This document shows positions 1-64,000 of a stretch of 64,000 bases of DNA, one piece after another; the first letter of the stretch is position 1, and every line of letters starts with the position of its first letter. Both the position numbers and the translations under genes were made by a program. The notes beneath the pieces were generated by a model. That model saw nothing but the letters and a program-made list of their open reading frames with translations. It did no database searches and was not told the DNA's origin. Origin of the DNA: Paenibacillus guangzhouensis (GTDB taxonomy: Bacteria > Bacillota > Bacilli > Paenibacillales > Paenibacillaceae); contig NZ_CP045293.1 in assembly GCF_009363075.1 (NCBI RefSeq), positions 3,224,001-3,288,000 on the forward strand, given 5' to 3'.

Positions 1-883
1 ATACATGGTACGGCTCGACCGCTGGACTGGAATGATCATTATACGCGAGGAGTGTCGGCGAAGATTTATACGTTGCATGCTCGGCTTGAATCTTTAATTC
101 TTGCTGTGCATTCTTGTAACCACGCTCTTTATATGTTCTCGCGATCGTCTCATAAGACGGCGTTGTTTGCGGATTTGTCAGCTTGATCGATCGAATGACT
201 AGTGGTTCTTTCACCGAAGTGAGCGTCAGCGTGTGCTCCCCTTTCGCGAAATAGAACGCATACGGTTCTTCCACATAGCCTGTCGCATCTTTCAACAGCA
301 TGTCTTGCCACATTGGAACTTCGATTTGTGACGGAAGCAGGTCATTATCGCGCTCGTCGCGCTCAAACGTCGTGCTCTCATCCTTCCAGATCCGCTGGAA
401 CGTGATGCTATTTGCTTCGGTAAATGGAATTTTCCCGTCGATTCGCAGTTCCCGTTCAATGTCCGAATCTTTGCCTTTAACCGTGAAGTAGTTCAATCCA
501 ATGTTGTATAGACCGTCCTGCGGGACAGAGAACTTCCATTCGATCGAACCCGAATCCGAGGTACGTACGGATCTTCCCGTCGACCCCTCAAAGTGATCAA
601 GTACAGTCACATCCATATCTTGCGTTCGGTCAAAGGAATCCGCTTCAATGACAATCTCTTCGCTTGGGCGATTCGCCTGGTTGTGCAAGGCTGCATATTC
701 TCGATAGCCGCCTTTCTTGCTCGTTCCGGTTAAAGTCGATAAGAGGGCTTGATCCATGCCGCTGCTGCTGCCTTCCGCAGATGCGACTTGACGCGCCTCG
801 CCGCCCACCCACCAGAGAGGTGTGCATGCTATAGCTATACAAGTTACAAGGATGAATACGGTTTTCTTGCTGGATCGACGCAT
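1..883 (-). CDS. Large exported protein, N-terminal 294 residues (runs off window)
   Basis: An open minus-strand frame starts at the ATG at 883 behind a strong purine-rich site (gaggaggggg, 895-904) and continues past base 1 with no stop. The N-terminus MRRSSKK followed by a hydrophobic stretch (FILVTCIAIACTPLW) is a signal or lipoprotein-like leader. The next 250 residues contain a beta-rich jelly-roll-like segment (for example EWKFSVPQDGLYNIGL, then a DIERELRIDGK stretch) of the galactose-binding-like type. Very large Paenibacillus extracellular solute-binding proteins carry such an N-terminal module; that identity is an inference from memory of the family. The upstream neighbour on the same strand is a sugar-binding lipoprotein gene, so a role in glycan binding at the cell surface is plausible. 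Confidence 0.6.
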   Translation of the reverse strand, partial: MRRSSKKTVFILVTCIAIACTPLWWVGGEARQVASAEGSSSGMDQALLSTLTGTSKKGGYREYAALHNQANRPSEEIVIEADSFDRTQDMDVTVLDHFEGSTGRSVRTSDSGSIEWKFSVPQDGLYNIGLNYFTVKGKDSDIERELRIDGKIPFTEANSITFQRIWKDESTTFERDERDNDLLPSQIEVPMWQDMLLKDATGYVEEPYAFYFAKGEHTLTLTSVKEPLVIRSIKLTNPQTTPSYETIARTYKERGYKNAQQELKIQAEHATYKSSPTLLAYNDHSSPAVEPYHV

Positions 884-913
884 ACGTTTCGTTTCCCCCT
901 CCTCTTAAGCAAT

Positions 914-959
914 TCCCCTAATCACCGTAGAACCAGCGAGCTGGGACAGGATTAGGGGA
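914..959 (-). promoter_or_regulatory. Stem-loop in the leader of the exported-protein gene
   Basis: A perfect 10-bp inverted repeat, TCCCCTAATC (914-923) and GATTAGGGGA (950-959), encloses a second small stem (CCAG/CTGG, 933-944). It lies directly upstream of the ribosome-binding site of the gene starting at 883. No T-run follows, so it is more likely a leader or mRNA-stability structure than a terminator. Confidence 0.45.
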
Positions 960-999
960 TCATATCAAGAGCGGAATATAATTTAAGGTCGTTCAAGAA

Positions 1000-1165
1000 G
1001 TGATCTTTTGATCACGTAGTGATTCATGAAATAAATCGACGTCGAATCTTGCGTTCACCCTCGAGAGAATATGCTTACGAAGTATGTTTCCTCTGGAAAC
1101 ATTTCAGGTACTCATTTAGGTTTTGCCTAAACTCCGTTCCTCTGAAAGTTTTTCGAAGAAAAACT
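1000..1165. repeat. Cluster of four short perfect hairpins in the 361-bp gap 884-1244
   Basis: The gap between two minus-strand genes holds consecutive short palindromes: GTGATC/GATCAC (1000-1015), ATGTTTCC/GGAAACAT (1084-1102), TTTAGG/CCTAAA (1115-1131) and AGTTTTTC/GAAAAACT (1147-1165). None has a clear U-tract. The cluster sits just downstream of a binding-protein gene, the place where mRNA-stabilising structures often raise binding-protein levels over distal genes. No protein-coding frame of quality is seen here. Confidence 0.5.
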
Positions 1166-1244
1166 CGCTCCGGAAGCATAGATCCTTCGGCTTCTCGCAA
1201 CCTTCTCGGTGAAAAGCTCACTTTTTGAACTTACATTTTATGTG

Positions 1245-2648
1245 TTATTTGCTGGAATCCAATAATTTCTTGATGTTCGCTTCGAATTGTGGTTTTACTT
1301 TATCGATCGCTGTTGCTGGGGATACTTTACCTTCCGTAATCTCCTTCACAACGCCTTCGAACAATTTCTCGCCGTCTGGAATCGCGTAGTAGGAGATGTA
1401 GTCAATGTTATCTGCCATTTGCTTACGCGTATCCATCGACTCTTTGTTCGGATAAGAAGTCTGCCAAGACTCTTCGGACAATTTTCTTCCCGCTTCGTTC
1501 AAGCTGATCTCATCAATAATGTGAAGCGCTGCTTCTGCATTTTTGGAATATTTGGATACCATCCACATGTTGCCGAATGGTGTATAAGATACATATTTCT
1601 CAGCCTTAGGACCTTTCGGGAAGAACACATAGCCTAAATCTTGACCTTTCATGTTCTCAACGAAGCCCCCAAGCTCCCAGCTGAATCCTGCGTACATTAC
1701 GCCTTTACCAGCAACGAACTCTTTGCTCGCATCGTCTGGAATCGGTTGTTGAATCGATTTGTCGACATTGAACAAGTCAGATACATATTGCAGTGCTTCC
1801 ACCGCATTCGGACCATTCAAGGAGAACTTGATCTCGCCGCTCTCATCCTTGTCGACAGAGCCTTTATTGGTATATACCATTTGCTCTGTAAGAGCTTTGA
1901 GTTTGCCGTAAGCACCGGATAGACCCCATACATCTGTCTTGCCGTCGCCGTTCGTATCTTTTGTTGCTTTTTTCGCAAATTCACGGAACTTATCCCAAGT
2001 CCACTCGCCTTTTTGCTGAAGCTCATAAGGATCTTCAAGTCCAAGCTTCTGAACAAGTGTCTTGTTGTAGAAAATACCGTATGGAGAAGGTGCAGAATCG
2101 ATGATACCGTATTGCTTGCCTTTGTAGCTGCCGCCTGCTCTCATCCAGTCGATATACTTCGCGTCTTTCACGTCAATCCACTCATCAATCGGTTGAATGA
2201 ATTCTTTGTTCACGAGCTGCGGGAATGCCCAGAATAATTCCAATCTGACGATATCCGCGAACGGTTCGCCGGACAATGAAGTCACAGTGAAGTTCTCAAC
2301 GTATTTGCCGTAGTCGCCGAATTTCACGAATTCGATCTTCGCGTTATACTTCTTCTCCGTTTCCTCAATCAATTTGATCTGCGCTTCTTCCGCAGGTCCT
2401 TTGTCCTTCATCGTACGAGGATCAGCATCATCCCACCACACGCCAATCTTCACGGTCTGCCCATTCAAATCGAATTTCTTCTCTTCTGCTGCAGCTGGTT
2501 CTTCTTTCGCTGGCTCAGTCTTCGTTGTGTCTTCCTGCTGTGCCGCTGGCTCTGCAGCCGGTTTCGTGTCGGTGCCCTTGGAGCAGCCGATCACACTCAC
2601 GATCAACATGAGTGTTAAGAAGTACGAAGCAAATTTAAGCGCTTTCAT
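1245..2648 (-). CDS. ABC transporter sugar-binding lipoprotein (family 1)
   Basis: A 467-residue extracellular solute-binding protein. The start at ATG 2648 is chosen over an upstream in-frame ATG because gggggatt precedes it and the protein then begins with a clean lipoprotein signal (MKALKFASYFLTLML) and lipobox VIGC. A Pro/Ala/Glu-rich linker follows, then the mature domain with a VKIGVWWDDADPRTM stretch, GDYGKYVENFTVTS and the GKGVMYAGFSWELGG region typical of MalE-like carbohydrate binders. It would deliver an oligosaccharide to an LplB/LplC-type permease pair; no permease is adjacent inside the window. It is divided from the GntR/LacI-type regulator gene by a terminator, and its promoter shares a 13-base motif with the transglutaminase gene promoter. 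The ligand is unknown. Confidence 0.9.
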   Translation of the reverse strand: MKALKFASYFLTLMLIVSVIGCSKGTDTKPAAEPAAQQEDTTKTEPAKEEPAAAEEKKFDLNGQTVKIGVWWDDADPRTMKDKGPAEEAQIKLIEETEKKYNAKIEFVKFGDYGKYVENFTVTSLSGEPFADIVRLELFWAFPQLVNKEFIQPIDEWIDVKDAKYIDWMRAGGSYKGKQYGIIDSAPSPYGIFYNKTLVQKLGLEDPYELQQKGEWTWDKFREFAKKATKDTNGDGKTDVWGLSGAYGKLKALTEQMVYTNKGSVDKDESGEIKFSLNGPNAVEALQYVSDLFNVDKSIQQPIPDDASKEFVAGKGVMYAGFSWELGGFVENMKGQDLGYVFFPKGPKAEKYVSYTPFGNMWMVSKYSKNAEAALHIIDEISLNEAGRKLSEESWQTSYPNKESMDTRKQMADNIDYISYYAIPDGEKLFEGVVKEITEGKVSPATAIDKVKPQFEANIKKLLDSSK

Positions 2649-2710
2649 CTGAATCCCCCACGATCTGATAAATTTGGACTTCCTCCTTAACCGATAGTTC
2701 AGCACATTAA

Positions 2711-2724
2711 ATAAAACGCTTACA
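2711..2724 (-). promoter_or_regulatory. cre-like catabolite site
   Basis: The minus strand reads TGTAAGCGTTTTAT, close to the CcpA operator consensus. It lies in the transcribed leader of the binding-protein gene, about 60 bp downstream of the predicted start point, where a CcpA roadblock would act. A weaker alternative promoter (TTAACT-17 bp-ATTTAA) could overlap it. Confidence 0.4.
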
Positions 2725-2780
2725 TATCCAGTTAAAGAAATTGGAACAACGGGTTATATCAACTGTGTTCCATATTTTGT

Positions 2781-2857
2781 ATTATACGAAGGAGATTTAA
2801 TTTTGTAAATACATTAGATATACCTTTTAAAAAAAAATAAATATTAAGTATATTTAA
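2781..2857 (-). promoter_or_regulatory. Promoter of the binding-protein gene with candidate regulator sites
   Basis: Reading the minus strand, TTTACA (2804-2809) and TATAAT (2781-2786) are separated by 17 bp, a good sigma-A promoter. Immediately upstream of the -35 lies GATATACCTTTTA (2817-2829, plus-strand reading) and further upstream TTAAGTATA (2844-2852). Both motifs recur at the transglutaminase promoter (6851-6903), which suggests that the GntR/LacI-type regulator encoded between them recognises them. Confidence 0.55.
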
Positions 2858-2873
2858 TTTCGTTAACAACGCA

Positions 2874-2922
2874 CAAAAAAAGCCTTCTCCTGGATGTCAA
2901 TTACACCGCGGAGAAGGCTTAT
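2874..2922 (-). terminator. Rho-independent terminator of the GntR/LacI-type regulator gene
   Basis: On the minus strand an AAGCCTTCTCC / GGAGAAGGCTT stem is followed by a run of T. It lies 26 bp past the stop codon of the regulator gene. Confidence 0.85.
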
Positions 2923-2947
2923 CTGTATTAAATTACTATGAAATAAA

Positions 2948-4081
2948 TTACACCGATGTGTTCACATGCTGACTCGTTGATTCACGCTCAATGATTCGAA
3001 TCGGCACTTTCACTTGCTGATGCGCAAGTTCCGGCTGCTCAATGCGTTGAACAATCATCCGTGCGGCCTCGTAGCCTATTGCATAATAGTTCTGGGCTAC
3101 GGAGCTCACCGGTACATCCGCTTGCCGAGACACATCATGATCGTCAAATCCCGCAATTGCAAGCTGCTCAGGCACCTGTATCCCTTTGTCTAAGCAGCAC
3201 CGGACCAGATCCACCGCAAGATGGTCATGCTCTGCTTGAATCGCTGACACTTCCAAATCCAGCAGCCGATCGAGAAGCGTGTTGTAGAAGGCATTCGCGT
3301 TCGGCGAATACATCTCCGTATAAAAATCCGTAATTAACAGCTCCGTATCGATGGGAATCCGATGGTCTTTGAGTGCCCTGCAATAGCCTAGGTACCGATC
3401 ACGAACTGAGCTCCGATATTCCACGCTCACACTGGATACAAAGGCTATCCGTTCATGCCCCAGCTCAATCAATCGTTTCGCAGTCTGGTATCCGCCCTCG
3501 AAGTTATCCGATACCACGCTGCTGATCGGCAGGCTATCGAAGTATTGGTCAATCGTCACGATCGGAAAGTCGTTCGAATAAATCGCATGCACCACATCGA
3601 TATTGCTAATCGTGCTAATCGGATAGAGAATGATCCCGCTTGGACCGCTCTTCGGGATTTTCGTAATCATTTCACGTTCCTTATCCTTCTTCCAGTTGCT
3701 GTTGTGTATCGTGAGGAAATATCCTTTGGAATCCAGATAATCATGCGCTCCCTTGATATAATCAAGCTCGCTTGTCGCCATATAAGGCAAGACCATCGAA
3801 ATAATGCGATGTGCGACCGGGCTCCCTGTCTCCCCTGATAGATTCGCATCTTCCGGATGCTTGACATAGCTTCCGCTTCCGCGTTTGCGGTAGATCAGAC
3901 CTTCCCGCTCTAATTCGATCAAGGCACGTTTGGACGTAATTCGGCTTACACCGTATTGTTCCGCAAGATCCACTTCGGTAGGAAGCTGCTGCTCCGGTAC
4001 ATATTGCCCCGTGCGAATCTTCTCTTGCAAATCGCCCAAAATTCGCATATAGAGTGGTTGTTTTTCCGATTCCAAAATCAT
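2948..4081 (-). CDS. Sugar-responsive GntR/LacI-type regulator (AraR-like architecture)
   Basis: A 377-residue regulator with an N-terminal GntR winged helix (residues about 8-75, including LPTEVDLAEQYGVSRITSKR and LIYRKRGSGSYV) fused to a LacI/RbsB-type periplasmic-binding-like effector domain (residues about 90-370, with IAFVSSVSVEYRSSVRDRY and LAIAGFDDHDVS). This is the layout of Bacillus AraR, a repressor released by sugar binding. The start may be the ATG at 4081 or the GTG one codon earlier; both are weakly preceded by a ribosome site. It lies between a sugar-binding protein gene and a transglutaminase-like gene, and repeated motifs at both promoters suggest it controls both. A TAAGTAT motif in its own upstream region hints at autoregulation. 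Confidence 0.88.
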   Translation of the reverse strand: MILESEKQPLYMRILGDLQEKIRTGQYVPEQQLPTEVDLAEQYGVSRITSKRALIELEREGLIYRKRGSGSYVKHPEDANLSGETGSPVAHRIISMVLPYMATSELDYIKGAHDYLDSKGYFLTIHNSNWKKDKEREMITKIPKSGPSGIILYPISTISNIDVVHAIYSNDFPIVTIDQYFDSLPISSVVSDNFEGGYQTAKRLIELGHERIAFVSSVSVEYRSSVRDRYLGYCRALKDHRIPIDTELLITDFYTEMYSPNANAFYNTLLDRLLDLEVSAIQAEHDHLAVDLVRCCLDKGIQVPEQLAIAGFDDHDVSRQADVPVSSVAQNYYAIGYEAARMIVQRIEQPELAHQQVKVPIRIIERESTSQHVNTSV

Positions 4082-4186
4082 CACGTCCAGTCGTATCGTC
4101 CATCTACAAATACTTACATTTTACCACATTTAGAGGTAGGCCAAAAGTCGTTGTTTTGACCACGATTTCACATTAGTTCAACACTG

Positions 4187-6832
4187 CTAGCGCACAACGC
4201 TCGCTGTTACTCCTTTGATCACTTGCAGCGCCTCTCTACCAATACCGAGCTTGTATCCCGCAGATTTGTATCGGATTTGACCTTCTTGGTCAATGACGAA
4301 AACAAGCGGCAGACTTTGTGTCTGCGCAGCATCCGCGTCGCCCGTTACCCGAATGAGACCTGCATCTTGAGTATCGATCGCAAATTGCGTCTTGGCCGGG
4401 AGATCCGCATAGGCGTCAGGATCGAAGGCAGCCGTACGGTTACGCTCGCTGATGACGAGACTGATCGGTCCGCCCCAGCTCTCGAATTCCGCCGTCAGTT
4501 CACGCAGCTCGCGAATGAGATGCTTCGATGGTTCACGATCCGGTTCTATCCATGCAAGCAGCATGCCGGAATCTCCAGCTAAGGACGCGGCCGTGCTTGC
4601 AGCGCCTGATAGGAAGTTCAACGACAACTGCGGATCGACTTGGCCAAGCACAGGGAGCTCCACGGTCTCTTCGCGGAAGATAGGCGTAATCTCAATCGTC
4701 TGTCCTGGCTCTACTGTAAACATATGCATCCGAATGAGCACGGTGCCGCTGCTTAAGCGCGTCCCTGTAACGAGACGATAGAACCCGGATTTCACTTCAA
4801 GCTTCTCGCCGTTCCAGTCGGTTTTGCCATAAGGGTATTGGAGCGTCTTATAGACTCCGTGATCAAATCTAGCAATCGAGAAATTGAGGAAATACTCCAT
4901 TGTTGTTCCATCCGCTTGAATTAGCTTCACGAAGCCACCATTGTTCTCATCATGCACTTCCTCAACCGGCTCGACTTCGCCAACAAGAATTGAAGTCACT
5001 TCTCTCCATACGCCTGCCTCCATGAATTGCGGCAACCGCTCACTCGGCTCAAGTCTTGCAGGAATGCCATAGCTCCGTGCCATCGCAACAAATAAGATAT
5101 AGATGGAGAGGCGATCTCCCTTGCGCAGCATGAAGCTGCCACGCGGCGTCGCAGATCCTTGGTAGTAATTGTAGTTCTCCAGAATCTCCACATGATCCGC
5201 AATCCACTGTGCGAGCGCAGCCGGCTTCTGACGGAATTGCTCCTGTTCCACCGGTGTAAATTGCGCGAGGAAGAACGCTCTGAATGGTACAATCATCTCC
5301 GTATTGATGCGTGGGCACAGAATGTAACGCATAAACGTCTCGTCATCGTGCGCAGAAGCAAATGCCGACGCATGGACCAAGTGATCTTCAAGCGAGTTCC
5401 GGAACGTATCCGTCAAGTCTTTGACGTTCAGACTTTCCAGCAGTTTCAGCGCCCATTCACCGAATTGCGGTGCAAATTCTTTCAGATATCCCGCGATCTC
5501 ATGGCTATTTCCGCGAGCTCTGTTCAGCATTTCCCATACTCTTGCTGGCGGTAAATTAAGCTCAGCTGCAAGCGCTTCGGCCTGTTCTTGATTTACGAAG
5601 GTCTGCTCATAGGAAGCACGAATGCTCGCACCCTCTTGCACCCGGCGCGTATTCTCTTGCTTCTCTTCATCCGTAATCCCTGTATTGGCCGAATCCGGTT
5701 GCTCTACCGGAGGCACCATATCGAACTCCAAGAATCCATCCTCAGGCTGCTGCTCCGAAATAATGATTTCCATCTCGCTTGCGTCTGCGACACGAAGCTT
5801 TTGCACGCCCCAGCGATTGCCGCTCACGGCATGAATCCACAAGTCGCCGTAGCCTGTCGTCAAGGATGCTTGACCTTGCTCATCGGCCGTAATCGTTGCA
5901 ATCGAGGTAAACTCCGCCGAGTTATACAGTTGGAATTGGACCTTCGCGCCTGAAACGGCATCCCCCTGCTCATCCTTCACCTGAATCGTTACCTTCTTGC
6001 TCTCTGCATACGTCGGCAGCACATTGATCTCGGTGTACCACGTCTCGGATAGCGTCGCTTCCTCTGGACCTGGATAGTTCGCGGGAACACGAGTATTCAC
6101 GAGCATCGCACGCAGAGCAGGCGCACGGAACCAGCCTTCATTTAATCTTGCTTCAGGCTCGCAGGCCCCTAAGAAGTACCATGTTCCATCCGCGTAAGCT
6201 TCGACCCATGCATGGTTCGAATCGCAGTGCGCCCAGCGCGGCGTATAACATTGGCGTGCCGGAATGCCCAAGCTGCGAAGTGCAGCTACAGCGAGTGTGG
6301 ACTGTTCTCCACATCTCCCGAGCGTCGTACGAATCAAAGTAAGCGGAGAGACCGTTCTCGGGTCATTTCCGATATATGTCGCTTTCTCATGACACCAATG
6401 GTTAATCTCGAGAATCGCCTGCTCCATCGACAGAGCCTTCACCCGATCGAAGATTTGATCGAAGAACCAACCGCGGCAATCTTCAATATTCTCATTGTTG
6501 ACGCGATACGGTAGAACGAAATGAAGAAACAGATGATCTGTAATTTTCTGTCCCCAAGGTACTTTCTTCCGGATATCAAGGGAGGTTCGTACATGGCTCA
6601 AGAAGAGCTCCCCATCGTAATCCGCCAAATCATTTAATGGCATATAAGCATATAAAAACGTAAGCGCGAACCTTTCTTCCTCACTCATCGGCTGTTCGAA
6701 TACATCAAAAAGTTCCTTTTCTTTCGCTTGCGCTAATTTCTTCTTCAACTCAAACTTCTCTACAATGTTTTGAACTTGACGATCGTCTAACGAAAACGGA
6801 TTCTTCATTCGTTCAATCCACTCCTCACCCAT
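4187..6832 (-). CDS. Transglutaminase-like protein with second degenerate core and thioredoxin-like C-terminus
   Basis: An 881-residue protein without signal peptide or membrane segment, so probably cytoplasmic. Residues about 130-225 form a transglutaminase-like (papain-type) core with LGRCGEQS (Cys174) and SNHAWVEAY (His207); the usual third residue, Asp, is not obvious and the segment reads FLGACEPE. A carboxypeptidase-regulatory or Ig-like beta domain follows (about 270-345). Residues about 590-650 look like a second transglutaminase core (KGDRLSIYILFVAMARSYGIP) that lacks the cysteine. The C-terminus (about 750-875, LPLVFVIDQEGQIRYKSAG) resembles a thioredoxin/AhpC-TSA fold without a CXXC pair. 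Possible roles are protease, amidase or peptide N-glycanase-like cleavage of imported glycopeptides; function is not established. The ATG at 6832 has gagg five bases upstream. Confidence 0.8.
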   Translation of the reverse strand: MGEEWIERMKNPFSLDDRQVQNIVEKFELKKKLAQAKEKELFDVFEQPMSEEERFALTFLYAYMPLNDLADYDGELFLSHVRTSLDIRKKVPWGQKITDHLFLHFVLPYRVNNENIEDCRGWFFDQIFDRVKALSMEQAILEINHWCHEKATYIGNDPRTVSPLTLIRTTLGRCGEQSTLAVAALRSLGIPARQCYTPRWAHCDSNHAWVEAYADGTWYFLGACEPEARLNEGWFRAPALRAMLVNTRVPANYPGPEEATLSETWYTEINVLPTYAESKKVTIQVKDEQGDAVSGAKVQFQLYNSAEFTSIATITADEQGQASLTTGYGDLWIHAVSGNRWGVQKLRVADASEMEIIISEQQPEDGFLEFDMVPPVEQPDSANTGITDEEKQENTRRVQEGASIRASYEQTFVNQEQAEALAAELNLPPARVWEMLNRARGNSHEIAGYLKEFAPQFGEWALKLLESLNVKDLTDTFRNSLEDHLVHASAFASAHDDETFMRYILCPRINTEMIVPFRAFFLAQFTPVEQEQFRQKPAALAQWIADHVEILENYNYYQGSATPRGSFMLRKGDRLSIYILFVAMARSYGIPARLEPSERLPQFMEAGVWREVTSILVGEVEPVEEVHDENNGGFVKLIQADGTTMEYFLNFSIARFDHGVYKTLQYPYGKTDWNGEKLEVKSGFYRLVTGTRLSSGTVLIRMHMFTVEPGQTIEITPIFREETVELPVLGQVDPQLSLNFLSGAASTAASLAGDSGMLLAWIEPDREPSKHLIRELRELTAEFESWGGPISLVISERNRTAAFDPDAYADLPAKTQFAIDTQDAGLIRVTGDADAAQTQSLPLVFVIDQEGQIRYKSAGYKLGIGREALQVIKGVTASVVR

Positions 6833-6850
6833 GATTACCTCGAATCGAAT

Positions 6851-6903
6851 TAAAAGGATATACCTTTTATTCTATTCTAAACAATTTGGTATACTTAATT
6901 CAA
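6851..6903 (-). promoter_or_regulatory. Promoter and operators of the transglutaminase-like gene
   Basis: On the minus strand TTGAAT (6898-6903) and TAGAAT (6874-6879) are 18 bp apart. A perfect 19-bp palindrome TAAAAGGATATACCTTTTA (6851-6869) covers the expected start point and a second motif, TTAAGTATACC (6888-6898), lies in the spacer. Both motifs also occur at the binding-protein promoter at 2781-2857. The layout suits repression by the intervening GntR/LacI-type regulator. Confidence 0.6.
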
Positions 6904-6935
6904 GTCCCTTAAATCGTTTGTTCTTCCAAAAATAA

Positions 6936-6972
6936 ACAAAAAAAGACTGAACCCTTATCATTTGGCTCAGTC
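6936..6972 (-). terminator. Terminator of the CAT-domain gene
   Basis: On the minus strand the stem GACTGAGCC / GGGTTCAGTC is followed by seven T residues. It begins about 15 bp past the stop codon of the CAT-domain gene. Confidence 0.8.
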
Positions 6973-6987
6973 GCTTCATGTTCTGAT

Positions 6988-7182
6988 TTACATCGATTTC
7001 GAGCCGGTAACCGGCTGCATCATATACTCCTGAATAATATCCGATTGTTGGATCATCATGCCTTCTTTTTTCTTAAATCCGATTCCTTTACCGAATGCGA
7101 CGAAATGTACATTACTCGAACCTTTCACAATCACAGCATTATGGGAAATAATTTGAACGATCTCACGATCCATCCCTGTCAT
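6988..7182 (-). CDS. Stand-alone CAT (co-antiterminator) RNA-binding domain protein
   Basis: A 64-residue protein that matches only the N-terminal RNA-binding domain of LicT/SacY/BglG antiterminators: REIVQIISHNAVIVKG, then FGKGIGFKKKEG, then the IIQEYM helix. Full-length antiterminators have about 280 residues with two PTS-regulated PRD domains; none are present here, and the gene ends at its own terminator, so this appears to be a genuine CAT-only protein rather than a truncation at the sequence level. The start is probably ATG 7182 (aagagg upstream) or ATG 7173; the longer frame begins with TTG. In known systems the CAT domain dimerises and binds a RAT hairpin to block a terminator. The promoter contains a cre site. 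A target RAT element was not found. Confidence 0.75.
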   Translation of the reverse strand: MTGMDREIVQIISHNAVIVKGSSNVHFVAFGKGIGFKKKEGMMIQQSDIIQEYMMQPVTGSKSM

Positions 7183-7236
7183 CTCTCCATTCCTCTTCAA
7201 TGTTATCCAGACGAGTCAACGACAACCTCTCTATCT

Positions 7237-7265
7237 ATTGTAATTGAATTCGCTTTCATTTTAAA
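7237..7265 (-). promoter_or_regulatory. Promoter of the CAT gene with cre site in the spacer
   Basis: On the minus strand TTTAAA (7260-7265) and TACAAT (7237-7242) are 17 bp apart. The spacer contains TGAAAGCGAATTCA (7245-7258), a full match to the CcpA cre consensus, so glucose repression of the gene is expected. Confidence 0.6.
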
Positions 7266-7320
7266 CAATGAAATGATTGAAATTTTCTTTATTTTGATTG
7301 AAAAAATTACTTTTTTATCG

Positions 7321-7352
7321 TAAAAATCCCGCCAAACCTTAACTTGACGGGA
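7321..7352 (-). terminator. Terminator after the M60 peptidase gene
   Basis: On the minus strand CCCGTCAA pairs with TTGGCGGG (one G-T pair), followed by ATTTTTA. It ends the LplB-LplC-binding protein-M60 operon. Confidence 0.75.
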
Positions 7353-7407
7353 CTTTACACGCGATTACGGTTTACTCACACCAACCTCAAACCGAACATG
7401 TCTTAAC

Positions 7408-9741
7408 TTAAGATTGCTCCGTCCATGTCCAGATCGGATCTGCAGGCGGAGCCAAGCGAAGCTCGGCAACCTTCCGTCTCGCCTCGTCCGTCATCGGGAT
7501 TCCCCAGTGCTCGAAGAACTCAACAAGATCGCAGCCGCTAACTTGGGAAGCCATGACAACAAACAGATCGATTTTCTGCTGCTCATCCTCATCTTCATCC
7601 ATAGATACCTGCTCCCTCGGAAGCTCCCGATAAGCGATATGCAGATTCGTATAGAACCCCCAACCGAAGGCCATCTGCAACTGTTTGATCATCACGAGTC
7701 GCTCGAAGTAGCCGGTGTCCTCGAAATTTTTGCCGGGATCGTCGCTGTTCACGAACGCCATCGCCTTCTCGTAGTAATTCTTACCGTTCTTATCCAGCTC
7801 GAACAGTCTCGATCGATTCCCATATGCTATCTGAATATGCAGCGAATGCAGATTAACGGATACTTCAACGATCGGCTCCCAGAACCACGGAATCTGCTGA
7901 TAGTTATGGCCGAGCTCATGCCAGAATCCCCACGCATTCGTCTGGATCACGTTCACGTCGACCGCTTCGCGGGAGGTCACGCCCTCGAAGAACATGATCG
8001 GATAACCGGAATGCATCCAACCGGCGCTAATCTGGATATCCGCGACGAGCCGTTGTGGATTGTCTGGACTCCGGTGCGGCATATCAAGATCATGTCCGAC
8101 ACCGACCAACGCATCGTACCTCTCCGCGATTTCATCCCACTTCGCCATCAGCTGCTCGGGATGCGTAAGCGCCAAGACATCAGCTGTTGGGACCGTCACG
8201 ATAATCCGTTTGCCCTGCAGCTCCGCCCATGGCGCAGGATAATGCTTGATCGTCTCATGCCACTCCTGATCCGTTGTCTGGCCCAACACGAAATACGGAG
8301 CCCGCACAGCGCCATGGATCGTCACCTGTAACCGCACACCTGCTTCCGACTTCCGCGGAATGAGATAGATCAGCCCGCCGTACGGGCTATTCAATCGGTT
8401 TACACCGGGATGCAGCCTCTCCTTCAATGCGACCACCGGCACACGATCCCATACAGGAAGATCACACAGATGGTCCGTGTGGATGCCGATTTGCGCATCG
8501 AAATGCAGGTACCCTGCATCCTCAGGCACGACAATGGTAATCACGCTGCCAGCTGGCGCATACAGGCCCGTGCTATGCCAGTTCTCCGGTGCAGATAACA
8601 TACGCATATAGCTTAAATCCAAATAATCGAAATTGACATCGATGACTTGATCATTCACGATCGATGCATCTTCGCGGACGGCTCGCGGGAATACGTCGGC
8701 ATACGGCGACTTCACATTGTCCGGATCCAGCGTCACATGCTGAAACGCATAGGATAAGATCGTCGCTGTATACGGCAGCTTCGCTCGATCGAGCGGCAGC
8801 GTAGCCGGCTCGATGACAGCCGCTTCCGCTTGAATTGTCCGCAGCAGCGGTGCTTCGTTCGGCAGGGCACGGACGACGCCATCGACGATCGCGGTCATCA
8901 CCCGCACCTTGTCTTCGACGCTCGCGTCCGATCTGCCGATCTCAAGCTGCTCGAACGTCAGCATGCCGCTCTCAATCGCTGCCATCTGCTCCCACAGCTG
9001 CATCGCGTGCGTATGGATCGCTTGATCGGCGGCTAACTTCGGCAGTTTATCCGTAGGCCGCACGTACCACTGCGCTACGCTGTCGAGCATTAGCAGCCCA
9101 AATTCGTACAGCAGCTGCTGCAGCGGGTGATCGCCCAGCTTCGTTGGCCGGCCCACAGCACGGGCACTGAACGCCTCCGCTGGCGATGCGCAGAGCTGCC
9201 ATCCTTTTTGGGCGACGATGATCGCCCCGCCACAATGGACATATGACGCAAGGACAGGAATAGCTGCAGCATCGATGGAAGCATCGACATTCAGAACGGG
9301 ATAACGAGACGGATCGAGATCCGCCGACGACCAATCCTGGAATGGCATAATCTCGATAGGCAGGGCCGGATCAACGGTGAGTGTCTCCACAGCCGTTGCG
9401 AGCAGCAAATACTTGCCGCCTTCCAATGCCCCTTGATAATTCCCTTTGTCCTCCGTCAGCCATAGCAATAGATTACGTGCAAGTGTGCTGCATACAGTAT
9501 TCGAACCCGTAAGATCGAAATAGGACGCGTTACCCAGCAGTACGACACGCCCTTCGCCGTAACGTGACGCTGCGATGATTGGACTCGACTCCGGTGCGAT
9601 AAGTACAGAGAATGCTTCGTCGCCGATTGCAGCGACGCCACCGCTCTTCACGAACACGGGAAGAGATTCGATATCCCGATAGATCAGATCAAAATCATCT
9701 TGCAAGCCTGCCCACTGTCGTTTTTCAACTTCGATTCCCAT
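7408..9741 (-). CDS. M60-family (enhancin/mucinase-like) zinc metallopeptidase, no signal peptide
   Basis: A 777-residue protein whose HELGH motif at residues 608-612, followed by a glutamate at 622, matches the M60 gluzincin signature HExxHx(8-28)E. The preceding region (about residues 395-500, STGLYAPAGSVITIVVPEDA) is the conserved beta domain in front of M60 catalytic cores, and the N-terminal 250 residues resemble a ThuA/glutamine-amidotransferase-like fold (PIIAASRYGEGRVVLLGNAS). M60 enzymes cleave mucin-type O-glycoproteins. No secretion signal is visible and the ATG at 9741 has a strong site (ggaggttgaagg), so the protein seems to stay in the cytoplasm. It starts 34 bp after the binding-protein gene, so it is co-transcribed with a carbohydrate importer and probably acts on imported glycopeptides (inference). 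Confidence 0.85.
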   Translation of the reverse strand: MGIEVEKRQWAGLQDDFDLIYRDIESLPVFVKSGGVAAIGDEAFSVLIAPESSPIIAASRYGEGRVVLLGNASYFDLTGSNTVCSTLARNLLLWLTEDKGNYQGALEGGKYLLLATAVETLTVDPALPIEIMPFQDWSSADLDPSRYPVLNVDASIDAAAIPVLASYVHCGGAIIVAQKGWQLCASPAEAFSARAVGRPTKLGDHPLQQLLYEFGLLMLDSVAQWYVRPTDKLPKLAADQAIHTHAMQLWEQMAAIESGMLTFEQLEIGRSDASVEDKVRVMTAIVDGVVRALPNEAPLLRTIQAEAAVIEPATLPLDRAKLPYTATILSYAFQHVTLDPDNVKSPYADVFPRAVREDASIVNDQVIDVNFDYLDLSYMRMLSAPENWHSTGLYAPAGSVITIVVPEDAGYLHFDAQIGIHTDHLCDLPVWDRVPVVALKERLHPGVNRLNSPYGGLIYLIPRKSEAGVRLQVTIHGAVRAPYFVLGQTTDQEWHETIKHYPAPWAELQGKRIIVTVPTADVLALTHPEQLMAKWDEIAERYDALVGVGHDLDMPHRSPDNPQRLVADIQISAGWMHSGYPIMFFEGVTSREAVDVNVIQTNAWGFWHELGHNYQQIPWFWEPIVEVSVNLHSLHIQIAYGNRSRLFELDKNGKNYYEKAMAFVNSDDPGKNFEDTGYFERLVMIKQLQMAFGWGFYTNLHIAYRELPREQVSMDEDEDEQQKIDLFVVMASQVSGCDLVEFFEHWGIPMTDEARRKVAELRLAPPADPIWTWTEQS

Positions 9742-9775
9742 CCTTCAACCTCCCGTATCAGCTCTCGATTTTCTT

Positions 9776-11434
9776 CTATTTTTCACCCATATATCGGTCA
9801 TACGCTTGTTTATAAATCTCCATATACCGTGCCAGGTTCATCTTCTGAATCGTCGATACGTATTCATCCCATTTGTCGAAGGATTCGTCTCCGATAATGA
9901 ACTTATCCCGCATTTCGCCTACATAGGTCGTAATGTCGTTCGCGATCGTCGTCAGCTCTTCCGTCTCCTCCGCTGTATAGTTGAATGATGGCCATACGTC
10001 GTCGATCTTGATCGTGAACGGCTCCGCTTTTTTCGCATTGTCGACCGAGGTTGGACGTCCTTCCGCACCTTTGAAGAACTTCTGCTTCACGATGCCAGGA
10101 TAATAACCGCCCGGCCACATGAGGTATTGACTGATCGCTTGGTCGAGCGTTAGGCCTTTCGGATTTTTCGTGATTTCATCCGTATATTCGAATTCGCCGT
10201 TCGGCATTTCCTTGTACGTCACGTCTTTCCAACCGAGGAAGAACATTTTGGCTCCTTCATCGCTGTAGAAATAATCCATCCATCTAACCATTTCAGCTGG
10301 ATTTTTGTTATTAGCGGTCAATACGAACATACCAAGTCCGCCCACCGGTGAACCAAGCATCGTATTTAGTCGGTCGCCATGCGGTCCTTCGAGCACCGGT
10401 GTGCCAATGTACCCCTCTTGGCTGAATACTGCTGTCGGATCTACACTGTCAAGGAACCCGTACACGCCGGTCGAGGCTTTGGACGTGAATTCTGTATCTT
10501 TACCGTTCAATGTGAACAACTCACTGTCGAGTAATCCGTCTTTGTAGAGTTTGTGTGCATATTCGAGCAATTCCTTATAACGCGATTCCGTCGGGATGAA
10601 GCGCAAGCTGCCGCTGCTTGGATCCGTATCGACGTAAGGATGCGTCGAGCCATGGTTGCCGAGACCGAACGAACCTTTCAAGAAACTAATAAGTCCGTCC
10701 GCACCGTAGCCGCTGCCCCAACCGATTTCATCCGCTTTGCCATTCTTGTTCGGATCTTTTTCCTTAATGGCTTTGAGCACGTTATAGAAATCGTCTAGCG
10801 TCTTCGGCTCCTGCAAGCCAAGATTGTCGAGCCATTCTTTCTTCATCCACGGCGTACCATAGAACAAGGACTTGAATTCCGGATCGTAAATCGTTGGCAT
10901 CCCATAGATGCTGCCATCCGGCATCGTGATCGCCTTCCGCACCAGCGGGTATTTCTCCATAATCGCCTTGAAATTCGGCGCATATTGATCGATGTAATCA
11001 TTCAGTTTCAGGAACGCGCCTTCTTGTCCATATTTAATCAAGTCCGCACGTGGAATCGCTGCGGCGAAGAACATATCCGGCAAATCCCCGCCGCCCAGCA
11101 CGATATTGCGTTTCTCCTTCAAATTCGATTGCGAAGCAACCGTCCAGTCAATGTGGATGTTCGTCATCTTCTCATATTCTTGCCACAGCTTTAGCTTATT
11201 CCAATCCGCAAAATCATACAGCTTGGAGCCGAACCCTTTAATCGTAATTTTATCTTTGACGATCGGAAAACCTTCCGCTGTCGCATTCTCTGATGCTGGC
11301 GCCGAATCTCCTGCCCCTTTCGCTGAATCTTTGCCACGCTCTGATGACGCATTGTCCCCTCCGCTGCATCCTGCAAATAATGAAACCATAAGTGTAAGCA
11401 CGAGCAGTAGTAGACTGAACTTTCTTCCCTTCAT
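9776..11434 (-). CDS. ABC transporter binding lipoprotein, LplA/YtcQ type
   Basis: A 552-residue solute-binding protein with a lipoprotein signal (KFSLLLLVLTLMVSLFAGCSG, lipobox LFAGC) and a Ser/Ala/Gly-rich linker. The mature part shows family landmarks such as DLPDMFFAAAIPRADL, LNDYIDQYAPNFKAIMEKYP, KDPNKNGKADEIGWGSGYG (a Ca-binding-like DxNxNGxxDE loop) and the YMGEK C-terminus. The ribosome site ggaggggtaacgac precedes ATG 11434. It follows the two permease genes and precedes the M60 peptidase in one operon. The ATPase (MsmX-like) must be encoded elsewhere. The ligand is unknown, but the M60 partner suggests a glycan or glycopeptide. Confidence 0.93.
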   Translation of the reverse strand: MKGRKFSLLLLVLTLMVSLFAGCSGGDNASSERGKDSAKGAGDSAPASENATAEGFPIVKDKITIKGFGSKLYDFADWNKLKLWQEYEKMTNIHIDWTVASQSNLKEKRNIVLGGGDLPDMFFAAAIPRADLIKYGQEGAFLKLNDYIDQYAPNFKAIMEKYPLVRKAITMPDGSIYGMPTIYDPEFKSLFYGTPWMKKEWLDNLGLQEPKTLDDFYNVLKAIKEKDPNKNGKADEIGWGSGYGADGLISFLKGSFGLGNHGSTHPYVDTDPSSGSLRFIPTESRYKELLEYAHKLYKDGLLDSELFTLNGKDTEFTSKASTGVYGFLDSVDPTAVFSQEGYIGTPVLEGPHGDRLNTMLGSPVGGLGMFVLTANNKNPAEMVRWMDYFYSDEGAKMFFLGWKDVTYKEMPNGEFEYTDEITKNPKGLTLDQAISQYLMWPGGYYPGIVKQKFFKGAEGRPTSVDNAKKAEPFTIKIDDVWPSFNYTAEETEELTTIANDITTYVGEMRDKFIIGDESFDKWDEYVSTIQKMNLARYMEIYKQAYDRYMGEK

Positions 11435-11478
11435 GTCGTTACCCCTCCATTATTTTTTTCATATGGTCATATCGTCGG

Positions 11479-12363
11479 CTAGCCCTTCAGCGCACCGATC
11501 ATAACGCCTTTCACGAAATACTTCTGCAAGAACGGGTACAACAGCAAGACCGGCAAATTGGCGACAACGATGATGGCATATTTGATCCCCTCTACACTCA
11601 TCGCCTGCTTCGCGACCGCTTCCTGCGTCAGCTTCGCCATATCCTTCATCGAGTTCTGAATGAGCATTTCCCTCAAGATAAGCTGCAGCGGAAACTTATC
11701 CTTGTCGTTCAAATAGATCAAGGCATTAAAAAACGCGTTCCAGTGGCCGACAGCATAGAACAGAATCATGACCGCAATGACAGGCATCGATAACGGTAGC
11801 ACGATTCGAATCAAAATCTGCCAGTTGGCGCAGCCGTCGATCATCGCGGACTCCTGAATTTCATGCGGAATGCTGGATTGGAAGAACGTACGCATGATGA
11901 TAATGTTCCAGACGGATACGGCATTTGGAATCACCATCACCCAGAACGTGTCGAGCATATGCAGTTTTTTGATCAGCAAATACGTCGGAATGAGGCCGCC
12001 GCTGAAGAACAGCGTGACCACCATCATCGCCATCACGAAATTCCGGCCTGCAAAATCTTTGCGAGACATCGGGTACGCAGCAAGAATGGTCATCAGCAGA
12101 TTAATCGATGTGCCAACGAGCGTATAGACTATCGTATTTCTGTAGCCAATCCACAAATCTTTGTTCTGAAAAATTTTCGAGTATGCATCCAAGTTAATGC
12201 CTTTTGGCAGCAGCCACATTTCGCCGCGCAGCACAAAATCCGGTTTGGAAAAAGAAGCGCTAAGCACGAACACCAGCGGATAAATGACAACGGCGGCGAT
12301 CAGCGCGAGTAGGATATAGTTGATAATCTCGACCAGACGGTCTCCACGGCTTTGCAATCCCAT
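11479..12363 (-). CDS. Carbohydrate ABC transporter permease, LplC/YtcP type
   Basis: A 294-residue inner-membrane permease with six predicted hydrophobic segments. The EAA loop that contacts the ATPase is IQESAMIDGCANWQILIRIV followed by LPLSMPVIAV. The C-terminal LQKYFVKGVMIGALKG is the standard end of the LplC family. It pairs with the LplB permease encoded 16 bp upstream and with the binding protein encoded 44 bp downstream. Confidence 0.95.
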   Translation of the reverse strand: MGLQSRGDRLVEIINYILLALIAAVVIYPLVFVLSASFSKPDFVLRGEMWLLPKGINLDAYSKIFQNKDLWIGYRNTIVYTLVGTSINLLMTILAAYPMSRKDFAGRNFVMAMMVVTLFFSGGLIPTYLLIKKLHMLDTFWVMVIPNAVSVWNIIIMRTFFQSSIPHEIQESAMIDGCANWQILIRIVLPLSMPVIAVMILFYAVGHWNAFFNALIYLNDKDKFPLQLILREMLIQNSMKDMAKLTQEAVAKQAMSVEGIKYAIIVVANLPVLLLYPFLQKYFVKGVMIGALKG

Positions 12364-12379
12364 AGCATTATTTCACTCC

Positions 12380-13330
12380 TTACCACAAGCTGGTATCGTT
12401 CACTCGACGGGCCACATAATTGACCGTGACGAGCAAGATGAAATTGATGATTGAATTGAACAGATCTACGGCTGTAGAGAAGCTGTATTGCGCATCCAGA
12501 ATCCCGCTGCGATAGACGTATGTCGAGATAATATCCGATCCAGACATGTTCAAGTTGTTCTGCATGAGGAGCACCTTCTCAAAGCCGATGCTTAAGACCG
12601 AACCGAGATTCAAGATCAGCAAAATGACAATGGTCGGCATAATACCTGGAATATTGATGTGCCAGATACGCTGCAGCTTCGTCGCGCCGTCGACTTTGGC
12701 TGCCTCATGCAGCTGCGTATCGATACCCGCCAACGATGCTAGATAAATGATGGAGCTCCAGCCAGCTGTCTGCCACACATCTGAGAATACATATAGGGTC
12801 TTGAACCATCCCGCACTTGTCATGAATGCGATCGGGTCACCGCCAAAAGCTTGAATAATATGATTGATGAGGCCTGTTCTAGGTGAGAGGAAGATGAAGA
12901 GCATCCCAACGATTACAACGGTGGAGAGAAAATAGGGTGCATAAGTAATCGTCTGAACGAATTTCTTGAACCGGTTCGATTTGACCTCGTTCAGCATAAG
13001 TGCAAGGATAATTGGAATTGGAAAGCCGATCGCGAGAGAGTAGACGCCTAGCAGGAAGGAATTGCGAATCAACCGCCAAAAATAATAGCTGTCAAAAAAG
13101 CGTTCGAAATGTTTGAAGCCGACCCATGGACTGTCCCAGATGCCTTTGAATGCGGAAAAATCTTTGAAAGCGATTTGTATGCCGTATAGCGGAAGGTAAG
13201 CAAAGATCACGAAGAAAGCGATTACAGGAATAATCATGAGATATAAGTCCCAGTTTCGTTTGACCGTTTTGAGTAGCGGTGAGGTCGCTGTGCGGGTTCG
13301 GTCTTGCTCCACTCGGAGTTCAGGTGTCAT
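12380..13330 (-). CDS. Carbohydrate ABC transporter permease, LplB type
   Basis: A 316-residue permease, first gene of the operon. Landmarks are YLPLYGIQIAFKDFSAFKGI, TGLINHIIQAFGGDPI, the EAA loop LHEAAKVDGATKLQRIWHIN-IPGIMPT, and the terminal VNYVARRVNDTSLW. The ATG at 13330 is preferred; a TTG three codons earlier is possible, and neither has an ideal ribosome site. Its product forms a heterodimer with the LplC-type permease. Confidence 0.93.
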   Translation of the reverse strand: MTPELRVEQDRTRTATSPLLKTVKRNWDLYLMIIPVIAFFVIFAYLPLYGIQIAFKDFSAFKGIWDSPWVGFKHFERFFDSYYFWRLIRNSFLLGVYSLAIGFPIPIILALMLNEVKSNRFKKFVQTITYAPYFLSTVVIVGMLFIFLSPRTGLINHIIQAFGGDPIAFMTSAGWFKTLYVFSDVWQTAGWSSIIYLASLAGIDTQLHEAAKVDGATKLQRIWHINIPGIMPTIVILLILNLGSVLSIGFEKVLLMQNNLNMSGSDIISTYVYRSGILDAQYSFSTAVDLFNSIINFILLVTVNYVARRVNDTSLW

Positions 13331-13380
13331 TTGTTCCAAAAATTCATCGACCCTCTTTCATAAAATCGGGTATTGAAGCT

Positions 13381-13416
13381 TACATAGTTGGGCACAAAAA
13401 TATGACAACGTTTGCC
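13381..13416 (-). promoter_or_regulatory. Promoter and LacI-type operator of the importer-M60 operon
   Basis: On the minus strand TTGTCA (13403-13408) and TATGTA (13381-13386) are 16 bp apart. GACAACGTTTGCC (13404-13416, plus reading) overlaps the -35 and has the central AACGTT core of LacI-family operators. The adjacent LacI-type regulator is the likely ligand-controlled repressor. Confidence 0.45.
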
Positions 13417-13476
13417 TGTAGGGCATAGGAAATGATAGGCATCTCAGCTGACGGATCGAACGTCCCGTAAATGCCC

Positions 13477-14538
13477 TTAATCATTCCGATGGTAATCTGA
13501 AGACTGACGTGTAATGAGCTCATGCGGCATTAATAACTGAAAGGTAGGCCGGAAGTCGCTCTGCATGTAGTCGATCAATGTCTTGATCGCCGTTATGCCC
13601 AGCTCGAATTTCGGCACATGTATCGTTGATAATGGGGGTGAAGTATATTGCGACAATTCAATATTATCGATCCCGATAAACGCGATGTCCTCCGGAACAC
13701 GGAATCCCCGTTCAATGGCTGCTCGCATAGCCGGAAGCGCCAATCGATCGCTTGCTGCGAATATCGCCGTAGGCAGCTGCTTGCCTTGGTTCCGATCGAG
13801 CATCTCCAGCATCCAGCTGTAGCTCCGATCAACGACCCACTCCGTATTGATGAGCCATTCTTTTCGGATTTCTAGACCCGCTTTCTGCATCGATAACTTA
13901 TACCCGATATACCGATCTTCGCTCTCGAGTTCGCCGTCGTAACCATATCCACCAATATAGCCAATGTGCCGATGGCCTTGTTCAATCAAGTGATTGACGG
14001 CTGTCTCCGCAGCGGCAATGTGATCGAAATTGATATCTTGGATATTCGGGCTGTCAGACATTACACCTACGATTGCCGGGACATGCTTCTGAATCAAGCT
14101 GACCATGTCGTTATCCTCGTAAACATCCCCGAATATGACGACGCCGTCGACGCGCTGCTCATAGAGCACCTTTTGTAATGCAGCTTCATTCCGTAGCTCC
14201 TTGAACGTGTACATATAAGCGAACGTATAGCCGAAGTCCTCCAGCATCTTGCGCATGCCGGCAAAAATCGTTGTGAAGAACGGATCCTGCTCTGCGGAGT
14301 ATAGTGTCCAAGAAGAGATCAGCCCGATTTGCATGGTAGGCTGCTTCGATCCCGCATGTTTTTTCATCACCAGCTTGCGGGCAGATTCGTTGGGCTCATA
14401 ACCAAGCTCTTGAACTGCGCGCCATATCTTGCTCCTTGTCTCCTCACTAACATGTTTGGTTACATCGCTGTTGATGACGCGGGAGACCGTAGAGATCGAC
14501 ACGCCGACAGCTTCTGCAATATCTTTTAATGTTGTCAC
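13477..14538 (-). CDS. LacI-family transcriptional regulator
   Basis: A 353-residue repressor-type protein. Residues 2-50 (TLKDIAEAVGVSISTVSRVI) are the LacI helix-turn-helix and the rest is a type I periplasmic-binding-like effector domain with DGVVIFGDVYEDNDM, HRHIGYIGGYGYDGE and FIGIDNIELSQYTSPPLSTI. The start is a GTG at 14538 with ggag ten bases upstream. It is transcribed ahead of, and in the same direction as, the importer-M60 operon and probably controls it. Its own promoter carries a LacI/cre-like operator in the spacer. Confidence 0.92.
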   Translation of the reverse strand: MTTLKDIAEAVGVSISTVSRVINSDVTKHVSEETRSKIWRAVQELGYEPNESARKLVMKKHAGSKQPTMQIGLISSWTLYSAEQDPFFTTIFAGMRKMLEDFGYTFAYMYTFKELRNEAALQKVLYEQRVDGVVIFGDVYEDNDMVSLIQKHVPAIVGVMSDSPNIQDINFDHIAAAETAVNHLIEQGHRHIGYIGGYGYDGELESEDRYIGYKLSMQKAGLEIRKEWLINTEWVVDRSYSWMLEMLDRNQGKQLPTAIFAASDRLALPAMRAAIERGFRVPEDIAFIGIDNIELSQYTSPPLSTIHVPKFELGITAIKTLIDYMQSDFRPTFQLLMPHELITRQSSDYHRND

Positions 14539-14743
14539 TTGCGGTTGGCTCCTTTACTGCCATTCATGTATGATTCGTAACTGCACTCTTCCATTGTACT
14601 GGAAGCGCAAACTCAAATCATACCCAAATGTGCTGGCACTGGCACATGATTATCTGCAAATCACCACCCCAACTTTTGCCCAAAAATCAGGGCAAATATG
14701 TGTAAAATGTCATTGATTTTTCACCCAAATCTTTACAAGGCTC

Positions 14744-14772
14744 ATTGTATTATGAATGCGTTTTCACGTCAA
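14744..14772 (-). promoter_or_regulatory. Promoter of the lacI-type gene with operator in the spacer
   Basis: On the minus strand TTGACG (14767-14772) and TACAAT (14744-14749) are exactly 17 bp apart, and the spacer holds TGAAAACGCATTCA (14753-14766), a palindromic cre/LacI-type site. The leader of about 200 nt also contains the dyad ATGTGC/GCACAT at 14632-14649. The promoter fires out of the edge of the palindromic array. Confidence 0.7.
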
Positions 14773-14794
14773 CTGATTTTGATCAAATATTAAA

Positions 14795-15833
14795 TAACTG
14801 CTAAAAAGCAGTTATTGAGCTCAAATTGGCTGCGGCGCGCTGAATTAACTGCAAAAAAGCAGTTATTCGGCTTGGATTGGCCGCGAGGCGCTGAATTAAC
14901 TGCAAAAAAGCAGTTATTGAGCTCGAATCGGCCGCGGGGCTACGAAATAACTGCAAAAAGGCAGTTATTTTGCTCGAATCGGCCGCGAGGCACCGAAATA
15001 ACTGCAAAAAAGCAGTTATTGAGCTCAAATTGGCTGCGTAGTGCTGAAATAACTGCAAAAAGGCAGTTCTTTTGCTCGGATCGGATGCGGGGCGCCGAAA
15101 TAACTGCAAAAAGCAGTTATTCAGCTCGCATTGGCCACATCGTGCTGAATTAACTGCAAAAAGGCAGTTCTTTTGCTCGAATCGGCCGCGGCGCGCTGAA
15201 TTAACTGCAAAAAAGCAGTTATTTTGCTCAAATCGGCTGCAGGGCGCTGAATTAACTGCAAAAAGGCAGTTATTTTGCTCGAATCGGCTGCGGCGCGCTG
15301 AATTAACTGCAAAAAAGCAGTTATTTAGCTCGGATCGGCTGTAGCACGCCAAAATAACTGCAAAAAAACAGTTATTCGGCTTGGATTGGCCGCGGCGCGC
15401 CGAAATAACTGCAAAAAGGCAGTTATTTTGCTAGAATCGGCCGCGGCGCGCTGAATTAACTGCAAAAAAGCAGTTATTTTGCTCAAATCGGCTGCAGGGC
15501 GCTGAATTAACTGCAAAAAGGCAGTTATTTTGCTCGAATCGGCTGCGGCGCGCTGAATTAACTGCAAAAAAGCAGTTATTTAGCTCGGATCGGCTGTAGC
15601 ACGCCAAAATAACTGCAAAAAAACAGTTATTCGGCTTGGATTGGCCGCGGCGCGCCGAAATAACTGCAAAAAGGCAGTTATTTTGCTCGGATCGGCTGTA
15701 GCACGCCGAAATAACTGCAAAAAGGCAGTTATTCGGCTCGGATCGGCTACGGCACGCCGAAATAACTGCACAAAAGCAGTTATTTGGCTCGCATCGGCCG
15801 CGGCGCGCTGAAATAACTGCAAAAAAACAGTTC
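14795..15833. repeat. Tandem array of 21 palindromic units, period about 51 bp
   Basis: Twenty-one copies of a unit follow one another without interruption. Each unit has a hairpin AACTGC-A(5-7)-GCAGTT followed by ATT, a variable GCTCGAATCGG-like stretch and a GC-rich CGCGGCGCGCTGAA stretch. Stems are conserved while the connecting bases vary, and AAAAA loops vary in length. Units start near 14795, 14847, 14898, 14949, 15000, 15050, 15101, 15151, 15203, 15254, 15304, 15355, 15407, 15457, 15508, 15558, 15609, 15661, 15711, 15762 and 15815. Open frames across it on both strands are repeat-encoded and not considered genes. It is not a CRISPR: there are no unique spacers. It fills the gap between the LacI gene and a truncated exported-protein gene. 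Confidence 0.95.
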
Positions 15834-15840
15834 AACACCG

Positions 15841-15866
15841 ACCACCTTCGCAGAGGCGAAGGTGGT
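15841..15866. repeat. Perfect 11-bp hairpin at the end of the palindromic array
   Basis: ACCACCTTCGC and GCGAAGGTGGT flank an AGAG tetraloop. It follows the last array unit directly. There is no T-run on either side, so its role as terminator is doubtful; it may cap the array or be a separate RNA structure. Confidence 0.6.
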
Positions 15867-15919
15867 TACACGTGCTCGCTCACGCCCACGGTGCCCACGA
15901 TGCGATACACGACCGTTGC

Positions 15920-16255
15920 TTACCTCGTAGCCAACAACAAAAATCCCGTCAAGCCGATCGCTGGACGGGATCCCAAAGTATCATCTGAATTATGAACCTG
16001 CAATGATTTTACCTGCGATCGCAGCCAATGCTCATCGCCATTGTAATTGCCTGTCACGCCGGTACTCGTTCCCCAGGGGCCGACGTATTGAAATTGATTC
16101 ACATCCGGTCCAACCTCCGTATCATTGATGATTATTGTCGTCTGCTCCCCTGCAGCAGCATTCGCTCGCGACAGGAGAAGCCCGTTCTGGACAAATGCTG
16201 TCAGCAGCATACATAAGATGAGCGTCCGTGCGACGATTGATTTCTTCATCAACAT
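15920..16255 (-). pseudogene. Truncated exported-protein gene fused to its own terminator
   Basis: ATG 16255 has aaaggagg nine bases upstream and opens a clear signal peptide (MKKSIVARTLILCMLLTAFV ending in ANA-AAG), followed by about 45 residues (TIIINDTEVGPDVNQFQYVG, then PWGTSTG, NYNGDEHW) that look like the start of a beta-sandwich carbohydrate-binding or glycoside-hydrolase protein. After about residue 80 the frame leaves this fold and reads straight through a terminator hairpin (15944-15970) before stopping at 15920. A large internal deletion joining the 5' end to the 3' untranslated region is the simplest explanation. The promoter is intact and cre-regulated. Which hydrolase it was cannot be told. 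Confidence 0.65.
15938..15971 (-). terminator. Terminator inside the 3' end of the truncated gene
   Basis: On the minus strand ATCCCGTC pairs with GACGGGAT followed by TTTTG. Its position inside the open frame is the main sign that the frame is a deletion product. Confidence 0.75.
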
Positions 16256-16365
16256 TCTCCATAAGCCTCCTTTGAACATCGATTAACCTTAGCCACGCTT
16301 CCAACGATGCTGAGAACCACTCGATCTATGATGTGATCAACCACCTCCTCTGACAAATGAAAAAG

Positions 16366-16397
16366 ACACGAGCTTAAGAGATTTCCCTTAAGCTCGT
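16366..16397 (-). terminator. Terminator-like hairpin in the leader of the truncated gene
   Basis: CACGAGCTTAAG and CTTAAGCTCGTG form a perfect 12-bp stem with an 8-base loop, followed on the minus strand by TCTTTTTCATTT. It lies between the cre-type promoter (16481-16509) and the ribosome site of the gene at 16255, so transcription would stop before the gene unless the hairpin is relieved. No known riboswitch consensus was recognised in the roughly 75-nt stretch before it. Confidence 0.6.
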
Positions 16398-16480
16398 GCC
16401 CTCGTAATACCGGTAACACGCCTAACGAATAGCGCTGACGGTATGAAATTGTGAATAAATATGCTCGCCGTTACTCCTCT

Positions 16481-16509
16481 AAAATATAGAGAATGCGCTT
16501 ACAGTTCAA
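16481..16509 (-). promoter_or_regulatory. Promoter with cre/LacI-type operator in the spacer
   Basis: On the minus strand TTGAAC (16504-16509) and TATTTT (16481-16486) are 17 bp apart and the spacer contains TGTAAGCGCATTCT (16490-16503). The arrangement copies that of the lacI-type promoter at 14744-14772. Confidence 0.6.
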
Positions 16510-16623
16510 TACCTTCGACAAAGGTTCTAATAAAGATGCAGAAGTCAACAAAAATCACGCAGTTCCAGCCACCGAAGCTCTTCGCCCCTATCTCAAAATC
16601 ATAAATATTCCAATATAGAAAAT

Positions 16624-16656
16624 AACCCTGCTCTCGTCTCGCGAGACAGCAGGGTT
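16624..16656 (-). terminator. Terminator of the aldehyde dehydrogenase-DUF779 operon
   Basis: AACCCTGCT and AGCAGGGTT form the stem; on the minus strand ATTTTCT follows. It lies 12 bp past the DUF779 stop. Confidence 0.75.
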
Positions 16657-16667
16657 CGCTGTACTTC

Positions 16668-17039
16668 TTATGATTCCATTAGACCTAACGCACGCCGTTC
16701 TTCTTCGGTGAACAACCTAGATCGCGTCAGGAACCGCTTGCCCTCCGGTCCTTCAAGGGAGAACATCCCGCCTCGTCCTGGCACGACGTCGATGATCAAC
16801 TGCGTATTTCTCCAATAATCGTATTGGGCTCTGCTCATATAGAACGGCGCTCCACCAATCTCCCCGAGCCGCACGTCGCTGTCTCCGATCAGGAACTCCC
16901 CTTGCGGATAGCACATCGGTGAGCTGCCGTCGCAGCAGCCGCCAGACTGGTGGAACATCACAGGACCGTGCCTTGACTTCACCATCTCGATGAGCGCTAA
17001 TGCTGCGTCAGTCGCGATGACTTTCTTCACCTCTGCCAT
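16668..17039 (-). CDS. DUF779 domain protein
   Basis: A 123-residue protein of the DUF779 family, recognised from the Cys-rich MFHQSGGCCDGSSPMCYP segment and the IDVVPGRGGMFSLEGPEGKRFLTR end. Members are regularly encoded directly after NAD-dependent aldehyde dehydrogenases, as here (15-bp gap), which suggests an accessory or metal-binding role for the dehydrogenase; the biochemical function is unknown. Length and both motifs are complete. Confidence 0.9.
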   Translation of the reverse strand: MAEVKKVIATDAALALIEMVKSRHGPVMFHQSGGCCDGSSPMCYPQGEFLIGDSDVRLGEIGGAPFYMSRAQYDYWRNTQLIIDVVPGRGGMFSLEGPEGKRFLTRSRLFTEEERRALGLMES

Positions 17040-17054
17040 CGGATGCCGCCGTTC

Positions 17055-18575
17055 TTAGAAGAACCCGAGTGCATCAGGACTGTAGCTGACAAGCAGGTTC
17101 TTCGTCTGTTGATAATGAGCGAGCATCATTTTATGATTCTCGCGTCCGATGCCTGAATGCTTGTAGCCGCCAAATGCCGCGTGAGCAGGGTATGCATGGT
17201 AGCAATTCGTCCATACCCGGCCCGCTTGAATGCCCCGGCCGAATCGGTAGGCCGTATTCATGTCGCGCGTCCATACACCGGCGCCAAGTCCGTACAATGT
17301 ATCATTGGCAATCGCCATCGCTTCTTCTTGATCTTTAAAGGTCGTTACCGAGACCACGGGACCGAAGATTTCCTCTTGGAAAATTCGCATTTTATTATGT
17401 CCTTGCAAGACGGTAGGCTGAACATAATAACCATCAGACAGATCGCCTTCCAGCGCTGCCCTGCCTCCGCCGATCAGGCATGCCGCACCTTCCTGCCGCC
17501 CAATGTCAATATAACTGAGAATTTTCTCGAGCTGCTCCGTGGATGCTTGGGCTCCAATCATCGTCTCCGTATCCAGCGGGTTCCCTTGTTTGATTGCGGC
17601 GACCCGCTGCAGCGCCCGCTCCATAAATTGGTCATAGAACGATTCCTGAATGAGAGCACGCGACGGACATGTACATACTTCACCTTGATTCAAAGCGAAC
17701 ATCGTGAAGCCTTCCAGAGCTTTATTGAAGAACGCATCATCCCTTGCGAATACATCCTCGAAGAAAATGTTCGGAGACTTCCCGCCGAGTTCTAACGTCA
17801 CCGGAATAATGTTCTGCGATGCATATTGCATAATGAGCCGACCTGTCGTCGTCTCCCCTGTGAACGCAATTTTCGAGATCCGGCTGCTCGAAGCGAGCGG
17901 TTTGCCGGCTTCAAGACCAAATCCGTTCACAATATTAACGACACCCGGCGGCAGAAGATCTTCAATCAGCTCCATGAGGACTAGAATGGATGCTGGGGTC
18001 TGCTCGGCCGGCTTCAATACGACGCAGTTGCCTGCGGCGAGTGCCGGTGCCAGCTTCCAAGTCGCCATGAGCAGCGGGAAATTCCATGGAATGATCTGAC
18101 CGACAACGCCAAGCGGCTCATTGAAATGATACGCCACGGTATTGTCATCCACTTGGCTGAGTGATCCTTCTTGCGCGCGGATGCATCCGGCGAAATAGCG
18201 GAAATGATCGATCGCAAGCGGCAGATCCGCATTTAACGTCTCCCGAATCGGCTTGCCGTTGTCCCACGTCTCTGCAACCGCTAACAATTCTAGATTCGCT
18301 TCAATCCGATCAGCGATTTTGTTCAGGATGACAGCCCGCTCTGCAACGGATGTGCGCCCCCATGCTTCCTTCGCCGCATGTGCAGCGTCCAGCGCCAGCT
18401 CAATATCCTCCGAAGTAGAACGCGGTACCTCGCAGAATATGCGATGATTGACCGGCGATACATTCTCGAAGTATTCGCCCTTCACCGGCGCTACCCACTT
18501 CCCGCCAATATAATTCTCATAGCGCTTCGCAAATGTTATCTTAGCTCCTTGTTGACCTGGTTGTGCATAAATCAT
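17055..18575 (-). CDS. NAD-dependent aldehyde dehydrogenase (acetaldehyde type, ExaC/AcoD-like)
   Basis: A 506-residue cytoplasmic enzyme that oxidises aldehydes to carboxylates with NAD. It contains the Rossmann segment ([33 protein letters not shown]), the general-base motif [11 protein letters not shown], and the catalytic cysteine in [14 protein letters not shown]; the GEVCTCPSR form is typical of the acetaldehyde dehydrogenase group. ATG 18575 is chosen because gaggagg lies nine bases upstream; an upstream ATG lacks this. It forms an operon with DUF779. There is no local regulator gene. Confidence 0.94.
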
Positions 18576-18689
18576 TCCATTCAGCCTCCTCATCATTTGT
18601 TCACATTACTGATGTATATAGGACAAGACCTGAATGTAGTACGAATTCATTATGCTAGAACGAAAATTCCTCCAAGTAAGACAATAAAA

Positions 18690-18721
18690 AAGTGTGCTGA
18701 CCGATGACAGTCAACACACTT
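18690..18721 (-). terminator. Terminator of the importer-PHP-MATE operon
   Basis: On the minus strand AAGTGTG..GAC pairs with GTC..CACACTT and six T residues follow. It ends the operon that begins with the GDPD-like gene. Confidence 0.8.
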
Positions 18722-18769
18722 CGATAACATCCTAATTCGCCAGGTACCCGATTTGTAGCATACCATGCA

Positions 18770-20140
18770 TTATCCCACTTTCCTCGTCCCTAACTCGCGT
18801 GCTGCAAATAGATTCAATTGCTGCCATCCCCGATGCTGCCAGCGCAGAAGCATAACGAGCGAGCGGACCCATTCGTCCATAGCAAACGCGATCCAAATGC
18901 CTACCAGTCCCAAGTTGAACACAATCCCCAGCACGTAGGCAAGCGGAACGCTGATTCCCCACATGGAGATGAGACCGATCATCACAGGGAATTTGACATC
19001 TCCTGCGGCATTTAAACAGCTAATGAGCACCATATTGCTCGCGCGTGCAGGTTCCAGCAGGATAGACAGCAGCATGAGCAGCTTCCCTAGCCGAATAATC
19101 TCAGGATCCGTAGTGAAAAGTTTCAGCAATGGCTCTGCCGTCACATATAACAGGCCACTGATCACGAAGGAAACTAATACAGCCAACTTGAGATATTGTA
19201 TACCCGATCGATAAGCATCCTCTTTATAGACTTTGCCAATCAAATGCCCGACGATGATTTGCGTCCCCTGACCAATCGCCATGGAGAAAATAAACACAAA
19301 GGAGGTAATATTCTGCGTATAAATTTTGGTCGTTAATGCTGCAGCACCAAGGATTGTTACGAGATAAGTAATGACAACCTGAGAGAGATTGTATGATATA
19401 TGCTCTCCTGCAGAAGGAATACCAAGCTTGAAAATGAGGCTGATATCCGCCTTCTGCATTCGCCAAGGAGCTGCAAGGCGTACAGGCTGATCCAACTTGT
19501 GCTTACATACAATAAGGTATGCGATGACAGCTACGCCGCGGCTGATCCACGTCGATACCGCGACGCCATGAACACCGAACGTCGGTAAACCGAAGGGTTC
19601 CATAAGCGCCACGTAATTTCCTATAATATGAAAGACATTGATACCAAGTGAGATCAACATCATCTCCTTGACCATCCCTCTGCAGCGAAGCATCGTGCCA
19701 AGCGCCATGTTGATCGCAATCATGAATACGGAGCTGCCGACAATCGATAAGTAGATGCTTCCCTCCGCTAATAGATTCGAGGGCAGCTTGAAGAGCAGCA
19801 AGGCCTCATCCGCGAATACCAATAACCCAACGCTCATTAAAAGACCCATTCCTACATTCAGCGTGAGCGCTGTGCTGCTCAATCGGTCCACATCACGGAG
19901 CTTCCCCGCACCAAGCCATTGATTCAGAATGACACCCATCCCGACGGTAACGAAGCCGAACATCAAGGAGGCCACTGTCAGAATCTGATTGGCCACCCCG
20001 ACAGCCGCTACGGCGCCATCAGAGTTATGACTTAACATCAGCGTGTCTGCTGTACCAAGAAGCATGCCGAACAATGACTCCAAGAAGATTGGCCAAGTAA
20101 GTGACAGAATCCCGAAACGCATACTTTCTTTTTTACTCAT
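18770..20140 (-). CDS. MATE-family efflux transporter
   Basis: A 456-residue polytopic membrane protein with about twelve hydrophobic segments and MATE landmarks (ILSLTWPIFLESLFGMLLGT, NQWLGAGKLRDV, GQGTQIIVGHLIG). The ATG at 20140 has a gggA-type site six bases upstream; an in-frame ATG at 20152 is less well placed. MATE proteins export cationic drugs or metabolites using a Na or H gradient. The gene follows the PHP gene with almost no gap, an unusual place for a multidrug exporter, so it may export a by-product of the substrate handled by this operon. Confidence 0.92.
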   Translation of the reverse strand: MSKKESMRFGILSLTWPIFLESLFGMLLGTADTLMLSHNSDGAVAAVGVANQILTVASLMFGFVTVGMGVILNQWLGAGKLRDVDRLSSTALTLNVGMGLLMSVGLLVFADEALLLFKLPSNLLAEGSIYLSIVGSSVFMIAINMALGTMLRCRGMVKEMMLISLGINVFHIIGNYVALMEPFGLPTFGVHGVAVSTWISRGVAVIAYLIVCKHKLDQPVRLAAPWRMQKADISLIFKLGIPSAGEHISYNLSQVVITYLVTILGAAALTTKIYTQNITSFVFIFSMAIGQGTQIIVGHLIGKVYKEDAYRSGIQYLKLAVLVSFVISGLLYVTAEPLLKLFTTDPEIIRLGKLLMLLSILLEPARASNMVLISCLNAAGDVKFPVMIGLISMWGISVPLAYVLGIVFNLGLVGIWIAFAMDEWVRSLVMLLRWQHRGWQQLNLFAARELGTRKVG

Positions 20141-20155
20141 ATCAATTCCCATTTC

Positions 20156-21040
20156 CTATTCGATGAACAATGGCTGCGAGAAGGCGCCATAGCCTCCTTC
20201 TAAATAAACCGCAAGGCGGACATACCCCTCGTCTCCTTTGCAGTCGTATACAATCTCTTGAAAGCGCCCCGTCTGTTCATGCAGTACTTGTCCATACTTG
20301 CCGATAAGTGTGGCATACTTGTACATCCCGTCCAGCTGATCACTGCTTCGAAGCTTAGCCACAATCGTTGATCCCTCGACATGAATGGACTCAAACCCAT
20401 ACCCCGTTGATACATAGAAGCTGCCTTGCCGAATGGCTTCCAGTACAGCTTGCGGATTGTTCTCCTTCACCAGCACCATGTTCCATGCTCTGCGCTCTTG
20501 ACCGTAGGCATGAAAATCATCATTGCCGAACCCCCACACTTGACGGCCGGAAGATAAGACGGCATCCCATTTGTCGAACGCGATATCATACTCTGGATGG
20601 CCATCCCCGTTAATCACCTCGATGCCTGTATACGAAGCCATGGCCAGCATATCCGGAAGCTTCCAATACTGCGAATAGTAGCGGTTCGGGTGAACAAGAA
20701 CAGAGAATCCTCCATGCTGGACACACATCTCCGATAACCGCTCATAGTTATCGATGGTGAATTCGTTCGTATATCCGTTCATGATCTCCTGCGGAGGCTG
20801 CACAAGGAGCATATGCGCCTGTGGACTGCTGACTTCAATCGCTTCATACAGCGTTGGAATCGAACTCTCCCCCGTATGTGGTGTAATCCGATCGTGATCG
20901 GAAATCGCGAACACGTCATAGTCGTTATACATGCGATAGACCGTGCTGATCGGGTGGTGGCCGTCACTGTTCGTCGTATGGTTGTGGAAGCTGCCGCGCA
21001 GCCATTTACCTTCTTGGGCATAAGGATTATGAATCTTCAT
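20156..21040 (-). CDS. PHP-domain metal-dependent phosphoesterase
   Basis: A 294-residue protein of the PHP superfamily. The metal-binding motifs are present in order: HNHTTNSDG (residues 19-27), ISDHDRITPH (46-55), VLVHPNRY, and GNDDFHAYG. PHP proteins of this size hydrolyse phosphomonoesters or phosphodiesters (for example nucleotides, sugar phosphates). No signal peptide is seen. ATG 21040 has aggaggaacaacg upstream. It sits between a permease and a MATE gene in the GDPD-importer operon, consistent with cytoplasmic phosphate release from an imported phosphorylated compound (inference). Confidence 0.88.
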   Translation of the reverse strand: MKIHNPYAQEGKWLRGSFHNHTTNSDGHHPISTVYRMYNDYDVFAISDHDRITPHTGESSIPTLYEAIEVSSPQAHMLLVQPPQEIMNGYTNEFTIDNYERLSEMCVQHGGFSVLVHPNRYYSQYWKLPDMLAMASYTGIEVINGDGHPEYDIAFDKWDAVLSSGRQVWGFGNDDFHAYGQERRAWNMVLVKENNPQAVLEAIRQGSFYVSTGYGFESIHVEGSTIVAKLRSSDQLDGMYKYATLIGKYGQVLHEQTGRFQEIVYDCKGDEGYVRLAVYLEGGYGAFSQPLFIE

Positions 21041-21079
21041 CGTTGTTCCTCCTGCGATGCGTTGTTTTTGATTTGTTTT

Positions 21080-21994
21080 CTATTCCTTCATAGAGCCGAT
21101 CATGACTCCCTTGGCGAAGTACTTCTGCAAGAAGGGATATACAACGATGATCGGCGTCACGACGATAATGATCGTCGCCATTTTCAGCGATGTTCCCGTC
21201 ACTTGAATTTTGTCGAGCATTTGCATCTGCATCGAGCCGGTAGAGCTCATGAGCGTATCGGTGAGCGCCTGCTGCTTCGTTAGCATCTCCTGGAGCACCG
21301 TCGAGAGCGGCTTCATACTCTGATCACGCACATAGAAGGAACCCGTGAACCAATCGTTCCAGTGACCTACCGCATTAAACAGAGAGATCGTGGCTATGAC
21401 CGGCTTACTCGTCGGCATAAGGATGCGGAAGAAAATACCGAGATCACTGCACCCATCAATCCGCGCCGCTTCCTCAAGTCCTTCGGGCGTCTGCTCGAAG
21501 AAGGAGCGCATAATCATCATGTTCCACACGCTGTAGAGCGAAGGGATGATATATACCCAGATGCTATTCGTCAGGTGGAGCTCCTTGAGCAAGATATAAT
21601 ACGGAATCAACCCCCCGCTAAAAAGCATCGTGAAGAAGACAAAGAACGTCAGCTGCTTCTGTCCAGGCATGGTTTTGCTCTTCAGCGCATACGCAGCCAT
21701 CGCCGTCAACACGACGCTTAACAACGTGCCGAGCACGGTACGGAAGATCGAAATAAAAAATGCATTTAGGATATTCGACTGTTTGAACACTTCCTTGAAA
21801 TTATCCAGCGTGAATTGTCTCGGCCAGAAATAAACGCCGCCCTTTGCCGCATCTGTCCCTACATTGAGCGATAGCGCGAGTACGTTTAATGTCGGCAGAA
21901 TAATAGACAAGCACAGTAGGACCAGTAGTCCATAGTTGAACACCGTCATCAGATTGCCAGGTGTTGCACCAAGCGACCACTTCGTCTTTTTCAT
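21080..21994 (-). CDS. Carbohydrate ABC transporter permease, LplC/YtcP type
   Basis: A 304-residue permease starting at ATG 21994 (aggaggaacggtg upstream); the longer open frame upstream of this is non-coding leader. The EAA loop is LEEAARIDGCSDLGIFFRIL followed by MPTSKPVIAT and the C-terminus is LQKYFAKGVMIGSMKE. It cooperates with the LplB-type permease encoded at 23978-24946 and the binding protein between them. A stem-loop follows the binding-protein gene just upstream. Confidence 0.94.
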   Translation of the reverse strand: MKKTKWSLGATPGNLMTVFNYGLLVLLCLSIILPTLNVLALSLNVGTDAAKGGVYFWPRQFTLDNFKEVFKQSNILNAFFISIFRTVLGTLLSVVLTAMAAYALKSKTMPGQKQLTFFVFFTMLFSGGLIPYYILLKELHLTNSIWVYIIPSLYSVWNMMIMRSFFEQTPEGLEEAARIDGCSDLGIFFRILMPTSKPVIATISLFNAVGHWNDWFTGSFYVRDQSMKPLSTVLQEMLTKQQALTDTLMSSTGSMQMQMLDKIQVTGTSLKMATIIIVVTPIIVVYPFLQKYFAKGVMIGSMKE

Positions 21995-22018
21995 CACCGT
22001 TCCTCCTATTCGATACAG

Positions 22019-22046
22019 AGAGCCCTCCCACAAGGAGGGAAGGCTC
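22019..22046 (-). promoter_or_regulatory. Hairpin before the permease ribosome site
   Basis: GAGCCCTCC and GGAGGGAAGGCTC pair around an ACAA-type loop, a few bases upstream of the ribosome-binding site of the permease gene. It could stabilise the downstream mRNA end or limit translation. Confidence 0.45.
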
Positions 22047-22131
22047 GCATTACAGTTGCGTGTGGTGAGAAAACCTCTATCGATGCCTGTCCAAGATGAG
22101 CGACCGCGTTTAGATGTAGGTTTTATCGCCA

Positions 22132-22176
22132 AATAGAATTTTTAGTTTCGATACGTCGAAACTTTTAAATTCTATT
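22132..22176 (-). promoter_or_regulatory. Long stem-loop directly after the binding-protein stop codon
   Basis: AATAGAATTT..AGTTTCGA (22132-22151) pairs with TCGAAACT..AAATTCTATT (22156-22176): eight base pairs, a small internal loop, then ten base pairs around a TACG loop. It begins five bases past the binding-protein stop and has no U-tract, the usual form of 3' protection that raises binding-protein levels above permease levels. Confidence 0.65.
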
Positions 22177-22180
22177 GTGG

Positions 22181-23902
22181 TTAGAAAATCAGCTTCGTCT
22201 TTGGATCCTGATCCTTTTGTTCCAACAGCTTGATGTAATCTTCCAAACCTGCAGTTTTCAGCTGCGCTGCGGCCGCATCCATGATCGACTTCGCTTCCAT
22301 CATACCCTTCGCATAGTACGCACGGATCAAGCTTTCTTTGTACTTATCCAGCGCCATCGTCAACATCGAGCCTTTCGTAAATTCGCCAATGAAGGCAAGA
22401 GGCGCGTAACCGTCACGCAAATCAATCTGTTTCTTCTTCTCGTCATAGTGCCAGTACTCTGCGATGTCGAGCGGACCTTTGTTCATGTCTTTGTTGACCG
22501 ATTCTCCGTAGCTTGCTTCGCCGAAGTCAGCCAAATCGTTCAAGTCCGTTCCACCCAAATACCAGCCCCAGTCATTGCCTACGCCTGCAAATCCTAGCTC
22601 CTTCGCTTTCACCGGATCTTTCTCGAGCAAGTCAAGCACTTCTTTCTTCGGAACAGGATTGCCTTTCGCATCCAGATCATAATCTCGTCCCTCTAGACCA
22701 TACTTCCACAATAACTTCCCTTCACGGCTCGCAAGGAAGTCTGCCAGCTTCACAATATCTTCAGGATGCTGCGTTGTCGTTGGAATGGACCACGCACCGT
22801 AACCGCCTTTGAACGTTGAGGTCATGCGATATGGACCATCAACCGTATTGAGTGGACCGATCGGGATGTAACGATTGTCTTTGTTCTCCATGACGTAGTT
22901 GTGCATGTCACCAACAATCGCGAAGGAATCACTCAGCACGCCCTCTTTAGCACGGTTTTCCTCCATGGAGTAATACTCTGGGTGCATGAGCTTCTCTTTT
23001 AGCAGCTTTTGTACGAATTCCACACGCTTCATGCCATAGTCAGTCTGACTTTCATGAAGAATTTTGCCGTCTTTACCACGGCCGAACCCTTCGCCGTTAA
23101 AGCCTGTCCATACTAAATCGTTATACAAACCACTGCGGTCGATGCCGCCCCATACGGTTGGCCCGATCGGGTACACTTCTTTGCCGTTCTTGTCCTTGAA
23201 GTTGCCTGCCTTAATCTTCTTTGCAAGCTCATAGAGCTGCTCCGACGTTGTAATCGTGCGCGGATCTACGCCGAGCGCATCAGCAATGTCTTTGCGAATG
23301 TAAGGACCAGATACATACTTGCGTACCTCATAGCCGCCCTCGCGTGCAACATTCAAGTGAGCCACATAGGCAGAGCCATTGAATTCCGGGCGGAACATGA
23401 CGCCATATTGCGTATCCAGCGGCAAATAGCCCTCCTCGGTATACTTCTTGTAAATTGTTGTATTTTTCAAGAGCGGAGCAAGATCATGGAACATCTCTTC
23501 ACGGGCAGCCTTGTTAATCATCTCCATCTCAGGTCGTCCACTATGATTCAAGTAATAGGCAATAAAATCTGGCAAGTCGCCTGCAGCAAGACCGGCAGCG
23601 AGCGCCTTCTGCGAACCGTCATGTCCGACCGCTTGAAGCTCGAGTTCGATCCCTGTCATTTCTTTGAGCTTGGCTGCAATCTCCGGGTTCATCCCTTCCG
23701 TCACATCACTGCCCATGAAGACAAGTCCCTTGATCTTGCGATCAGCAATCCAAGTGGATGGTTTGCCGGCAGCTGGTTTGTCACTTGCGCCTCCGTCCTG
23801 AGCGCTAGGCTCTTCCTTCGTTCCGCACGCCGTCATCAGCATGGAAATGACGAGCGTAAGCGCCATGAATTTAGACCAGACATACATTCGATTGTGAGAC
23901 AT
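22181..23902 (-). CDS. ABC transporter binding lipoprotein, LplA/YtcQ type
   Basis: A 573-residue lipoprotein: signal MYVWSKFMALTLVISMLMTAC with lipobox LMTAC, then a charged linker and the mature fold (AAGDLPDFIAYYLNHSGRPE, GPYIRKDIADALGVDPRTIT, YGAWSIPTTTQHPEDIVKLA). aaaggagagggaa precedes ATG 23902. It lies between the LplB and LplC permease genes, which is unusual since the binding protein more often comes first or last. The surrounding phosphoester enzymes suggest a phosphorylated sugar or glycerophosphodiester ligand, but that is inference. Confidence 0.93.
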   Translation of the reverse strand: MSHNRMYVWSKFMALTLVISMLMTACGTKEEPSAQDGGASDKPAAGKPSTWIADRKIKGLVFMGSDVTEGMNPEIAAKLKEMTGIELELQAVGHDGSQKALAAGLAAGDLPDFIAYYLNHSGRPEMEMINKAAREEMFHDLAPLLKNTTIYKKYTEEGYLPLDTQYGVMFRPEFNGSAYVAHLNVAREGGYEVRKYVSGPYIRKDIADALGVDPRTITTSEQLYELAKKIKAGNFKDKNGKEVYPIGPTVWGGIDRSGLYNDLVWTGFNGEGFGRGKDGKILHESQTDYGMKRVEFVQKLLKEKLMHPEYYSMEENRAKEGVLSDSFAIVGDMHNYVMENKDNRYIPIGPLNTVDGPYRMTSTFKGGYGAWSIPTTTQHPEDIVKLADFLASREGKLLWKYGLEGRDYDLDAKGNPVPKKEVLDLLEKDPVKAKELGFAGVGNDWGWYLGGTDLNDLADFGEASYGESVNKDMNKGPLDIAEYWHYDEKKKQIDLRDGYAPLAFIGEFTKGSMLTMALDKYKESLIRAYYAKGMMEAKSIMDAAAAQLKTAGLEDYIKLLEQKDQDPKTKLIF

Positions 23903-23977
23903 TTCCTTCCCTCTCCTTTAAATCATTTATATTTATATTGAATGGTACAGCGTCGAAGCGAACTTCCACGCCGCGTC

Positions 23978-24946
23978 TTACCACAGAGATGATTGGAACC
24001 ACTTTTTGGCTACCTTATTGACAGTCAATACCAAGAACAGACCGACGATGCCCTGCATCATGCCAATCGCTGTACCGAAGCCGAATTGGCCGCTTTCGAG
24101 CCCCATATAAATGATGTATGTGTCAAGAATTTCGGAGACATTCATATTGCCTGGTGTCTTCAAGAGATAGATCTGGTCGAAGCCAGCCGACAAAATATTG
24201 CCTAGTGATAAGATGAACAGTACAATGATAGTCGCGCGAATGCCTGGCAGCGTAATATGCCACATCTGACGCCATTTGTTCGCGCCATCGATCTTCGCTG
24301 CCTCGTATAACGCGGGATTAATGCCAACGATCGCCGCATAGTAGATAATCGAGTTCCAGCCGATATCCTTCCATATATAGCTCCAGAACATCATCGGGTG
24401 GAATGCGCTCTCCTCCATGAGGAAGAAGGTGCTGCCGTCACCGCCGAACCACTGGATGATCTGATTGACAAGCCCTGTATCCGGTGCGAGAATTCGCTGC
24501 ATCATCCCGACTACAATGACCCAAGAGAAGAAATGGGGCAAATACACAATACCCTGGAATACATTCCGAAGCTTCGAGTGCCTCACTTCATTGAACATGA
24601 GGGCGAGAATGATCGGAAATGGCATCGCGAAGAATACCTTCATCCCGCTAATAACAAGTGTGTTGCGAATAATTTTCAAACTTTGCGGATCTTGAAAGAA
24701 CATTTCGAAGTAAGTTAGTCCGATCCAAGGACTGCCGAAGATTCCTTTGTTGAACTGATACTCTTTGAAGGCAAGAACAAGTCCCGCCATGGGGATATAC
24801 GAGAAAATAATGAAGAACACGATACAGGGCAGCAGCAGCAGGTACAACTGATAATGAGACAACATCCTCTTCCCTAAGCGAGATCGATGTCGGGCCGAAG
24901 CATACCCATCGAGAGACGATTCCATGACCGATGTGTTCTTATCCAT
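23978..24946 (-). CDS. Carbohydrate ABC transporter permease, LplB type
   Basis: A 322-residue permease. ATG 24946 is chosen because gagggaggg lies upstream, whereas the longer frame begins with no ribosome site. Landmarks are SYIPMAGLVLAFKEYQFNKG, the EAA loop LYEAAKIDGANKWRQMWHIT-LPGIRAT and the terminal VNKVAKKWFQSSLW. It is the second gene of the operon, 28 bp after the GDPD-like gene. Confidence 0.94.
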   Translation of the reverse strand: MDKNTSVMESSLDGYASARHRSRLGKRMLSHYQLYLLLLPCIVFFIIFSYIPMAGLVLAFKEYQFNKGIFGSPWIGLTYFEMFFQDPQSLKIIRNTLVISGMKVFFAMPFPIILALMFNEVRHSKLRNVFQGIVYLPHFFSWVIVVGMMQRILAPDTGLVNQIIQWFGGDGSTFFLMEESAFHPMMFWSYIWKDIGWNSIIYYAAIVGINPALYEAAKIDGANKWRQMWHITLPGIRATIIVLFILSLGNILSAGFDQIYLLKTPGNMNVSEILDTYIIYMGLESGQFGFGTAIGMMQGIVGLFLVLTVNKVAKKWFQSSLW

Positions 24947-24974
24947 TACCACGTTCCCTCCCTCTTTCGAGTGA

Positions 24975-25718
24975 TCATTGAGCTTCGCATGAAGCTTGTC
25001 CACCTTTCTTGAGCTGCAGCAGCCGTTCCGGCATCATCGTCGTAATACTATCTACCCCAAGGTCGATCAGCTGTTGCATCCGAGCCAAATCATCTACCGT
25101 ATAGACCGAGACAAATAGATCATGGACATGTGCCGTATCAACGAATGCCTTTGTTACCATCTCGACATGGAGATTTACACCGCAATACCCCGCTCGGCTT
25201 GCCTGCTCGCAGAACTGCTGAATCTTCTCCCGATCTTCCTTATCATCCAAGATCATCGACATCGGTGCGTTGAGAAGGAGCGAGATGCCCGATGTATCCA
25301 CGAGAATCCCCTCCGTACATCCTGTCACATAAGTGAGATGCTCTGCACCAAGCGCCTTCACCAATTGCAATGTGGGATTGACCGCCTCTCCGTTCTTAAT
25401 ATCCAGATTCAGCTTCATGCCTCGGTATAGCGCAATGCGAAGTACATCCTCCAGCTTCACGAGTTCATGGTCCATATAAGGGGCTCCTAAACGAGATCGA
25501 AGCGGCATCCGATTGAGTTCATCCGCGCTATACTGTTCAAGGAGAGTAGAGTGGTCATGCATTAGGACAGGTTCTTGCCTATACGTTACACGAATGTCTA
25601 TTTCAGCGATGTCTACACCTAGCGCACATGCCTCCATAAAGGAGGCCCAGGTGTTCGCTGGCGCTCGTCCGGATCCCGTGTGTGCGGTTATGAAAGGCCG
25701 AACGTTGTTGTTCAACAT
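24975..25718 (-). CDS. GDPD-like phosphodiesterase with altered active site
   Basis: A 247-residue TIM-barrel protein of the glycerophosphodiester phosphodiesterase family, without a signal peptide. The family pattern HRG...PENT is here AHTGSGRAPANT, so the usual Arg after the first His and the Glu of PENT are missing, while EIDIRVT and VLMHDH keep the metal-binding Glu, Asp and second His. Either the substrate differs or the activity is reduced. The ATG at 25718 has gggg eight bases upstream; a GTG three codons earlier is possible. First gene of the operon with LplB, binding protein, LplC, PHP and MATE genes. No clear promoter was recognised in the 289-bp gap upstream. Confidence 0.8.
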   Translation of the reverse strand: MLNNNVRPFITAHTGSGRAPANTWASFMEACALGVDIAEIDIRVTYRQEPVLMHDHSTLLEQYSADELNRMPLRSRLGAPYMDHELVKLEDVLRIALYRGMKLNLDIKNGEAVNPTLQLVKALGAEHLTYVTGCTEGILVDTSGISLLLNAPMSMILDDKEDREKIQQFCEQASRAGYCGVNLHVEMVTKAFVDTAHVHDLFVSVYTVDDLARMQQLIDLGVDSITTMMPERLLQLKKGGQASCEAQ

Positions 25719-25945
25719 AAGGTTCACCCCAATCTGGTTGCTGTACCTATTTGATAGGCCGTTTACTTCCGGTTAACGATTGCAAATTCAACTATTTTTC
25801 GCAAGCCGCTTATTCTTTTACCGTTGTGATTTGTGTTTGTTGTTTGTTGACTGATCTTGTTACATCTTCACTTTAAGGAGTGAATGTTTTCGTGAGATTA
25901 ACCCGTTATTAATGTTTCTTAAAGGTCAATTCGACGCTAACACGA

Positions 25946-25977
25946 CAAAAAAGGCCCTCGGCTGTGCCGAAGACCTT
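25946..25977 (-). terminator. Terminator of the nucleotidase-metallophosphoesterase-DeoR operon
   Basis: On the minus strand AAGGTCTTCGGC pairs with GCCGAGGGCCTT across a three-base loop, followed by T residues. Confidence 0.8.
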
Positions 25978-26007
25978 CTCGCATCGATCATTCTATTAAC
26001 CACTATT

Positions 26008-26796
26008 TCACTCGTCTGCCACGATCCAAGTAATTCCCTTCATTTCTAACTCTTGCCCCCAGGATGAAGGATAAGCTTGATCACACACAATCACGTCAAT
26101 TTTCTCCATAGGTCCAATGTGGCAAAAAGCTTGAATGCCTATTTTACTATAGTCAGCAACGACGATAATCTCCTTTGCTCTATTGGTCACGGCTCTGGAG
26201 ATCACAGAATCGTTCATGTCATAATCGCTAATGCCTGTCTGAATCGACACGCCGCCTACCGATATAAAGGCTTTATCAACGTAAAAATGAGTTAGCATAT
26301 CAAGACCTAGATGACCGCTAACCGACTGCTGCTCCGGCGAGATTTCTCCACCAAGAATGATGATGCGGCCGCTGAATAACCCTTGCGATACGGAGTCGCG
26401 AAGCAGACACGCAACGGTTAAGGAGTTGGTGATGACCGTAATCCGTTTTCGCCCCTTCAATGCTCGAGCCAGTTCAAGCGTCGTTGTGCCGGTGTCCATG
26501 TAGATCGTATTTCCATCTTCGATCAAAGATGCTGCGCATCGTCCGATCCTTTGCTTGGCCTCATGTTGAAGAACTTGCCGCTGCTGATAAGGAGGTTCTC
26601 CGGTATCATATTGTATCTTCACGGCGCCGCCATACACGCGCCGAAGCCTTTTCTCCTCATCCAATGCACCGAGATCCCGTCGAATGGTCTCATTGGACAC
26701 TTGGAGCTGCTCTGCGAGTTGAACGACATGAACTTTCCCGCCTCCATCGAGCTGTTCTAATATATACTGCTTGCGTTCTTCCGATAATAGAGACAC
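26008..26796 (-). CDS. DeoR-family transcriptional regulator
   Basis: A 262-residue regulator: N-terminal DeoR helix-turn-helix (VVQLAEQLQVSNETIRRDLG, ending in LRRVYGGAV) and a C-terminal phosphosugar-sensing domain (IYMDTGTTTLELARAL, VITNSLTVACLL, VVADYSKIG). The start is the GTG at 26796 (gaggag seven bases upstream); the longer frame upstream overlaps the previous gene. DeoR proteins usually respond to phosphorylated sugars, fitting a locus rich in phosphoester enzymes. It is the last gene of its operon and probably controls this operon and the adjacent importer operon. Confidence 0.92.
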   Translation of the reverse strand: MSLLSEERKQYILEQLDGGGKVHVVQLAEQLQVSNETIRRDLGALDEEKRLRRVYGGAVKIQYDTGEPPYQQRQVLQHEAKQRIGRCAASLIEDGNTIYMDTGTTTLELARALKGRKRITVITNSLTVACLLRDSVSQGLFSGRIIILGGEISPEQQSVSGHLGLDMLTHFYVDKAFISVGGVSIQTGISDYDMNDSVISRAVTNRAKEIIVVADYSKIGIQAFCHIGPMEKIDVIVCDQAYPSSWGQELEMKGITWIVADE

Positions 26797-26818
26797 GCCG
26801 TAACTCCTCTTTTCCTCA

Positions 26819-28573
26819 TCAGATATCCGGTTGAAGCAGTCCAAAACGCGCCTTAAAGTGCAAAGGAATCGTAAAGGAATGATCTTCACCCGTTAAAAAG
26901 CGGTAATCAGGATAGCTTAGCTCTTCATCGGCTGCCATTTGATCGACCCATGGTGAAAAGGTGCGGAACTTTACTTGGTTGAGCGCTTCATCAAACTCCG
27001 CAAGCCGCAGCCAGCCGTTGCCGCCCCGATAACTATCTTGATAATTGATTAATAGTTGAATCACATCCTGTCCATGCTGGTTCGATCGAACCTGATATCC
27101 CGCTCCATCATAATGACCGTTTACCGTCATGAACACCTGATTATACGGATCAACAAGCTGTTCCCAAATCATACGTCCATTCGCCGATTCTTCTAATTGA
27201 CGGGTATGATTGTGGTATAGAATATCATGAGAGATAACAACCGTAGGCAGCTCTAGGTGTTCATCTAGGATTTGCTTGCACCAATGAATATCTGATGTGA
27301 GGTGCTTCATATCGACTATCAGCCATAGATAGTTGTAACTTCCCGCTTCCATGATGCCATAGGAGCTGTAGCGCGAAGGGGCGTATCCCTTCACATAGGG
27401 CTTATCCTTGAAGCGATGCGGACCGAAATATCCGAGATACGTATCCGCATCATCATAATCATGATTGCCTGCCGTCATCAAATAAGGGATCTCATCATGA
27501 TCGAGGATGGATATCGCCAGTGAAGCCCGTTCCCATTCTTCTCTAGCATCACTATGGTCTACCACGTCGCCAAGAAATGCCGTCATGGCAATATTCCCAT
27601 GGGAAGACCACTTCCTCACCCACTCCACCTGCGCATGGAACATATGTGGATTAAGATATACAAGTTTCTGCGGATCAGGAATGAACACAAAATGGTAATT
27701 ACACTGCATGTACGAAGCGACTTCTCCTTCATTTGTACCCTCGAGAATCTTAAGCGGCTTCAGATCATCCAGCCATGCCGACTTATGCAGCGGCTTATCC
27801 GTTAGTCGGATCTGGCTAATTCGCCCTGAGAATAATTTGTCGAGCTTCCCTTGCCATTCAGATGCACCAACATTCCATCCCTTCCCCGGGACGACAGAGA
27901 GCCCCTGAAGATCTTGCTGAAGGCAAGCATAGTCACATATGCCATTCACATAGAGCAGCGTCTGTTTGGTATCGTTCACGATCACAACATGATGCCATTC
28001 CTCCTCTTTCAAATACCGCGACCAGCTCGTCGCTGACGTATTCCCCTGTGCCGGATGGTAGACCCACTGGTACTCCATGCAATTGGATACCGATAACGTC
28101 GCAAGCAGCTCGTGTTCTGCCTCTCGCCCAAGCTCTGCCCCGCTCCCCTGTCTCGTTAGCACGCCCATCCAACTGTGTGAGGCCTCATCAAAAGGATGGG
28201 GCAGGTGCACAATGGCTTCGATCGTATACCCTTCTTCAAAAGAGAGTTCGTTGATCGGTGCCTTTTCAGTCGTCCGGAAATAACTGCGGCCAGCAGCATC
28301 GAGGTCATTATTAAAACTCAATACCTCTCCATGGTATGGATCTTGCTCCCACTTCATGGATGGCCGCTCCTCTGACAGATCTAATGGATTAGCAGCGCAA
28401 GGAATCGATACGGCCTCCAAATGATTTCCATTTCCACTCTGATCTTCAATGATGAGATCACCCGCTTCCATGGAGCCCGATAATACATGATCCGAACGGA
28501 AAACCCAGTGTGCAACAACACGCGGCAAAGACGCATGGCTCTTCAAATGATCGTCCATTTCTCGAGAAGTCAT
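26819..28573 (-). CDS. LamG-fused calcineurin-like metallophosphoesterase
   Basis: A 584-residue protein without a signal peptide. The N-terminal half (about residues 20-270) is a LamG/concanavalin-like jelly roll (YTIEAIVHLPHPF, EEWHHVVIVNDTKQTLLYVN). The C-terminal half is a binuclear metallophosphoesterase with FLGDVVDHSD, TAGNHDYDD, VVISHD and VNGHYDG motifs. Such fusions are usually exported, so the missing signal is odd unless the start is misplaced. ATG 28573 is chosen (gagagg eight bases upstream). It is the second gene of an operon, 13 bp after the nucleotidase gene. Confidence 0.85.
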   Translation of the reverse strand: MTSREMDDHLKSHASLPRVVAHWVFRSDHVLSGSMEAGDLIIEDQSGNGNHLEAVSIPCAANPLDLSEERPSMKWEQDPYHGEVLSFNNDLDAAGRSYFRTTEKAPINELSFEEGYTIEAIVHLPHPFDEASHSWMGVLTRQGSGAELGREAEHELLATLSVSNCMEYQWVYHPAQGNTSATSWSRYLKEEEWHHVVIVNDTKQTLLYVNGICDYACLQQDLQGLSVVPGKGWNVGASEWQGKLDKLFSGRISQIRLTDKPLHKSAWLDDLKPLKILEGTNEGEVASYMQCNYHFVFIPDPQKLVYLNPHMFHAQVEWVRKWSSHGNIAMTAFLGDVVDHSDAREEWERASLAISILDHDEIPYLMTAGNHDYDDADTYLGYFGPHRFKDKPYVKGYAPSRYSSYGIMEAGSYNYLWLIVDMKHLTSDIHWCKQILDEHLELPTVVISHDILYHNHTRQLEESANGRMIWEQLVDPYNQVFMTVNGHYDGAGYQVRSNQHGQDVIQLLINYQDSYRGGNGWLRLAEFDEALNQVKFRTFSPWVDQMAADEELSYPDYRFLTGEDHSFTIPLHFKARFGLLQPDI

Positions 28574-28585
28574 GTCTGGCACCTC

Positions 28586-29128
28586 TCAATCACACGGCTG
28601 GAGTTGAGCCATGAACCACGCTTTTGCTTCCAACCAATTATTCACACGTACATATCCGGTCTCATGAACATTGCGAGGCGCTGTAAAGAGAATCCCTTGC
28701 CCCTCGAAGGCACGAAGCTGATTCACATTGTCATCGACCATGTAGTCTGCGCGAATGATGCTCTTATCGCCACAGAATACAAAGTTCATCGCATTCAAAA
28801 AATCAAAATGCTCCAGCAGCCACTCATACTTGGCCTGGAAAGAGGCCGGTACTTCCATGGCTGCAGTAGTAATATAGATCTCGTAATGTTCCGAGAGCTC
28901 TCGAAGCACTTCTTGGCTATGCGCCATCACCTTAATATTGCGAAAGAAATCTTCCCGATCATAATAACTTTCAATCGCCTGTCTGGCATTAGGCCTAGCC
29001 TGAACCAAGTTCATACCTTCAAGTTCTGACACCTTCAGTTCATCTTGATAATCCCGGTTATACCACTCCAGATGTGTAGTCAGCGTGTCTGCAATGACTT
29101 CATCCATATCAATGGCTATACGTTTCAT
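28586..29128 (-). CDS. 5'(3')-deoxyribonucleotidase-type HAD phosphatase (NT5C family)
   Basis: A 180-residue HAD phosphatase. The nucleophile motif DMDEV (Asp7, Asp9) at the N-terminus, the ITTAAMEVP motif II and CGDKSIIRADYMVDD motif IV are those of the NT5C family that dephosphorylates nucleoside monophosphates. ATG 29128 (gggggagcgaacg upstream) is preferred over an upstream in-frame ATG. It is the first gene of the operon with metallophosphoesterase and DeoR genes. Confidence 0.88.
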   Translation of the reverse strand: MKRIAIDMDEVIADTLTTHLEWYNRDYQDELKVSELEGMNLVQARPNARQAIESYYDREDFFRNIKVMAHSQEVLRELSEHYEIYITTAAMEVPASFQAKYEWLLEHFDFLNAMNFVFCGDKSIIRADYMVDDNVNQLRAFEGQGILFTAPRNVHETGYVRVNNWLEAKAWFMAQLQPCD

Positions 29129-29230
29129 CGTTCGCTCCCCCTGCAAGTCATGATCACATCCAACACAATCAGGCAACAATACAAATAAGTCTCACAGAAC
29201 CAAAACGGATGTCTCCATCATAGAAGATAT

Positions 29231-29259
29231 ATGTTAGCTTTATTTAAAACTTTTGTTAA
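29231..29259 (-). promoter_or_regulatory. Promoter of the nucleotidase operon
   Basis: On the minus strand TTAACA (29254-29259) and TAACAT (29231-29236) are 17 bp apart, about 100 bp upstream of the nucleotidase start. The 264-bp gap is otherwise AT-rich with no gene. Confidence 0.45.
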
Positions 29260-29392
29260 ATATTTGTAAATGGATGGTGTTTATGCATATTTAGTTTGGT
29301 GTCTATGGTTTAAGAGACTATACCTCTTGAAAGTAGTTAGAATATACTATCGTAACTCGTGTTAGTTAAATTAGTTCATGAAAGGTTGAGCA

Positions 29393-29737
29393 ATGATGAG
29401 ATCAGATAATAACTTCACGATCAACGACGACGGTTATTCCCCAGATGAGCAATCTCCACCAATGAATAGTCCTCCTTCCAAATCTTTTTTTGAGCATATC
29501 GGTGGAATGGACGGTGTGATGTCCATCATGGGACAATTTCAACAAGCATATGGATTGTACAAGCAAATGCGCCCTACATTTGATTTGTTTAGCTCGTTTA
29601 TGCAGCCCAAAGCATTCGTGCAGAACGTGAATTCACATAAGAATAGAAACAAGAGTTCGAGATCCCGTAATGGTAATAAAAGAGCCAATAGTCATGCTGC
29701 ATATAGAAAAAGAGTTGCGAAGGGAAAGCGGATCTGA
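29393..29737 (+). CDS. Small hypothetical protein, basic Ser/Asn/Lys-rich tail
   Basis: A 114-residue protein with an acidic/proline N-terminus, a central helix-forming segment (GMDGVMSIMGQFQQAYGLYK, then QMRPTFDLFSSFM) and a very basic tail rich in Ser, Arg, Asn and Lys. The pattern recalls the short YqfQ/VrrA-like and spore-associated proteins of Bacillales, but no firm family is claimed. aaagg lies upstream of tandem ATG codons at 29393 and 29396, and a terminator follows at 29767. It is monocistronic. Confidence 0.65.
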   Translation: MMRSDNNFTINDDGYSPDEQSPPMNSPPSKSFFEHIGGMDGVMSIMGQFQQAYGLYKQMRPTFDLFSSFMQPKAFVQNVNSHKNRNKSSRSRNGNKRANSHAAYRKRVAKGKRI

Positions 29738-29766
29738 ATCATTCGGTTCCTGATCCTCGCCAGATT

Positions 29767-29804
29767 AAAAAAGACTGCCTAACAAACTCTAGGCAGCCTT
29801 TTTC
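29767..29804. terminator. Bidirectional terminator between convergent small genes
   Basis: CTGCCTA and TAGGCAG form the stem with A-runs on the left and T-runs on the right, serving the plus gene ending at 29737 and the minus gene ending at 29812. Confidence 0.8.
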
Positions 29805-29811
29805 TTGTGTT

Positions 29812-30066
29812 TTAGTATAATGTAGGAATTGGAGGACATGAAACTGCACTGATAAATCTTGGATCCATACCGTAGTACGACCAGAACACACCATTCCAAC
29901 GATAGCCCGAAACTTCACCATATTCCACACGTGTCGGATAAAACCAAAAGCTTTCCCCATTTATTAACCATACATATGTGTATTGATGAACGCAGTCTAC
30001 GATATAGGATACAGCAGGTTTTTGTGGGACGAAATTTGGGGGTGGGGACTGTGGCATATATGTCAT
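29812..30066 (-). CDS. Small Tyr/Trp/Pro-rich protein of a Bacillales-type family
   Basis: An 84-residue protein without signal peptide. The core CVHQYTYVWLINGESFWFYP, then TRVEYGEVSGYRWNGVFWSY, GMDPRFISAVSC, resembles a family of small aromatic-rich proteins with unknown function found in spore-forming Bacillales. That family link is from memory and unverified. The ribosome site aaggagtgaaatcac is excellent. Confidence 0.65.
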   Translation of the reverse strand: MTYMPQSPPPNFVPQKPAVSYIVDCVHQYTYVWLINGESFWFYPTRVEYGEVSGYRWNGVFWSYYGMDPRFISAVSCPPIPTLY

Positions 30067-30158
30067 GTGATTTCACTCCTTATGAAGGGGAATCAATTTG
30101 AGCTATGTATTGTATGTAGGTTCATAACTAAATGATCGTACAGACGCCTAATTCAATA

Positions 30159-30204
30159 AGAAAAGGACAAGTCGGTAAGTAATTTTACTTACGATCTTGT
30201 CCTT
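30159..30204 (-). terminator. Terminator of the NlpC/P60 gene
   Basis: On the minus strand AAGGACAAG..TAAGTA pairs with TACTTA..CTTGTCCTT, followed by TTCTT. It begins 18 bp past the stop. Confidence 0.75.
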
Positions 30205-30221
30205 AAAAGCAATTGCTAATA

Positions 30222-30686
30222 TTAGCTCATCATTTTATGATAACTTTGCTGACTGACAACACGTCTAGCCGTAACATACCGATTTTTATAATAGGATTCA
30301 GACAGACTACTTATCGTTACACCTTTACTGCTTGATGAATGCGCAAACTTATTGTCGCCAAGGAAAAGACCAACATGAGAAATCCCTTGTCCATCCGTAT
30401 TGAAAAACACCAAGTCCCCTGCGCGTAGATTTGCTTGATCTACCTTTGTACCTTCTGTTGCCTGCGTTTTTGAAGTACGTGGTAAATCTAACTTGAACTT
30501 ATCAAAAATATATTGAATGAAACCCGAGCAATCAAAGCCAGATTTTGTCGTACCTCCCCAGAGGTATGGCGTTCCAATAACTTTATCCACTTCATTTGTA
30601 AGATTAGACGAACTAGCATATGTACTTGTGGTACCAGCGGTAAACAACATTGCCGCTCCTAACATGGAAATAATGACTTTCTTCAT
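30222..30686 (-). CDS. Secreted NlpC/P60 cell-wall endopeptidase
   Basis: A 154-residue exported protein: signal peptide MKKVIISMLGAAMLFTAG ending at TYA-SS, then an NlpC/P60 domain alone. The catalytic residues are Cys53 (GFDCSGF), His104 (ISHVGLFLG) and a third polar residue near His116 (FAHSS). It hydrolyses D-glutamyl-diaminopimelate or similar peptidoglycan links. There is no LysM or SH3 targeting domain. The leader contains a c-di-AMP riboswitch, tying expression to osmotic and cell-wall state. agggagacatc precedes the ATG. Confidence 0.93.
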   Translation of the reverse strand: MKKVIISMLGAAMLFTAGTTSTYASSSNLTNEVDKVIGTPYLWGGTTKSGFDCSGFIQYIFDKFKLDLPRTSKTQATEGTKVDQANLRAGDLVFFNTDGQGISHVGLFLGDNKFAHSSSSKGVTISSLSESYYKNRYVTARRVVSQQSYHKMMS

Positions 30687-30691
30687 GATGT

Positions 30692-30815
30692 CTCCCTTCG
30701 ATGCCTACGGAGTTAGCTGAGGGTTCGGTAGAAGGTTCCCTATATTCTTCAATAGATTAGAATAATTCACCCAGAATTGGTTCCCCCGTTTTCTCTAAAT
30801 AGAAATTCGGCCAAA
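30692..30815 (-). promoter_or_regulatory. c-di-AMP (ydaO/yuaA-type) riboswitch
   Basis: The minus-strand leader carries the ydaO consensus blocks in order: GGCCGAATTT, GGGGGAACCA, GGGTGAAT, then AGGGAACCTT, CGAACCC and CAGCTAACTCCGTAGGC, ending against the ribosome site of the NlpC/P60 gene. In Bacillus this motif binds c-di-AMP and switches off cell-wall hydrolase and K/osmolyte genes. The block order and spacing support the assignment; a covariance-model search would confirm it. Confidence 0.9.
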
Positions 30816-30839
30816 TATTAATTTTTTGTAACCTTTAAT

Positions 30840-30869
30840 ACTGTATTATATTTTCAGGTATTTTGTCAA
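30840..30869 (-). promoter_or_regulatory. Promoter of the riboswitch-NlpC/P60 unit
   Basis: On the minus strand TTGACA (30864-30869) and TACAGT (30840-30845) are 18 bp apart, about 20 bp upstream of the first riboswitch block. Confidence 0.55.
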
Positions 30870-31054
30870 ATCATCTTGTAAGAGCTTACTATAACTAGAT
30901 CAGAGTCACATGCTAGATGTCTAAGTGACATGAGACCTTGATACTGTAGACTTTTGTCCTATTCAGCATTGACGAAATATCATAAAATTACAATGACAAG
31001 TAACAATAATGAGTCGAAAATACCAATTACAAAATTGTAAATAGTTATTCATAA

Positions 31055-31091
31055 TAAAAAAAGAGTGAAGCACATGAAGTACTCCACTCTT
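31055..31091 (-). terminator. Terminator of the BTAD response-regulator gene
   Basis: On the minus strand AAGAGTG pairs with CACTCTT and a T-run follows. A closely related hairpin recurs at 45384-45422. Confidence 0.8.
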
Positions 31092-31095
31092 GTGT

Positions 31096-32238
31096 TCATA
31101 TCAAGTTATTACACCACTGCTCATACCAACGGATAATTTCTTCACTGATCGGGAGCTCCATATCACTTTCCATTCTCGTCTTCAGTAGAAAAAATTGTTC
31201 TTCTACACCCACTTGATTATCAATCGCATGATTAAGCTTCATTAATAAGAAATAGTAATCTTCCTCATCCGGTTTTATCCGCTGAGCGTCCTGAATCAAC
31301 CGAATGGCTTTATCCATTAAGCCTTGTTGCTCATAAAATTCGCTTACTCTTCTTATTTGGTACAGCCATAACATTCGCAATCGTTCCCGTTCATGCTCCG
31401 CCCATAGGTACTCGTAATTTCCAAGATAATCACCAGTATACATCTTTAACACATGTTCATGAGAATCGACGGTGTCTGCATCAAGACGACCCAATTGCTT
31501 CAAATCTTTTTCCCATAACTCCGTATCAACGTGAGCATTCCCCATATCCAGCCGATAGCCTGTCTCCAATTCACCAATGCGGATGGAAATCGAATCCATC
31601 CTGTAATTTTTTAAAGTCTGGCGTATATGGTAAATCGCCGTATAGAGATATTGTACCGCTTTATCCTCTGGCGTGTCTGGCCATAACAATTCAAGTAGTA
31701 AGTTCCGACTGACTACCCGCTTGCGATGGTGGAGCAGATAAGCGAATAATTCCTGTGCCTTACTCGTCCGCCACTTCACGTTCTGCGTCTTCATGGCATT
31801 TAACTGAAAGCGGATTTGTTCGAAGCAGCAAACCATAGGCGTATTCAAATCCTGCGTTTCCTTTGTTCCTTTTAGATTCATTTTATCCATAACGCGCATG
31901 ACCGTTTGGTTTAGTCGCTCGAGTTGTACCGGCTTCATGATGTAATCCACAGCATAAAGCTCGAATGCACGCACGGCATACTGATCGTAACCAGTGACAA
32001 AAACAATTTCCGTACCAGGGACGACGGTCTGTATCTGCATGCCCAGCTCTAATCCATCGATCTCAGGCATTTGGATATCCAAAAAAACGACATCGGGGCG
32101 ATGCTCTAAAACGCCTAAGGTCACTTCATTCGGATCCGAATATGAGGCGACGATCTCCACACCACTAACCACACGTTCAAGCAATTTCTGAAGTCTACTC
32201 AATGCTAGCGGCTCATCGTCAACCAAAATAACTTTCAT
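31096..32238 (-). CDS. Orphan response regulator with BTAD (SARP-like) output
   Basis: A 380-residue regulator. Residues 1-120 are a receiver domain with the phospho-acceptor Asp54 (VVFLDIQMPEIDG) and conserved VDD and MKPVQ motifs. Residues about 145-230 form an OmpR-like winged helix (RTSKAQELFAYLLHHRKRVV) and about 235-375 the bacterial transcriptional activation (BTAD) helical domain. No histidine kinase is adjacent, so its partner is elsewhere. It is monocistronic, divergent from a small gene at 32583. Targets are unknown. Confidence 0.9.
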   Translation of the reverse strand: MKVILVDDEPLALSRLQKLLERVVSGVEIVASYSDPNEVTLGVLEHRPDVVFLDIQMPEIDGLELGMQIQTVVPGTEIVFVTGYDQYAVRAFELYAVDYIMKPVQLERLNQTVMRVMDKMNLKGTKETQDLNTPMVCCFEQIRFQLNAMKTQNVKWRTSKAQELFAYLLHHRKRVVSRNLLLELLWPDTPEDKAVQYLYTAIYHIRQTLKNYRMDSISIRIGELETGYRLDMGNAHVDTELWEKDLKQLGRLDADTVDSHEHVLKMYTGDYLGNYEYLWAEHERERLRMLWLYQIRRVSEFYEQQGLMDKAIRLIQDAQRIKPDEEDYYFLLMKLNHAIDNQVGVEEQFFLLKTRMESDMELPISEEIIRWYEQWCNNLI

Positions 32239-32582
32239 TTATTAACCATCCCTTTTGCATATACTTGTTAAGAATAATATTTTTAGTAATAAAGTGAACA
32301 TTAATCATAAGGATGCTATTAGTGAAAGTTATGTCTTCCAATATATCGACACTTTCATTATTTAATATCGGTCAGGTAACATAATGGAATGATATTATGG
32401 ATAGATTGCCAACATAATAAAACCATAATACAATACGCTTATTTCCAAGCGAGGCAGTCTAAACAGGCCTTCTTCGCTTTCGATAGCACACAGCTCACGC
32501 TCCACCTTGTTTAGAATTTGTCGAGTTTTGTCGTATATAATAGATTTCACAATGGAACTCGAAAGATACAAGGGGGATTACT
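32239..32582. other. 344-bp divergent intergenic region
   Basis: AT-rich gap between the minus-strand response-regulator gene and the plus-strand small gene. A TATAAT-like box occurs near 32537, but no convincing paired promoter, operator or RNA motif was recognised. Confidence 0.4.
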
Positions 32583-32798
32583 GTGCATCGGAACGTTCTC
32601 AAAGAATTACACAAGCTTAGCCATGACGACGAACTGAGATATCATCTGCTCATGAGATATTTGCGAACCATCGGAGAGGAGAAGAAACAACGCGGTTTTC
32701 TTAAAAAATTCAAAAAACAATGGAAAACGTACGTGTCAGCAAAAAAAGAGAGTCCTCTGATAAGATCGATGGATACATCCCAGTCTTCGAATGAATAG
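32583..32798 (+). CDS. Small basic hypothetical protein
   Basis: A 71-residue protein starting at GTG 32583 with aaggggg six bases upstream. It is helical and basic in the middle (GEEKKQRGFLKKFKKQWKTY) with a Ser-rich end. No family is recognised. A hairpin at 32831-32863 follows. It might be a genuine short gene, supported mainly by the ribosome site. Confidence 0.5.
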   Translation: MHRNVLKELHKLSHDDELRYHLLMRYLRTIGEEKKQRGFLKKFKKQWKTYVSAKKESPLIRSMDTSQSSNE

Positions 32799-32830
32799 TC
32801 TTTGCCGATATCATTCCTTCATTCATAAAT

Positions 32831-32863
32831 CAACAATGGCCGACTTCATGTCGTCCATTGTTG
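32831..32863. terminator. Hairpin after the small gene (weak terminator)
   Basis: CAACAATGG and CCATTGTTG form a perfect 9-bp stem with inner GAC/GTC pairing, but no proper T-run follows on either strand. Confidence 0.4.
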
Positions 32864-32934
32864 CACAAATCCTCACGCTACTCTGCCGATTTCCCTTCAC
32901 TCCAAAAATTCTTTGATGAAGCGTTAACTATAAC

Positions 32935-32966
32935 AAAAAATCGCGCCCCATAATGGAGAACGCGAT
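32935..32966 (-). terminator. Terminator of the adhesin-sortase operon
   Basis: On the minus strand ATCGCG pairs with CGCGAT followed by seven T residues. Confidence 0.75.
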
Positions 32967-32998
32967 ACGATGCAACTTAACTCCGTATTTTAACATCT

Positions 32999-33778
32999 TC
33001 ATTTACGCTTTCGGGCGATTACTGCTAACCTACCATCTTCGGTTGAATATTCACACGTAGACAGCACAATAAGTTTATCACCATACCCGGCTGTCACGCC
33101 CGTGTCGTAAAGCGCAAGTTTTTTGATATTCTGAATATAAGCGTCAAACTCAGCGGGTGTTCCTGTCTTTTCAATCTGGTAGTATTTAAAAACATCATCC
33201 GATTTGCGATAAACCTTTGACAGAATAACGGCAAGTATCTCATACTCTTCCTTTTCGTAAAGCGTACTGAACTGGAACGTAGCATGCTCCTTATAATAGC
33301 TTTCTTTCTTGTACTCCATCAAATCTGCAAACATCATACCGCTCTTCATGTGATGTCCATGAATCAACAAAATGCCTGAGCTGTTTATCCGACTGTACGC
33401 GTCCAGAAAAGGGAGTCCGTTTTTGCTCTCCTTTTTATCGAAATCATGATTGAGATAGAATTCCGAATCCTGTTGGTTTTGCATGATCGGGTAATCAATT
33501 CGGGTACCGTCGATTCTCAGCCAACCGATGATGTCCGTGTTTCTCCCGTAAAGCTCTTGAAATTCGGGGAGCATGACCGTCTCATGCGCCTTTGTGATAA
33601 AAGGTGAGGCTGTTGCAGCCTCACCCCCAATGGTTGATTCTTTGTTCCATAATTCTGCTATCTCTTTGATTTTCTGCTGTTCAGCATAATCCCGCAGGAG
33701 AATTCTCGCAATATTGACGAGAGAAAAAATCAACACAAGAATGGAAATGGCAATAAGAATTTTTTTGATTTTGCTCAT
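32999..33778 (-). CDS. Class B sortase
   Basis: A 259-residue membrane-anchored transpeptidase with one N-terminal membrane segment (ILIAISILVLIFSLVNIA). The catalytic triad is visible: His142 in LLIHGHHM, Cys242 in LSTCEYS and Arg250 in EDGRLAVIAR. The DIIGWLRIDGTRIDYPIMQ segment is typical of class B. It starts 20 bp after the stop of the giant adhesin gene with aaaggcggtaag upstream, so the two are co-transcribed, and it most likely anchors that adhesin through its VPQTG signal. Confidence 0.93.
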   Translation of the reverse strand: MSKIKKILIAISILVLIFSLVNIARILLRDYAEQQKIKEIAELWNKESTIGGEAATASPFITKAHETVMLPEFQELYGRNTDIIGWLRIDGTRIDYPIMQNQQDSEFYLNHDFDKKESKNGLPFLDAYSRINSSGILLIHGHHMKSGMMFADLMEYKKESYYKEHATFQFSTLYEKEEYEILAVILSKVYRKSDDVFKYYQIEKTGTPAEFDAYIQNIKKLALYDTGVTAGYGDKLIVLSTCEYSTEDGRLAVIARKRK

Positions 33779-33797
33779 TTTCTTACCGCCTTTCCGA

Positions 33798-36700
33798 TTA
33801 CTGAATGTGCTTTTCCTTCTTCCTATTGGACAAACAGAACCCGATCACAATCAAGGACATCATCGCCAAAGCCATGTAGAAGATTGGCGATGTGCTATTA
33901 TCTCCTGTTTGCGGAACATCGTCCAGCTCGTTGTTACCGGTGCCGGTTCCATTGTTACCGTTGTCGGTTCCATTGTTACCGGTGCCGGTTCCATTGTTAC
34001 CGGTGCCGGTTCCATTGTTACCGTTGCCGCCACCGTTGTTACCGTTGCCGCCACCGTTGTTACCGTTGCCGCCACCGTTGTTACCGTTGCCGCCACCGTT
34101 GTTACCGTTGCCGCCACCGTTGTTACCGTTGCCGCCACCGTTGTTACCGTTGCCGCCACCGTTGTTACCGTTGCCGCCACCGTTGTTACCGTTGCCGCCA
34201 CCGTTGTTACCGTTGCCGCCACCGTTGTTACCGTTGCCGCCACCGTTGTTACCGTTGCCGCCACCGTTGTTACCGTTGCCGCCACCGTTGTTACCGTTGC
34301 CGCCACCGTTGTTACCGTTGCCGCCACCGTTGTTACCATTGCTGCCACCGTTGTTACCATTGCCGCCGGAACTGATCGGCGTCAGTTGTACATCGTAGCG
34401 CACAATGTCGCTTCCAACCGAGATTGTTGCGCTCGTATGCGTCACATACCCGGCTTTGGATACAACCAGATAGTAATCCGTATCCGGGAATACCATATAT
34501 GCATATGCTCCGGTTGCATCGCTGATCTGGCTTGGGCTGGCGTTATCGTTCGGAGCAAAGCCAGGAATCACAGGCAACGTTACTTTTGTGCCTGGAACGA
34601 TGCCGTTCGCTTTGTTCCTTGGTGTGTCCGCATAATACAGCGTCACTTCAGCGCCTTCAATGAATGCGCCGGTTTTTGCATCTGTAATTTTACCATACGG
34701 GTCAACCAGTTGCTCGGAGATATTGAGCTCCCCGCTTGCACTCACATTCAAGTCCGCATCCTTGATCACGGTCAATTCCTTGCCCAGTTCAAATTCATAG
34801 CGAAGCTCCAGCTTGTAGCTGCCTGTAGACAAGCCTTCTGCAACGAATGTGCCGTTAGATTGCAAGTCGAATGCTTTTGGAACTCCGTTCTGATCCAGAA
34901 TGTAGTCTCCAGTCGCATCCCGCAAATAAATATGCATTTTGCCTGCAAAAGCGCTGTTAAGCAGCGAAGATTTCCCATCAGGCTGCTTCAGAAGCACGAT
35001 ACCAACAGCCGTTATTTCCGCTGGAACTGGCTGGCCTCCTGTCACGCCGCTGTCGATCTCTGCTTTTTGCGTGAAGGTAACAGGCGTTGGCGTTCCGTTG
35101 ATATTGTATTGCTGCGTGTAGCTGACAGTATAGCTTCCACCTGGAGGAACAGGAAGGAAATACACGCCGTTCTCATCGGTCGTGATCGTATGTTCCTCTT
35201 TCGTGTCATCATTTTTCACCGTAACTGTCGCATTGGGAATGACTTTGCCCGTCGTGTTGTCCCTCAGCACACCGGTGATTGCCGCCGGCATAGCAGTTAC
35301 GGTCACAGGCGTTGCGATTGCTACGCCGTCTACCGTGCTGGTCGACTTTGCGCCGATCGTGTGTACTTCTGGTGTCGATCCAGTCAGCTTCTGCGGCGTA
35401 TAAGTGATAACTGCCTTGCCCTCTGCATTGGTCGTTGCCTTCACTTCCGTGTTGTCCGGGAGCGTGAAAACAATTTCTCTGTCCGCAACTGGCTTTCCTT
35501 CGTGGTCGATCAGCGTAGCCGTAATCTCCGAAGGCGTCTTGCCGTCACCAGGAACAATCGCAGGATTTGCTGTCAGTGTCAGCGTGCTGGACAAATAGCG
35601 CGTATTGATGAAGCGTGCCTCGGCAATCTTCTTCTCCTCGATCGTACCGGTATGCACGAAATTCTTAGGGTCAGTCGTGTAACCGTCCGACGTATAATCC
35701 GTCTGGGTGACGGTATAGGTCACGCCCTTGAGAATTTGGCTGGCATCAAAGATGGCAGTCTCTCCATGCTTGAGGGAGATCGTGCCGCCGGATTGGATCG
35801 TTCCCGTCCCACTCGTGCCATCGATTTTCGTATACGTATAAGTATACTCCTTGCTAGGATTTGCGCCATCGAACTTCACGGTGTACGTAAACAGCTTGTC
35901 CTTCTCTCCGCCGTTACCTGCCACCGTCTGCCCGATCAACAGACCGCCGTACACCATCCGCGTGTTGACGAATGATGCTATAGCGTCTTCGCCATCCGTG
36001 ATCGTCCCGGTAGACTTCCATTCCGGCAAGTTCACCGCATATCCGTCTGTTGTATAGTCATTCTCTGTCACGGTATAGACCGTATCCTTCGATATACCGG
36101 TAATGACGATGTTCTCTCCATGCCTCAGCATGAATGTTCCGCCAGATTGGATCGTACCTGTCTCATTCGTGCCGTCGATTTTCGTATACGTATAAGTATA
36201 CTTCTTGCTAGGATCTGCGCCATCGAACTTCACGGTGTACTTAAACAGCTTGTCCTTCTCTCCACCGTTGCCTGTCACCGTCTGACTAACCGTCAGTTGG
36301 CCGTCGAGATACTTGGCATTGATATAATGCGCTTCGACAGTGCTGTTCTTTACAATACTGCCTGTACGCGTCAAATTCGCCGGGTTCGTTGTATAGCCGT
36401 TACTTGTATAATCGTCCTGAACGATCGTGTAGGTGATGCCGTCAGGGATGCCCTTGAAGGTTACGACATTTCCGCCTTTCAGCGTAATCTTTCCGCCGCT
36501 CGTCACAGTGCCAAGCTTCTTGCCGGAAGCATCGTAATAGTCATAAGACTTGCCGTTGCTGAACGTAATCTTGTAGCTAAAGTCCTTAGTCTGGTCCGCA
36601 GCTTTCCCTTCAAGCTGCATATCCAGCTTCAAATCGCCAGTCTCCCACAGTGGGGTTGGCACAACCAGCAGATTATTCGAATCTACCTTTATGCCGTCTA

Positions 36701-39700
36701 CCCAGATGGGCTTTCCTGGCGTATTTCCTACATATACTTGATAAATTCTTGTCGTTGGTAGCCAAGTATTTGTGTCAATATAAGTTTCCTTCAGCTCATA
36801 ATACCCCGGATCCGGGAATAGCAGATTGAGCTTGCCATCATTTCCGGTTGTTCCTTGGGCAACTTGCGTTCCGCCCTCTTTCTTATACAGTGTAAACTGT
36901 ACGTCCTTTAGCGGGTTGCCATTGGGATCTACCTTTTTCAGGGGCAGCAAGGCATTGGAGCTTGAACTGCCGGCTACGTCCGAGCTGTCCAGCGTGCTTT
37001 CACTCTTGGCGCTGATAGATTTCAGCTTATCATCGCCCACCAGCTTGACCTCGTTGCCCATTTTGTCGCCAGCTTTCGCTTTGGTGTTGTCCACCTCGGT
37101 CTGGTATACAAACTGGTAGAACTTATTAGGGTCGTTCATTTTAAATTTTAGAACTGTCCTGCCGTTAGCACCCGGTTCAGCTTCTACCTGAACTTCAGCA
37201 TTCGGATCGCTTAGGTCGAGTGCTGCGCCCTCTTTTTCCAGAGCACCACTAGCAGTCAGTTTTGCACGATACACCGCCATACTAGGCGCTGTCAGCACCA
37301 GCTTGCCGTCAACATCATAGCGCAAGTTCATGTTAGCGCCTATCGTATCCTGCAAAAACACACCCTGCTCCATATTAAATGGAGGCGTATAGTTTACCGT
37401 CCATTCCAGCACGCCCGGCGTCGGCTTGCTCACCGACTTGCTCAATGTCTGAATCGGTACGATTACCTTACGCTGTTCAGTGACCGTCTTCTCCACCCCG
37501 CCCCATGTCATATGGAGGTCGGCTTTGTTATACATGACTTGCTTCGTCGTTCCACTTTTTGTGTATTCCTCTAAGTATTTCTCTAATGCTGCATTGGAAG
37601 GCCTTGCCTTTACCAGAATAACATAAGGGCTTTCCAACTTGGAGAAGCTGAATGTGCCCACGTTGCTGCTATGAGAGAAGCTTACCACATGAGCATTCGT
37701 ACCTGGTTCAATAAGTGTTCTGGCATCGTTTCTGACACCATACTCGGTACCTCCAGCATTGTCCGAATAGCCTTTCCAAAGCTCAAAATCCTTCCCCTCG
37801 GAAAACGGCACGAACTCCCAGCCCTCAGGCAGTGTGTCCACCAGCTTGATATTGCTGATTACTCGGTTCCCGCCGGCCTTAGCGAATGCATCTGTGTTGT
37901 ATCCTGGCATATTCAGACCTAGACGGAAAGTGACAGTCTTGGTCGTCCGGTCATAGGCAGAAATCGTCCATGCTTCATTGTTATCGTCTCTAATGTAGCT
38001 ACCAACGTTATTTGGGGTAACATTTTCAAGCGTACCATCTGCTTTCAAGGGCTTCGACGCAAAGAGCATATCCTTGTTCAGCATACGCAGGTGAAGATTT
38101 GTCCCATTTTCCGCCGCTTTTACGGTTTCGCCGTCAAACAGCAAAGCCCGATTCCATTTCCCTTTTCCTACGTTTATATCCTGCTTAAATAGGAAATCTG
38201 AATTGGTCTCAAGGGCACGGAAGCTGAAGGATGCAGCTTTGTCGGTGTATCCTGTCACTTTAATCAAATCCGCTACAACTTCACCGTTCACTGTCAAAGG
38301 AATAGCCTTCATGGTCAAGCCGTTTGCGCTCTTCAGCGTATCTTTATGATACTGCTTCCACAGTTGCGAAGTATTTACATTTGCTTTGATTTTCGCAATC
38401 GTTTCCTTGGTCACCTCGCCGGTTTCATCCACAGCGCTGTCCAAGACATTCAAATCTCCGCCATGCACCAACACATCATATACCGCCGCATTTGGCAGGG
38501 CATATTGTGGAGTTAGGTTGACTGTCCATGTAACACCGCCAAAATTGAAATCTTCCATCGAAATAGATCCACTTTTTGTAAAAGTGTGCGCGCCGATGGT
38601 AACAATTGCCTCGTCAGTTACTGCGGCAGGTCTTAAACCAGTTATTACATCGTTGTTCTGTATGCCATCCGGTGTATCTAACACCCAGTTGGCACGTGGA
38701 TCGATTCTGAAACTGGAGCCGTTTTTCACCTTACTCTTAATCACTAGCTCCACTTTACCGTCAATATCCCCAAAGGAATAAACACTGTTCGCATCCGGTG
38801 TAATGGATACTTCTCCAGATGCAATACCATCCACCCATGTCTGCCATGTGGCCGAGGTAAACTCCAGCCCTGTAGGCAGTACATTTGTGATGGTAAAGTT
38901 TTTTAACCCTTTTTTGTTATATTGGTTCACAACAACTGTCCATGTAATGGTTTGATTCAGATGGTCATACGAGGCGGACGCTTGAATCCAGTCTGGAGCA
39001 AAAGAAATCTCCTGACCTGCACTCACTAAAACAGTGTCATCGCTCTGTTTTAATTCCACTGTGCCTCTCATGTCCCGATAACTGCGACCAAGATTCCCCG
39101 GTGGGTTCTTGTGCTCGTAATAGTAAGCGTCCTTTGGAATCCATGTTTTATATTCGACCTTCGGATCTACACCTGTTCCCACTGGGAAAGTATAGGTTAG
39201 CGATCCGTCCCCACCGATGCTTGGGGTTGCCTCAATACCATTTACTTTGAATGAACCTGGCACATAGATACCGCGGACATTCCCTGGACTGGTATTATAA
39301 GAAGCAGGGTTCGTATAAAACGTCTTCCCGTCCAGCGACAGTTTAATAGTATTATCAAACTGATCGAAAGCAGATACGGTTGACTGCCAAGTAATCGCTC
39401 CCTCAACAAATTGTGCGGGTTGAAGTCCACGATAACTATACTGATCCCACTTGATCATTCCCGGCGAGGTCAATGTGATGCTGTATGCCGCTGTGACGTC
39501 CGGGTTTTTTAGCTGGTAAGCTCCCCCAAAGATGTTAATCGGCTTTGTCTCGCCATACGCCATTCCTGTTACATCGGCATCGGCAGTGGTTTCAAAGCTG
39601 AAGACAATACCACGTCCGACACCGTTGAAAAAGTAGTCATCACCGTTAAATACAATCCTAATGCTGTTCGGAGTGAAATAGGCGGTACCAAGCGGTTTCA

Positions 39701-40196
39701 TACCTGATTCAGTCTGTGCATTCAGGGTTTTAGTAGCTGTCGGGAGCACCACTTCCTTGAAGTAGTCTTCTCTCTTCAGCTCGATCCAGTCACCCTTCTG
39801 AATGTATTTTTCAGAATCTGCATTCGTCGGATTAGGATCATCGCCATTCACCGGCACCTTGAGACCTTCCGACTTAAGCGTAAATTGCTGTCTGCCCTGA
39901 ATAGTACCGTTTGGATCAATAGCAGCATTTCCCTGCGTCACATTCAACGGAAAGGTTGAATTAGCCTCCATAAACACCGCCGTTTTTTCCACGGGTACTG
40001 CCACTGCCATAACTAAATTATCCGGCACAGCATATACCGCCTCAGACACCGACGGGTCGCTCACAGTCTCCGTTCCGGGGTCGGTTAGCGCACTCTCCGC
40101 ATAGGCAGCAGCAGAGAACATCACGGTCTGTAAGGCAAGCAAAACAGCGAGACAAAAAGACAGCACCGCTTTGCTCATACTTCGTTTTCGTTTCAT
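33798..40196 (-). CDS. Giant multidomain cell-wall-anchored adhesin with VPQTG sorting signal
   Basis: A 2132-residue surface protein: signal peptide (to about residue 34, AAAYAES); an N-terminal region of about 1000 residues with repeated collagen-binding/isopeptide-type beta domains (ITWTVVVNQY near 423, VTWTVNLTPQ near 560, EWTVNYTPPF near 935); a Cna_B domain near 1085; three related domains of DUF7601/Cna_B-like type (about 1190-1540, each starting near a TVTGNGGEKDKLFKY-like stretch); an invasin-type Big_1 domain (TLTANPAIVPGDGKTPSEIT); carboxypeptidase-regulatory domains; a Gly/Asn stalk (about 1943-2088); and VPQTGDNS, a hydrophobic segment and a basic tail. ATG 40196 follows ggaggag; a GTG one codon earlier is possible. 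Probably a stalked, sortase-anchored adhesin for host or plant surface proteins or glycans. Confidence 0.92.
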   Translation of the reverse strand: MKRKRSMSKAVLSFCLAVLLALQTVMFSAAAYAESALTDPGTETVSDPSVSEAVYAVPDNLVMAVAVPVEKTAVFMEANSTFPLNVTQGNAAIDPNGTIQGRQQFTLKSEGLKVPVNGDDPNPTNADSEKYIQKGDWIELKREDYFKEVVLPTATKTLNAQTESGMKPLGTAYFTPNSIRIVFNGDDYFFNGVGRGIVFSFETTADADVTGMAYGETKPINIFGGAYQLKNPDVTAAYSITLTSPGMIKWDQYSYRGLQPAQFVEGAITWQSTVSAFDQFDNTIKLSLDGKTFYTNPASYNTSPGNVRGIYVPGSFKVNGIEATPSIGGDGSLTYTFPVGTGVDPKVEYKTWIPKDAYYYEHKNPPGNLGRSYRDMRGTVELKQSDDTVLVSAGQEISFAPDWIQASASYDHLNQTITWTVVVNQYNKKGLKNFTITNVLPTGLEFTSATWQTWVDGIASGEVSITPDANSVYSFGDIDGKVELVIKSKVKNGSSFRIDPRANWVLDTPDGIQNNDVITGLRPAAVTDEAIVTIGAHTFTKSGSISMEDFNFGGVTWTVNLTPQYALPNAAVYDVLVHGGDLNVLDSAVDETGEVTKETIAKIKANVNTSQLWKQYHKDTLKSANGLTMKAIPLTVNGEVVADLIKVTGYTDKAASFSFRALETNSDFLFKQDINVGKGKWNRALLFDGETVKAAENGTNLHLRMLNKDMLFASKPLKADGTLENVTPNNVGSYIRDDNNEAWTISAYDRTTKTVTFRLGLNMPGYNTDAFAKAGGNRVISNIKLVDTLPEGWEFVPFSEGKDFELWKGYSDNAGGTEYGVRNDARTLIEPGTNAHVVSFSHSSNVGTFSFSKLESPYVILVKARPSNAALEKYLEEYTKSGTTKQVMYNKADLHMTWGGVEKTVTEQRKVIVPIQTLSKSVSKPTPGVLEWTVNYTPPFNMEQGVFLQDTIGANMNLRYDVDGKLVLTAPSMAVYRAKLTASGALEKEGAALDLSDPNAEVQVEAEPGANGRTVLKFKMNDPNKFYQFVYQTEVDNTKAKAGDKMGNEVKLVGDDKLKSISAKSESTLDSSDVAGSSSSNALLPLKKVDPNGNPLKDVQFTLYKKEGGTQVAQGTTGNDGKLNLLFPDPGYYELKETYIDTNTWLPTTRIYQVYVGNTPGKPIWVDGIKVDSNNLLVVPTPLWETGDLKLDMQLEGKAADQTKDFSYKITFSNGKSYDYYDASGKKLGTVTSGGKITLKGGNVVTFKGIPDGITYTIVQDDYTSNGYTTNPANLTRTGSIVKNSTVEAHYINAKYLDGQLTVSQTVTGNGGEKDKLFKYTVKFDGADPSKKYTYTYTKIDGTNETGTIQSGGTFMLRHGENIVITGISKDTVYTVTENDYTTDGYAVNLPEWKSTGTITDGEDAIASFVNTRMVYGGLLIGQTVAGNGGEKDKLFTYTVKFDGANPSKEYTYTYTKIDGTSGTGTIQSGGTISLKHGETAIFDASQILKGVTYTVTQTDYTSDGYTTDPKNFVHTGTIEEKKIAEARFINTRYLSSTLTLTANPAIVPGDGKTPSEITATLIDHEGKPVADREIVFTLPDNTEVKATTNAEGKAVITYTPQKLTGSTPEVHTIGAKSTSTVDGVAIATPVTVTAMPAAITGVLRDNTTGKVIPNATVTVKNDDTKEEHTITTDENGVYFLPVPPGGSYTVSYTQQYNINGTPTPVTFTQKAEIDSGVTGGQPVPAEITAVGIVLLKQPDGKSSLLNSAFAGKMHIYLRDATGDYILDQNGVPKAFDLQSNGTFVAEGLSTGSYKLELRYEFELGKELTVIKDADLNVSASGELNISEQLVDPYGKITDAKTGAFIEGAEVTLYYADTPRNKANGIVPGTKVTLPVIPGFAPNDNASPSQISDATGAYAYMVFPDTDYYLVVSKAGYVTHTSATISVGSDIVRYDVQLTPISSGGNGNNGGSNGNNGGGNGNNGGGNGNNGGGNGNNGGGNGNNGGGNGNNGGGNGNNGGGNGNNGGGNGNNGGGNGNNGGGNGNNGGGNGNNGGGNGNNGGGNGNNGGGNGNNGGGNGNNGTGTGNNGTGTGNNGTDNGNNGTGTGNNELDDVPQTGDNSTSPIFYMALAMMSLIVIGFCLSNRKKEKHIQ
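33936..34371 (-). repeat. 18-bp coding minisatellite in the adhesin stalk
   Basis: About 17 nearly identical 18-bp copies (34018 to about 34323), each encoding six residues of the GGGNGN type, are flanked by diverged copies on both sides (TGTGNN and GGSNGN forms). The near identity at DNA level implies recent expansion; slipped-strand changes would alter stalk length in frame because 18 is divisible by three. Confidence 0.95.
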
Positions 40197-40199
40197 CAC

Positions 40200-40563
40200 A
40201 ACGTTCTCCTCCGTTTCTGAATTTTTTTGTCGTCAGCAAGATCACATGCCCAATTTAGCGCACGAACGTATAGACAGATGCTATATGTCTGAACCCAGCA
40301 GCCTTTCACATCATCAAGAACTTTCGAAAATGCAGATGACCTAGTGAGTACCACAGGTGTGCAGGCTGTTGATCATTGCTTAGTAATTCTCTCCCCCTCT
40401 CTTTCGATGATCTTTGCCAGTCAAATCCAGTAAACTGACAAAATACGTTATAATTAGACAACGTGCTTCGACATTGTATCACCCCGACCTAGACAAAAAC
40501 TAAACAGACACTCGACAATCATTTTGGATATATGAATCTCGTTGTTATAAATCGAAAAAACCC
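40200..40563 (-). other. 364-bp leader/intergenic region upstream of the adhesin
   Basis: No gene. A long-range stem (CAGCCT near 40299, AGGCTG near 40366) could form in the leader RNA. Possible -10 boxes (TACAAT near 40474, TATAAC near 40449) lack good -35 partners. No riboswitch consensus was recognised. Confidence 0.35.
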
Positions 40564-40600
40564 AAAAAAGGAAAAGCATCTTAAGACGCTTTTCCTTTTT
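40564..40600. terminator. Bidirectional-type terminator downstream of the GntP-type permease
   Basis: AAAAAGGAAAAGC..TCTT pairs with AAGA..GCTTTTCCTTTTT, with A-run and T-run arms so it can work on either strand. On the minus strand it ends the RidA-DsdA-permease operon. Confidence 0.85.
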
Positions 40601-40655
40601 CATGTTTTTCAACCGTTATTCCTTCTTCACCAACGAGGGGTCATTGGGTGAATTT

Positions 40656-41993
40656 TTAAATGACTAGTGATAAAAGTAGAATACCACCTAAAGAAACAAA
40701 TGATGCAATAAGGCAGGCCGCAGTAAAGCTCTTGAACATATCCGGTAACGATAACCCTAAATATTCTTTGACGAACCAGAAACTCGAATCGTTGACATGG
40801 CACCAACCAATTGCACCGGAACCAATGGCGAGAACGATAATTTCCGGACTCACACCAGGATAAGCGGCCAGCATCGGTGCCACCATGCCTGCAGTACTAA
40901 TCATGGCCACCGTGGCGGAACCAATCGCAAGGTGCATGAGCCAAGCGATGAGCCAAGCAAGAATAATGATGTTCATATTTAGCGACATCAAAACCTGAGA
41001 CAATTCATTCCCTAACCCACTGTCGACTAAGATCTGATTAAAAGCTCCACCGCCTCCAATAATGAGCAAGATGCCGGCAATTGGTCCAAAACATTGCTCT
41101 GTAAGCGTTAACAAGTTTTTCATTTTTAAACCACGAGAAAGGCCTAATGTATAATAAGCTACAAATACCGAGATGAGAAGTGCGATAATCGGATTGCCTA
41201 GGAACGTAACAATAGGCAATAACGCAGAATCTTTTGCGAGAAACAATGTACTAACCGTTTTTCCTACCATAATGATTAGGGGCAATAGGATCGTAAATAG
41301 GGTGATGCCGAAGCCTGGAAGATTCTCAGTTGGTGTTGCAGCAGTTACTTCGGTTTCCTTTATCACCCCAGTCTTGCACTTCTTACTGATAAACTTGGCC
41401 CAAATTGGACCCGCTAAAATGGCCGTAGGCGTTCCAACAAGAAGAGCATACAGAATGACCTTCCCTACATCGGCCCCCAAACTTGTCGTAATCGCAAACG
41501 CTGCCGGATGTGGAGGCACCATCGAGTGAACGACCATCAACGATACGGCCAAAGGAATGCCTACACGGAGTAACGACATCTTAGCTTGTTTGGCAACGAT
41601 GAAAACCAAGGGGAACAGTAAAACAAATCCGACTTCAAAAAATACGGGGATGCCGCAAATTAACCCGACAATAGTCATTGCCCAGGGAGCTCTTTTTTCT
41701 CCCATTGTTTCTAGTAATGTTCGTGCAAGGCGCTCCGCGCCGCCGGATACCTCCAACATTTTGCCTAAAATCGTACCAAAACCGATAACGGTGGCCAGAA
41801 AACCTAACGTTCCAGCCATTCCGTTCTCAATGGAAGTAGCAATCTTAGGAAGAGGCATACCTGTAGCAATTCCCACAAATATACACACTAATATTAAGGA
41901 TAGAAAAGGATGTATTTTAACTTTAAGAATGAGAAAGATGAGAATTGCTATAGATGCGACCAATACGAGCATCATCATTGTTGCAGTGTCCAT
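40656..41993 (-). CDS. GntP-family permease, probable D-serine transporter
   Basis: A 445-residue polytopic protein of the GntP family, which includes gluconate permeases and the D-serine transporter DsdX. Landmarks are IENGMAGTLGFLATVIGFGT, VVHSMVPPHPAAFA and IGSATVAMISTAGMVAPM. Family membership is clear; D-serine as substrate is inferred from its place directly after dsdA (32-bp gap) in the same operon. Gluconate or another sugar acid is the alternative. Confidence 0.88.
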   Translation of the reverse strand: MDTATMMMLVLVASIAILIFLILKVKIHPFLSLILVCIFVGIATGMPLPKIATSIENGMAGTLGFLATVIGFGTILGKMLEVSGGAERLARTLLETMGEKRAPWAMTIVGLICGIPVFFEVGFVLLFPLVFIVAKQAKMSLLRVGIPLAVSLMVVHSMVPPHPAAFAITTSLGADVGKVILYALLVGTPTAILAGPIWAKFISKKCKTGVIKETEVTAATPTENLPGFGITLFTILLPLIIMVGKTVSTLFLAKDSALLPIVTFLGNPIIALLISVFVAYYTLGLSRGLKMKNLLTLTEQCFGPIAGILLIIGGGGAFNQILVDSGLGNELSQVLMSLNMNIIILAWLIAWLMHLAIGSATVAMISTAGMVAPMLAAYPGVSPEIIVLAIGSGAIGWCHVNDSSFWFVKEYLGLSLPDMFKSFTAACLIASFVSLGGILLLSLVI

Positions 41994-42025
41994 TGTCTTA
42001 ACCTCTCCCTATACGATAAAGTAAA

Positions 42026-43378
42026 TTAGCTGATTACGCCTTTGCGGTAGAAATCATCCATAACATCTTTCGGAACCATGCCGCCGCCAGTAGCCCAAAG
42101 AATGTGCGTGGCATTAGACATCTTCTGTTCCAGGTGATTATTGTTCAAATAATCTTGTCCCATGGAAGAAGCGTTCAGTTGAACAGGCCCGATAAATCCT
42201 GCAACGGCCGATGGTTCTAGGAATATTCCTTCTGAATCGGCTAGCTCTCTAAGGATTCGATAGAGACAATCGTCTTGAACCGTAAAGACACCACTAATAT
42301 CTTTCTCTAGTGCTTTGCCCACGAACCCTGATGGTCTCCCTACCGCAAGCCCGTCTGCATCAGTAATATTATCAACGCCAAATTCCTGAGCGGATACCTC
42401 GCTATGCTTACGTGTCATTAAACCTAGCAGCATGGCCGGTGAATGGGTTGGTTCTGCATAGAAGCAATGAACATTGTCTCCAAATACAGTCCGCAATCCG
42501 AAAGTAATTCCGCCAGGAGCGCCGCCTACACCGCAAGGTAGATATACGAATAGAGGATGATCCTGATCGACTGGAATCAACATGTCATTGAGCTGCTTTT
42601 GGAGGCGCTTAGCTGCTACGGCATAACCAAGGAATAACGTTTTGGAATTTTCATCATCAACGAAGTGGCTATTGGGATCTTTCTGGGACTCTTGTCTGCC
42701 TGCTTCTACAGCTTTCCCATAATCGCTATTGTGCTCAACGACGATTGCGCCTTTTTGCCGTAATAAGTCTTTTTTCCATTTTTTCGCGTCCGTAGACATA
42801 TGCACAACAACTTTGAAGCCTAATTGGGCACTCATAATACCGATACTAAGACCTAGATTACCGGTTGATCCGACCACAATCGAATAATTCGAGAATAGCG
42901 CCCGGAATTTTTCATCTGCCAGAATGGAGTAGTCATCATCTATTGACAGCATGCCGTGTTTAAAGGCGATCTCTTCGGCTACTTTTAATATTTCGTAAAT
43001 GCCTCCGCGAGCCTTTACAGAACCGGAGATAGGCAGGTGACTGTCACATTTAAGATATACATTTCCCGCTATTTCCTGATTGAACATTTCTGATAACTGC
43101 TGCTGCATTTTAGGAATGCTGACTAATTCAGATTCGATGATTCCGTTTTTTACCTTGGTCTCCGGGAATACTGTTGCTAGATAAGGGGCGAAGCGAAGCA
43201 GCCGTTGCTCTGCATCCTCAATATCTGCGATCCCTATTTCCGTATTAATTATTCGGTTGTTGCAGCTCTCAAGCTGCGGGTTAACCCAGAAAACTTCCTG
43301 AGTATCAATGATATTCTGCAGTTCCGGTAATTCATTTTTCCATTCTTCGATCGTTTTTCCAGCAATGAAGTTCGTCAT
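42026..43378 (-). CDS. dsdA: D-serine ammonia-lyase (D-serine dehydratase)
   Basis: A 450-residue PLP enzyme converting D-serine to pyruvate and ammonia. The PLP lysine is Lys122 in [11 protein letters not shown], the phosphate-binding loop is GSTGNLGLS (170-178), and DsdA-specific blocks [13 protein letters not shown] and [13 protein letters not shown] are present. Length agrees with E. coli DsdA (about 440). It lies between ridA and the permease, with a 20-bp gap to ridA. The 2-aminoacrylate released by the reaction is removed by RidA, so the operon is functionally coherent. Confidence 0.95.
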
Positions 43379-43398
43379 GGTTGCCTCCGATTTTATAT

Positions 43399-43773
43399 TT
43401 ATTTTTCAGCGATGAATTCGATTTCAACTTTGGCTCCCTTAGGAAGACCTGCAACCTCGAAGCAGGAGCGAGCGGGCGTGCAAGACTTGAAATAAGTGCC
43501 GTAGATTTCATTCAGACTAGTAAAGTTGGCAAGATCGGTCACAAAAATAGTCGTCTTTACAATGTCCTCGAAATCGTATCCTGCCTCGTTCAAAATTGCG
43601 GCGATGTTCTCCATCACTTGTTTGGCTTGTATTGCAAAGTCATCATTCATTTCGCCTGTCTGGGGATCAATCCCAAGTTGACCAGATGCATACAAACGTG
43701 AAGCGCTTACAATTGCTTGCGAGTAAGGTCCAATTGCAGCGGGAGCTTTATTAGTCATAATTGTTTTTTTCAT
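43399..43773 (-). CDS. ridA: RidA-family reactive enamine/imine deaminase
   Basis: A 124-residue YjgF/YER057c/UK114 protein. The signature [12 protein letters not shown] and the Arg in [20 protein letters not shown] that binds the carboxylate of the enamine are present. RidA hydrolyses 2-aminoacrylate formed by serine dehydratases, preventing PLP-enzyme damage. It is the first gene of the dsd operon, so it is made together with the enzyme that generates its substrate. Confidence 0.94.
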
Positions 43774-43918
43774 ACAAATTACATCTCCTTGTGTTGAAGT
43801 AACATTCCCTTTAAAATTGAATTGCAGATTATGAATATAGGTGCACCTCCATTGTTGATGTTATTCTAACGGAGATCCAAAGAAATTAAATGATATTTAA
43901 TAAATTAAGTATAGGTGA

Positions 43919-43947
43919 ATATTAGCACTTTGCTTGTATGAATTCAA
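43919..43947 (-). promoter_or_regulatory. Promoter of the ridA-dsdA-permease operon
   Basis: On the minus strand TTGAAT (43942-43947) and TAATAT (43919-43924) are 17 bp apart, leaving a leader of about 140 nt before ridA. Confidence 0.55.
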
Positions 43948-43972
43948 GCATAATATTTAGCGTTTTTTTGGT

Positions 43973-44030
43973 AAAAAAAACCGTTTCCGTATTTACTAGT
44001 GTGAAATACACTTGCAAATACAGAAACGGT
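43973..44030 (-). terminator. Terminator of the XRE-cupin gene
   Basis: On the minus strand ACCGTTTCTGTATTT pairs with AAATACGGAAACGGT (one mismatch), followed by eight T residues. Confidence 0.85.
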
Positions 44031-44050
44031 CTATGTTTAGATATTGTTTT

Positions 44051-44605
44051 CTAAAATGTCGGAGGCGTAATAGCAAAAATAACGTTTGCATCTTGATCCG
44101 ATTTATTTTCCCACTTATGTCCTACCCCGGGTGGTATTTTGACACTGTCCCCCTGATATAAGGTCTCTACATCATCCCCAATAAATAATACAACCTCACC
44201 CGACATCACATACGCGACTTCTTCACCAATGTGTCTCATAGGTTTTTCGGCAGACTGGGATTCAGGCGGTAATTTCATTAAAACCATCTCTATTGAGCCG
44301 CTTAAATCCGGAGACAATAATGAATATTCCCAATTGTTCGATGATGGAAATATGACTTTTTTTCTAGCGTTTGCTCTGGTAATTAAATTTTTCGTTGGCA
44401 CAAATTCCGTAAACAAACTAAATAAAGGAACTTCCAACGCCTCGGCAATCACGCGCAGCGTATTCAGTGACGGACTAGAAAGTCCCCGCTCAATTTGGCT
44501 TAACATGGATGACGTTACATTCGTTAATTCTGATAATTGTTTAATCGTATAATTCTTATTTTTGCGAATTTTCGCGATTGTTTGACCTAATTCTAGATTA
44601 TCCAT
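44051..44605 (-). CDS. XRE-cupin transcriptional regulator
   Basis: A 184-residue regulator with an N-terminal Cro/C1 helix-turn-helix (KQLSELTNVTSSMLSQIERG) and a C-terminal cupin domain (EKPMRHIGEEVAYVMSGEVV, IPPGVGHKWENKS). This family often regulates amino-acid or amine catabolic genes. It is transcribed just ahead of the dsd operon in the same direction and is the likely D-serine-responsive regulator (inference from position). Confidence 0.9.
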   Translation of the reverse strand: MDNLELGQTIAKIRKNKNYTIKQLSELTNVTSSMLSQIERGLSSPSLNTLRVIAEALEVPLFSLFTEFVPTKNLITRANARKKVIFPSSNNWEYSLLSPDLSGSIEMVLMKLPPESQSAEKPMRHIGEEVAYVMSGEVVLFIGDDVETLYQGDSVKIPPGVGHKWENKSDQDANVIFAITPPTF

Positions 44606-44722
44606 CGTTCATCATACCTCATAAAAATACCTCAAATTTAATTAATATGCTGTCCTGAATTAATAGCCTATAAATATAAAGATATCATAAATCTTAGAAA
44701 TACTAAATACAGAGCTAATTGA

Positions 44723-45271
44723 TTACTCGGTTATTTGTCTTAATATTTTTGCTGGATTACCCGCGACGATTGTATTTGCAGGCACGTCCTTCGTGACTAC
44801 TGAACCTGCAGCCACAATGGAATTATCACCAATATTTACACCAGGTAAAATTACACAACTACCGCCAATCCATACATTGTTTCCTATCGTTATCGGTATC
44901 CCATAACCACTTTTATTTCTATCCTTTGGTTCTACAGAATGCCCAGCGGTATAGATCCCAACATTCGGAGCTATCATGCAATCATCACCAATTCTTACCT
45001 CTGCCATGTCTAAAATTGTACAGTTATACCCTGCATAAAAGTTATTTCCTACGTGTATGTTGTAACCTAAATCGCAATGAAAGTTGTGCTCGATGCTAAG
45101 CCCTTCTCCTACACTTCCAAACAATTCGCGTATAATATTTTCTTTCTTTTCAAATTCTTCAACGTCGCTCCTGTTAAATTCTTGAACCAGTTTCTGAGCT
45201 CTTATGCTCTTCATCTTTAATTCTTCAGTACCTCTTTGATAATAAATTTTTTCTTTTTTTCCATCGCCCAT
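44723..45271 (-). CDS. Sugar O-acetyltransferase (Maa/LacA/NodL type)
   Basis: A 182-residue left-handed beta-helix acetyltransferase with hexapeptide repeats (IGDDCMIAPNVGIYTAGHSV, ITIGNNVWIGGSCVILPGV, VAAGSVVTKDVPANTIVAGN). The catalytic His lies in YTAGHS. It moves acetyl from acetyl-CoA to a sugar hydroxyl. aagggg precedes ATG 45271. The gene is monocistronic. Confidence 0.93.
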   Translation of the reverse strand: MGDGKKEKIYYQRGTEELKMKSIRAQKLVQEFNRSDVEEFEKKENIIRELFGSVGEGLSIEHNFHCDLGYNIHVGNNFYAGYNCTILDMAEVRIGDDCMIAPNVGIYTAGHSVEPKDRNKSGYGIPITIGNNVWIGGSCVILPGVNIGDNSIVAAGSVVTKDVPANTIVAGNPAKILRQITE

Positions 45272-45383
45272 AGGTATACCCCTTATATATTCAATTTGTG
45301 TAGTTCGATTAAATCAAACTTATCGGTTAGGCGAATCAAAGTACAACCCAATCATACCGAGGCGTTCCTTTCTTGACAAACTG

Positions 45384-45422
45384 AAAAAATAAAGAGTGAA
45401 GTACGTCAAGCACTCACTCTTG
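45384..45422 (-). terminator. Terminator of the exported-protein gene
   Basis: On the minus strand AAGAGTGA.. pairs with TCACTCTT, followed by TATTTTTTC. Its stem and loop are very close to the terminator at 31055-31091. Confidence 0.75.
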
Positions 45423-45453
45423 TCTTTATACATAGTTATTAATGGTTAGATGC

Positions 45454-46266
45454 TCACTTCTTCTCAATAAACTTTCCCTGGTGAAGATGAAAAATCTTCA
45501 TCGTGGTCTTGGAGTCTCCTTCTTTCTTGTTGTCCTCTAAGGATGCGTCCATTTCGGTCTGCCAATAGAAAAGTTCCCCATTATCATCATTGAACTGGTA
45601 ACTACCCATGGCAACATGATATTTACCTTGAAATACAGAGCGGTCTTTAAGAGTACCTTTCCAAGCTTCTGTCCATACTCCAGAATCGTTCATATACATT
45701 AGATGAGATTCTCTAACATCGACATCTGTTCCGCCTGTGCGCGTAACGATATTAAATAAAGGATTCATTCCATCAGCTCGAAAATTCTCAATGTTCCAAG
45801 AATCGACATGCCATGGCTTCTCAAAGATTAATTTGTATGAACCGTTGGACTGTTTGTCAAAGATGAAGAAATCACCAAGATGAACCCCTCCATCAATTCG
45901 CACAAGTACTTCTGGTTCGGAATCGCCATCTACATTCATTTCTTCAAAGGATAAACCATCAAAATAATAGTTCTTCTTTTCATTGCCTTGCTTTCGTATC
46001 CAATCTTCAACCATCTCCTTTGTTATTTCTGCGGAAATGTTTACCAATCGAGTCTCTTTATCCCATATTTCGGGACCGCCTCTTGCTTCCACCAAATCTT
46101 GTACTGGGGCAATAACCTTTCCATTATCAAGTTTAGTTTCTTCTGGACTCCGTGCTTTACCATTAACGAACAGACCAACAGAATTACTAGCCACAGCAGT
46201 TCCGACAAAGATCGTACACGCCCCCAGAATTGGAAGTAACACTCGCAAACTTCTTTTTACTTTCAT
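45454..46266 (-). CDS. Exported protein with degenerate copper-amine-oxidase-like N-domain
   Basis: A 270-residue protein with a signal peptide (SLRVLLPILGACTIFVGTAV ending near VAS). Residues 28-75 (VGLFVNGKARSP, KVIAPVQDLVEARGGPEIWD, LVNIS) resemble the copper-amine-oxidase N-terminal domain common in Paenibacillus wall proteins. The rest reads like a beta-rich domain (MNVDGDSEPEVLVRIDGG contains a DxDxD-type calcium loop). No catalytic family is recognised. It is monocistronic. Confidence 0.75.
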   Translation of the reverse strand: MKVKRSLRVLLPILGACTIFVGTAVASNSVGLFVNGKARSPEETKLDNGKVIAPVQDLVEARGGPEIWDKETRLVNISAEITKEMVEDWIRKQGNEKKNYYFDGLSFEEMNVDGDSEPEVLVRIDGGVHLGDFFIFDKQSNGSYKLIFEKPWHVDSWNIENFRADGMNPLFNIVTRTGGTDVDVRESHLMYMNDSGVWTEAWKGTLKDRSVFQGKYHVAMGSYQFNDDNGELFYWQTEMDASLEDNKKEGDSKTTMKIFHLHQGKFIEKK

Positions 46267-46404
46267 GGCTCTTCTCCTTCTAGAATGATTATATTATTTA
46301 GACGCAGTACGTTAGTCAAATGTTTCCTGCTTAATAACTCGCGTACTTCTTGTTATCGGTAGAAACTTATTTTGAACTCGTTGCTGGTGATTCCCCGCTC
46401 CCGG

Positions 46405-46452
46405 TTAAAGAAATAAGGAAATCCCTAACCTCGTCGGTAATCTTTTTTTCAT
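46405..46452 (-). CDS. Possible 15-residue peptide gene after a truncated AgrC-like kinase
   Basis: ATG 46452 has an excellent ribosome site (aggagg, seven bases upstream) and encodes MKKRLPTRLGISLFL followed by TAA. A TATAAT box lies about 40 bp upstream. The basic, amphipathic N-terminus and the position after an AgrC-like kinase remnant are what one expects of a pre-peptide (AgrD-like), perhaps cut short by a frameshift. Evidence is only the ribosome site and context. Confidence 0.3.
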   Translation of the reverse strand: MKKRLPTRLGISLFL

Positions 46453-46555
46453 AAAAAATCCTCCTAGTATCGCGTGTTTTTTCAACATTATAGCGCAACA
46501 CAAAGAGGACTTTTTGAACATGCCAAAATTGAACATTATATTCGTTAAAATTAGT

Positions 46556-46899
46556 TTATAGGCCATATAGGACAATTTCAACTGAAAAAGAATCCGGTTT
46601 GCTTTCGATATGAAGTGACCCGCTTGACTCAACTTTTTGCTGTAAACTTTTAAGGCCCAATCCGTGGTTTATTCGGTTTGGTTTCATTGTTACTGGTAAA
46701 GAGCCCTCCCATTCGCTTACTTCTCTTGATGCTGCATTTACAATGCTTATAATCAATGACCAGTTAATAAAAGATAAAGTAATACGCGACCAACGTTCAT
46801 GTTCCGGCAGAACTTCACAAGCCTCTTGTACGTTATCCAATAAATTACCGAAAATCGTTGATGCCTGCTCAAACGTGGTGAAAAATGTAATATCGTCGC
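46556..46899 (-). pseudogene. C-terminal remnant of an AgrC-like GHKL histidine kinase
   Basis: About 113 codons carry the ATP-binding end of a GHKL sensor kinase: FGNLLDNVQEACEVLP (N box), a beta strand block, TMKPNRINHGLGLKSLQQKV (G box) and a final SFSVEIVLYGL. The frame is blocked by a TAA just upstream (near 46900), where the DUF6366 gene begins downstream of the break, and no sensor, membrane or His-box region is present. This is a deletion remnant of a quorum-sensing type kinase. An intact-looking ATG at 46840 exists but would give only half a catalytic domain. Confidence 0.65.
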
Positions 46900-46907
46900 T
46901 TTAATTT

Positions 46908-47108
46908 TTAATTTAGTAATTTGTAAATTATATACCCTATAACCAATATTAAAATTATAATTCCAGTTCCTTTCCATCCCAAACCAGTTAAATTTCCATA
47001 TTCAGAACGATTTACTCCATCACTAAACGCACCAAAAGGGTTATTTTTTAATTCTTTTTGTCTTAAACGTTCTTTTAGTTCTTCAGGTGTTTCTTTTCGA
47101 GAACCCAT
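46908..47108 (-). CDS. DUF6366 family small membrane protein
   Basis: A 66-residue protein: charged N-terminal helix (RKETPEELKERLRQKELKNN), a Gly/Asn/Ser segment and a C-terminal membrane helix (GWKGTGIIILILVIGYIIYK). This matches the pattern of DUF6366 proteins of Bacillales. aggaggtggtcaa precedes the ATG. Function is unknown. Confidence 0.8.
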   Translation of the reverse strand: MGSRKETPEELKERLRQKELKNNPFGAFSDGVNRSEYGNLTGLGWKGTGIIILILVIGYIIYKLLN

Positions 47109-47242
47109 TTGACCACCTCCTGAATAAACTTGCCCTTTCCTTCATCAAGAGAAACTCAGATCCGTACTTCTAACTATGATACGGTTCACCGTAATGAATC
47201 AAAGCACAAAGTATCTTTTGACCACAAGATATACATATCAGT

Positions 47243-47286
47243 ATAAACACAAACCCACTCCTTTGGCGGAGTGGGTTTGTGTTTAT
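47243..47286. terminator. Perfect 19-bp inverted repeat, bidirectional-type terminator
   Basis: ATAAACACAAACCCACTCC (47243-47261) and its exact complement (47268-47286) enclose a six-base loop. It lies 64 bp past the UMP kinase stop and ends that transcript on the minus strand. Confidence 0.7.
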
Positions 47287-47349
47287 AACTTTTCTTTTAT
47301 GGAACTATCGTTCCGCTAAATCAAGGGAGAATAGTAGTTCTAACATATT

Positions 47350-48087
47350 TCATTCCAACTCTAAAACTGATTCGCCACTAATTATCGTACCGTTATTCTT
47401 ACCTTCACAAATTTCTTTCATCGAGCCTGGTTTATCGAAGTTAAACACATGCATTGGCAGATTGTAGTCTCTTGCTAAAATGAAAGCTGATTGGTCCATT
47501 ACCTTTAAGTTGTGTTTTAAAACGTCATTGTAATGAAGCGCACGAAATTTCCTTGCATCTTTATCAAATTTAGGGTCTGCATTAAGAACACCATCAACAC
47601 CTTGCTTTGCAACTAATAAAGCGTCACAATTAACCTCGATGGCTCTTTGTACTGAAGGATAGTCTGTTGTAACGTAAGGTTGACCGTTCCCCCCTGCAAA
47701 TATTACAATATAGCCTTTTTCTAGATGGTGGATTGCTCTTAGACGGATGTATGGTTCTGCAACTGAAGTAATAGGTATGGCCGTCATTACTCGTACTTCC
47801 TTTTTGATCTTGGCTTTAAGAACTCCACGAAGCATTAAACTATTTACTACAGTCGCAAGCGTTCCAATGTTATCAGCTTCTGCCCTTTCTATCCCCCAGC
47901 TTTCCGCCATATTACCTCTGAAAATGTTACCCCCACCTATAACTAACGATACTTCAACGCCTAAGTTTACTACTGACATAATTTCATCCGCAATATGGTC
48001 TAACCTTTCTGGCTCAAAACCAAATTCAGAGTTTCCTGCTACTGCTCCACCACTTAGCTTAACGAGAACCCTTTTGTACCTTGACAA
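47350..48087 (-). CDS. UMP kinase (PyrH) paralogue
   Basis: A 245-residue amino-acid-kinase-fold protein of the PyrH family, which phosphorylates UMP to UDP. Landmarks are VLVKLSGGAVAG, VIGGGNIFRG, LATVVNSL, IFAGGNGQPYVTTD and VDGVLNADPKFD. The usual LSGEALAG reads LSGGAVAG. The start is TTG 48087 with ggaggtg eight bases upstream. Housekeeping pyrH normally sits in a tsf-pyrH-frr operon; this copy is alone in an AT-rich region and is preceded by a leader peptide and terminator, so it looks like an extra, inducible copy. The reason for inducibility is unknown. Confidence 0.85.
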   Translation of the reverse strand: MSRYKRVLVKLSGGAVAGNSEFGFEPERLDHIADEIMSVVNLGVEVSLVIGGGNIFRGNMAESWGIERAEADNIGTLATVVNSLMLRGVLKAKIKKEVRVMTAIPITSVAEPYIRLRAIHHLEKGYIVIFAGGNGQPYVTTDYPSVQRAIEVNCDALLVAKQGVDGVLNADPKFDKDARKFRALHYNDVLKHNLKVMDQSAFILARDYNLPMHVFNFDKPGSMKEICEGKNNGTIISGESVLELE

Positions 48088-48111
48088 TTATTACACCTCC
48101 ATAAAATAAAA

Positions 48112-48138
48112 ACACTAAAGCAATAAATGCTTTAGTGT
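48112..48138 (-). terminator. Leader terminator (attenuator) before the UMP kinase gene
   Basis: ACACTAAAGCA and TGCTTTAGTGT form a perfect 11-bp stem with a five-base loop, followed on the minus strand by TTTTATTTTA and then the ribosome site of the kinase gene. It overlaps the last codons of the leader peptide. Confidence 0.75.
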
Positions 48139-48204
48139 CCTAATGGAATGGAAATATGAAATTACGCAAGTCGACTGAATGTAAGTCTTCCGTTTCCACC
48201 TCAT
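48115..48204 (-). CDS. 29-residue leader peptide of the UMP kinase gene
   Basis: ATG 48204 with ggag seven bases upstream opens a frame beginning MRWKRKTYIQ and ending IRTLKHLLL, with the TAG stop inside the second arm of the attenuator hairpin. A sigma-A promoter lies just upstream. A ribosome stalled on this peptide would prevent or alter the terminator, as in attenuators of ribosome-targeting-antibiotic resistance genes; this mechanism is inferred. Confidence 0.55.
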   Translation of the reverse strand: MRWKRKTYIQSTCVISYFHSIRTLKHLLL

Positions 48205-48237
48205 ACTCCCACTCCTACATGTTTTTTCCATCAAGTA

Positions 48238-48266
48238 ATTTTACATTACGTAAAGGTAAATTGCAA
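48238..48266 (-). promoter_or_regulatory. Promoter of the leader-UMP kinase transcript
   Basis: TTGCAA (48261-48266) and TAAAAT (48238-48243, minus strand) are 17 bp apart; the predicted leader is about 145 nt. Confidence 0.6.
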
Positions 48267-48312
48267 TTATTGTAACCTACATATTTTACTTGCTATCGTA
48301 TCGCTTTAAATT

Positions 48313-48543
48313 ATAGTCATTTCGGAAGTTAACTATGAGTATAAGGTTCTTGGATTAGAATTGACGAAGTTTCAGAATGGAGACTATCAAATAAGCGGCA
48401 AAAGAATAGACGTTCAGTTGAACGAGAATAGAGAGTTTAGTGAGTCGATCGTGATCAATGAGCCAGGCTCTTTTGGAGCCGAAGCATTATGGTACATTGA
48501 TACCGTATTCGCTAGGGGGAGACGACCCCTTAGATGGCATTAA
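48313..48543 (+). pseudogene. Gene fragment of unknown family
   Basis: After a TAA at 48310-48312 a plus-strand frame stays open to 48543 and reads protein-like (EVNYEYKVLGLELTKFQNGD, IDVQLNENREFSESIVINEP, GSFGAEALWYID). No ATG or ribosome site starts it; the first possible start is TTG 48361. The composition looks coding, so it is probably the middle or end of a lost gene. The final GRRPLRWH is encoded by a small G/C hairpin near 48514. Confidence 0.4.
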
Positions 48544-48729
48544 AGACAGATAAATTTGTTGAATAGAGATTTAGTGGTTTGTAACATTTTGGTTATTTTC
48601 ACTTTTCTTCCTACTCATTTCACATTAACTTTGTTTTTGTGACTTACAGTTATTTTCATGCCACATGATGTCGCAAACATGACTTACTGAAAAAATAAAT
48701 ATATTAATAATTTCGTTTCTACAATTACA

Positions 48730-48773
48730 CTATCCTGCCCTTTACCTTAATGGCCGCGGCCATCCTTCCATTG
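48730..48773. repeat. Intergenic repeat element, copy 1 (left half)
   Basis: Begins TATCCTGCCCTTTACCTTAA and contains a GGCCGCGGCC palindrome. It matches the left half of the elements at 50447 and 54881; the right half (GTGTCCCGTTAG) is missing. Confidence 0.5.
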
Positions 48774-48803
48774 AACATTTACATACCTACTATGTAGTTA
48801 AAC

Positions 48804-49022
48804 TTGAATAAAATCATTAATTTCAAATCTTTGATTTCTCCACGATTATGCATTTATGTTTGTGTCGTGAGCTCCCAAAAGGCAAAAAATATATTGTTTA
48901 TTATTTTTGGCGGAGTTTTATTATTAATAATGCTATTGCAGGAATCCCTAATTATTCCAGCAGTAATAGCTATATTTTCTTTAGCACTAACAATGATTTC
49001 CATGAATTCACCAAAGAGTTAG
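48804..49022 (+). CDS. Small hydrophobic protein
   Basis: Up to 72 residues with two hydrophobic stretches (NILFIIFGGVLLLIMLLQES and LIIPAVIAIFSLALTMIS). The start is uncertain: TTG 48804 or GTG 48867, neither with a good ribosome site. A strong terminator 17 bp past the stop supports a real transcript. No family recognised. Confidence 0.4.
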   Translation: MNKIINFKSLISPRLCIYVCVVSSQKAKNILFIIFGGVLLLIMLLQESLIIPAVIAIFSLALTMISMNSPKS

Positions 49023-49038
49023 TTTTGATTATAATACA

Positions 49039-49062
49039 AGCCAGCCTAGAGGCTGGTTTTTT
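49039..49062 (+). terminator. Terminator, identical to the one at 50256-50279
   Basis: CCAGCC-TAGA-GGCTGG followed by six T. The 24-base element is an exact copy of the terminator after the next gene. Confidence 0.85.
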
Positions 49063-49133
49063 GTTGTATACTAGCAACAGCAGGAGAATTTAAACGCATT
49101 TTGCTCAAATAGCACAAAATAAAGGAGAAAAAT

Positions 49134-50246
49134 ATGAATCTATATTATACGGGAATTTGCCAACTACTAGACGGAAATAAAGCTTTAAAAGGTGAAGGTT
49201 ACTATGTCAAAACTGATGATAATCGTCTGTTGTACTCAGAGTCAGCACAAGAAACTAAAACGGTAACCTTTCAGGATCTAGAAGATGCATTATTTGAAGG
49301 ATGTAAAAAAATTATAAATAATTTCTCTATCTCCAAGAACAATACTGATGTCTATGCGTTCAATTTATATGCTGACGAATACAACAGCTTCTACGTCTAC
49401 ATGAATACGATTGCTGGCTTAGAGAACACAGTGAAGAAACACTATCCAAACTACTCTGATGAACAGATACAAAGTTTGAAATATAACCAAGGGGATTTTG
49501 CTTTTCAGTTCTATCCAAGCGATATGGGTGAAGTAGCAAGTACAGTTGAAGGGTTTGAAAGAATGGCTTCAGATTTGTCGTATGAGGACGAAGAAACTGA
49601 GGAGTTTTCAAGCGATGATGTTCCAGTTGTAGCATATGAGAAGAAAATATTTAAAGACGGTCACTACTTAGCTGCACTAAATGTAGTTAAACGGCTAGCT
49701 GAAGCAGATGCGTTCTCCAATTTAAACAAAACTGAGGATTTCATATATTACGCGGCTACGGGACATGATTACAATGATTACAGTCTGGTGATGAGAAAAA
49801 CAATTGATCCTGAACTATTTTATCAATGTTTTCCTGATCTGAGAGTTAAGGATGAAGAGTTTAAGTCAATTTTAGTTCAGCAAGCTAACAACAGTGTTGA
49901 AGAGTGCCTTGACTACTGGGTAGAAGCATTTAAGAGTGAATTTAATGAAAAGTCTCCTTATCAATATACGAAAACGGAATACAATGTATTTTTGAGTCTA
50001 GAGAGATATGGCCGCGAACTAGCTAAGGAATGTGTAAGTAGACTACATCAGAAACTAGGTGATGGCTTAGAAGATAACCTAGATGAAATCTTTATTTATG
50101 TCAAAGCTCTAGAATTTGTTGTACATAATTCTGATGATGAAATAAAAAATAGTTGCAAGCTAATATTAGAGACTTTGGATAATGAATCAGATGAAATTTC
50201 AGTTTCAATAAGCAAAGATATTAAAGAGATCTTGAATGCTGCATAG
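49134..50246 (+). CDS. Hypothetical protein, possible DUF4303-like N-terminal domain
   Basis: A 370-residue acidic, cytoplasmic protein (no signal or membrane segment) with aaaggag upstream of ATG 49134. Residues about 35-160 (DLEDALFEGCKKIINNF, TDVYAFNLYADEYNSFYVYM, QFYPSDMGEV) resemble DUF4303, a domain found among polymorphic-toxin immunity proteins and housekeeping unknowns. Residues about 180-370 are predicted helical and unassigned. The gene is AT-rich, alone, and lies between two identical terminators. An immunity-type role is only a possibility. Confidence 0.65.
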   Translation: MNLYYTGICQLLDGNKALKGEGYYVKTDDNRLLYSESAQETKTVTFQDLEDALFEGCKKIINNFSISKNNTDVYAFNLYADEYNSFYVYMNTIAGLENTVKKHYPNYSDEQIQSLKYNQGDFAFQFYPSDMGEVASTVEGFERMASDLSYEDEETEEFSSDDVPVVAYEKKIFKDGHYLAALNVVKRLAEADAFSNLNKTEDFIYYAATGHDYNDYSLVMRKTIDPELFYQCFPDLRVKDEEFKSILVQQANNSVEECLDYWVEAFKSEFNEKSPYQYTKTEYNVFLSLERYGRELAKECVSRLHQKLGDGLEDNLDEIFIYVKALEFVVHNSDDEIKNSCKLILETLDNESDEISVSISKDIKEILNAA

Positions 50247-50255
50247 TTCAACAAT

Positions 50256-50279
50256 AGCCAGCCTAGAGGCTGGTTTTTT
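50256..50279 (+). terminator. Terminator after the DUF4303-like gene
   Basis: Same 24-base sequence as at 49039-49062, placed nine bases past the stop. Confidence 0.85.
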
Positions 50280-50290
50280 AGAGTAACAAA

Positions 50291-50383
50291 TTATTCTAGA
50301 AGGACAATTGTGTATATTAATTCTGCGTCATTGTCCGTGAAGTACAAAACCTTAGCTCCGTCCATTTCAATAGGCGTAGTCAA
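50291..50383 (-). CDS. Possible 30-residue ORF
   Basis: TTG 50383 has an aggaggg ribosome site and encodes MTTPIEMDGAKVLYFTDNDA followed by ELIYTIVLLE. It may be a short gene or the start of a gene truncated by the rearrangement that placed the terminator at 50256. Nothing else supports it. Confidence 0.25.
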   Translation of the reverse strand: MTTPIEMDGAKVLYFTDNDAELIYTIVLLE

Positions 50384-50446
50384 ATTTGCACCCTCCTAGT
50401 GAAACTTTCCACTCCATACTACCACAGCATAGCTGCTGAATACTGT

Positions 50447-50541
50447 GTTAATCTGCCGTTACTTCAATGAAAAGGCAGCTGATCATTTAACCAGCTACCT
50501 CTATATCATGATTGCGGTATAGTGTTCCGTTAGCGTAATCA
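50447..50541. repeat. Intergenic repeat element, copy 2
   Basis: Left motif ATCTGCCGTTACTTCAATG, central hairpin around AGCTG/CAGCT, right motif TATAGTGTTCCGTTAGCGTAA. It touches the stop codon of the membrane-protein gene. Confidence 0.6.
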
Positions 50542-51294
50542 ACGCTGATAAGGAGGATCCGTACCGTCTCCTCCTTTCGCATCCATCGTACCACGGGTGA
50601 CTTTATAGATCATTCGATGTTCTCCAGATTCTTCTCTTTTTCGCCAGCGCTCAATGAAATAAATAAGGTACTGTTCATTTGTTGTATCAATTACTTTCGT
50701 TTCCCTCTCCACTTCATATCCTTCAATCTTCAGCTTTATTACTCCCTCTTGTTTTGGGAATAGATCAATCAAAGTACCGTTACCCGAAGTTGCGAATTCT
50801 ACCGCATCCATAACGGTGAACGGCGGTTTGGGCGTTGAAGATATGTATATTGAACTCACTGCGATCCCAAAGAGCAGAAGCGGTGCAATCATCAGAACTA
50901 CGCGAACTCTCTGTTTGAGGAGTGGTAAGAACGTAATAATTATTCTGTCGAAACCGAAGAAAAGTAACGCCGCTGTACCGCCCACAATGCTGAAGAGGAA
51001 AGACTGAAGGATAAATCCGAAAAAAAATCCCAAGATGACATGGAATAAACCAGATACTACCCATTCAACGGTACTATCAACACTTAACTTTCTAGCTGAG
51101 ATTTCTAAGAGTGATGAAATAAAAATGCCGTAGAGAAAAATACTCGGAACTGCATATATAGCAACGACGTAGGCCAATGACAAAAAATTTCCAGTCGCTT
51201 GCCATGTTCCACCCATCGTCAAAAAAGGGAAGGTGAACCATATTACGATTGTCCACGTAGTGAAATACGCAGCTGATATCTTCCTTACGAGCAT
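50539..51294 (-). CDS. Membrane protein of unknown function
   Basis: A 251-residue protein with five to six hydrophobic segments (IVIWFTFPFLTMGG, LAYVVAIYAVPSIFLYGIFI, FFFGFILQSFLFSIVGG, VVLMIAPLLLFGIAVSSIYI) and a soluble C-terminal domain of about 90 residues (LKIEGYEVERETKVIDTTNE). No family is recognised. ggaggacggtaa precedes the ATG. It is monocistronic. Confidence 0.7.
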   Translation of the reverse strand: MLVRKISAAYFTTWTIVIWFTFPFLTMGGTWQATGNFLSLAYVVAIYAVPSIFLYGIFISSLLEISARKLSVDSTVEWVVSGLFHVILGFFFGFILQSFLFSIVGGTAALLFFGFDRIIITFLPLLKQRVRVVLMIAPLLLFGIAVSSIYISSTPKPPFTVMDAVEFATSGNGTLIDLFPKQEGVIKLKIEGYEVERETKVIDTTNEQYLIYFIERWRKREESGEHRMIYKVTRGTMDAKGGDGTDPPYQR

Positions 51295-51424
51295 TTACCG
51301 TCCTCCTTAGAGGGGGATTGGCAGCGACACTAAGTTGCATGACCAATCTCCACACATATGATCTTCATTCTCTATTGTTTATGAATTATACTGGATTTCC
51401 AGATGGAAAGTTGCGTACAACTAC

Positions 51425-51508
51425 CCATAAGTGCAATGTGCTGCCGATCTATGCCGGCAGCCGCGTTTTAGATATTTATTAAGCTATAGTGTCCCGTTAG
51501 TTTAATCT
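51425..51508. repeat. Intergenic repeat element, copy 3
   Basis: Central hairpin CTGCCG/CGGCAG (51441-51460) and right motif CTATAGTGTCCCGTTAGTTT. The 344-bp gap 51295-51638 holds nothing else that was recognised. Confidence 0.55.
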
Positions 51509-51638
51509 TTCTTACCAGTTGCTGCGTAATATGCCTCTTTTAAGTGTGGTAACACCTTTCGGAAATTATGAACAATATCTGCAGTCGTTTTTATACGAAC
51601 CCCAACCACTCCAGCTGTGGAATTGTTATTTCATTGTT

Positions 51639-52451
51639 TCATTGGTCTGATGTATAAGGTCCCGTTTCTTTACCATGAACCACTGGAATCATCCATTGGT
51701 AATGCAGCTTGTCGTGAAGCTGATACCGCTCCATATTTGGACCTGCCGGCTCGAATCCGAACGATTGCAAAACGAGCATTAAACTAAAACAAGCGTAAGG
51801 ATCGGTAGACAAGCAATCAATTGTAACGAACAGTGTGGGCTGTATGACTTCAAGCTCAACTTCAAGCTCCGTTTCATGCTTCCATTCGTCCGGTAAGGCT
51901 GACTTCAAAGGCAAGCGAAAACCGACTTTGCCGAGCATCTCATCTCCGATCATTCGTTCCTGCCGTACATAAGCCTCTTTCGCATGCAAAAGCCCTCGCT
52001 TTTCCAAGAATGCCGCACTCTCATCCATGGCCTGTGCAAACGGATGAAGCTGGCGCTTGACACGATGCCGAAACCAAAGCATCCTCGTGGACTGAGACCA
52101 TCTAACCAACCGGATATGCTCATCAACGGAATCGACACCATCCAGGTACTGTTTGGCTACATTCAGCGCCAACAGCTTCGCATCGACATCCTGACGCCAT
52201 TTGCGCAGCCATCCTGCTTGCCCGTCGGCATCCGCAGCAAGATAATGACGGATCTCGATTAGGCCAATTCCCGCTTGGCGCAGCGTATGAATCTTCAAGG
52301 CGCTTGGAATCTGATCCTCCCGATAGTATCGATACCCGTTATCCGCCCGATGACTCGGCTGCAGCAGCCCTTCTTTTTCGTAATAACGAAGCGTACTGGC
52401 AGGAAGACCCGTCCGCTCGGAAAAGCCTTGGATGGTCATGTTGGTTTTCAA
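51639..52451 (-). CDS. MerR-family regulator
   Basis: A 270-residue regulator with a MerR helix-turn-helix (TIQGFSERTGLPASTLRYYE), a coiled-coil dimerisation helix and a C-terminal GyrI-like effector-binding region (ELEVELEVIQPTLFVTIDCL). The start is probably TTG 52451 (ggagga upstream) or ATG 52439. It follows the VOC gene by 18 bp, and the shared promoter has the overlong spacer and dyad that MerR proteins act on, so the operon is probably autoregulated. Confidence 0.9.
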   Translation of the reverse strand: MKTNMTIQGFSERTGLPASTLRYYEKEGLLQPSHRADNGYRYYREDQIPSALKIHTLRQAGIGLIEIRHYLAADADGQAGWLRKWRQDVDAKLLALNVAKQYLDGVDSVDEHIRLVRWSQSTRMLWFRHRVKRQLHPFAQAMDESAAFLEKRGLLHAKEAYVRQERMIGDEMLGKVGFRLPLKSALPDEWKHETELEVELEVIQPTLFVTIDCLSTDPYACFSLMLVLQSFGFEPAGPNMERYQLHDKLHYQWMIPVVHGKETGPYTSDQ

Positions 52452-52469
52452 CGGTTCCTCCTCCTACCA

Positions 52470-53261
52470 TTAATAATAACTCCACACGTTTAATCGATTC
52501 CCGTCCGGATCATAGAAGTGGAATCCTTTCCAACGCTCCCCTATAATTTCTGATACATCAATTCCCTGCACCTTGAGCCATTCATTCGTCTTATACAGAT
52601 CCTCTTGCTTTTTAATCCTGAAGTATAACCTGGCTCCGGGATTGGCCTTTTTTGATGATCGCTCGACGTTCACTTTTTCTAGCCAGACGAAGTCCCATGT
52701 TTCACGCATCAACGCAAATCCTCGGTCTTGAAAATTTTTCTTCGAACTTTCCCAACCGCATATCCGCGAATACCAATTAATTGAAGCTTCCAAATCGGTG
52801 ACACCTAACCACAATGGCTTGGCAGCGTATTGAATGACGCGCGATTCAGGGAATTTACCTTCCAACTTCCTGTCTTCGCTTAACGTCAGGCGAACATTCC
52901 CGAATGTGATAATATCGGCAGACCGCGTTCCGTCCGGCATCTTTAACGGCGCGGTGCATTTGACGCCTTGATTATTGAAGTATTCCAATGTCTGATCCAG
53001 ATTGGCCGTGCGAAAACAAAACCTGCAATTTCCTTCGAAATAATCTTCGGATGTAAAGTGGCTTAATTCGCTTTCGAACGACTTCAAATTGGCTTGTCCA
53101 GATCCAGGCATTTTGAAGAAAGCCTTCCTACCGACCGGCCCATCGCCCGTACCAATTAATTTCCAACCCATTTTATCGCCATACCATTCTACTGCCTCAT
53201 CGAACTGATCCCACGGCACCATAATAAAACCGCCGTCAAACTTTAAATTAGGTGTCACCAT
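52470..53261 (-). CDS. Two-domain VOC (glyoxalase/bleomycin-resistance fold) protein
   Basis: A 263-residue protein with two vicinal-oxygen-chelate domains: residues about 8-125 (FIMVPWDQFDEAVEWYGDKM) and about 145-260 (KPLWLGVTDLEASINWYSRI, FHFYDPDGNRLNVWSY). Such proteins bind or modify small electrophiles or drugs. gggggttgtataa precedes ATG 53261. Being under a MerR-type switch suggests inducible detoxification. Confidence 0.9.
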   Translation of the reverse strand: MVTPNLKFDGGFIMVPWDQFDEAVEWYGDKMGWKLIGTGDGPVGRKAFFKMPGSGQANLKSFESELSHFTSEDYFEGNCRFCFRTANLDQTLEYFNNQGVKCTAPLKMPDGTRSADIITFGNVRLTLSEDRKLEGKFPESRVIQYAAKPLWLGVTDLEASINWYSRICGWESSKKNFQDRGFALMRETWDFVWLEKVNVERSSKKANPGARLYFRIKKQEDLYKTNEWLKVQGIDVSEIIGERWKGFHFYDPDGNRLNVWSYY

Positions 53262-53304
53262 TTATACAACCCCCCCATTTTTTGGAATGTTTCCAGGTGA
53301 GTTC

Positions 53305-53335
53305 ATCATACACCTTAAAGTTGCTTTAAGGTCAA
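53305..53335 (-). promoter_or_regulatory. MerR-type promoter with 19-bp spacer and dyad operator
   Basis: On the minus strand TTGACC (53330-53335) and TATGAT (53305-53310) are 19 bp apart and the spacer contains ACCTTAAAG-CAA-CTTTAAGGT (dyad 53312-53332). This is the classical overlong-spacer arrangement activated by MerR-family proteins. Confidence 0.9.
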
Positions 53336-53590
53336 TAGCTATTTTCCATATACTTGTTGAATATGTTGACTCCTTGTTGACCTGCCTCTCAAAGCGCCTT
53401 AAGTGTTGCTGCAAAAGGGGAGAACACAAACAATAGGACCCCAACAAATGACATGAAAAAAACGGCGATCTCGGCGGTCAACATGCCGTAACGATAGGCA
53501 TCCTCTCGCCTATTCGAAAGCAGCCCCTACTTGTAATCATCGTTATATGGCAGATCAAACACTCGGCTATACCATTCAACTGCTCGTCCA

Positions 53591-53686
53591 AGATACATTG
53601 ATTACTATAATAACAAGCGCATCAAGTCAAAATTAAAAGGCATGAGCCCGGTACAATACCGCGTTCATGCCCAACAGGTTGCATAA
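53591..53686 (+). mobile_element. Remnant of an IS3-family transposase (C-terminal end)
   Basis: The plus strand encodes RYIDYYNNKRIKSKLKGMSP followed by VQYRVHAQQVA and a stop, the highly conserved C-terminus of IS3/IS150-group OrfB transposases. Upstream the frame is disrupted and no catalytic DDE region or inverted repeat was recognised, so only a fragment of about 30 codons survives. Confidence 0.75.
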
Positions 53687-53700
53687 AAATATTGTCTAAC

Positions 53701-53772
53701 AATTGGGGTGCAGTTCAGTAGCGGCTGCCTTCAAATGTCTTCATTGAGTTATCGTGTCCCGTTAGTTTAACG
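53701..53772. repeat. Intergenic repeat element, copy 4
   Basis: Hairpin GCAG/CTGC near 53710-53728 and right motif TTATCGTGTCCCGTTAGTTT followed by AACGG (CCGTTA-GTT-TAACGG is palindromic). It lies directly downstream of the rRNA methyltransferase stop on the minus strand. Confidence 0.6.
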
Positions 53773-53786
53773 GTAAGTCATGTGAT

Positions 53787-54668
53787 TCATTTCTTACCAA
53801 TTAAAATTTTAAAGTCCATAGTGATTTGTTTCAGATTCATCTGTAAAATTTTTTCTATGCGTTCCTCGGAAGTCCCCCAGGATAATGGCGTCATACCGAG
53901 CAAAGGTTCGATCAAGGCTTCACTCAGGTTTACTTGATATCGTATGCTTTCAACATCTAATAACTTGAACTGTTCTTTGAAATGACTAATTGTAAGTGAA
54001 TTTGAATAAACCTGTTTATCCGATCCTTCGTAAAAGATATCTCTTAATTCTTTTAGATACTTCTGTTCAGGGACAATCTTAATCATCAAACCATTATCAG
54101 TAATCAATCTCTGGAATTCCGAATAATTTGCCGGCGAAAGAATGTTTAAAATGAATTTAAATTGCTGATTTGCAAATGGACAGTTAGCAATGTCCGCGAC
54201 ACACCAAATCGCATTTGAATATCCAGCTGCGGCAAAACCAATTCCCTCTTTTGAAATATCCATTCCTACAGCCAGTAGAGGGTTGGGTTTTTTCTGCGTT
54301 ATTTCTATTTGTATGTTATTTAAGTGAGAGCCTTCTCCACAACCTACATCCAGTATGCTTACAGGCTCATTATGCTGGAGTTGACTCATTATAAATCCAC
54401 TTACCGCAGCATGTAAGGGATTAAATAAACCGCTTTTGATGATTACTCTTCTGTATTCGAAGATTTTTTTATCATATTTAGCATTACTGGCACGTGACAA
54501 TAGGTTTATATATCCTTGCTTGGCTATATCAAAACAATGCTGATTGCTACAGACTAAACTTTGTAAATTGATCAATTGCATCTGTTTTTTACATAAAGGA
54601 CATATAAATATCTCCTGAAACCTTTCAATTTTCCCGGCACTCATCAACTTTTTACTTTTTTTGAACAC
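53787..54668 (-). CDS. RlmA/TlrB-type 23S rRNA (guanine-N1) methyltransferase
   Basis: A 293-residue SAM-dependent methyltransferase. The N-terminal zinc finger (FICPLCKKQMQ, then CSNQHCFDIAKQGYINLLSR) and the motif I SILDVGCGEGSH are those of RlmA(I)/RlmA(II); the latter, TlrB, confers tylosin/mycinamicin resistance. GTG 54668 is chosen: aaaggg lies upstream and the resulting MFKKSKK start agrees with relatives. ATG 54644 and TTG 54719 are alternatives. A hairpin can mask the ribosome site (see 54677-54708). Whether this copy is housekeeping or a resistance gene cannot be told from sequence. Confidence 0.85.
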   Translation of the reverse strand: MFKKSKKLMSAGKIERFQEIFICPLCKKQMQLINLQSLVCSNQHCFDIAKQGYINLLSRASNAKYDKKIFEYRRVIIKSGLFNPLHAAVSGFIMSQLQHNEPVSILDVGCGEGSHLNNIQIEITQKKPNPLLAVGMDISKEGIGFAAAGYSNAIWCVADIANCPFANQQFKFILNILSPANYSEFQRLITDNGLMIKIVPEQKYLKELRDIFYEGSDKQVYSNSLTISHFKEQFKLLDVESIRYQVNLSEALIEPLLGMTPLSWGTSEERIEKILQMNLKQITMDFKILIGKK

Positions 54669-54676
54669 AAAAAACA

Positions 54677-54708
54677 CCCTTTCATTCGTAGTTAGGTGAA
54701 TGAAAAAA
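54677..54708 (-). promoter_or_regulatory. Hairpin covering the ribosome site of the methyltransferase
   Basis: On the minus strand TTTCATTC pairs with GAATGAAA, extendable by T-G pairs over GGG of the ribosome site. A 13-codon upstream frame beginning MKGCFLCSKK, opened by the ATG inside the hairpin arm, ends by overlapping ATG 54644. This resembles translational attenuation. Confidence 0.4.
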
Positions 54709-54880
54709 GGCACAGTCAAATAAACCCTAGCAATGTTGTTTAAAAAAGCTGGGTTATGTGAACCGCACCTTACATTACCTTAAACGAATGAATTGGATGA
54801 TCAAGTTAAACTCTCCCTTATTGAAAATACATTAACACACTCTTATCGTAGCATGTTTCACTAGTATGAGAAACCACTGT

Positions 54881-54965
54881 ATTAAACTGCCCGTTACATT
54901 AACAAAGCAAAAAGGAGCTGCTTCCATGCAAGCTCCTCCACTATCGTGTCCCGTTAGCTCAACGG
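54881..54965. repeat. Intergenic repeat element, copy 5
   Basis: Left motif TAAACTGCCCGTTACATTAA, central hairpin GGAGCT..AGCTCC, right motif CTATCGTGTCCCGTTAGCTC followed by AACGG. This is the most complete copy. The rest of the gap to 55150 shows only a short GCCAC/GTGGC hairpin. Confidence 0.65.
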
Positions 54966-55150
54966 CATCCACGATTTGACGCCTACTTCATTAAAAAAGA
55001 GAACAGGCCACCCGTGGCAGTCTGCTCCCTAATAATCTTGAATGCTCCTTACTTCGATATAAAAGGAGTGATTGAAACCCTTTGACAATGTGGAAGGCCC
55101 TTTACTTGATGCTATTATTGATCACATTTCCCTTATAATGCATACAAACA

Positions 55151-55921
55151 TTAAGCTGCATTCCGCTTGTATGCGCGCATCGCAAATAGATATGCGACGA
55201 TCATAATCCCTAAGCACCACGCTAATGCGATCCAGATATCATTGCCTACCGGTTGATTTGATAATAGTGCACGGATGGCCTCTACGATAGACGTCACCGG
55301 CTGGTTCTCGGCAAACGCGCGAACGGCTCTCGGCATCGACTCGGTCGGTACAAACGCCGAGCTGATAAACGGCAGGAAGATTAAAGGATAGGAAAAGGCG
55401 CTTGCTCCCTCCACCGTTTTTGCGGACAGTCCGGCAATGGCCGCGATCCAAGTCAAAGCCAGCGTGAACAGCACAAGTATACCGGCTACGGCAAGCCAAG
55501 ACAGTACCCCGGAGGGCGAGCGAAAGCCCATCATGAGCGCTACGAGTATGATGACGACAACAGAAATGACGTTGGATACCACCGAGGTCAGTACGTGCCC
55601 CCACAGCACGGTGGAACGCGCAATCGGCATGGAGTGAAAACGCTCAATGATGCCCCGCTGCTTATCCAAGAACAGTCGGTAAGCCACATAAGCCACCCCG
55701 CTGGCAATAGCCATAAGCAGTATACCAGGCAACAGGTAGTTCACATAGTTATCCGTACCGGTTTGGATTGCGCCGCCGAACACATAGACGAACAGCAGCA
55801 TCATTGCAATCGGAGTGATGCAGACCGTGAAGATGGTGTCCATACTGCGGAAAATATGGCGCATGGAACGTCCGAGCATCACGCTCATGTCGCTGAAAAA
55901 ATGGTTTTTTGCCGTCTCCAT
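55151..55921 (-). CDS. ABC-2 type drug exporter permease (DrrB-like)
   Basis: A 256-residue permease with six hydrophobic segments. The DrrB-type landmarks are IFTVCITPIAMMLLFVYVFG, ERFHSMPIARSTVLWG and FSYPLIFLPFISSAFVPTES. Its ATG begins directly after the ATPase stop (TAAATG junction). It forms the membrane part of an exporter with the DrrA-like ATPase. Last gene of the PadR operon. Confidence 0.94.
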   Translation of the reverse strand: METAKNHFFSDMSVMLGRSMRHIFRSMDTIFTVCITPIAMMLLFVYVFGGAIQTGTDNYVNYLLPGILLMAIASGVAYVAYRLFLDKQRGIIERFHSMPIARSTVLWGHVLTSVVSNVISVVVIILVALMMGFRSPSGVLSWLAVAGILVLFTLALTWIAAIAGLSAKTVEGASAFSYPLIFLPFISSAFVPTESMPRAVRAFAENQPVTSIVEAIRALLSNQPVGNDIWIALAWCLGIMIVAYLFAMRAYKRNAA

Positions 55922-56680
55922 TTACATGGCCTCCTTTTTACCGATAATTGCGAGGAATATTTCCTCCAATGTCGGCTGTTTTTCAACATACTCCACCTTT
56001 GCGGATGGAAACAGCTTTTTCAGTTCCGCGAGCGTGCCGCCGGCGATAATCCTGCCCTCGTGCAGAATGGCAATTTGGTCGGCAAGCTGCTCGGCTTCCT
56101 CTAAATACTGCGTGGTGAGGAATACTGTCGTGCCGCGGCCCGACAGCTCCTTTACAATTTTCCAAACCTCGATACGTGCCTCGGGATCAAGCCCGGTGGT
56201 TGGCTCATCGAGGAAAATGATCTGCGGTTTGCCCACAAGGCTCAAGGCAATATCGAGCCTACGGCGCATACCACCTGAATAAGTAGATGGCTTACGGTCG
56301 GCCGCGTCAGTTAAGCCGAAACGTTTCAGCAAATCGTCCGCAACTTGACGCGGATGATCCAGATGCCGCAGCTTGGCAATCATAATCAGATTTTCCCGCC
56401 CGGTCAAAATCTCATCAACCGCGGCAAATTGTCCGGTCAAACTAATCGACTGCCGCACTTGATCCGGCTTTGACGCGACGTCAAAGCCGTTTATGGTGGC
56501 GGTGCCTCCGTCCTGTTTGAGCAGCGTGGTGAGGATTCTAACAATCGTCGTCTTACCCGCGCCGTTGGAGCCAAGCAGGGCGAAAATCTCACCTCGCTTC
56601 ACTTCAAAATCGACGCCCTTCAGGACTTCTGTGTTCTTGAAAGACTTTCGCAGACCTTTCACTTCAATTGCTTTTTTCAT
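55922..56680 (-). CDS. ABC exporter ATPase (DrrA-like)
   Basis: A 252-residue ATPase: Walker A GSNGAGKTT (37-45), Q-loop SLTGQFAAVD, signature YSGGMRRRLDIAL, Walker B IIFLDEPTTGLD and the H-loop region, with a DrrA-type C-terminal extension (PTLEEIFLAIIGKKE). It drives the adjacent ABC-2 permease. It follows the second DUF1048 gene by 15 bp. Confidence 0.96.
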   Translation of the reverse strand: MKKAIEVKGLRKSFKNTEVLKGVDFEVKRGEIFALLGSNGAGKTTIVRILTTLLKQDGGTATINGFDVASKPDQVRQSISLTGQFAAVDEILTGRENLIMIAKLRHLDHPRQVADDLLKRFGLTDAADRKPSTYSGGMRRRLDIALSLVGKPQIIFLDEPTTGLDPEARIEVWKIVKELSGRGTTVFLTTQYLEEAEQLADQIAILHEGRIIAGGTLAELKKLFPSAKVEYVEKQPTLEEIFLAIIGKKEAM

Positions 56681-56695
56681 CCCGCGATCCCCCTT

Positions 56696-57046
56696 TTACT
56701 TTTTTTTATCCGTAACCTTTTTCATGGCCTTGCTGACTTCTTGATTAACAGATTCTTGATAGATGTCAGCGTAAGTTTTGGAATCTTTGATTAGATCGTC
56801 GCAGAAAGCTGCAACGTCACTGCCCGTCACATCGAGCACGCCTTTCCCCAAGGCCGCGCCCTCTTCAAAAAGATCGACAATCCCCGATAGCAAATCCGTA
56901 CCTTCGGTTAGTTCAACAGGGCCAACCTTAAAGAGATATTTTTGAATCTCTTTATAAACAATCTGATAATCTCGCGGGAGCGCTTTGACACGCGCCACGT
57001 GCGCTCGCCACTCTTTTTTGCCTTCGATGATATCTCGTATTCTCAT
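56696..57046 (-). CDS. DUF1048 protein (second copy)
   Basis: A 116-residue helical cytoplasmic protein of DUF1048: EWRAHVARVKALPRDYQIVY, then IQKYLFK, VDLFEEGAALGKGVLDVTGS and FCDDLIKDSKTYADIY. It is paralogous to the copy encoded upstream (12-bp gap) and probably arose by tandem duplication. DUF1048 genes commonly travel with PadR regulators and ABC exporters; their molecular role is unknown. Confidence 0.9.
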   Translation of the reverse strand: MRIRDIIEGKKEWRAHVARVKALPRDYQIVYKEIQKYLFKVGPVELTEGTDLLSGIVDLFEEGAALGKGVLDVTGSDVAAFCDDLIKDSKTYADIYQESVNQEVSKAMKKVTDKKK

Positions 57047-57058
57047 TTTAGCCTCCTC

Positions 57059-57406
57059 CTATTTACCTAGTTTTTTAGCGATATTATTGTTGAGTTGCTC
57101 GCGCCACTTGTCGCGATAAGACTTTGCCCCTTCTTCGCCGGCCAGCGCCGAACAGAAGCCTTTGATATCGTCACCCAATACCTCTTGGACACTCTGACCG
57201 TCCGCCGCCGCTTCTTCAAGCAGGCCAAGCACACCGTCAAAAATTGGCATGAGGTTGCGACCGGTGAAATCGGAGTGCGGCCATAGATTGGCACTAATTT
57301 TTTTCCATGCCGCTTGATAATCAGCCGGTAGCTTTTTTACTCGCGATTCAAATGATTTGAATTCTTTAGTCATGTCACTGCCAGTGATTTTTTCCCAAAA
57401 ATTCAT
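57059..57406 (-). CDS. DUF1048 protein (first copy)
   Basis: A 115-residue protein: FKSFESRVKKLPADYQAAWK, then ISANLWPHSDFTGRNLMPIF, LLEEAAADGQSVQEVLGDD and FCSALAGEEGAKSYRDKW. The ATG overlaps the PadR stop codon by four bases (ATGA), so translation is coupled. The two DUF1048 proteins may form a heterodimer (inference). Confidence 0.9.
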   Translation of the reverse strand: MNFWEKITGSDMTKEFKSFESRVKKLPADYQAAWKKISANLWPHSDFTGRNLMPIFDGVLGLLEEAAADGQSVQEVLGDDIKGFCSALAGEEGAKSYRDKWREQLNNNIAKKLGK

Positions 57407-57729
57407 TGTTTTTTCTCCTTTAACTCGTTAATTTTTGATGATACGAACCCCCATTTTTCCCAGAACTTCCGCAGTTCCTCGCGCCCCGCGTCATTGATCG
57501 CGAAAAACTTTCGTGGCGGTCCCATTTCGGAGGGCTTCTTGGTGATCTCCACCAACTTGTTTTTTTCAAGCCGGATTAGGATGGTATACACCGTTCCCTC
57601 CACAACATCTGTGAAGCCAATGGCATTCAGCGTCCGCGTGATTTCGTAGCCGTAGGTTTCTTCGCGGCTTATTATTTCTAGGACGCAGCCCTCAAGCACG
57701 CCTTTGAGCATTTCCGTTAAGTTTTCCAA
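57403..57729 (-). CDS. PadR-family repressor
   Basis: A 108-residue winged-helix regulator of the short PadR type (GCVLEIISREETYGYEITRT, VEGTVYTILIRLEKNKLVEI, PPRKFFAINDAGREEL). The TTG at 57729 gives the family-typical LENLTEML start with aaggg upstream; a GTG three codons earlier is possible. First gene of the operon with two DUF1048 genes and an ABC exporter, and probably its ligand-controlled autorepressor. Confidence 0.93.
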   Translation of the reverse strand: MENLTEMLKGVLEGCVLEIISREETYGYEITRTLNAIGFTDVVEGTVYTILIRLEKNKLVEITKKPSEMGPPRKFFAINDAGREELRKFWEKWGFVSSKINELKEKKQ

Positions 57730-57775
57730 TACAATCACCCTTCACTATTCTGTACGACTGGTATGCAGTATTACT

Positions 57776-57816
57776 TACTACCACTATAAAGTAACACGTA
57801 GTAGCTGAACTGTCAA
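57776..57816 (-). promoter_or_regulatory. PadR operon promoter and operator
   Basis: On the minus strand TTGACA (57811-57816) and TACTTT (57788-57793) are 17 bp apart. The inverted repeat TACTAC (57776-57781) / GTAGTA (57798-57803) brackets the -10, as expected for a PadR operator. Confidence 0.7.
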
Positions 57817-57845
57817 TAGCGTTTACGCTGATATTTACATTTTCA

Positions 57846-57867
57846 ACTATCCCGCCCTTTAGTTGAG
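57846..57867. repeat. Intergenic repeat element, copy 6 (left half)
   Basis: ACTATCCCGCCCTTTAGTTG resembles the left motif of the other copies; the right half is absent. Confidence 0.4.
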
Positions 57868-57976
57868 TTTATTTAGGTGACCGACGATCCTACTGTTTAT
57901 ACTTCATTGATCCACAAATTATGTATATAATGATCTCACGCTTCTCTATTACGAAGGAACGTAGGTGGTGAACCAT

Positions 57977-59350
57977 ATGTTGAAGGCATTAATCGTAGAT
58001 GATGAAAGACTGGTCCGTAAAGGGCTCATTTCCACGATGCCATGGGAGAAATACGAAATCCTCATTATCGGCGATGTCGGGAACGGTCGCGCAGCGCTCG
58101 AATTCATGGAGCAGCAGAAGGTTGACCTCCTGTTCGTCGATTTAACGATGCCTACGATGAGTGGCTTCGAGCTGATGAAAGCCGTTCGCGCAAAATATCC
58201 GAAGATTTGGCTCGTCGTCCTCACTTGCCATCAAGATTTTAACTATATCCAAGAGGCCATGCGCACAGGAGCGATTGATTACGTTGTCAAAACGCAGCTG
58301 GACAAGGAAAGCATGGACGATATTCTAGACCGTATTGTTAAGCGAATCCAGTTCGAGAAGTCGAATCAAGCATCGGGCGCTCTTGTTACCCATTCCACAG
58401 CAGAGGAAAAAGCCATCTGGTTTGTTGCTGGAGTACACCCACGGGTTGTGGACGACTTATACGCCGAGCTGCAACGCGCCGGAATTCACTCTCCGGCAGC
58501 CCTCGGTGATAATCTATGGTCGATCCCCTCAACGGTTCAAGAATCCGTCATTATACAATTCATGAATCAGACGAATGCTTGTGTCTTCTTGAAGGTGTAC
58601 GGCCATAATCAACCTTCCGTATCGGCGCTACGGCAATACTTGTTCTACGCATACGAGCCGCATCGGAAAGTATACGACGTGCTGCGGCCAACGGTACAAG
58701 AGGACGGACATTCCAACAAATATGAGAATATGCTTGATGAAATATGGTTCTCGTTACATTGGATTTATGATGAGAACGCTTGGAACAGCCTAACCGCCTG
58801 GATCGAACAAACGAAACCCAGTCTCCTCCAACTGCAGGACCTACTGAGCGAATTGCTGCAAGTATGTCATGAATTGCTCCCGTCCGAAACCTTGGATACG
58901 AACGAGCCACCCCCCCCTTCTTTAGGAACTTGGTGGGCGTTCAAAGCATGCATCAATGAATTACGAAGCAGAATCCAAGTCAGAATGAAGCAGCTGGACT
59001 ATTTTGACGATATCATTATCTCCATTATGAAAGCGCTTCATATCATGAACGGCCTACAAGACTTCTATGTCAACCGCGATATGATCGCATCCAAAATCAA
59101 TATGAGCAGCGGTTATTTCAGTGAATGCTTCAAAGAGATCACTGGAAAATCATTCGGTGAACATATGAAAACATTACAAATTAACAGGGCAAAAACGCTG
59201 CTCGAAACCACAACGTATCCGATTTATCATATTGCCGAACGATCCGGCTATAAGGATGATAAGTATTTCAGTAGAATCTTCCGCGAACGCGTCGGCATAG
59301 GACCTGCAGAATACCGAAAATTACGCGAGAGGAGCGGATCGAACGTATGA
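57977..59350 (+). CDS. YesN-type AraC response regulator
   Basis: A 457-residue response regulator. Receiver domain 1-120 with Asp55 (LLFVDLTMPTMSG), a poorly conserved middle region, and a C-terminal AraC double helix-turn-helix (MIASKINMSSGYFSECFKEI, then YHIAERSGYKDDKYFSRIFR). The ATG at 57977 has aggtgg eight bases upstream. Translation is coupled to the YesM kinase gene (ATGA overlap). It should activate the adjacent importer in response to a glycan sensed by the kinase. Confidence 0.94.
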   Translation: MLKALIVDDERLVRKGLISTMPWEKYEILIIGDVGNGRAALEFMEQQKVDLLFVDLTMPTMSGFELMKAVRAKYPKIWLVVLTCHQDFNYIQEAMRTGAIDYVVKTQLDKESMDDILDRIVKRIQFEKSNQASGALVTHSTAEEKAIWFVAGVHPRVVDDLYAELQRAGIHSPAALGDNLWSIPSTVQESVIIQFMNQTNACVFLKVYGHNQPSVSALRQYLFYAYEPHRKVYDVLRPTVQEDGHSNKYENMLDEIWFSLHWIYDENAWNSLTAWIEQTKPSLLQLQDLLSELLQVCHELLPSETLDTNEPPPPSLGTWWAFKACINELRSRIQVRMKQLDYFDDIIISIMKALHIMNGLQDFYVNRDMIASKINMSSGYFSECFKEITGKSFGEHMKTLQINRAKTLLETTTYPIYHIAERSGYKDDKYFSRIFRERVGIGPAEYRKLRERSGSNV

Positions 59351-61065
59351 ACTTCTCCTCCTTAAAGACACGACTGATCGCCACCCTCTTAATGAGTACG
59401 TTAATCCCTCTTCTTCTGCTTGGTGCGATCTCTTACTTGGCTCTGCAAAATGTGTTTCAACAAAAAATTGAAAACGGCATTCAAAACACGTTGGCGCAAA
59501 CGCGCATGAACCTCGAGAATACATTAAGCAATATGGAATACGCCTCGTTGCAGCTCTCGCAGGATGGAAGCGTCGGACAATCGCTGTCCAAGTTACTGTC
59601 CTCCCAAAGGATATTCGAGAAAATGCAGCTGACATCAGAGATCCAACAGAACTTAAACTTAGTCAACTTTACGAATCCGTATTTGGGCGTGATGCTCTAT
59701 TATTTTACCGATCCGAAAGAATTTCGCTTTGAGAACAGAGATATTCGCAAAGATTTTTCTATCGATACACTCCCTATGTTGTCTCAAATGAAGGGCGCGA
59801 CGTTTTTCGGTCCCCACACAACAGCCTACAAACACAGTCAAAATCGCGTATTTTCCATGATCCGACCGATCGAGGTCCCGGGGATGAAACCGCAGTCGGT
59901 ATATGTATATCTCGAAACCAATTTGCTCCTGTTCGAAAAAATAATCAACCAAAACCAGTACGGCATGAAGGCCTCGCATGCTCTGATTGATCAGAACGGA
60001 AAAGTCGCTTACAGCGACGATCCGAGCCTGTTCACTCCGAACGCTGATTTTTCGCTGCAAAAAACTGCCGGCGATTACTTGTTCCAAGAGCGCAGCGATC
60101 AAGGATGGCGGATCGTCGTCACCATTCAGAAACGTGATTTTGAAAAGGAGTTTCGATCTTGGCTTCTGAAATACGGTGGCATCAGTCTAGTATGTGTTGC
60201 AATCAGCATTGCACTCGCGCTGCTGGTATGGCGAACCGTGTACCGGCCGATCCGTAAAATTCTAAAAGAAATCCGCCTGATGTCCGATAGCAAGTTTAAT
60301 TCGCAGCTCAAACTGACGCATATTCAAGAATTTGACACGGTGTTATATGAGTTCGATCAGATGCGGACGAGCATCAAGGAACTCTTCGCGGAAATCGAGC
60401 AAAAGGAGCGGACGAAAGCGCATTTGGAAGTGGAAAAGCTGCTTCATCAGATTAATCCGCATTTCATTCATAACACATTAAATACAATTCAATGGATTGC
60501 CCGCATGAACGGGCAAGATGAGATCGACCGGCTCGTCTCGATTTTTACGCGCGTCCTTCATTACAATCTCGGCAAGGAAGGTGCAATCGTCACGCTTAGC
60601 GAAGAACTCAGCGCAATGAAGGATTATGTCGCTTTACAGCGTATCCGATACGATTACCAGTTCGATGTCCGTTACGACATTGATGAGGCGCTGCTCGTAC
60701 AGACGATCCCTCGGTTCATCTTACAACCCATGGTTGAGAACGCCTTGTATCATGGGCTTGGCGACGAATCCGGGACGATTGAAGTCATTGTTGCTGCGCA
60801 AGACGGCTTCATGAACATTCAAGTGAAGGACAACGGAGCAGGGATGACCGATGTGGAAGTGTCACTGCTGCTCACCCATCAAAGCGATAACAAAAAATCC
60901 GGGCTGGGCATCGGGCTGAATTATGTACTGAGAATGATCCATGTCCATTATGGCGAGCTCGGCCGCTTTCAGATTGAAAGCCAAATCGGACAAGGCACAA
61001 CCATGACGCTTCAGATTCCGATGAACGAAGAGCAACGAATGATGGTAGGAATTCGGTCGACATAG
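59347..61065 (+). CDS. YesM-type sensor histidine kinase
   Basis: A 572-residue membrane kinase: N-terminal membrane helix (LIATLLMSTLIPLLLLGAIS), extracellular dCache-like sensor (about 40-275), second membrane helix (YGGISLVCVAISIALALLVW), HAMP linker, His_kinase domain with phospho-acceptor His372 in HQINPHFIHNTLNT and an HATPase domain (QPMVENALYHG, GAGMT, GLGIGLNYV). It phosphorylates the YesN-type partner encoded upstream. Confidence 0.95.
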   Translation: MNFSSLKTRLIATLLMSTLIPLLLLGAISYLALQNVFQQKIENGIQNTLAQTRMNLENTLSNMEYASLQLSQDGSVGQSLSKLLSSQRIFEKMQLTSEIQQNLNLVNFTNPYLGVMLYYFTDPKEFRFENRDIRKDFSIDTLPMLSQMKGATFFGPHTTAYKHSQNRVFSMIRPIEVPGMKPQSVYVYLETNLLLFEKIINQNQYGMKASHALIDQNGKVAYSDDPSLFTPNADFSLQKTAGDYLFQERSDQGWRIVVTIQKRDFEKEFRSWLLKYGGISLVCVAISIALALLVWRTVYRPIRKILKEIRLMSDSKFNSQLKLTHIQEFDTVLYEFDQMRTSIKELFAEIEQKERTKAHLEVEKLLHQINPHFIHNTLNTIQWIARMNGQDEIDRLVSIFTRVLHYNLGKEGAIVTLSEELSAMKDYVALQRIRYDYQFDVRYDIDEALLVQTIPRFILQPMVENALYHGLGDESGTIEVIVAAQDGFMNIQVKDNGAGMTDVEVSLLLTHQSDNKKSGLGIGLNYVLRMIHVHYGELGRFQIESQIGQGTTMTLQIPMNEEQRMMVGIRST

Positions 61066-61218
61066 GTAAGAATATGGTCGCGTATCATTGAGTCTCCGCA
61101 ATTTCCGGATCGTTTTCTCCCTCTCATTGACCGGATTCTCTCTCTGCTGAATCAAGCCGCATAATACAATCAAAGGGCAAGACGATTTCATGTTATAAAT
61201 CAAAGAGGGGGAAATCGA

Positions 61219-62880
61219 ATGAAGATGAAATGGATCACGACATGCCTCGCGGCGCTCACGCTTTTCGCAACGGCATGCGGCAACAGTGACTCCGGACAAA
61301 GCCCAGACACGAACCAGAAGAAAGAGACGGAGGCAGCGGGCAAGCCGGACAGTGGAAAAGAAGATCCATACGGCAAATTTGACGAACCGATTACGCTCAG
61401 CTTAGGGAAATCGATCAGCACGAAAAACACCAATCTGCCGAACGGTGATACCGTCGACAATAACGAATTTTACCGGTATATCGAGAAAAAACTGAACGTG
61501 AAAGTGACGCATGCATGGCAGACCGAAACCCAGGACGCCTACCAACAGAAGCTGTCTGTATCCATCGCTAGCCAAGACCTTCCCGATGCGTTCATTGTGA
61601 ACGAGAAGCAGTTGAAACAACTGGTCGAGGCAGACCTAATAGCCGATCTGACAGACGTTTACGATAAAAGTGTAAGCCCTCTAATCAAAGAGTACTATAG
61701 TTCATTTGATGATCGGGTTCTGAAGAGAGCGACATTCGACGGCAAACTCATGGCTTTCCCTAGCACAGAAATCGGCGGGCAACATAGCATGACTTGGATT
61801 CGTCAGGACTGGCTCGATAAATTAGGGTTGCAACCGCCCAAAACACTGGATGAGCTGTTTGCGGTCGCAAAGGCTTTCACTGAAAAAGATCCAGACGGCA
61901 ACGGCAAGAATGACACGTACGGCTTTACGGGGATCCCTACTTTGGCAGGGTGGAACACGGTTAGCGGCTTCGACCCGATCTTTGGCGCGCTCCATGCATA
62001 TAAAGGCCAATGGCTGAAAGATCAAGCAGGCAACGCGGTCTATAGCTCCACATTACCGGAAATGAAAACAGCTCTAGCCAAACTTCATGAATTATATACT
62101 GCAGGGATCATCGACAAAGAATTCCCGGTTCGCAAAGATTCGAACGAATTGGTCGCTGCGAACAAGGTCGGCATTGTGTTCGGCCCATGGTGGATACCAT
62201 ACTGGCCGCTGCCGGATTCGGTCAAGAACGATCCGAAGGCCGAATGGAAACCGTTCACCGCCCCGCTTGATGCAGAAGGCAAATTCAATACGTATGACCA
62301 GAATCCGACAGGTTCGTTCCTGGTTGTTAATAAAGATTACGCTCATCCTGAAGCCGTCGCTAAAGTATTAAATGTATCCGTCCAAGGTAATCGCAAGCTC
62401 GACCCGGATTCCAAAGATATTTATAAAGGCTTAAATGTCTCTTGGACGATCTGGCCTTTCAACTTACAGCTTGATTATGAGGATGCGGCGTACAGATCCC
62501 ATTTAGAACTAAAAAAGGCATGGGATGCAAAGGATCCATCCAACCTGAATGATGAGTTCAAAATGTGGTACGAAAACGTGAAGGAAAATACAGATAATCC
62601 GAAAAAGGATCTTGCCGCTTGGTCGGACGCTATGGCACGCATGGACGGATCGGCTGAAATTGATCCAAGCAAGCTTACGATCATTCGCAACGTCTTCTTC
62701 GGGCAGACCAAAACGATGGAGCTCAAATGGGCTATTCTCGAAAAGATGGAGAACGAAACGTTCCTCAGGATCATTCTCGGGGAAGAGCCGATCGATAAAT
62801 TCGATTCATTTGTCCAGGAATGGAAGAAGCTTGGGGGCGACCAAATCACGAAAGAAGTGGAAGAAACGTCCAAGAAATAA
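61219..62880 (+). CDS. ABC transporter binding lipoprotein, LplA/YtcQ type
   Basis: A 553-residue lipoprotein: signal MKWITTCLAALTLFATAC with lipobox FATAC, acidic/Lys linker, then the family fold (ASQDLPDAFIVNEKQLKQLV, TEKDPDGNGKNDTYGFTGIP with the DxDxNGxxD calcium loop). agagggggaaatcga precedes the ATG. It is followed by LplB and LplC genes and preceded by the YesM/YesN pair, so it is the binding component of a two-component-controlled oligosaccharide importer. The 153-bp gap upstream shows no clear promoter. Confidence 0.94.
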   Translation: MKMKWITTCLAALTLFATACGNSDSGQSPDTNQKKETEAAGKPDSGKEDPYGKFDEPITLSLGKSISTKNTNLPNGDTVDNNEFYRYIEKKLNVKVTHAWQTETQDAYQQKLSVSIASQDLPDAFIVNEKQLKQLVEADLIADLTDVYDKSVSPLIKEYYSSFDDRVLKRATFDGKLMAFPSTEIGGQHSMTWIRQDWLDKLGLQPPKTLDELFAVAKAFTEKDPDGNGKNDTYGFTGIPTLAGWNTVSGFDPIFGALHAYKGQWLKDQAGNAVYSSTLPEMKTALAKLHELYTAGIIDKEFPVRKDSNELVAANKVGIVFGPWWIPYWPLPDSVKNDPKAEWKPFTAPLDAEGKFNTYDQNPTGSFLVVNKDYAHPEAVAKVLNVSVQGNRKLDPDSKDIYKGLNVSWTIWPFNLQLDYEDAAYRSHLELKKAWDAKDPSNLNDEFKMWYENVKENTDNPKKDLAAWSDAMARMDGSAEIDPSKLTIIRNVFFGQTKTMELKWAILEKMENETFLRIILGEEPIDKFDSFVQEWKKLGGDQITKEVEETSKK

Positions 62881-62965
62881 CAGCAAGCGGATGTATTAAG
62901 CTCATGGAAGGCGCTGAGGTGTTATGCACCTTACGCCTTCTCTATTTCTTGCGAGGTGGGTGCTT

Positions 62966-63856
62966 ATGAAGGACAAAAAAACGTTGTTCCATTACCATCT
63001 GATGTTGTCTCCCGGCATCCTATTGTTGCTCATATTCAGCATTATTCCGATGTTCGGCATCGCGATGGCATTTCAGAATGTCATTCCGGGGAAAAAAATC
63101 TGGAAACAGGAATGGATCGGATGGGATAACTTCACATTTATGCTGCAAATACCGGATATCAAACAAGTTGTCATCAATACCGTTGTTATCGCAACAATGA
63201 AAATTACCCTAGGGATCATCATACCCGTTACATTTGCACTGCTGCTGCATGAAGTCCGGACTCGCTGGTTCAAGCGTACGGTGCAGACTATCGTATATTT
63301 ACCCCACTTTATGTCATGGGTCATTCTGGCCGGCATTATGGTCAACATTTTCTCGCTCGACGGCATCGTCAATCAACTTGCCGGATTGTTCGGCGTTGAG
63401 CCCGTCATGTTTCTGGCCAGCAATACATGGTTTCGCCATATCGTGGTCTGGAGTGACGTATGGAAGGAATTCGGCTTTGGCACCATCGTCTATTTGGCCG
63501 CATTGACCGGGATCAATCCATCGCTGTATGAAGCGGCCGAAATCGATGGCGCTAACCGGCTGCATAAGCTTCGTTACATCACGCTTCCCGGCATCATGCC
63601 AACCATTATATTGTTGACGACACTTAGTCTTGGCAATGTGCTGAACGCAGGCTTTGATCAAATCTTCAATCTGTACAACCCGCTCGTCTACTCGTCCGGC
63701 GACGTCATCGATACGTATGTCTATCGTCTTGGTCTCGTTCAGATGCAGTACGGCTTAGCTACTGCCGTTGGCTTGCTTAAATCGGTCGTCGCGATCGTAC
63801 TCATTGCGATCTCGTACAGATTAGCCTATACGTTCGCTAACTATCGTATTTTCTAA
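62966..63856 (+). CDS. Carbohydrate ABC transporter permease, LplB type
   Basis: A 296-residue permease starting at ATG 62966 (gaggtgggtgctt upstream); the longer frame from 62924 lacks a ribosome site. Landmarks are SIIPMFGIAMAFQNVIPGKK, the EAA loop LYEAAEIDGANRLHKLRYIT-LPGIMPT and a C-terminus ending FANYRIF. Confidence 0.94.
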   Translation: MKDKKTLFHYHLMLSPGILLLLIFSIIPMFGIAMAFQNVIPGKKIWKQEWIGWDNFTFMLQIPDIKQVVINTVVIATMKITLGIIIPVTFALLLHEVRTRWFKRTVQTIVYLPHFMSWVILAGIMVNIFSLDGIVNQLAGLFGVEPVMFLASNTWFRHIVVWSDVWKEFGFGTIVYLAALTGINPSLYEAAEIDGANRLHKLRYITLPGIMPTIILLTTLSLGNVLNAGFDQIFNLYNPLVYSSGDVIDTYVYRLGLVQMQYGLATAVGLLKSVVAIVLIAISYRLAYTFANYRIF

Positions 63857-63875
63857 CCATGAAAGGAGTGTGGCT

Positions 63876-64000
63876 ATGGTCAGGTCGAATACATTAACGA
63901 GCCGGCTTGTCGACGGCATCATCTTGCTAGTATTGGCCATCATTGCACTGACTTCCCTCTATCCGTTGTGGTATACGATTGCGCTCTCGTTCAGCGATCA
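63876..64000 (+). CDS. Carbohydrate ABC transporter permease, LplC type (partial, runs off window)
   Basis: ATG 63876 has aaaggagtgtggct upstream, 20 bp after the LplB stop. The first 41 residues (RLVDGIILLVLAIIALTSLY, then PLWYTIALSFSD) are the N-terminal membrane segment of an LplC-type permease. The rest lies beyond the window. Confidence 0.85.
   Translation, partial: MVRSNTLTSRLVDGIILLVLAIIALTSLYPLWYTIALSFSD

What the first reader, a model, noticed from the sequence alone, without database searches (positions are those of the whole stretch)
14795..15833. Array of 21 tandem palindromic units of about 51 bp
Seen: each unit has a conserved AACTGC-An-GCAGTT hairpin, an ATT tail and a variable GC-rich connector; stems are kept while connectors drift, and loop length varies from 5 to 7 A. 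RNA from either strand would be a chain of 21 hairpins. The array lies between the LacI gene and a truncated gene and ends in a separate perfect hairpin. It does not fit CRISPR, tRNA arrays or known IS ends. It could be a multi-site DNA-binding platform, a transcription insulator, or a selfish repeat.
Basis: partly seen in the sequence, partly recalled or inferred. Interest (0 to 1): 0.72.

Follow-up and report, generated by a model that had tools for sequence, protein, structure and literature searches.

The report
Phased palindrome arrays in Paenibacillus genome
A stretch of 21 near-identical 51-base DNA palindromes is one of at least 35 such arrays in this bacterium's chromosome; it belongs to a known but unexplained class of fixed-length bacterial repeats, and its regular spacing suggests a landing platform for an unidentified DNA-binding protein.

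Summary
In detail: 14795-15832 is 21 palindromes (AACTGC-N6-GCAGTT), 19 of 20 steps exactly 51 bp. It is not unique: I found 35 such arrays (403 units) in this genome, a lower bound. In 30 of 35 the A-loop strand is the leading strand (p=2e-5), and none was found in a 2.15-Mb stretch that holds the terminus. A sister species has arrays at seven of the same sites, five with other copy numbers; connectors have drifted, the palindrome persists. Other genera of the family carry the palindrome as dispersed quartets spaced 51-62-51 bp with near-random connectors; 62-51 is about one helical turn. This is a member of the published, unexplained class of constant 51-53-nt Firmicute tandem repeats; 18 of 27 of its published consensus repeats also contain an inverted repeat. 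Best explanation: same-face binding sites for a dimeric protein, five or six helical turns apart. Spacing is shown; protein and function are inferred. RNA-hairpin, REP/RAYT-type and neutral readings fit less well but are not excluded. The window array itself has no counterpart at its site in the sister species.

The parts
14792..15833 (+). Array of 21 palindromic units AACTGC-N6-GCAGTT, period 51 bp. A-loop on the + strand, which is the lagging orientation on this arm: one of 5 exceptions among 35 arrays
   Evidence: TRF; unit finder; orientation
14795..14812 (+). First palindrome of the array (AACTGC TAAAAA GCAGTT)
   Evidence: sequence; flank listing
14744..14772 (-). Candidate lacI promoter (TTGACG-17-TACAAT), about 20 bp from the array edge
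   Evidence: consensus scan, (5 promoter-like sites found, 3.5 expected from shuffles, so weak)
13477..14538 (-). LacI-family regulator gene beside the array
   Evidence: Pfam PF00356 and PF13377
15841..15866 (.). Separate perfect hairpin (11-bp stem, AGAG loop) just past the array, with no T-run directly after it on either strand
   Evidence: read from the sequence
15935..15971 (-). Intrinsic terminator-like hairpin with T-run, between gene remnant and array
   Evidence: found by script; coordinates read off
15920..16279 (-). 119-aa ORF, probable gene remnant overlapping the terminator
   Evidence: ORF; no Pfam above cut-off; overlap

Best explanation
The array is one of at least 35 members of a genome-wide family of constant-length (51-52 bp) palindrome arrays lying between genes, and belongs to the known class of 52-nt Firmicute tandem repeats. 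Most likely each palindrome is a dyad-symmetric site (two AACTGC half-sites, 12 bp from one to the next) for a dimeric DNA-binding protein. Sites five (51-52 bp) or six (62 bp) helical turns apart face the same side of the helix, so bound dimers could assemble along the DNA as a filament, loop or bridging cluster. Shown here: the palindrome, the fixed half-site spacing, the two spacing classes in several genera, fast connector turnover with palindrome retention, the leading-strand orientation, the array-free stretch around the terminus. Inferred: that a protein binds, which one, that spacing serves cooperative binding, and that the role is in organising the origin-side chromosome.
For: Loop exactly 6 nt in 337 of 345 units although it is mostly an A-run. 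Centre spacings in this genome 50-52 bp in 367 of 368 adjacent pairs. In 30 loci of other genera that I chose, adjacent spacings are 50-52 (53), 61-63 (20), other (3: 57, 111, 114); the query selected for the first class but not the second, and 20 shuffles of the loci gave no pair. Connectors between those genera are 0.31 identical without gaps, against 0.25 shuffled and 0.41 within genus. In 7 orthologous array pairs connectors are 0.61 identical, within arrays 0.78, unrelated arrays 0.54-0.55, with palindrome and period kept. Orientation leading in 30 of 35 (p=2e-5); origin-side bias KS p=2e-4; largest array-free gap 343-2497 kb, 31% of the chromosome, chance ~1e-4, contains the GC-skew terminus at 1.82-1.90 Mb. 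The authors of the published class also propose a protein that polymerises on the DNA (PMC8161180).
Against: No protein was identified. In 115 palindromes from other genera several pairing positions covary beyond shuffles: innermost (A-T 91, C-G 9, G-C 1; 0 of 2000 shuffles) and five further ones (35, 3, 14, 1 and 16 of 2000); a hairpin predicts this as well as a symmetric site does, and the shuffles ignore relatedness. The asymmetric A- or T-rich loop and the orientation bias are not explained by a symmetric dimer alone. Most of the 50-52 class is selected by the query, and its cap (no period above 51 with a 6-nt loop) means elements with only longer spacings were not sought. Within one array constant spacing can come from tandem duplication itself. 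One orthologous pair has connectors no more alike than unrelated ones (0.49). G001, same genus, has no match in four patterns, so the system is dispensable. Three arrays (window, L030, L038) oppose both replication and both flanking genes.
Confidence: 0.5

Rival explanations
1. Non-autonomous selfish or mobile palindrome (REP- or MITE-like) that spreads in trans and then expands in tandem.
For: Dispersed quartets at many sites in G113, G027, G143, G012. Absent from G001. At the two sites compared with G002 the array is present in one species only. A leading-strand bias would fit an element acting on single-stranded lagging template (recalled for IS200/IS605-type elements).
Against: Y1/RAYT transposase (PF01797) not found in five palindrome carriers (G002, G113, G027, G071, G012); it is found in two carriers, G000 (one copy split in two frames) and G143 (four copies). 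No terminal repeat or target duplication seen by eye in 9 aligned G113 elements. 7 of 11 G002 arrays match a fetched G000 array site; the other 4 could not be tested. At the two sites that differ, the difference spans kilobases and not the array alone. Other transposases were not sought.
Confidence: 0.2
2. Functional RNA hairpins, or weak two-way terminators or insulators between transcription units.
For: Two window units folded as RNA on both strands: z -1.6 to -3.1; 7 of 21 window units score as terminator-like in a loose scan. Arrays follow a co-oriented gene in 26 of 34; other-genus elements lie between convergent ORFs in 14 of 27, or 11 of 24 without three where the neighbour is an inserted transposase gene (no genome background computed). 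Covariation in other genera. 52-nt repeats of B. coagulans are transcribed (PMC8625621, passages).
Against: No compensatory double change in 345 units; changes that leave a G-U pair are equal for the two strands (11 v 12, counted). A terminator-like hairpin with T-run lies within 166 bp in 9 of 33 on the 5' side and, converging, in 4 of 33 on the 3' side (13 different arrays; random genome windows 6 of 600, but these are not matched for lying next to gene ends), so at least some arrays lie beyond a transcript end; 20 of 33 show none of these. 51/62 quantisation has no evident RNA reason. No Rfam family reached its threshold. As single-stranded DNA one unit gives only z -1.5 and -0.8.
Confidence: 0.17
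3. Neutral minisatellite: slippage-driven tandem expansion of a hairpin-prone seed, without function.
For: Copy numbers differ at 5 of 7 orthologous sites (G002:G000 6:14, 3:15, 5:5, 7:15, 9:9, 13:15, 9:11); connectors homogenised within arrays; a hairpin on one strand could favour slippage and give an orientation bias.
Against: Palindrome kept while connectors turn over; same palindrome and spacing classes in several genera with near-random connectors; loop length nearly invariant despite A-runs.
Confidence: 0.1

Closest known systems
Constant 51-53-nt ('52-nt') non-coding tandem repeats of Firmicutes (Subirana & Messeguer 2021, PMC8161180, whole held text read; the 2020 J Bacteriol paper is not held)
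   Same: Fixed repeat length, sequence that differs between arrays, short conserved signals often with 'their reverse' in the same repeat, mostly 4-10 and up to 37 repeats, many arrays per genome, partial conservation between strains; the genus Paenibacillus is said to be particularly rich.
   Different: Here one palindrome is shared by all arrays found in the genome and by other genera. The fixed N6 half-site spacing, 51-62-51 quartets, leading-strand orientation and array-free terminus are not in the text I read.
REP/BIME and REPINs with RAYT transposases (recalled; PMC2817692, PMC3116915, PMC3686654, PMC3733652 seen only as search listings with the start of the abstract)
   Same: Short extragenic palindromes, hundreds per genome, often in clusters.
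   Different: No Y1/RAYT transposase in five of seven tested carriers, no GTAG/CGTC tag seen beside the stem in the units listed, strictly phased tandem arrays as the form seen here.
MIRU/VNTR loci of mycobacteria (recalled, no call)
   Same: Dispersed intergenic tandem arrays with variable copy number.
   Different: Here a palindromic core with fixed half-site spacing, found in several genera.
Noc, SlmA and RacA chromosome binding-site systems (recalled, no call)
   Same: Palindromic protein sites spread over the chromosome but sparse near the terminus or concentrated near the origin.
   Different: Those sites are not phased arrays as far as I recall; no protein is known here.

Membership tests
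52-nt Firmicute tandem repeats | Constant repeat length of 51-53 nt and at least 4 repeats | tested here: met
   Centre spacing 51 in 268 and 52 in 79 of 368 pairs; 33 of 35 arrays have 4 or more units, two have 2 and 3
52-nt Firmicute tandem repeats | Non-coding, many arrays per genome | tested here: met
   35 arrays between called ORFs; 51- and 52-bp steps mixed in many arrays break any frame. The window array alone has long frames because nearly all its steps are 51
52-nt Firmicute tandem repeats | Short conserved signals shared by the repeats of a species | tested here: met
   AACTGC/GCAGTT; every TRF row of period 49-54 in the 82 G000 stretches scanned carries ACTGC or GCAGT
52-nt Firmicute tandem repeats | Several families of different sequence in one genome | tested here: inconclusive
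   Connectors are array-specific (0.55 between arrays) but the palindrome is common; only about 1.4 of 6.95 Mb was scanned with TRF
52-nt Firmicute tandem repeats | Positions and lengths only partly conserved between related genomes | tested here: met
   7 of 11 G002 arrays match a fetched G000 site, copy numbers differ at 5 of 7; no counterpart of the window array at its site in G002
REP/REPIN with RAYT | Y1/RAYT transposase in the genome | tested here: not met
   PF01797 in 2 of 8 genomes (G000 split copy, G143 four copies); none in five other palindrome carriers
REP/REPIN with RAYT | GTAG or CGTC tag at the palindrome (recalled; title) | tested here: not met
   By eye in the eight arrays listed: stem flanks are GAAAT-type and ATT/AAT-type
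CRISPR | Unique spacers between repeats | tested here: not met
   Connectors 0.78 identical within the 14 arrays compared; cas genes were not searched
Intrinsic terminator arrays | G+C-rich stem followed by a T-run in each unit | tested here: inconclusive
   7 of 21 window units pass a loose scan
Protein-binding operator array | A specific protein binds the palindrome | not testable with these tools
   needs pull-down or genome-wide binding profile

The most novel reading that the evidence does not exclude
The whole enigmatic class of 52-nt Firmicute repeats is one system: arrays of dyad-symmetric protein sites set five or six helical turns apart, with fast-evolving site sequence but fixed geometry, oriented with replication and kept out of the terminus, forming a previously unknown chromosome-organising apparatus in Paenibacillaceae and Bacillaceae.
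Probability: 0.25. Interest if true: 0.85.

Novelty: new member of a known kind. Interest (0 to 1): 0.56.

Why it matters
Why some Firmicutes carry dozens of tandem repeats of constant ~52-nt length but variable sequence is an open, published question. The palindrome, the fixed 6-nt half-site spacing and the 51/62-bp classes give a concrete and cheap test: a bait DNA, a spacing-shift control, and a predicted leading-strand, terminus-free distribution to look for in other species. If a protein is found, it would explain a widespread repeat class and add a chromosome-scale DNA-binding system in a large group of spore-formers. If not, the same data set the rules for a hairpin-driven satellite.

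Tried and rejected
Rejected: CRISPR (connectors repeated within arrays); coding repeat (51/52 steps mixed); RAYT-driven REP as the general cause; known RNA families (one match, Hrs13, 21.4 bits against a gathering score of 52; none at E up to 0.1 in 15 loci). A dif-type terminus motif recalled from Bacillus found nothing with 3 mismatches, so origin and terminus were placed by GC skew.

Limits and controls against the reading: the strict pair pattern over the class hit only G000 among 329 genomes, 29 of them other members of the family, but it also missed G019 and G043, in which I read such elements (loci L082, L088), so it does not show absence outside the family. The looser family pattern hit 101 of 290 genomes, but the same pattern read backwards hits many too, so counts of 0-4 are no evidence by themselves; excess is clear for G000, G002, G113, G027 and G071, and g11, g12 and g18 rest on loci that I read. 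Arrays were found by exact patterns whose listings stop at about 100 places and from about 1.34 Mb of fetched stretches, so 35 is a lower bound; one array (L195) turned up only in a stretch placed without knowledge of it. Gene context rests on a simple ORF caller; L195 has none. 33 of 35 arrays entered the terminator test, and its control windows are not matched for gene ends; it also found terminator-like sites in the unexpected sense, 3 of 33 in the 5' flank and 1 of 33 in the 3' flank. 27 of 29 other-genus loci were classified for context; in L113, L115 and L116 the right neighbour is the transposase of an insertion. The stem substitution rate (47 of 4140) is biased low because the finder allows one change per arm. 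The 30 loci are my choice from the hits. One search used 100 shuffles per repeat, and some of the 27 published repeats are related to each other. G002 was compared only with fetched G000 stretches.

Full report
Observation. The window has one 51-bp array, 14792-15832 (TRF: 20.4 copies, 83% match). It consists of 21 palindromes AACTGC-N6-GCAGTT with 19 steps of 51 and one of 50; 20 of 21 loops are 6 nt. It lies between a LacI-family gene (13477-14538, -), whose candidate promoter ends about 20 bp from the array (weak), and a 119-aa ORF without Pfam family above cut-off whose 3' end overlaps an intrinsic terminator. A separate perfect hairpin follows at 15841-15866.

A genome-wide family. The unit pattern matches 107 + 149 times in the window's own genome, the backward control 0 times. 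A more general form, TAACTGC-N4..7-GCAGTTA, occurs 374 times. From pattern listings and fetched stretches I find 35 arrays of 2-22 units, 403 units in all, a lower bound. Every TRF row of period 49-54 in the 82 G000 stretches scanned carries the ACTGC or GCAGT signal. Centre spacings are 50-52 in 367 of 368 adjacent pairs, mostly 51 (268) and 52 (79). Loops are 6 nt in 337 of 345 units of the first 29 arrays.

Chromosome distribution. GC skew changes sign between 5.36 and 5.39 Mb (origin) and between 1.82 and 1.90 Mb (terminus). The A-loop strand is the leading strand in 30 of 35 arrays (p = 2e-5); the window array is one of the five exceptions. Among ten arrays between convergent genes, where gene direction gives no cue, nine are leading. 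34 of 35 lie in about the first 62% of their arm from the origin (KS p = 2e-4). The largest array-free gap, 343-2497 kb, has a chance of about 1e-4. TRF found no 49-54-period array in the 22 stretches of 20 kb that I placed inside that gap, and one (L195) in 27 such stretches outside it that were placed away from known arrays. Context relative to array direction: co-directional same 16, convergent 10, co-directional opposed 6, divergent 2, unknown 1. A terminator-like hairpin with T-run lies within 166 bp on the 5' side in 9 of 33 arrays and, converging, on the 3' side in 4 others, against 6 of 600 random windows that are not matched for gene ends; so some arrays, the window's among them, lie beyond a transcript end.

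Sister species. Of 12 G002 stretches fetched 11 hold an array, and 7 of these match a fetched G000 array site, with copy numbers (G002:G000) 6:14, 3:15, 5:5, 7:15, 9:9, 13:15 and 9:11; the other four had no fetched counterpart to compare. Connector identity is 0.78 within arrays, 0.61 between orthologous arrays (0.49 to 0.72 by pair) and 0.54-0.55 between unrelated ones: homogenisation within arrays while the palindrome is kept. The window array has no counterpart at its site: the lacI flank aligns at 83% up to base 14791, and G002 then has about 16.7 kb of other sequence before the next homologous stretch. At a second site (L017) G002 lacks the array together with about 2.9 kb around it.

Other genera. 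A tandem-pair pattern over 290 family genomes gave clear excess over the backward control in G113 (g6), G027 and G071 (g9). Reading loci from g6, g9, g11, g12 and g18 showed a symmetric quartet of palindromes with centre spacings 51-62-51; G071 has plain arrays of 2-6 units. In 30 chosen loci the adjacent spacings are 50-52 (53), 57 (1), 61-63 (20), 111 and 114 (1 each); 20 shuffles give none. The 61-63 class was not selected by the query. 62 minus 51 is 11 bp, about one helical turn, so all palindromes face one side of the duplex. The palindrome before the 61-63 gap has an A-rich loop in 16 of 20 (3 ties, 1 T-rich), the one after it a T-rich loop in 19 of 20. Connectors of 51-bp pairs are 0.31 identical between genera, 0.25 when shuffled, 0.41 within genus, compared without gaps. 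Elements lie between convergent ORFs in 14 of 27 classified loci, 11 of 24 without three with an inserted transposase; no background was computed. A strict pattern over 329 genomes of the class hit only G000, but missed two genomes with elements that I had read.

Hairpin or duplex site. In 345 units there is no compensatory double change; changes that leave a G-U pair number 11 for one strand and 12 for the other (counted), so there is no sign of selection on one RNA strand. Across genera the innermost position covaries (A-T 91, C-G 9, G-C 1 of 115, 0 of 2000 shuffles) and five further positions exceed most shuffles (1 to 35 of 2000); the shuffles ignore relatedness. That fits a hairpin as well as a symmetric site. 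Two window units fold somewhat better than shuffles as RNA (z -1.6 to -3.1), one unit little better as DNA (z -1.5 and -0.8). The invariant half-site distance and the quantised centre distance tip the balance to a duplex-DNA protein complex.

Known kind. [quoted passage not shown] B. coagulans repeats are transcribed (PMC8625621, passages). PMC6749651 was read in its first part of five. Of 27 consensus repeats in Table 1 of PMC8161180, 18 contain an inverted repeat at p <= 0.05 by 100 shuffles each (the 19 printed there includes the window unit). They note that signals and 'their reverse' often share a repeat. I did not find the palindrome geometry, the 51-62-51 quartet, the orientation or the terminus gap in print; my searches were made, and the 2020 J Bacteriol paper was not available.

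Verdict. A real feature, a new member of a known and unexplained kind, with structural regularities that make a protein-platform hypothesis testable. Mechanism and protein remain inference.

Noticed in passing
L113, L115, L116 (G113), inside a palindrome loop: In 3 of 9 G113 elements a palindrome (4th in L113, 3rd in L115 and L116) is broken in its loop by the same insertion, starting CAGACTGTTGAAAAATCGG; in L116 its 465-aa frame matches DUF772 and DDE transposase domains. An insertion sequence that seems to target these palindromes.
   Followed up: partly
window 33929-34367: A 21-bp x 20.9 tandem repeat lies inside a 2144-codon stop-to-stop frame on the - strand (33801-40232) as a 7-residue repeat, so it is probably a coding repeat.
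   Followed up: partly
window 14791 and L155: The array edge coincides with the end of homology to the sister species; about 16.7 kb of other sequence lies there in G002, so the array marks a rearrangement boundary.
   Followed up: partly
L125 (G143:C18): The quartet itself is repeated in tandem with spacings 51-52-51-62, a higher-order repeat.
   Followed up: no
L117, L119 (G071): Asymmetric relatives of the palindrome (AACGGCC...GCTGTTATT and AATAACTGC...GGCCGTTAG types) occur near the AACTGC arrays.
   Followed up: no
G107, G060 (genus g8), G081 (g9): 16, 6 and 9 palindromes of the TAACTGC...GCAGTTA form, not looked at further.
   Followed up: no
G000 C1:2220747-2221102: A Y1 (IS200-like) transposase match split over two frames.
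   Followed up: no
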